In this document: in pieces, positions 1-6,548 of the stretch
How the letters are laid out: every line of letters starts with the position of its first letter
How positions within the stretch are numbered: position 1 is the stretch's first letter
NCBI GenBank assembly: GCA_003696125.1
Contig: RFHZ01000392.1
Location: forward strand, 1 to 6,548
Reading direction: 5' to 3'
DNA from: Nitrospinota bacterium
GTDB lineage: Bacteria; Tectomicrobia; Entotheonellia; J063
Length of the DNA: 6,548 nt
Position numbers and translations under genes: made by a program
Notes under the pieces: generated by a model
Databases searched by the model: none
What the model was told of the DNA's origin: nothing
Seen by the model: the letters and a program-made list of their open reading frames with translations, nothing else

Positions 1-437
1 CCCAGATGGGGCAGGTTGCCACCAGCCGCCAGCCCGCGGGCATGCAGGTCCTGCACCTGTTGAGAGAGGTCCTCCACATGGTAAGGAGTGCTAAGGTCGG
101 GAAAAGGGAAGCGGCGCAGATCATCGAGCGAGCGGGCGCGGGCGAGGGGATTCCGGCGATCAGGGAGGTGTGGACGATACTGCCAGCGTGCATAGGTGGC
201 CATCTGGACAGGAGTCCCCAGGCGGGTATCCGGGGGGAACGGACGGGCCAGACGGCGCAACTCCTCCTCTTCTGGAGAAGGGGAGAAACGGACAAAGCGG
301 ACATCGACCAGATCCTCCCGGTATCGGTCGGCCGGAATGAGCGCCTCCATATCCACATGGTAAAAGCCCAGCGCCCGGGGCACCCGGTCTGGCTCCCCTC
401 CATCCAGGGCCACCAACACACGATCACGGCTGTTCAT
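1..437 (-). CDS. Uroporphyrinogen decarboxylase-like (UroD/MtaA/CmuA family) protein, N-terminal part
   Basis: An open frame starts at ATG 437-435 and runs off the left edge, giving 145 full codons without a stop. The N-terminus, MNSRDRVLVALDGGEPDRVP, is the typical opening of UroD-superfamily proteins (a helix followed by a conserved PDRVP). The last visible stretch, GLAAGGNLPHLG, resembles the strand before the conserved ETA..LRGFE region of UroD-like methyltransferases. Family members are usually 330-400 residues, so more than half is missing. The family includes heme-pathway uroporphyrinogen decarboxylase and corrinoid-dependent methyltransferases. The divergence from HemE and the lack of heme genes nearby favour the methyltransferase-like group, but this is inference. 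A GAGGGG ribosome-binding site at 444-449, 6 nt upstream, supports the start. The gene is divergent from the molybdoenzyme gene at 597 and apparently shares its promoter region. The plus-strand frame over the same bases has no recognisable protein character. Confidence 0.85.
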   Translation of the reverse strand, partial: MNSRDRVLVALDGGEPDRVPRALGFYHVDMEALIPADRYREDLVDVRFVRFSPSPEEEELRRLARPFPPDTRLGTPVQMATYARWQYRPHLPDRRNPLARARSLDDLRRFPFPDLSTPYHVEDLSQQVQDLHARGLAAGGNLPHL

Positions 438-501
438 GCTTTTCCCCTCAATGCAGGTAGTAGCAGACGAAAAAGGCCCTCAACAAGTCTTTCCAGTACC
501 C

Positions 502-529
502 ATTATAGTGGACTCCTCTCCCCTTGCAA
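502..529 (-). promoter_or_regulatory. Sigma70-type promoter of the UroD-like gene
   Basis: Read on the minus strand, TTGCAA (529-524) is followed after 16 bp by a perfect TATAAT (507-502). A transcript would start near 495, leaving a leader of about 58 nt before the ATG at 437. The -35 differs from TTGACA at two positions but lies in a sequence block repeated upstream of other genes in the window, which raises its credibility. This is prediction from sequence only. Confidence 0.65.
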
Positions 530-537
530 ATCCTTTC
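521..537. repeat. Intergenic TTGCAA element, copy 1
   Basis: The 17-base sequence CCCTTGCAAATCCTTTC is identical to positions 3138-3154. Its left part, CTCCCCTTGCAAATC (518-532), is identical to the complement of 4322-4336. All three copies are intergenic, and in each the central TTGCAA stands at -35 spacing from a -10-like box. It could be a shared -35 region, a regulator-binding site or both. Confidence 0.7.
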
Positions 538-552
538 CTCTCCGTATAGAAT
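524..552 (+). promoter_or_regulatory. Promoter of the molybdoenzyme gene, sharing its -35 with the divergent promoter
   Basis: On the plus strand the same TTGCAA (524-529) is followed after 17 bp by TAGAAT (547-552), one mismatch from the consensus -10. The start of transcription would be near 559, with a leader of about 38 nt. TTGCAA is its own reverse complement, so one hexamer can serve as the -35 box in both directions. The two promoters would then compete, or be controlled jointly by one bound protein. Confidence 0.6.
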
Positions 553-583
553 GCAACAGGGAAGGCAACGGTGAATCATGACT

Positions 584-590
584 AAAGGAG
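584..590 (+). promoter_or_regulatory. Ribosome-binding site of the molybdoenzyme gene
   Basis: AAAGGAG lies 6 nt before the first of two consecutive ATG codons (597 and 600) and fixes the start there. An upstream ATG at 578 is in another frame. Confidence 0.8.
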
Positions 591-596
591 AGACGG

Positions 597-2888
597 ATGA
601 TGCCAGAATACGAAACGGTTGGGAAACGCGTTCCCCGGGTCGATGCCTGGGAAAAAGTGACCGGTCAGGGACTCTATACGGCTGACTTCAGGCCCAAGGA
701 CATGCTTTATGGGGCCTTCCTCTTGAGTCCTCTTCCCCATGCCCGCATCCTTCATCTCGACACCTCGCGTGCAGAAAAACTGCCGGGAGTGAAGGCGGTA
801 CTCACCGCCTGGAACACTCCCTCCTGGCGATTCGGCCCTTTCATCAAGGATCAAACCCTTTTCCCGCGGGAAAAGGTGCGTTATGTGGGGGAACGAATCG
901 CGGCGGTGGCGGCAGTCGATCGAGAAACGGCCCAGGAGGCTCTCGATCTGATCACCGTAGAATTCGAGGAACTCCCGGCCGTTTTTGATCCCCTGGAAGC
1001 GCTAAAACCGGATGCCCCTGTCATCCATGAAGCCCTGTCTACCTATCCAGGCGTTGATCCTGCAGTGGCCAGAGGCAATCTCTGTGCGGTCACCAGGCTG
1101 GAACGGGGGGATATTCAAGAGGGGTTTTCCCAGGCGGATCATATCTTTGAAGACACCTTCCGCACCTCGATGACACAGCAATGCCCCCTGGAGACCCACG
1201 TTACCCTGGCGGCAAAGGACCATGGTGGACACGTTACCATCTGGAGCTCAACGCAGAATCCCTTCCTGGTCCGCTCGGTTATCGCCGAAATGCTGCAGGT
1301 CCCACTCAACAAAATCCGGGTCATCCCTCCCCTGATCGGTGGAGGTTTCGGGAGCAAAACCAACTATGAACTGGAACCGTACGCCGTGCTCCTGGCCCAG
1401 GCTACCGGCAAACCGGTCCTCCTGGCCATCAGCCGGGAAGAGGAGTTCTACCGCAGCAAGCCTCGCCATCCCTGTATCATCCAGATGAAGACCGGGGTGA
1501 CCAGGGAGGGAATCCTGGTGGCACGTGAGGTCAAGCTCCTCTTCGACACCGGAGCCACCGCCGATCCTGGCCCGTCCATGCTTGCCCCCACCATCGTCCG
1601 CGGTCCCTATCGCATCCCCCACCTCAAGGTGGAAAGTTCCTGTGTGTATACCAACAAGATCGGCTGTGGCTCGTTCCGCGCTCCGGGTGGGGTAGCTTCG
1701 GCCTTTGCCTTTGAATCCCAGATGGACATCATCGCCGATGCCCTCGGCATCGATCCGCGGGAACTCCGCTTGAAAAACGCGGTGCGGGAAGGGGACCTCT
1801 CCTCCCCAGGGCAACGCCTGGATAAGGTCGGGTTTATCGAGACCATAGAACGGGCCACGGCCCAGGCGAACTATGAGGTGCGCAGGATCGAACTGGCACG
1901 AGAGAATCAGGAGAAGCAGGGGAAGAACAAGAGGCGAGGGATAGGGATGGCCTGTGGGGAGTGGCGACTCTCTGGAGGGCGCAGCTCCGGTGCCTGGGTC
2001 AAGATGCACGAAGACGGGAGTATAGGGCTCTCCGTGGGATCGACCGATCTGGGAACCGGAGCCTATACCGTCCTGGTCCAGATGGTGGCAGAGGAACTGG
2101 GCGTCCCGATGGAGGAGGTCACCCTGGTCGCGGCCGATACCGAGATCACCCCGTACGATACCACCAGTGGGGGGAGTCGCGTTACCGTCAGCATGGGGAA
2201 TGCCGTGCGCAGGGCCGCACGGGAGGTGAGAGAGCAGTTGCTCGAGCTGGCCGCAGAGCGGCTGGAGGCACGAAAGGACGATCTGGTGATCGCCCAGAAG
2301 CAGGTCTATGTCAAGGGATCTCCCGACCGGGCCCTCTCCTTCCGAGAACTCTCCCAGTACAGCCACACGCGAGGCAAGGGTCCTCTCCTGGGCAAAGGGA
2401 GCTTTACCTCACCGCTACCCACCAGCCTGCCTACTTACTGCACCCATGTTGCCGAAGTAGAGGTCGATGTAGAGACCGGAGAGGTAAGGGTCTTGCGGGT
2501 AGTGGCTGCCCATGATGTCGGTTTTGCCATCCATCCCACCAACCTGGAGGGACAGATCCAGGGAGGAGTGGCCCAGGCACTCGGTCACGCCCTCCTGGAG
2601 GAGACCCGCTTTGATCAGGGACGCATCGCCAACGCCTCCTTCCTCGACTACAAGATCCCTTCCTCACAGGATGTTCCCCCGATCAATGCCCTCCTGGTTG
2701 AGGTGGGAGACGAGAAGGGACCTTTTGGGGCGCGAGGCATCGGAGAACCTCCCATCATCCCTACCGCCCCGGCTATTGCCAATGCCATCGCCCATGCCAT
2801 TGGTGTGCGCATCAAAGAGCTGCCTATCACACCGGAGAAGATTTTGCAGGCCCTCCGCCAGGGAGGAAGGCAGAAGGAGATGACCTGA
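597..2888 (+). CDS. Xanthine dehydrogenase/CO dehydrogenase-family molybdopterin-binding large subunit
   Basis: This complete 763-residue protein has the usual length for a separate Mo-binding subunit. The N-terminal aldehyde oxidase/xanthine dehydrogenase a/b-hammerhead domain spans about residues 15-130 (VGKRVPRVDAWEKVTG near the start). The molybdopterin-binding domains fill about residues 150-750. Visible family motifs are STQNPF with Gln220, the GGGFG loop at 248-252, an active-site loop CGSFRAPGG at 357-365 with Arg361, GGSRVTVSMGNAV, and GARGIGEPP with Glu717, the position of the general-base glutamate of this family. The loop is neither the AYxCSFR form of true CO dehydrogenase CoxL nor the AYRGAGR form of the form II group, so CO oxidation is unlikely; hydroxylation of a heterocycle, aldehyde or acyl-CoA compound is more probable. 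The enzyme normally works as a cytoplasmic complex with FAD and 2Fe-2S subunits, but none is encoded next to it. The gene is divergent from the UroD-like gene and convergent with the small membrane peptide gene. Family assignment is firm; substrate unknown. Confidence 0.95.
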   Translation: MMPEYETVGKRVPRVDAWEKVTGQGLYTADFRPKDMLYGAFLLSPLPHARILHLDTSRAEKLPGVKAVLTAWNTPSWRFGPFIKDQTLFPREKVRYVGERIAAVAAVDRETAQEALDLITVEFEELPAVFDPLEALKPDAPVIHEALSTYPGVDPAVARGNLCAVTRLERGDIQEGFSQADHIFEDTFRTSMTQQCPLETHVTLAAKDHGGHVTIWSSTQNPFLVRSVIAEMLQVPLNKIRVIPPLIGGGFGSKTNYELEPYAVLLAQATGKPVLLAISREEEFYRSKPRHPCIIQMKTGVTREGILVAREVKLLFDTGATADPGPSMLAPTIVRGPYRIPHLKVESSCVYTNKIGCGSFRAPGGVASAFAFESQMDIIADALGIDPRELRLKNAVREGDLSSPGQRLDKVGFIETIERATAQANYEVRRIELARENQEKQGKNKRRGIGMACGEWRLSGGRSSGAWVKMHEDGSIGLSVGSTDLGTGAYTVLVQMVAEELGVPMEEVTLVAADTEITPYDTTSGGSRVTVSMGNAVRRAAREVREQLLELAAERLEARKDDLVIAQKQVYVKGSPDRALSFRELSQYSHTRGKGPLLGKGSFTSPLPTSLPTYCTHVAEVEVDVETGEVRVLRVVAAHDVGFAIHPTNLEGQIQGGVAQALGHALLEETRFDQGRIANASFLDYKIPSSQDVPPINALLVEVGDEKGPFGARGIGEPPIIPTAPAIANAIAHAIGVRIKELPITPEKILQALRQGGRQKEMT

Positions 2889-2914
2889 GCGTAGAGGTAG
2901 GACCACACGGAGGC

Positions 2915-2950
2915 AGGGACCGAGGTGGCAGCAGAGGCTTCCCGGTCCCT
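2915..2950. terminator. Hairpin between convergent genes, possible weak terminator
   Basis: AGGGACCG (2915-2922) pairs perfectly with CGGTCCCT (2943-2950), giving an 8 bp stem and a 20-nt loop. It lies in the 83 bp between two convergent stop codons, where a bidirectional terminator is expected. Neither strand has a T tract after the stem, so it does not fit a standard intrinsic terminator. Confidence 0.35.
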
Positions 2951-2971
2951 CATAAAAATCGGTCGAAACCC

Positions 2972-3070
2972 TTATTCTTCATTACCTGAGTAGCGCGTAT
3001 AGAGATAAGCCAGACAGGCCAGAAAGAGCACAAAGAGCAAACCCACGATGAAGAGCAGCAGTCTGTCCAT
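2972..3070 (-). CDS. Small single-helix membrane peptide (32 aa), unrecognised family
   Basis: ATG at 3070-3068 opens a 32-codon frame ending in TAA at 2974-2972. The peptide begins MDR, has one strongly hydrophobic helix at about residues 4-24 (LLLFIVGLLFVLFLACLAYLY) and ends in a short polar tail with TRYSGNEE. This is the typical build of a bacterial one-helix membrane peptide; I do not recognise a family. Support comes from a promoter at 3118-3146 with a perfect TATAAT at 17 bp spacing, and a very strong ribosome-binding site at 3084-3095. The start is uncertain: the AGGAGG core is 17 nt from this ATG, which is long. An in-frame GTG at 3088-3086 would add six residues (VNGTSL) but overlaps the site itself. 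It is convergent with the molybdoenzyme gene. Its promoter element resembles those of the neighbouring genes, so it may be expressed with them. Small peptides of this kind often bind and modulate a membrane protein; here that is only a guess. Confidence 0.65.
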   Translation of the reverse strand: MDRLLLFIVGLLFVLFLACLAYLYTRYSGNEE

Positions 3071-3083
3071 GAGCGAAGTCCCG

Positions 3084-3095
3084 TTCACCTCCTTT
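3084..3095 (-). promoter_or_regulatory. Strong ribosome-binding site of the small membrane peptide gene
   Basis: On the minus strand the sequence is AAAGGAGGTGAA, almost fully complementary to the 16S rRNA anti-Shine-Dalgarno. It contains the alternative GTG start. It sits 17 nt (from AGGAGG) ahead of the ATG at 3070, so it leaves the exact start open but argues strongly that something is translated here. Confidence 0.7.
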
Positions 3096-3117
3096 CCCTT
3101 CTCCTAATCGATTCCTT

Positions 3118-3146
3118 ATTATACGGGGCTTTCTCCTCCCTTGCAA
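3118..3146 (-). promoter_or_regulatory. Promoter of the small membrane peptide gene
   Basis: On the minus strand TTGCAA (3146-3141) is followed after exactly 17 bp by TATAAT (3123-3118). Transcription would begin near 3111, about 41 nt before the ATG. In the plus direction no -10-like box appears at the right distance, so this copy is one-directional. Confidence 0.65.
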
Positions 3147-3154
3147 ATCCTTTC
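3138..3154. repeat. Intergenic TTGCAA element, copy 2
   Basis: These 17 bases are identical to copy 1 at 521-537, and similarity continues into the pyrimidine-rich flanks. Relative to the gene it serves, it has the same orientation as copy 1 has to the UroD-like gene. Confidence 0.7.
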
Positions 3155-3238
3155 TCGCTGCTGTGCCTGTTTCCTTCATGTGCTCACCTCTCTACAGGGT
3201 TGTGTCGAGGCGGATATTCCAGAAAGGGCCACACAGAG

Positions 3239-4204
3239 CTATCGTCGTTTGGCCAGGTAGATCCCTCCCAGGACCAGCATGCCACCCAGGATTTTCGGAA
3301 CCGTAATCGGCTCTCCCAACACCATCCAGGCACCGATAACGGCGATGACCGGGGTCAGGTACTGGTAGATCACGGTCCGATTGAGTCCCATCCCCGCCAC
3401 TCCCCAGGTCCACAATAGTGAAGCCAGAATCATGTTACCAGCCGCCGTATAGACGACGAGGCTCCAGGTAATAGGGGGAATGGCAGACCAGGACTGGTGA
3501 GGGAACTGGGAGGCTCCTACCGGTAGTAGCAGGGTAAGGCCGGTGGTCAAAGAGAAGATGGTCACCTGGGGGACAGAGTACTTCTCTCCGATCCGTTTCT
3601 TCACCATGATCAAATAATAGGACCAGGCAACAGAACCAGCCAGGACCAGGAGTCCTCCGTAGACATCGGCCGAGCTGATGCGCAATCCCTGTCCCTGCGT
3701 CACCACCAGATAGATCCCTCCGATGGAGAGACCGATCCCCAGCCATCCCCGGCCAGCCATCGCTTCCTGTCCGGTAAGCGCCATATAGAGGATGGTAAAT
3801 ACCGGGGTGCTACAGGAAATCAGAGCGGCATTAGAGGCAGAGGTATAGAGCAGCCCCAAACTCCAGCAGATAGAAGAGAGCCCTCTTCCCATGACCCCGG
3901 GGAGAAAGAAGGGCTTCCAGGCTCGAAAAAGGGGGCGGAGCTGGCGTTCCTGCTGCCAGAGAAGGATCCAGCCGATCACCACCCCCAGCGTGTTCCGGAA
4001 TACCAGGAAGACCCAGGGGTGGAAGTGGAGGAGGATCAGCTTGGTCACAATATTGTTCATCCCTTGAATCAGGGTAGAACAGAGGACGGCCAGATCAAAG
4101 AGAGAGAACGCCCCTTTTTCTCCCGATTTCTGCCGGGCCAGTGCCCGTTCCTGCTGCCACCAGCGGGAAAATCTTAGATACAAGGCAATCGCGGATAAAC
4201 CCAT
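3239..4204 (-). CDS. EamA/DMT-superfamily transporter, ten membrane helices
   Basis: The protein is a drug/metabolite transporter-superfamily permease in the inner membrane. From the ATG at 4204-4202 it has 321 residues, close to the family's usual 290-320. About ten hydrophobic segments form two EamA repeats: the first half runs from LFDLAVLCSTLIQG to IGGIYLVVTQG, the second from YGGLLVLAGSVAWSYYLI to the C-terminus. The second repeat ends with the typical WMVLGEPIT turn (Glu at about residue 298) and a final LGGIYLAKRR helix. The matching turn in the first half is GQEAM. The frame is open up to a TTG at 4330, but that TTG is the proposed -35 box, and the ATG at 4303 overlaps the -10. An ATG at 4273 remains possible. 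None of these starts has a Shine-Dalgarno site, so the start is chosen by family length. Such permeases export or import amino acids, their derivatives or other small metabolites; this one's substrate is unknown. Confidence 0.9.
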   Translation of the reverse strand: MGLSAIALYLRFSRWWQQERALARQKSGEKGAFSLFDLAVLCSTLIQGMNNIVTKLILLHFHPWVFLVFRNTLGVVIGWILLWQQERQLRPLFRAWKPFFLPGVMGRGLSSICWSLGLLYTSASNAALISCSTPVFTILYMALTGQEAMAGRGWLGIGLSIGGIYLVVTQGQGLRISSADVYGGLLVLAGSVAWSYYLIMVKKRIGEKYSVPQVTIFSLTTGLTLLLPVGASQFPHQSWSAIPPITWSLVVYTAAGNMILASLLWTWGVAGMGLNRTVIYQYLTPVIAVIGAWMVLGEPITVPKILGGMLVLGGIYLAKRR

Positions 4205-4216
4205 ACTGTTTTCGCG

Positions 4217-4279
4217 TGTGATGTGTGGTGTTGAGCGTGTGCGGCATGTGATGTCTGGCGTTTGATGTCGCATGGGCGG
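4217..4279. repeat. Degenerate two-copy tandem repeat in the transporter leader
   Basis: A 30-base unit at 4217-4246 beginning TGTGATGTGTGGTGTT is followed directly by a related 33-base unit at 4247-4279 beginning TGTGATGTCTGGCGTTT. Both end in CGG or CGGCA. On the transcribed (minus) sense the leader is rich in A and C (ACACCACACATCACAC) and nearly free of G runs. It lies between the proposed promoter and the chosen start of the transporter. Confidence 0.45.
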
Positions 4280-4301
4280 TACAGACCGGGCATGCACAAC
4301 C

Positions 4302-4330
4302 ATGATAGCGGGTAGTGGGGAGATTTGCAA
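4302..4330 (-). promoter_or_regulatory. Probable promoter of the EamA transporter gene
   Basis: On the minus strand TTGCAA (4330-4325) is followed after 17 bp by TATCAT (4307-4302), one mismatch from TATAAT. The transcript would start near 4295, giving a leader of about 91 nt to the ATG at 4204. The plus direction has only weak -10 candidates. Confidence 0.5.
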
Positions 4331-4336
4331 GGGGAG
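4322..4336. repeat. Intergenic TTGCAA element, copy 3
   Basis: GATTTGCAAGGGGAG is identical to the complement of 518-532, so 15 bases are shared with copy 1. Relative to the transporter gene it has the orientation that copy 1 has to the molybdoenzyme gene, with CTCCCC upstream of TTGCAAATC. Confidence 0.6.
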
Positions 4337-4365
4337 TCGAGGAGTATTTCTACCGGTAAGGGAGG

Positions 4366-4391
4366 AGACCAGGCCGCAACAGCCCTGGTCT
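4366..4391. terminator. Hairpin downstream of the FAD oxidoreductase gene, possible terminator
   Basis: AGACCAGG (4366-4373) pairs with CCTGGTCT (4384-4391), forming an 8 bp stem with a 10-nt loop. It lies 20 bp past the stop codon of the minus-strand oxidoreductase gene and ahead of the transporter promoter, where termination would be useful. No T tract follows on the minus strand, so confidence is low. Confidence 0.35.
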
Positions 4392-4410
4392 GCCCTGAAG
4401 AGCCAGGCCG

Positions 4411-5601
4411 TTATCCGATGACCGTATAGCCATATCTGGCCTGGATCAGCCTCCCCTCTGCATAGCGGTTAAACCGGAATAGCGAGATGTCAGCCGGTTC
4501 GGTACACTTCCCCTCGGTGATCAGCCTGGCCATCATCTCTCCAATAGCGGGTGAGAGCTTAAAGCCATGGCCGCTGAATCCCACCGCGCAGTACAACCCT
4601 TCAAAACCGGGGAGCGCATCGAGGATCGGATGCCAGTCCGGGGTCACATCGTACGGTCCGGCCCATCCCCCCTTATAGTATCCTCTCTCCAGAATGGGAT
4701 AGCGCAGGCAGGCCTTCCCGAAGTACTCTTCCATGGTCTCAAAGGTGAGGTCATCGCTGTACGCATCCGGATCGATCCTGTCCTCTGCCTCCCGGGGATC
4801 GATGGACCCGACCAGGGACAACTCCCCTGTCTCTGGCCGGTAGTACATCTGGTGCACAAAATCGACAAACACTTTAGGGGCCGGTGTGAATTCTGGAGGA
4901 CGCTTGACGGCAAGGACCTTGGAGCGACAGCTCACGATAGGGAACTCCACACCGATCTTCTCCCCCAGCTTTGGACTCCAGACCCCGGTGGCCAGAACCA
5001 CGGTGGGGGCACTGATGTCACCTCGACTGGTCCGCACTCCCCGCACCTTGCCTCCCTGCAAGAGGATATCGGTCACCAGGGTCCCCTGCAGGATGGTGGC
5101 TCCGAGTTCCCGGGCCCGCCGGGCAAAGGAGACCGTGGTTCCTGAAGGGTCTGCATACCCGGAATCCGGTTCGTACGCCCCTCCACCGAAATCCTCCACG
5201 CGGAGTGTCGGCTCGATCTCCTTCATCTCCTGCGGGGAGACGAAGCGGGTGTTGACACCGACTCCCTGCTGCAGGGCGATACTCCCCTTGAGCGCCTCCA
5301 CGCTCTGCGGGCCCACGCCGACCAGAAAGCCGGCCTGGACAAAGCCGGCATTTCCTCCCACCGCATCGGCGAAGTTTTGAAAGATACGGAAACTGTAGAG
5401 AGCCATTTTGGCCAGGGTTTCGGTCGAATAGTGCATCCGGATGATGGCACTCGACTTCCCCGTTGCCCCTGAAGCCAGGAAGTTTTTCTCCACCAGGACC
5501 ACATCTCTTATCCCCCGTTTAGCCAGGTGATAGGCGATGCTTGTCCCCATACACCCCCCGCCGATGATCACCACATCGGCCGTATGGACCATCTCTTGCA
5601 T
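4411..5601 (-). CDS. DAO-family FAD-dependent oxidoreductase (glycine/sarcosine oxidase-like)
   Basis: This complete 396-residue cytoplasmic flavoprotein belongs to the D-amino-acid oxidase fold family (SoxB, ThiO and DadA relatives), which oxidise primary or secondary amines, often N-methyl amino acids or D-amino acids. The N-terminal FAD-binding motif is ADVVIIGGGCMGTSIAYHLA, with G14xG16xxG19 and the ribose-binding Glu38 in VLVEK. A second conserved block, ASGATGKSSAIIRMHYS, follows. Near the C-terminus are DVTPDWHPI (TPD at 320-322) and GFSGHGFK (341-348), the typical flavin-contact end of the family. The cysteine that carries covalent FAD in monomeric sarcosine oxidases, five residues before TPD, appears to be Gly here, so FAD is probably held non-covalently. 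No signal peptide or SoxA/D/G subunit is visible. The start is well supported by AAAAGGAGG 5 nt upstream. The gene lies 97 bp after the saccharopine-dehydrogenase-like gene on the same strand, with no obvious promoter between, suggesting an operon. Whether it uses oxygen or a quinone as acceptor cannot be told. Confidence 0.93.
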   Translation of the reverse strand: MQEMVHTADVVIIGGGCMGTSIAYHLAKRGIRDVVLVEKNFLASGATGKSSAIIRMHYSTETLAKMALYSFRIFQNFADAVGGNAGFVQAGFLVGVGPQSVEALKGSIALQQGVGVNTRFVSPQEMKEIEPTLRVEDFGGGAYEPDSGYADPSGTTVSFARRARELGATILQGTLVTDILLQGGKVRGVRTSRGDISAPTVVLATGVWSPKLGEKIGVEFPIVSCRSKVLAVKRPPEFTPAPKVFVDFVHQMYYRPETGELSLVGSIDPREAEDRIDPDAYSDDLTFETMEEYFGKACLRYPILERGYYKGGWAGPYDVTPDWHPILDALPGFEGLYCAVGFSGHGFKLSPAIGEMMARLITEGKCTEPADISLFRFNRYAEGRLIQARYGYTVIG

Positions 5602-5606
5602 ACCGG

Positions 5607-5615
5607 CCTCCTTTT
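5607..5615 (-). promoter_or_regulatory. Ribosome-binding site of the FAD oxidoreductase gene
   Basis: AAAAGGAGG on the minus strand is separated by 5 nt (CCGGT) from ATG 5601-5599, confirming that start. Confidence 0.85.
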
Positions 5616-5697
5616 GTTCTGCGTTGTGCTCAAACCCTCCGTCTCTACTCCCTTCCTCTCATTTCCCCTACCAGCCGGTCCTACCGCCAGAGAGCGA

Positions 5698-6548
5698 TCA
5701 GAGCCGTTGCACCGTTTCCCATCGCTCGGTGATAGTAAAATTTCGCCGGGCAAGCTCCTGCAGGAAGGAGGAGAAGGGGATATCCCGTTCAGGACGCAGC
5801 ACACCAGGGCGGGAGATCTCACCCCGGCCTACCATCTGGCAGACGATAGAGCAGGGGAAAGCGGTACAGCGATTCATGGCGGTCAGGCCCTGTTCCTGGT
5901 CGTAGTAATCGATCATCTCATAGGTCAGCCGGGTCGCCTTCCCTCCCTTCTCTCCCTTGATCTCTACCTGCAGCACCACCATATCCCCTTCCCCCTCTTG
6001 GAAGGCCAGCACCCTGGCAAAATGGGCAGCCAGGAAATCGCGCGGGGAAAGGGTAAAGGAGGAGATCTGCAGGGGTTCTTCACTCATGAAGCCGAGTGCT
6101 CTGAGGGTCTCCCACACCTGACAGGTCCCCGGCCAGCGCACGGTCCACATGGCAATGTTCCGTACATCCTTTAATCCCAGGGTCTGGACCAGGAAGGTCC
6201 GGTCTCCGGTATAGAAACACTCGCATTCCCCACACGGATCGGGAAACCGCTTTCGTTTGAGGCCAGTAATCAGCGGGTTTTCAATGACGGTGGGTTTGCC
6301 ATCCTGCAGGATGGTGGCCGGACGCCCATGCAAGCCGATCGTGTTTTCTACCGCCCAGGAGATCTTATAGCGGAGGGGACCGACAGGAGGGACCTGGGGT
6401 TGGGGGATACCCCCGGTATAGATCTCAATTTCCTCTACCTGATCGAGCTTTTGTATGCCGTACCCGGTCAGAATCAGGTCAAGACCCGGTTCGAGCCCAC
6501 AGTCAGGGATGATGGTAACCCCGGCCGTCTTTGCCGCCTCATCAAAGG
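5698..6548 (-). CDS. Saccharopine dehydrogenase-family protein, C-terminal 282 residues
   Basis: The frame is open from the right edge to TGA at 5700-5698, so the N-terminal NAD(P)-binding Rossmann part (typically 100-130 residues) lies outside the window. The visible portion begins FDEAAKTAGVTIIPDCGLEPG, the strand and PDCGLxPG loop found in saccharopine dehydrogenase and lysine 6-dehydrogenase relatives. The C-terminal catalytic/dimer domain follows, with ECFYTGDRTFLVQTL and MWTVRWPGTCQVWETLRALGF matching the family's EAFyTdG..TL and kTlRyPGH patterns. The family usually has His after RYPG; here it is Thr (RWPGT). Cysteines are unusually frequent (PCGECECF, CTAFPCSIVC). The last part, GVLRPERDIPFSSFLQELARR, is the usual family ending. 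Members make or split secondary amines from amino acids with NAD(P)H; the exact substrate is not evident. It lies upstream of the amine-oxidising flavoprotein on the same strand, which suggests a shared amino-acid or amine degradation route. Confidence 0.9.
   Translation of the reverse strand, partial: FDEAAKTAGVTIIPDCGLEPGLDLILTGYGIQKLDQVEEIEIYTGGIPQPQVPPVGPLRYKISWAVENTIGLHGRPATILQDGKPTVIENPLITGLKRKRFPDPCGECECFYTGDRTFLVQTLGLKDVRNIAMWTVRWPGTCQVWETLRALGFMSEEPLQISSFTLSPRDFLAAHFARVLAFQEGEGDMVVLQVEIKGEKGGKATRLTYEMIDYYDQEQGLTAMNRCTAFPCSIVCQMVGRGEISRPGVLRPERDIPFSSFLQELARRNFTITERWETVQRL

Follow-up and report, generated by a model that had tools for sequence, protein, structure and literature searches.

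The 12-mer CCCTTGCAAATC occurs exactly three times in a 6.5-kb contig, always between genes and always with a good −10 box at 16–17 bp. Because one copy is common to two directions, the three serve four predicted promoters. We lean towards the view that these are four sigma-70 promoters of a single catabolic gene cluster which also carry a site for a regulator dedicated to that cluster, most likely a repressor that would bind over the −35 box. If so, the genes of this catabolic cluster, which is uncharacterised and belongs to a poorly sampled phylum, should be regulated together.

Results

The window, i.e. the whole stretch of DNA that was analysed, spans contig C721 (6548 bp) from end to end, one of the 990 contigs of a 4.18-Mb draft genome. 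It amounts to 0.16% of the genome, and both of its outer genes are cut by the contig ends. The features considered here, with the −10 boxes taken from a sigma-70 scan, are as follows.

3–437, − strand: truncated gene, 145 aa; start resembles UroD-type methyltransferases, no library match
502–507, − strand: −10 box TATAAT, spacer 16; predicted leftward promoter of the truncated gene
518–537, + strand: element copy 1, CTCCCCTTGCAAATCCTTTC; TTGCAA at 524–529, predicted −35 box in both directions
547–552, + strand: −10 box TAGAAT, spacer 17; predicted rightward promoter of the molybdenum hydroxylase gene
597–2888, + strand: xanthine-dehydrogenase-type molybdopterin-binding subunit (molybdenum hydroxylase); Pfam MoCoBD_1/2, Ald_Xan_dh_C
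2972–3070, − strand: possible 32-aa peptide with a single membrane span, MDRLLLFIVGLLFVLFLACLAYLYTRYSGNEE, from reading of the sequence
3118–3123, − strand: −10 box TATAAT, spacer 17; predicted leftward promoter
3138–3154, + strand: element copy 2, CCCTTGCAAATCCTTTC; TTGCAA at 3141–3146
3239–4201, − strand: EamA-family transporter (Pfam EamA); start uncertain, open frame reaches 4330
4302–4307, − strand: −10 box TATCAT, spacer 17; predicted leftward promoter of the transporter gene
4322–4336, − strand: element copy 3, CTCCCCTTGCAAATC; TTGCAA at 4325–4330
4411–5601: FAD-dependent (DAO) oxidase related to sarcosine oxidase

The contig also encodes a protein with a saccharopine-dehydrogenase C-terminal domain, and by its gene content the cluster looks like one for the catabolism of an amine or amino acid. 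A ribosome site, AAAGGAG, is located directly 5′ of the molybdopterin-subunit gene, while AAGGAGGTGA lies upstream of the 32-aa frame at an unusually large distance from its ATG. The latter frame, introduced by the initial annotation as a small peptide, may encode a short membrane peptide but belongs to no family in Pfam or NCBIfam; the name 'UroD-like' given there to gene 3–437 found no match in Pfam, NCBIfam or PDB and is not retained. No known RNA family was detected within the window. Further repeats in the window are a perfect 20-bp palindrome, CCTTTTCCCGCGGGAAAAGG, at 857–876 within the molybdoenzyme gene and a 16-bp repeat, CCTGCAGGATGGTGGC, at 5085–5100 and 6303–6318, each copy in a different gene and the second with a palindrome, CCATCCTGCAGGATGG.

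The repeats and the four −10 boxes had been described in the initial annotation, and every coordinate and spacing proved correct base for base. On the + strand CCCTTGCAAATCCTTTC is identical at 521–537 and 3138–3154, and CTCCCCTTGCAAATC is found at 518–532 and, inverted, at 4322–4336. An independent, neutral sigma-70 scan of the window returned 8 promoter-like sites against 2.3 expected, two of the eight being the same boxes shifted by one base, and recovered all four promoters. In all four directions −35 and −10 hexamers are separated by a spacer of 16–17 bp; the −10 boxes match the consensus in five or six of six positions, TTGCAA matches the −35 consensus in four of six. The asymmetric core occurs both ways round: it reads TTGCAAATC in two of the promoters and TTGCAAGGG in the other two. 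Opposite the truncated gene runs a spurious antisense frame of 192 aa, which overlaps copy 1. We also considered a sigma-54 promoter (GG-N10-GC), but bases 514–515 at copy 1, ten before the GC at 526–527, are not GG.

Coding and intergenic segments of the window were shuffled separately with dinucleotides kept (n = 21,095), and because the window had been chosen for this feature the resulting figures are guides and not exact probabilities: some 12-mer appeared three times anywhere in the window in 115 shuffles, a 12-mer appeared three times with all copies intergenic in none, and a 17-mer appeared twice with both copies intergenic in three. Whereas the first figure speaks for a chance repeat, such an origin is very improbable in view of the second, of the −35 spacing that all three copies share, and of the genomic distribution of TTGCAA promoters. 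The pattern TTGCAA-N16/17-TANNAT has 14 sites in the genome (2 in controls), four of which are on contig C721 (binomial 6e-9, for a comparison chosen after the fact). Ordinary sigma-70 promoters are also present in this genome, as TTGACA-N16/17-TANNAT matches 61 sites (2 in controls). None of the ten remaining TTGCAA-N16/17-TANNAT sites has the CCC...ATC flanks, which therefore fall outside any general promoter class.

Only four exact copies of CCCTTGCAAATC exist in the 4.18 Mb, three of them those of the window; the fourth, on C691, falls inside a phosphoglycerate kinase reading frame and was set aside. The shorter CTTGCAAATC gave 11 matches, i.e. ten places once two overlapping contig ends were joined, with three in the window. 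When at most two mismatches were allowed, CCCTTGCAAATCC had 82 listed matches, compared with 56 for the reversed control. We classified 81 distinct places, including the window's three, and the majority of the 78 outside it lie in open reading frames, coding being called from long open frames rather than by a gene finder. A −10 box of at least 5/6 at 16–18 bp accompanies three of the 78 (C243, C359 and C282); C282 is coding, which leaves C243 and C359 as intergenic. The initial annotation had proposed a search of this kind to see whether hits concentrate at promoters, and outside the window they do so in only 2 of 78 cases. Sites of this type are thus not enriched at promoters across the genome; they are concentrated at the promoters of adjacent genes. 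The idea that CCCTTGCAAATC marks a regulon spanning the genome, or a specialised promoter class, is largely refuted, and we regard it as very improbable. Two outside sites would fit it. On C359, an HTH_3 regulator gene is preceded by CCCTTGCAAATTT with CATAAT at a distance of 16 bp; on C629/C812, the region that separates an EamA transporter gene from a cyclase gene contains CTCTTGCAAATCTCC, without a good −10 box. The HTH_3 protein is a candidate, as yet unsupported, for the regulator of the cluster. What stands of the earlier proposal of a common regulator or promoter class is a well-supported shared local control element, and the four genes proposed to form one regulon are neighbours in one cluster, so that any regulon would be cluster-sized. 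As a separate observation, C629 (L110 2914–3266) and C812 (L115) have an overlap of 353 bp in which 14 positions differ, none of them in the last 93 bp, which contain CTCTTGCAAATCTCC. The differences suggest that two strains are present in the draft genome.

Among the genomes compared, the cluster was not found in any close relative, the comparison within the phylum comprising only four other genomes, from another family. In these four the exact 12-mer occurs twice in G003 and once in G001, in no case within a recognisable matching cluster. A molybdoenzyme–oxidase pair in G036 (C25) lacks TTGCAA, but is only 41–47% alike.

Among hexamers that start with TTG, TTGCAA alone is self-complementary. 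Because of this property, one copy can serve two divergent promoters as −35 box, which yields a simple rule: a −35 box common to two divergent promoters and reading TTG both ways must be TTGCAA. Self-complementarity accounts for TTGCAA at 524–529 and leaves the hexamer of copies 2 and 3 unexplained. In 386 genomes, this one included, ATTATA-N16/17-TTGCAA-N16/17-TANNAT had 32 listed matches against 3 for the reversed pattern. Since the reversed pattern contains CpG and is hence an imperfect control, we used the four composition-matched hexamers AWGCWT as a second one, which together gave 28 distinct places. Whereas the 29 distinct TTGCAA places outside the window, among which two hit pairs of the same families (G109/G245 and G048/G193) are not independent, fall into 10 between divergent genes, 8 in other noncoding DNA and 11 in coding DNA, the corresponding numbers for AWGCWT are 2, 8 and 18. 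L193 (G048) and L194 (G193), which belong to one family, have kept a near-symmetric ATTATA...TTGCAA...TATAAT divergent promoter. The palindromic shared −35 TTGCAA might be a recurring bacterial arrangement distinct from the shared −10 and, in this cluster, a regulator's operator as well, a tentative and rather doubtful proposal. The rule itself is open to testing with existing start-site maps.

Discussion

In the scenario that we favour, TTGCAA would act as the weak −35 box of four ordinary sigma-70 promoters, and the wider CCCTTGCAAATC would be the control site for a putative regulator dedicated to the cluster. This regulator, which would presumably respond to a signal of its own, would most likely be a repressor covering the −35 box. 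At 502–552 a single TTGCAA would be the −35 of two back-to-back promoters, so that polymerase could use only one of them at any moment, and binding of a single regulator could shut off the pair.

A repressor operator is probable because the asymmetric flanks occur in either orientation with respect to the promoters; occlusion fits this arrangement better than activation, as an activator must touch polymerase from one side. An activator site over the −35 region is for the same reason quite improbable, and although TTGCAA is a poor −35 box (as in activator-dependent promoters), the −10 boxes deviate from consensus by one base at most and are ideally spaced, so that the promoters look usable unaided. 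The both-way orientation also fits the main rival, a bare −35 box, in which TTGCAA would have no further role and the flanks would have arisen when a piece of promoter DNA was copied inside the cluster, no regulator being involved. In accordance with such copying, 17 bp are common to copies 1 and 2, both of which have ATTATA 16–17 bp upstream on the + strand, and the pyrimidine-rich flanks resemble those of many promoters in the genome. However, the identity breaks off abruptly after 17 bp (after 15 bp in copy 3), and all three sites have an unaltered 12-bp core next to diverged spacers, which points to its retention. We consider fragment copying unlikely. Several observations also weigh against a cluster operator: its symmetric part comprises only six bases, which is short for a dimeric operator, no regulator gene was found on the contig, and no element was seen within the upstream stretches of the oxidase gene (4411–5601) and the saccharopine gene.

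Comparison with known systems

The four promoters resemble sigma-70 promoters with a weak −35 box in TTGCAA (4/6), in the spacer of 16–17 bp and in −10 boxes of 5/6 or 6/6, but differ from them by identical CCC...ATC flanks that exceed the needs of sigma-70 and are confined to the cluster. The palindrome TTGCAA appears in one published site description for operators of CytR, a member of the LacI family, whose sites are mostly repeats between CRP sites (PMC3454398); here, by reading, each site has a single TTGCAA, and no second half-site was recognised. TTGCAA is likewise a half-site in the archaeal Ss-LrpB site TTGCAAAATTTGCAA, a 15-bp palindrome of two halves (PMC4046817), whereas the present element contains only one. 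A search of the open-licence literature, which is weak evidence of absence, yielded no description of bidirectional promoters with a shared −35. Bidirectional promoters with a shared −10 element have been described, with starts 10, 18 or 23 bp apart (PMC12825309). Copy 1 is similar to these in that one element is read in both directions and occupation would be mutually exclusive, but its common element is the −35 hexamer (524–529) instead of a symmetric −10, and the predicted starts of its back-to-back promoters lie ~64 bp apart.
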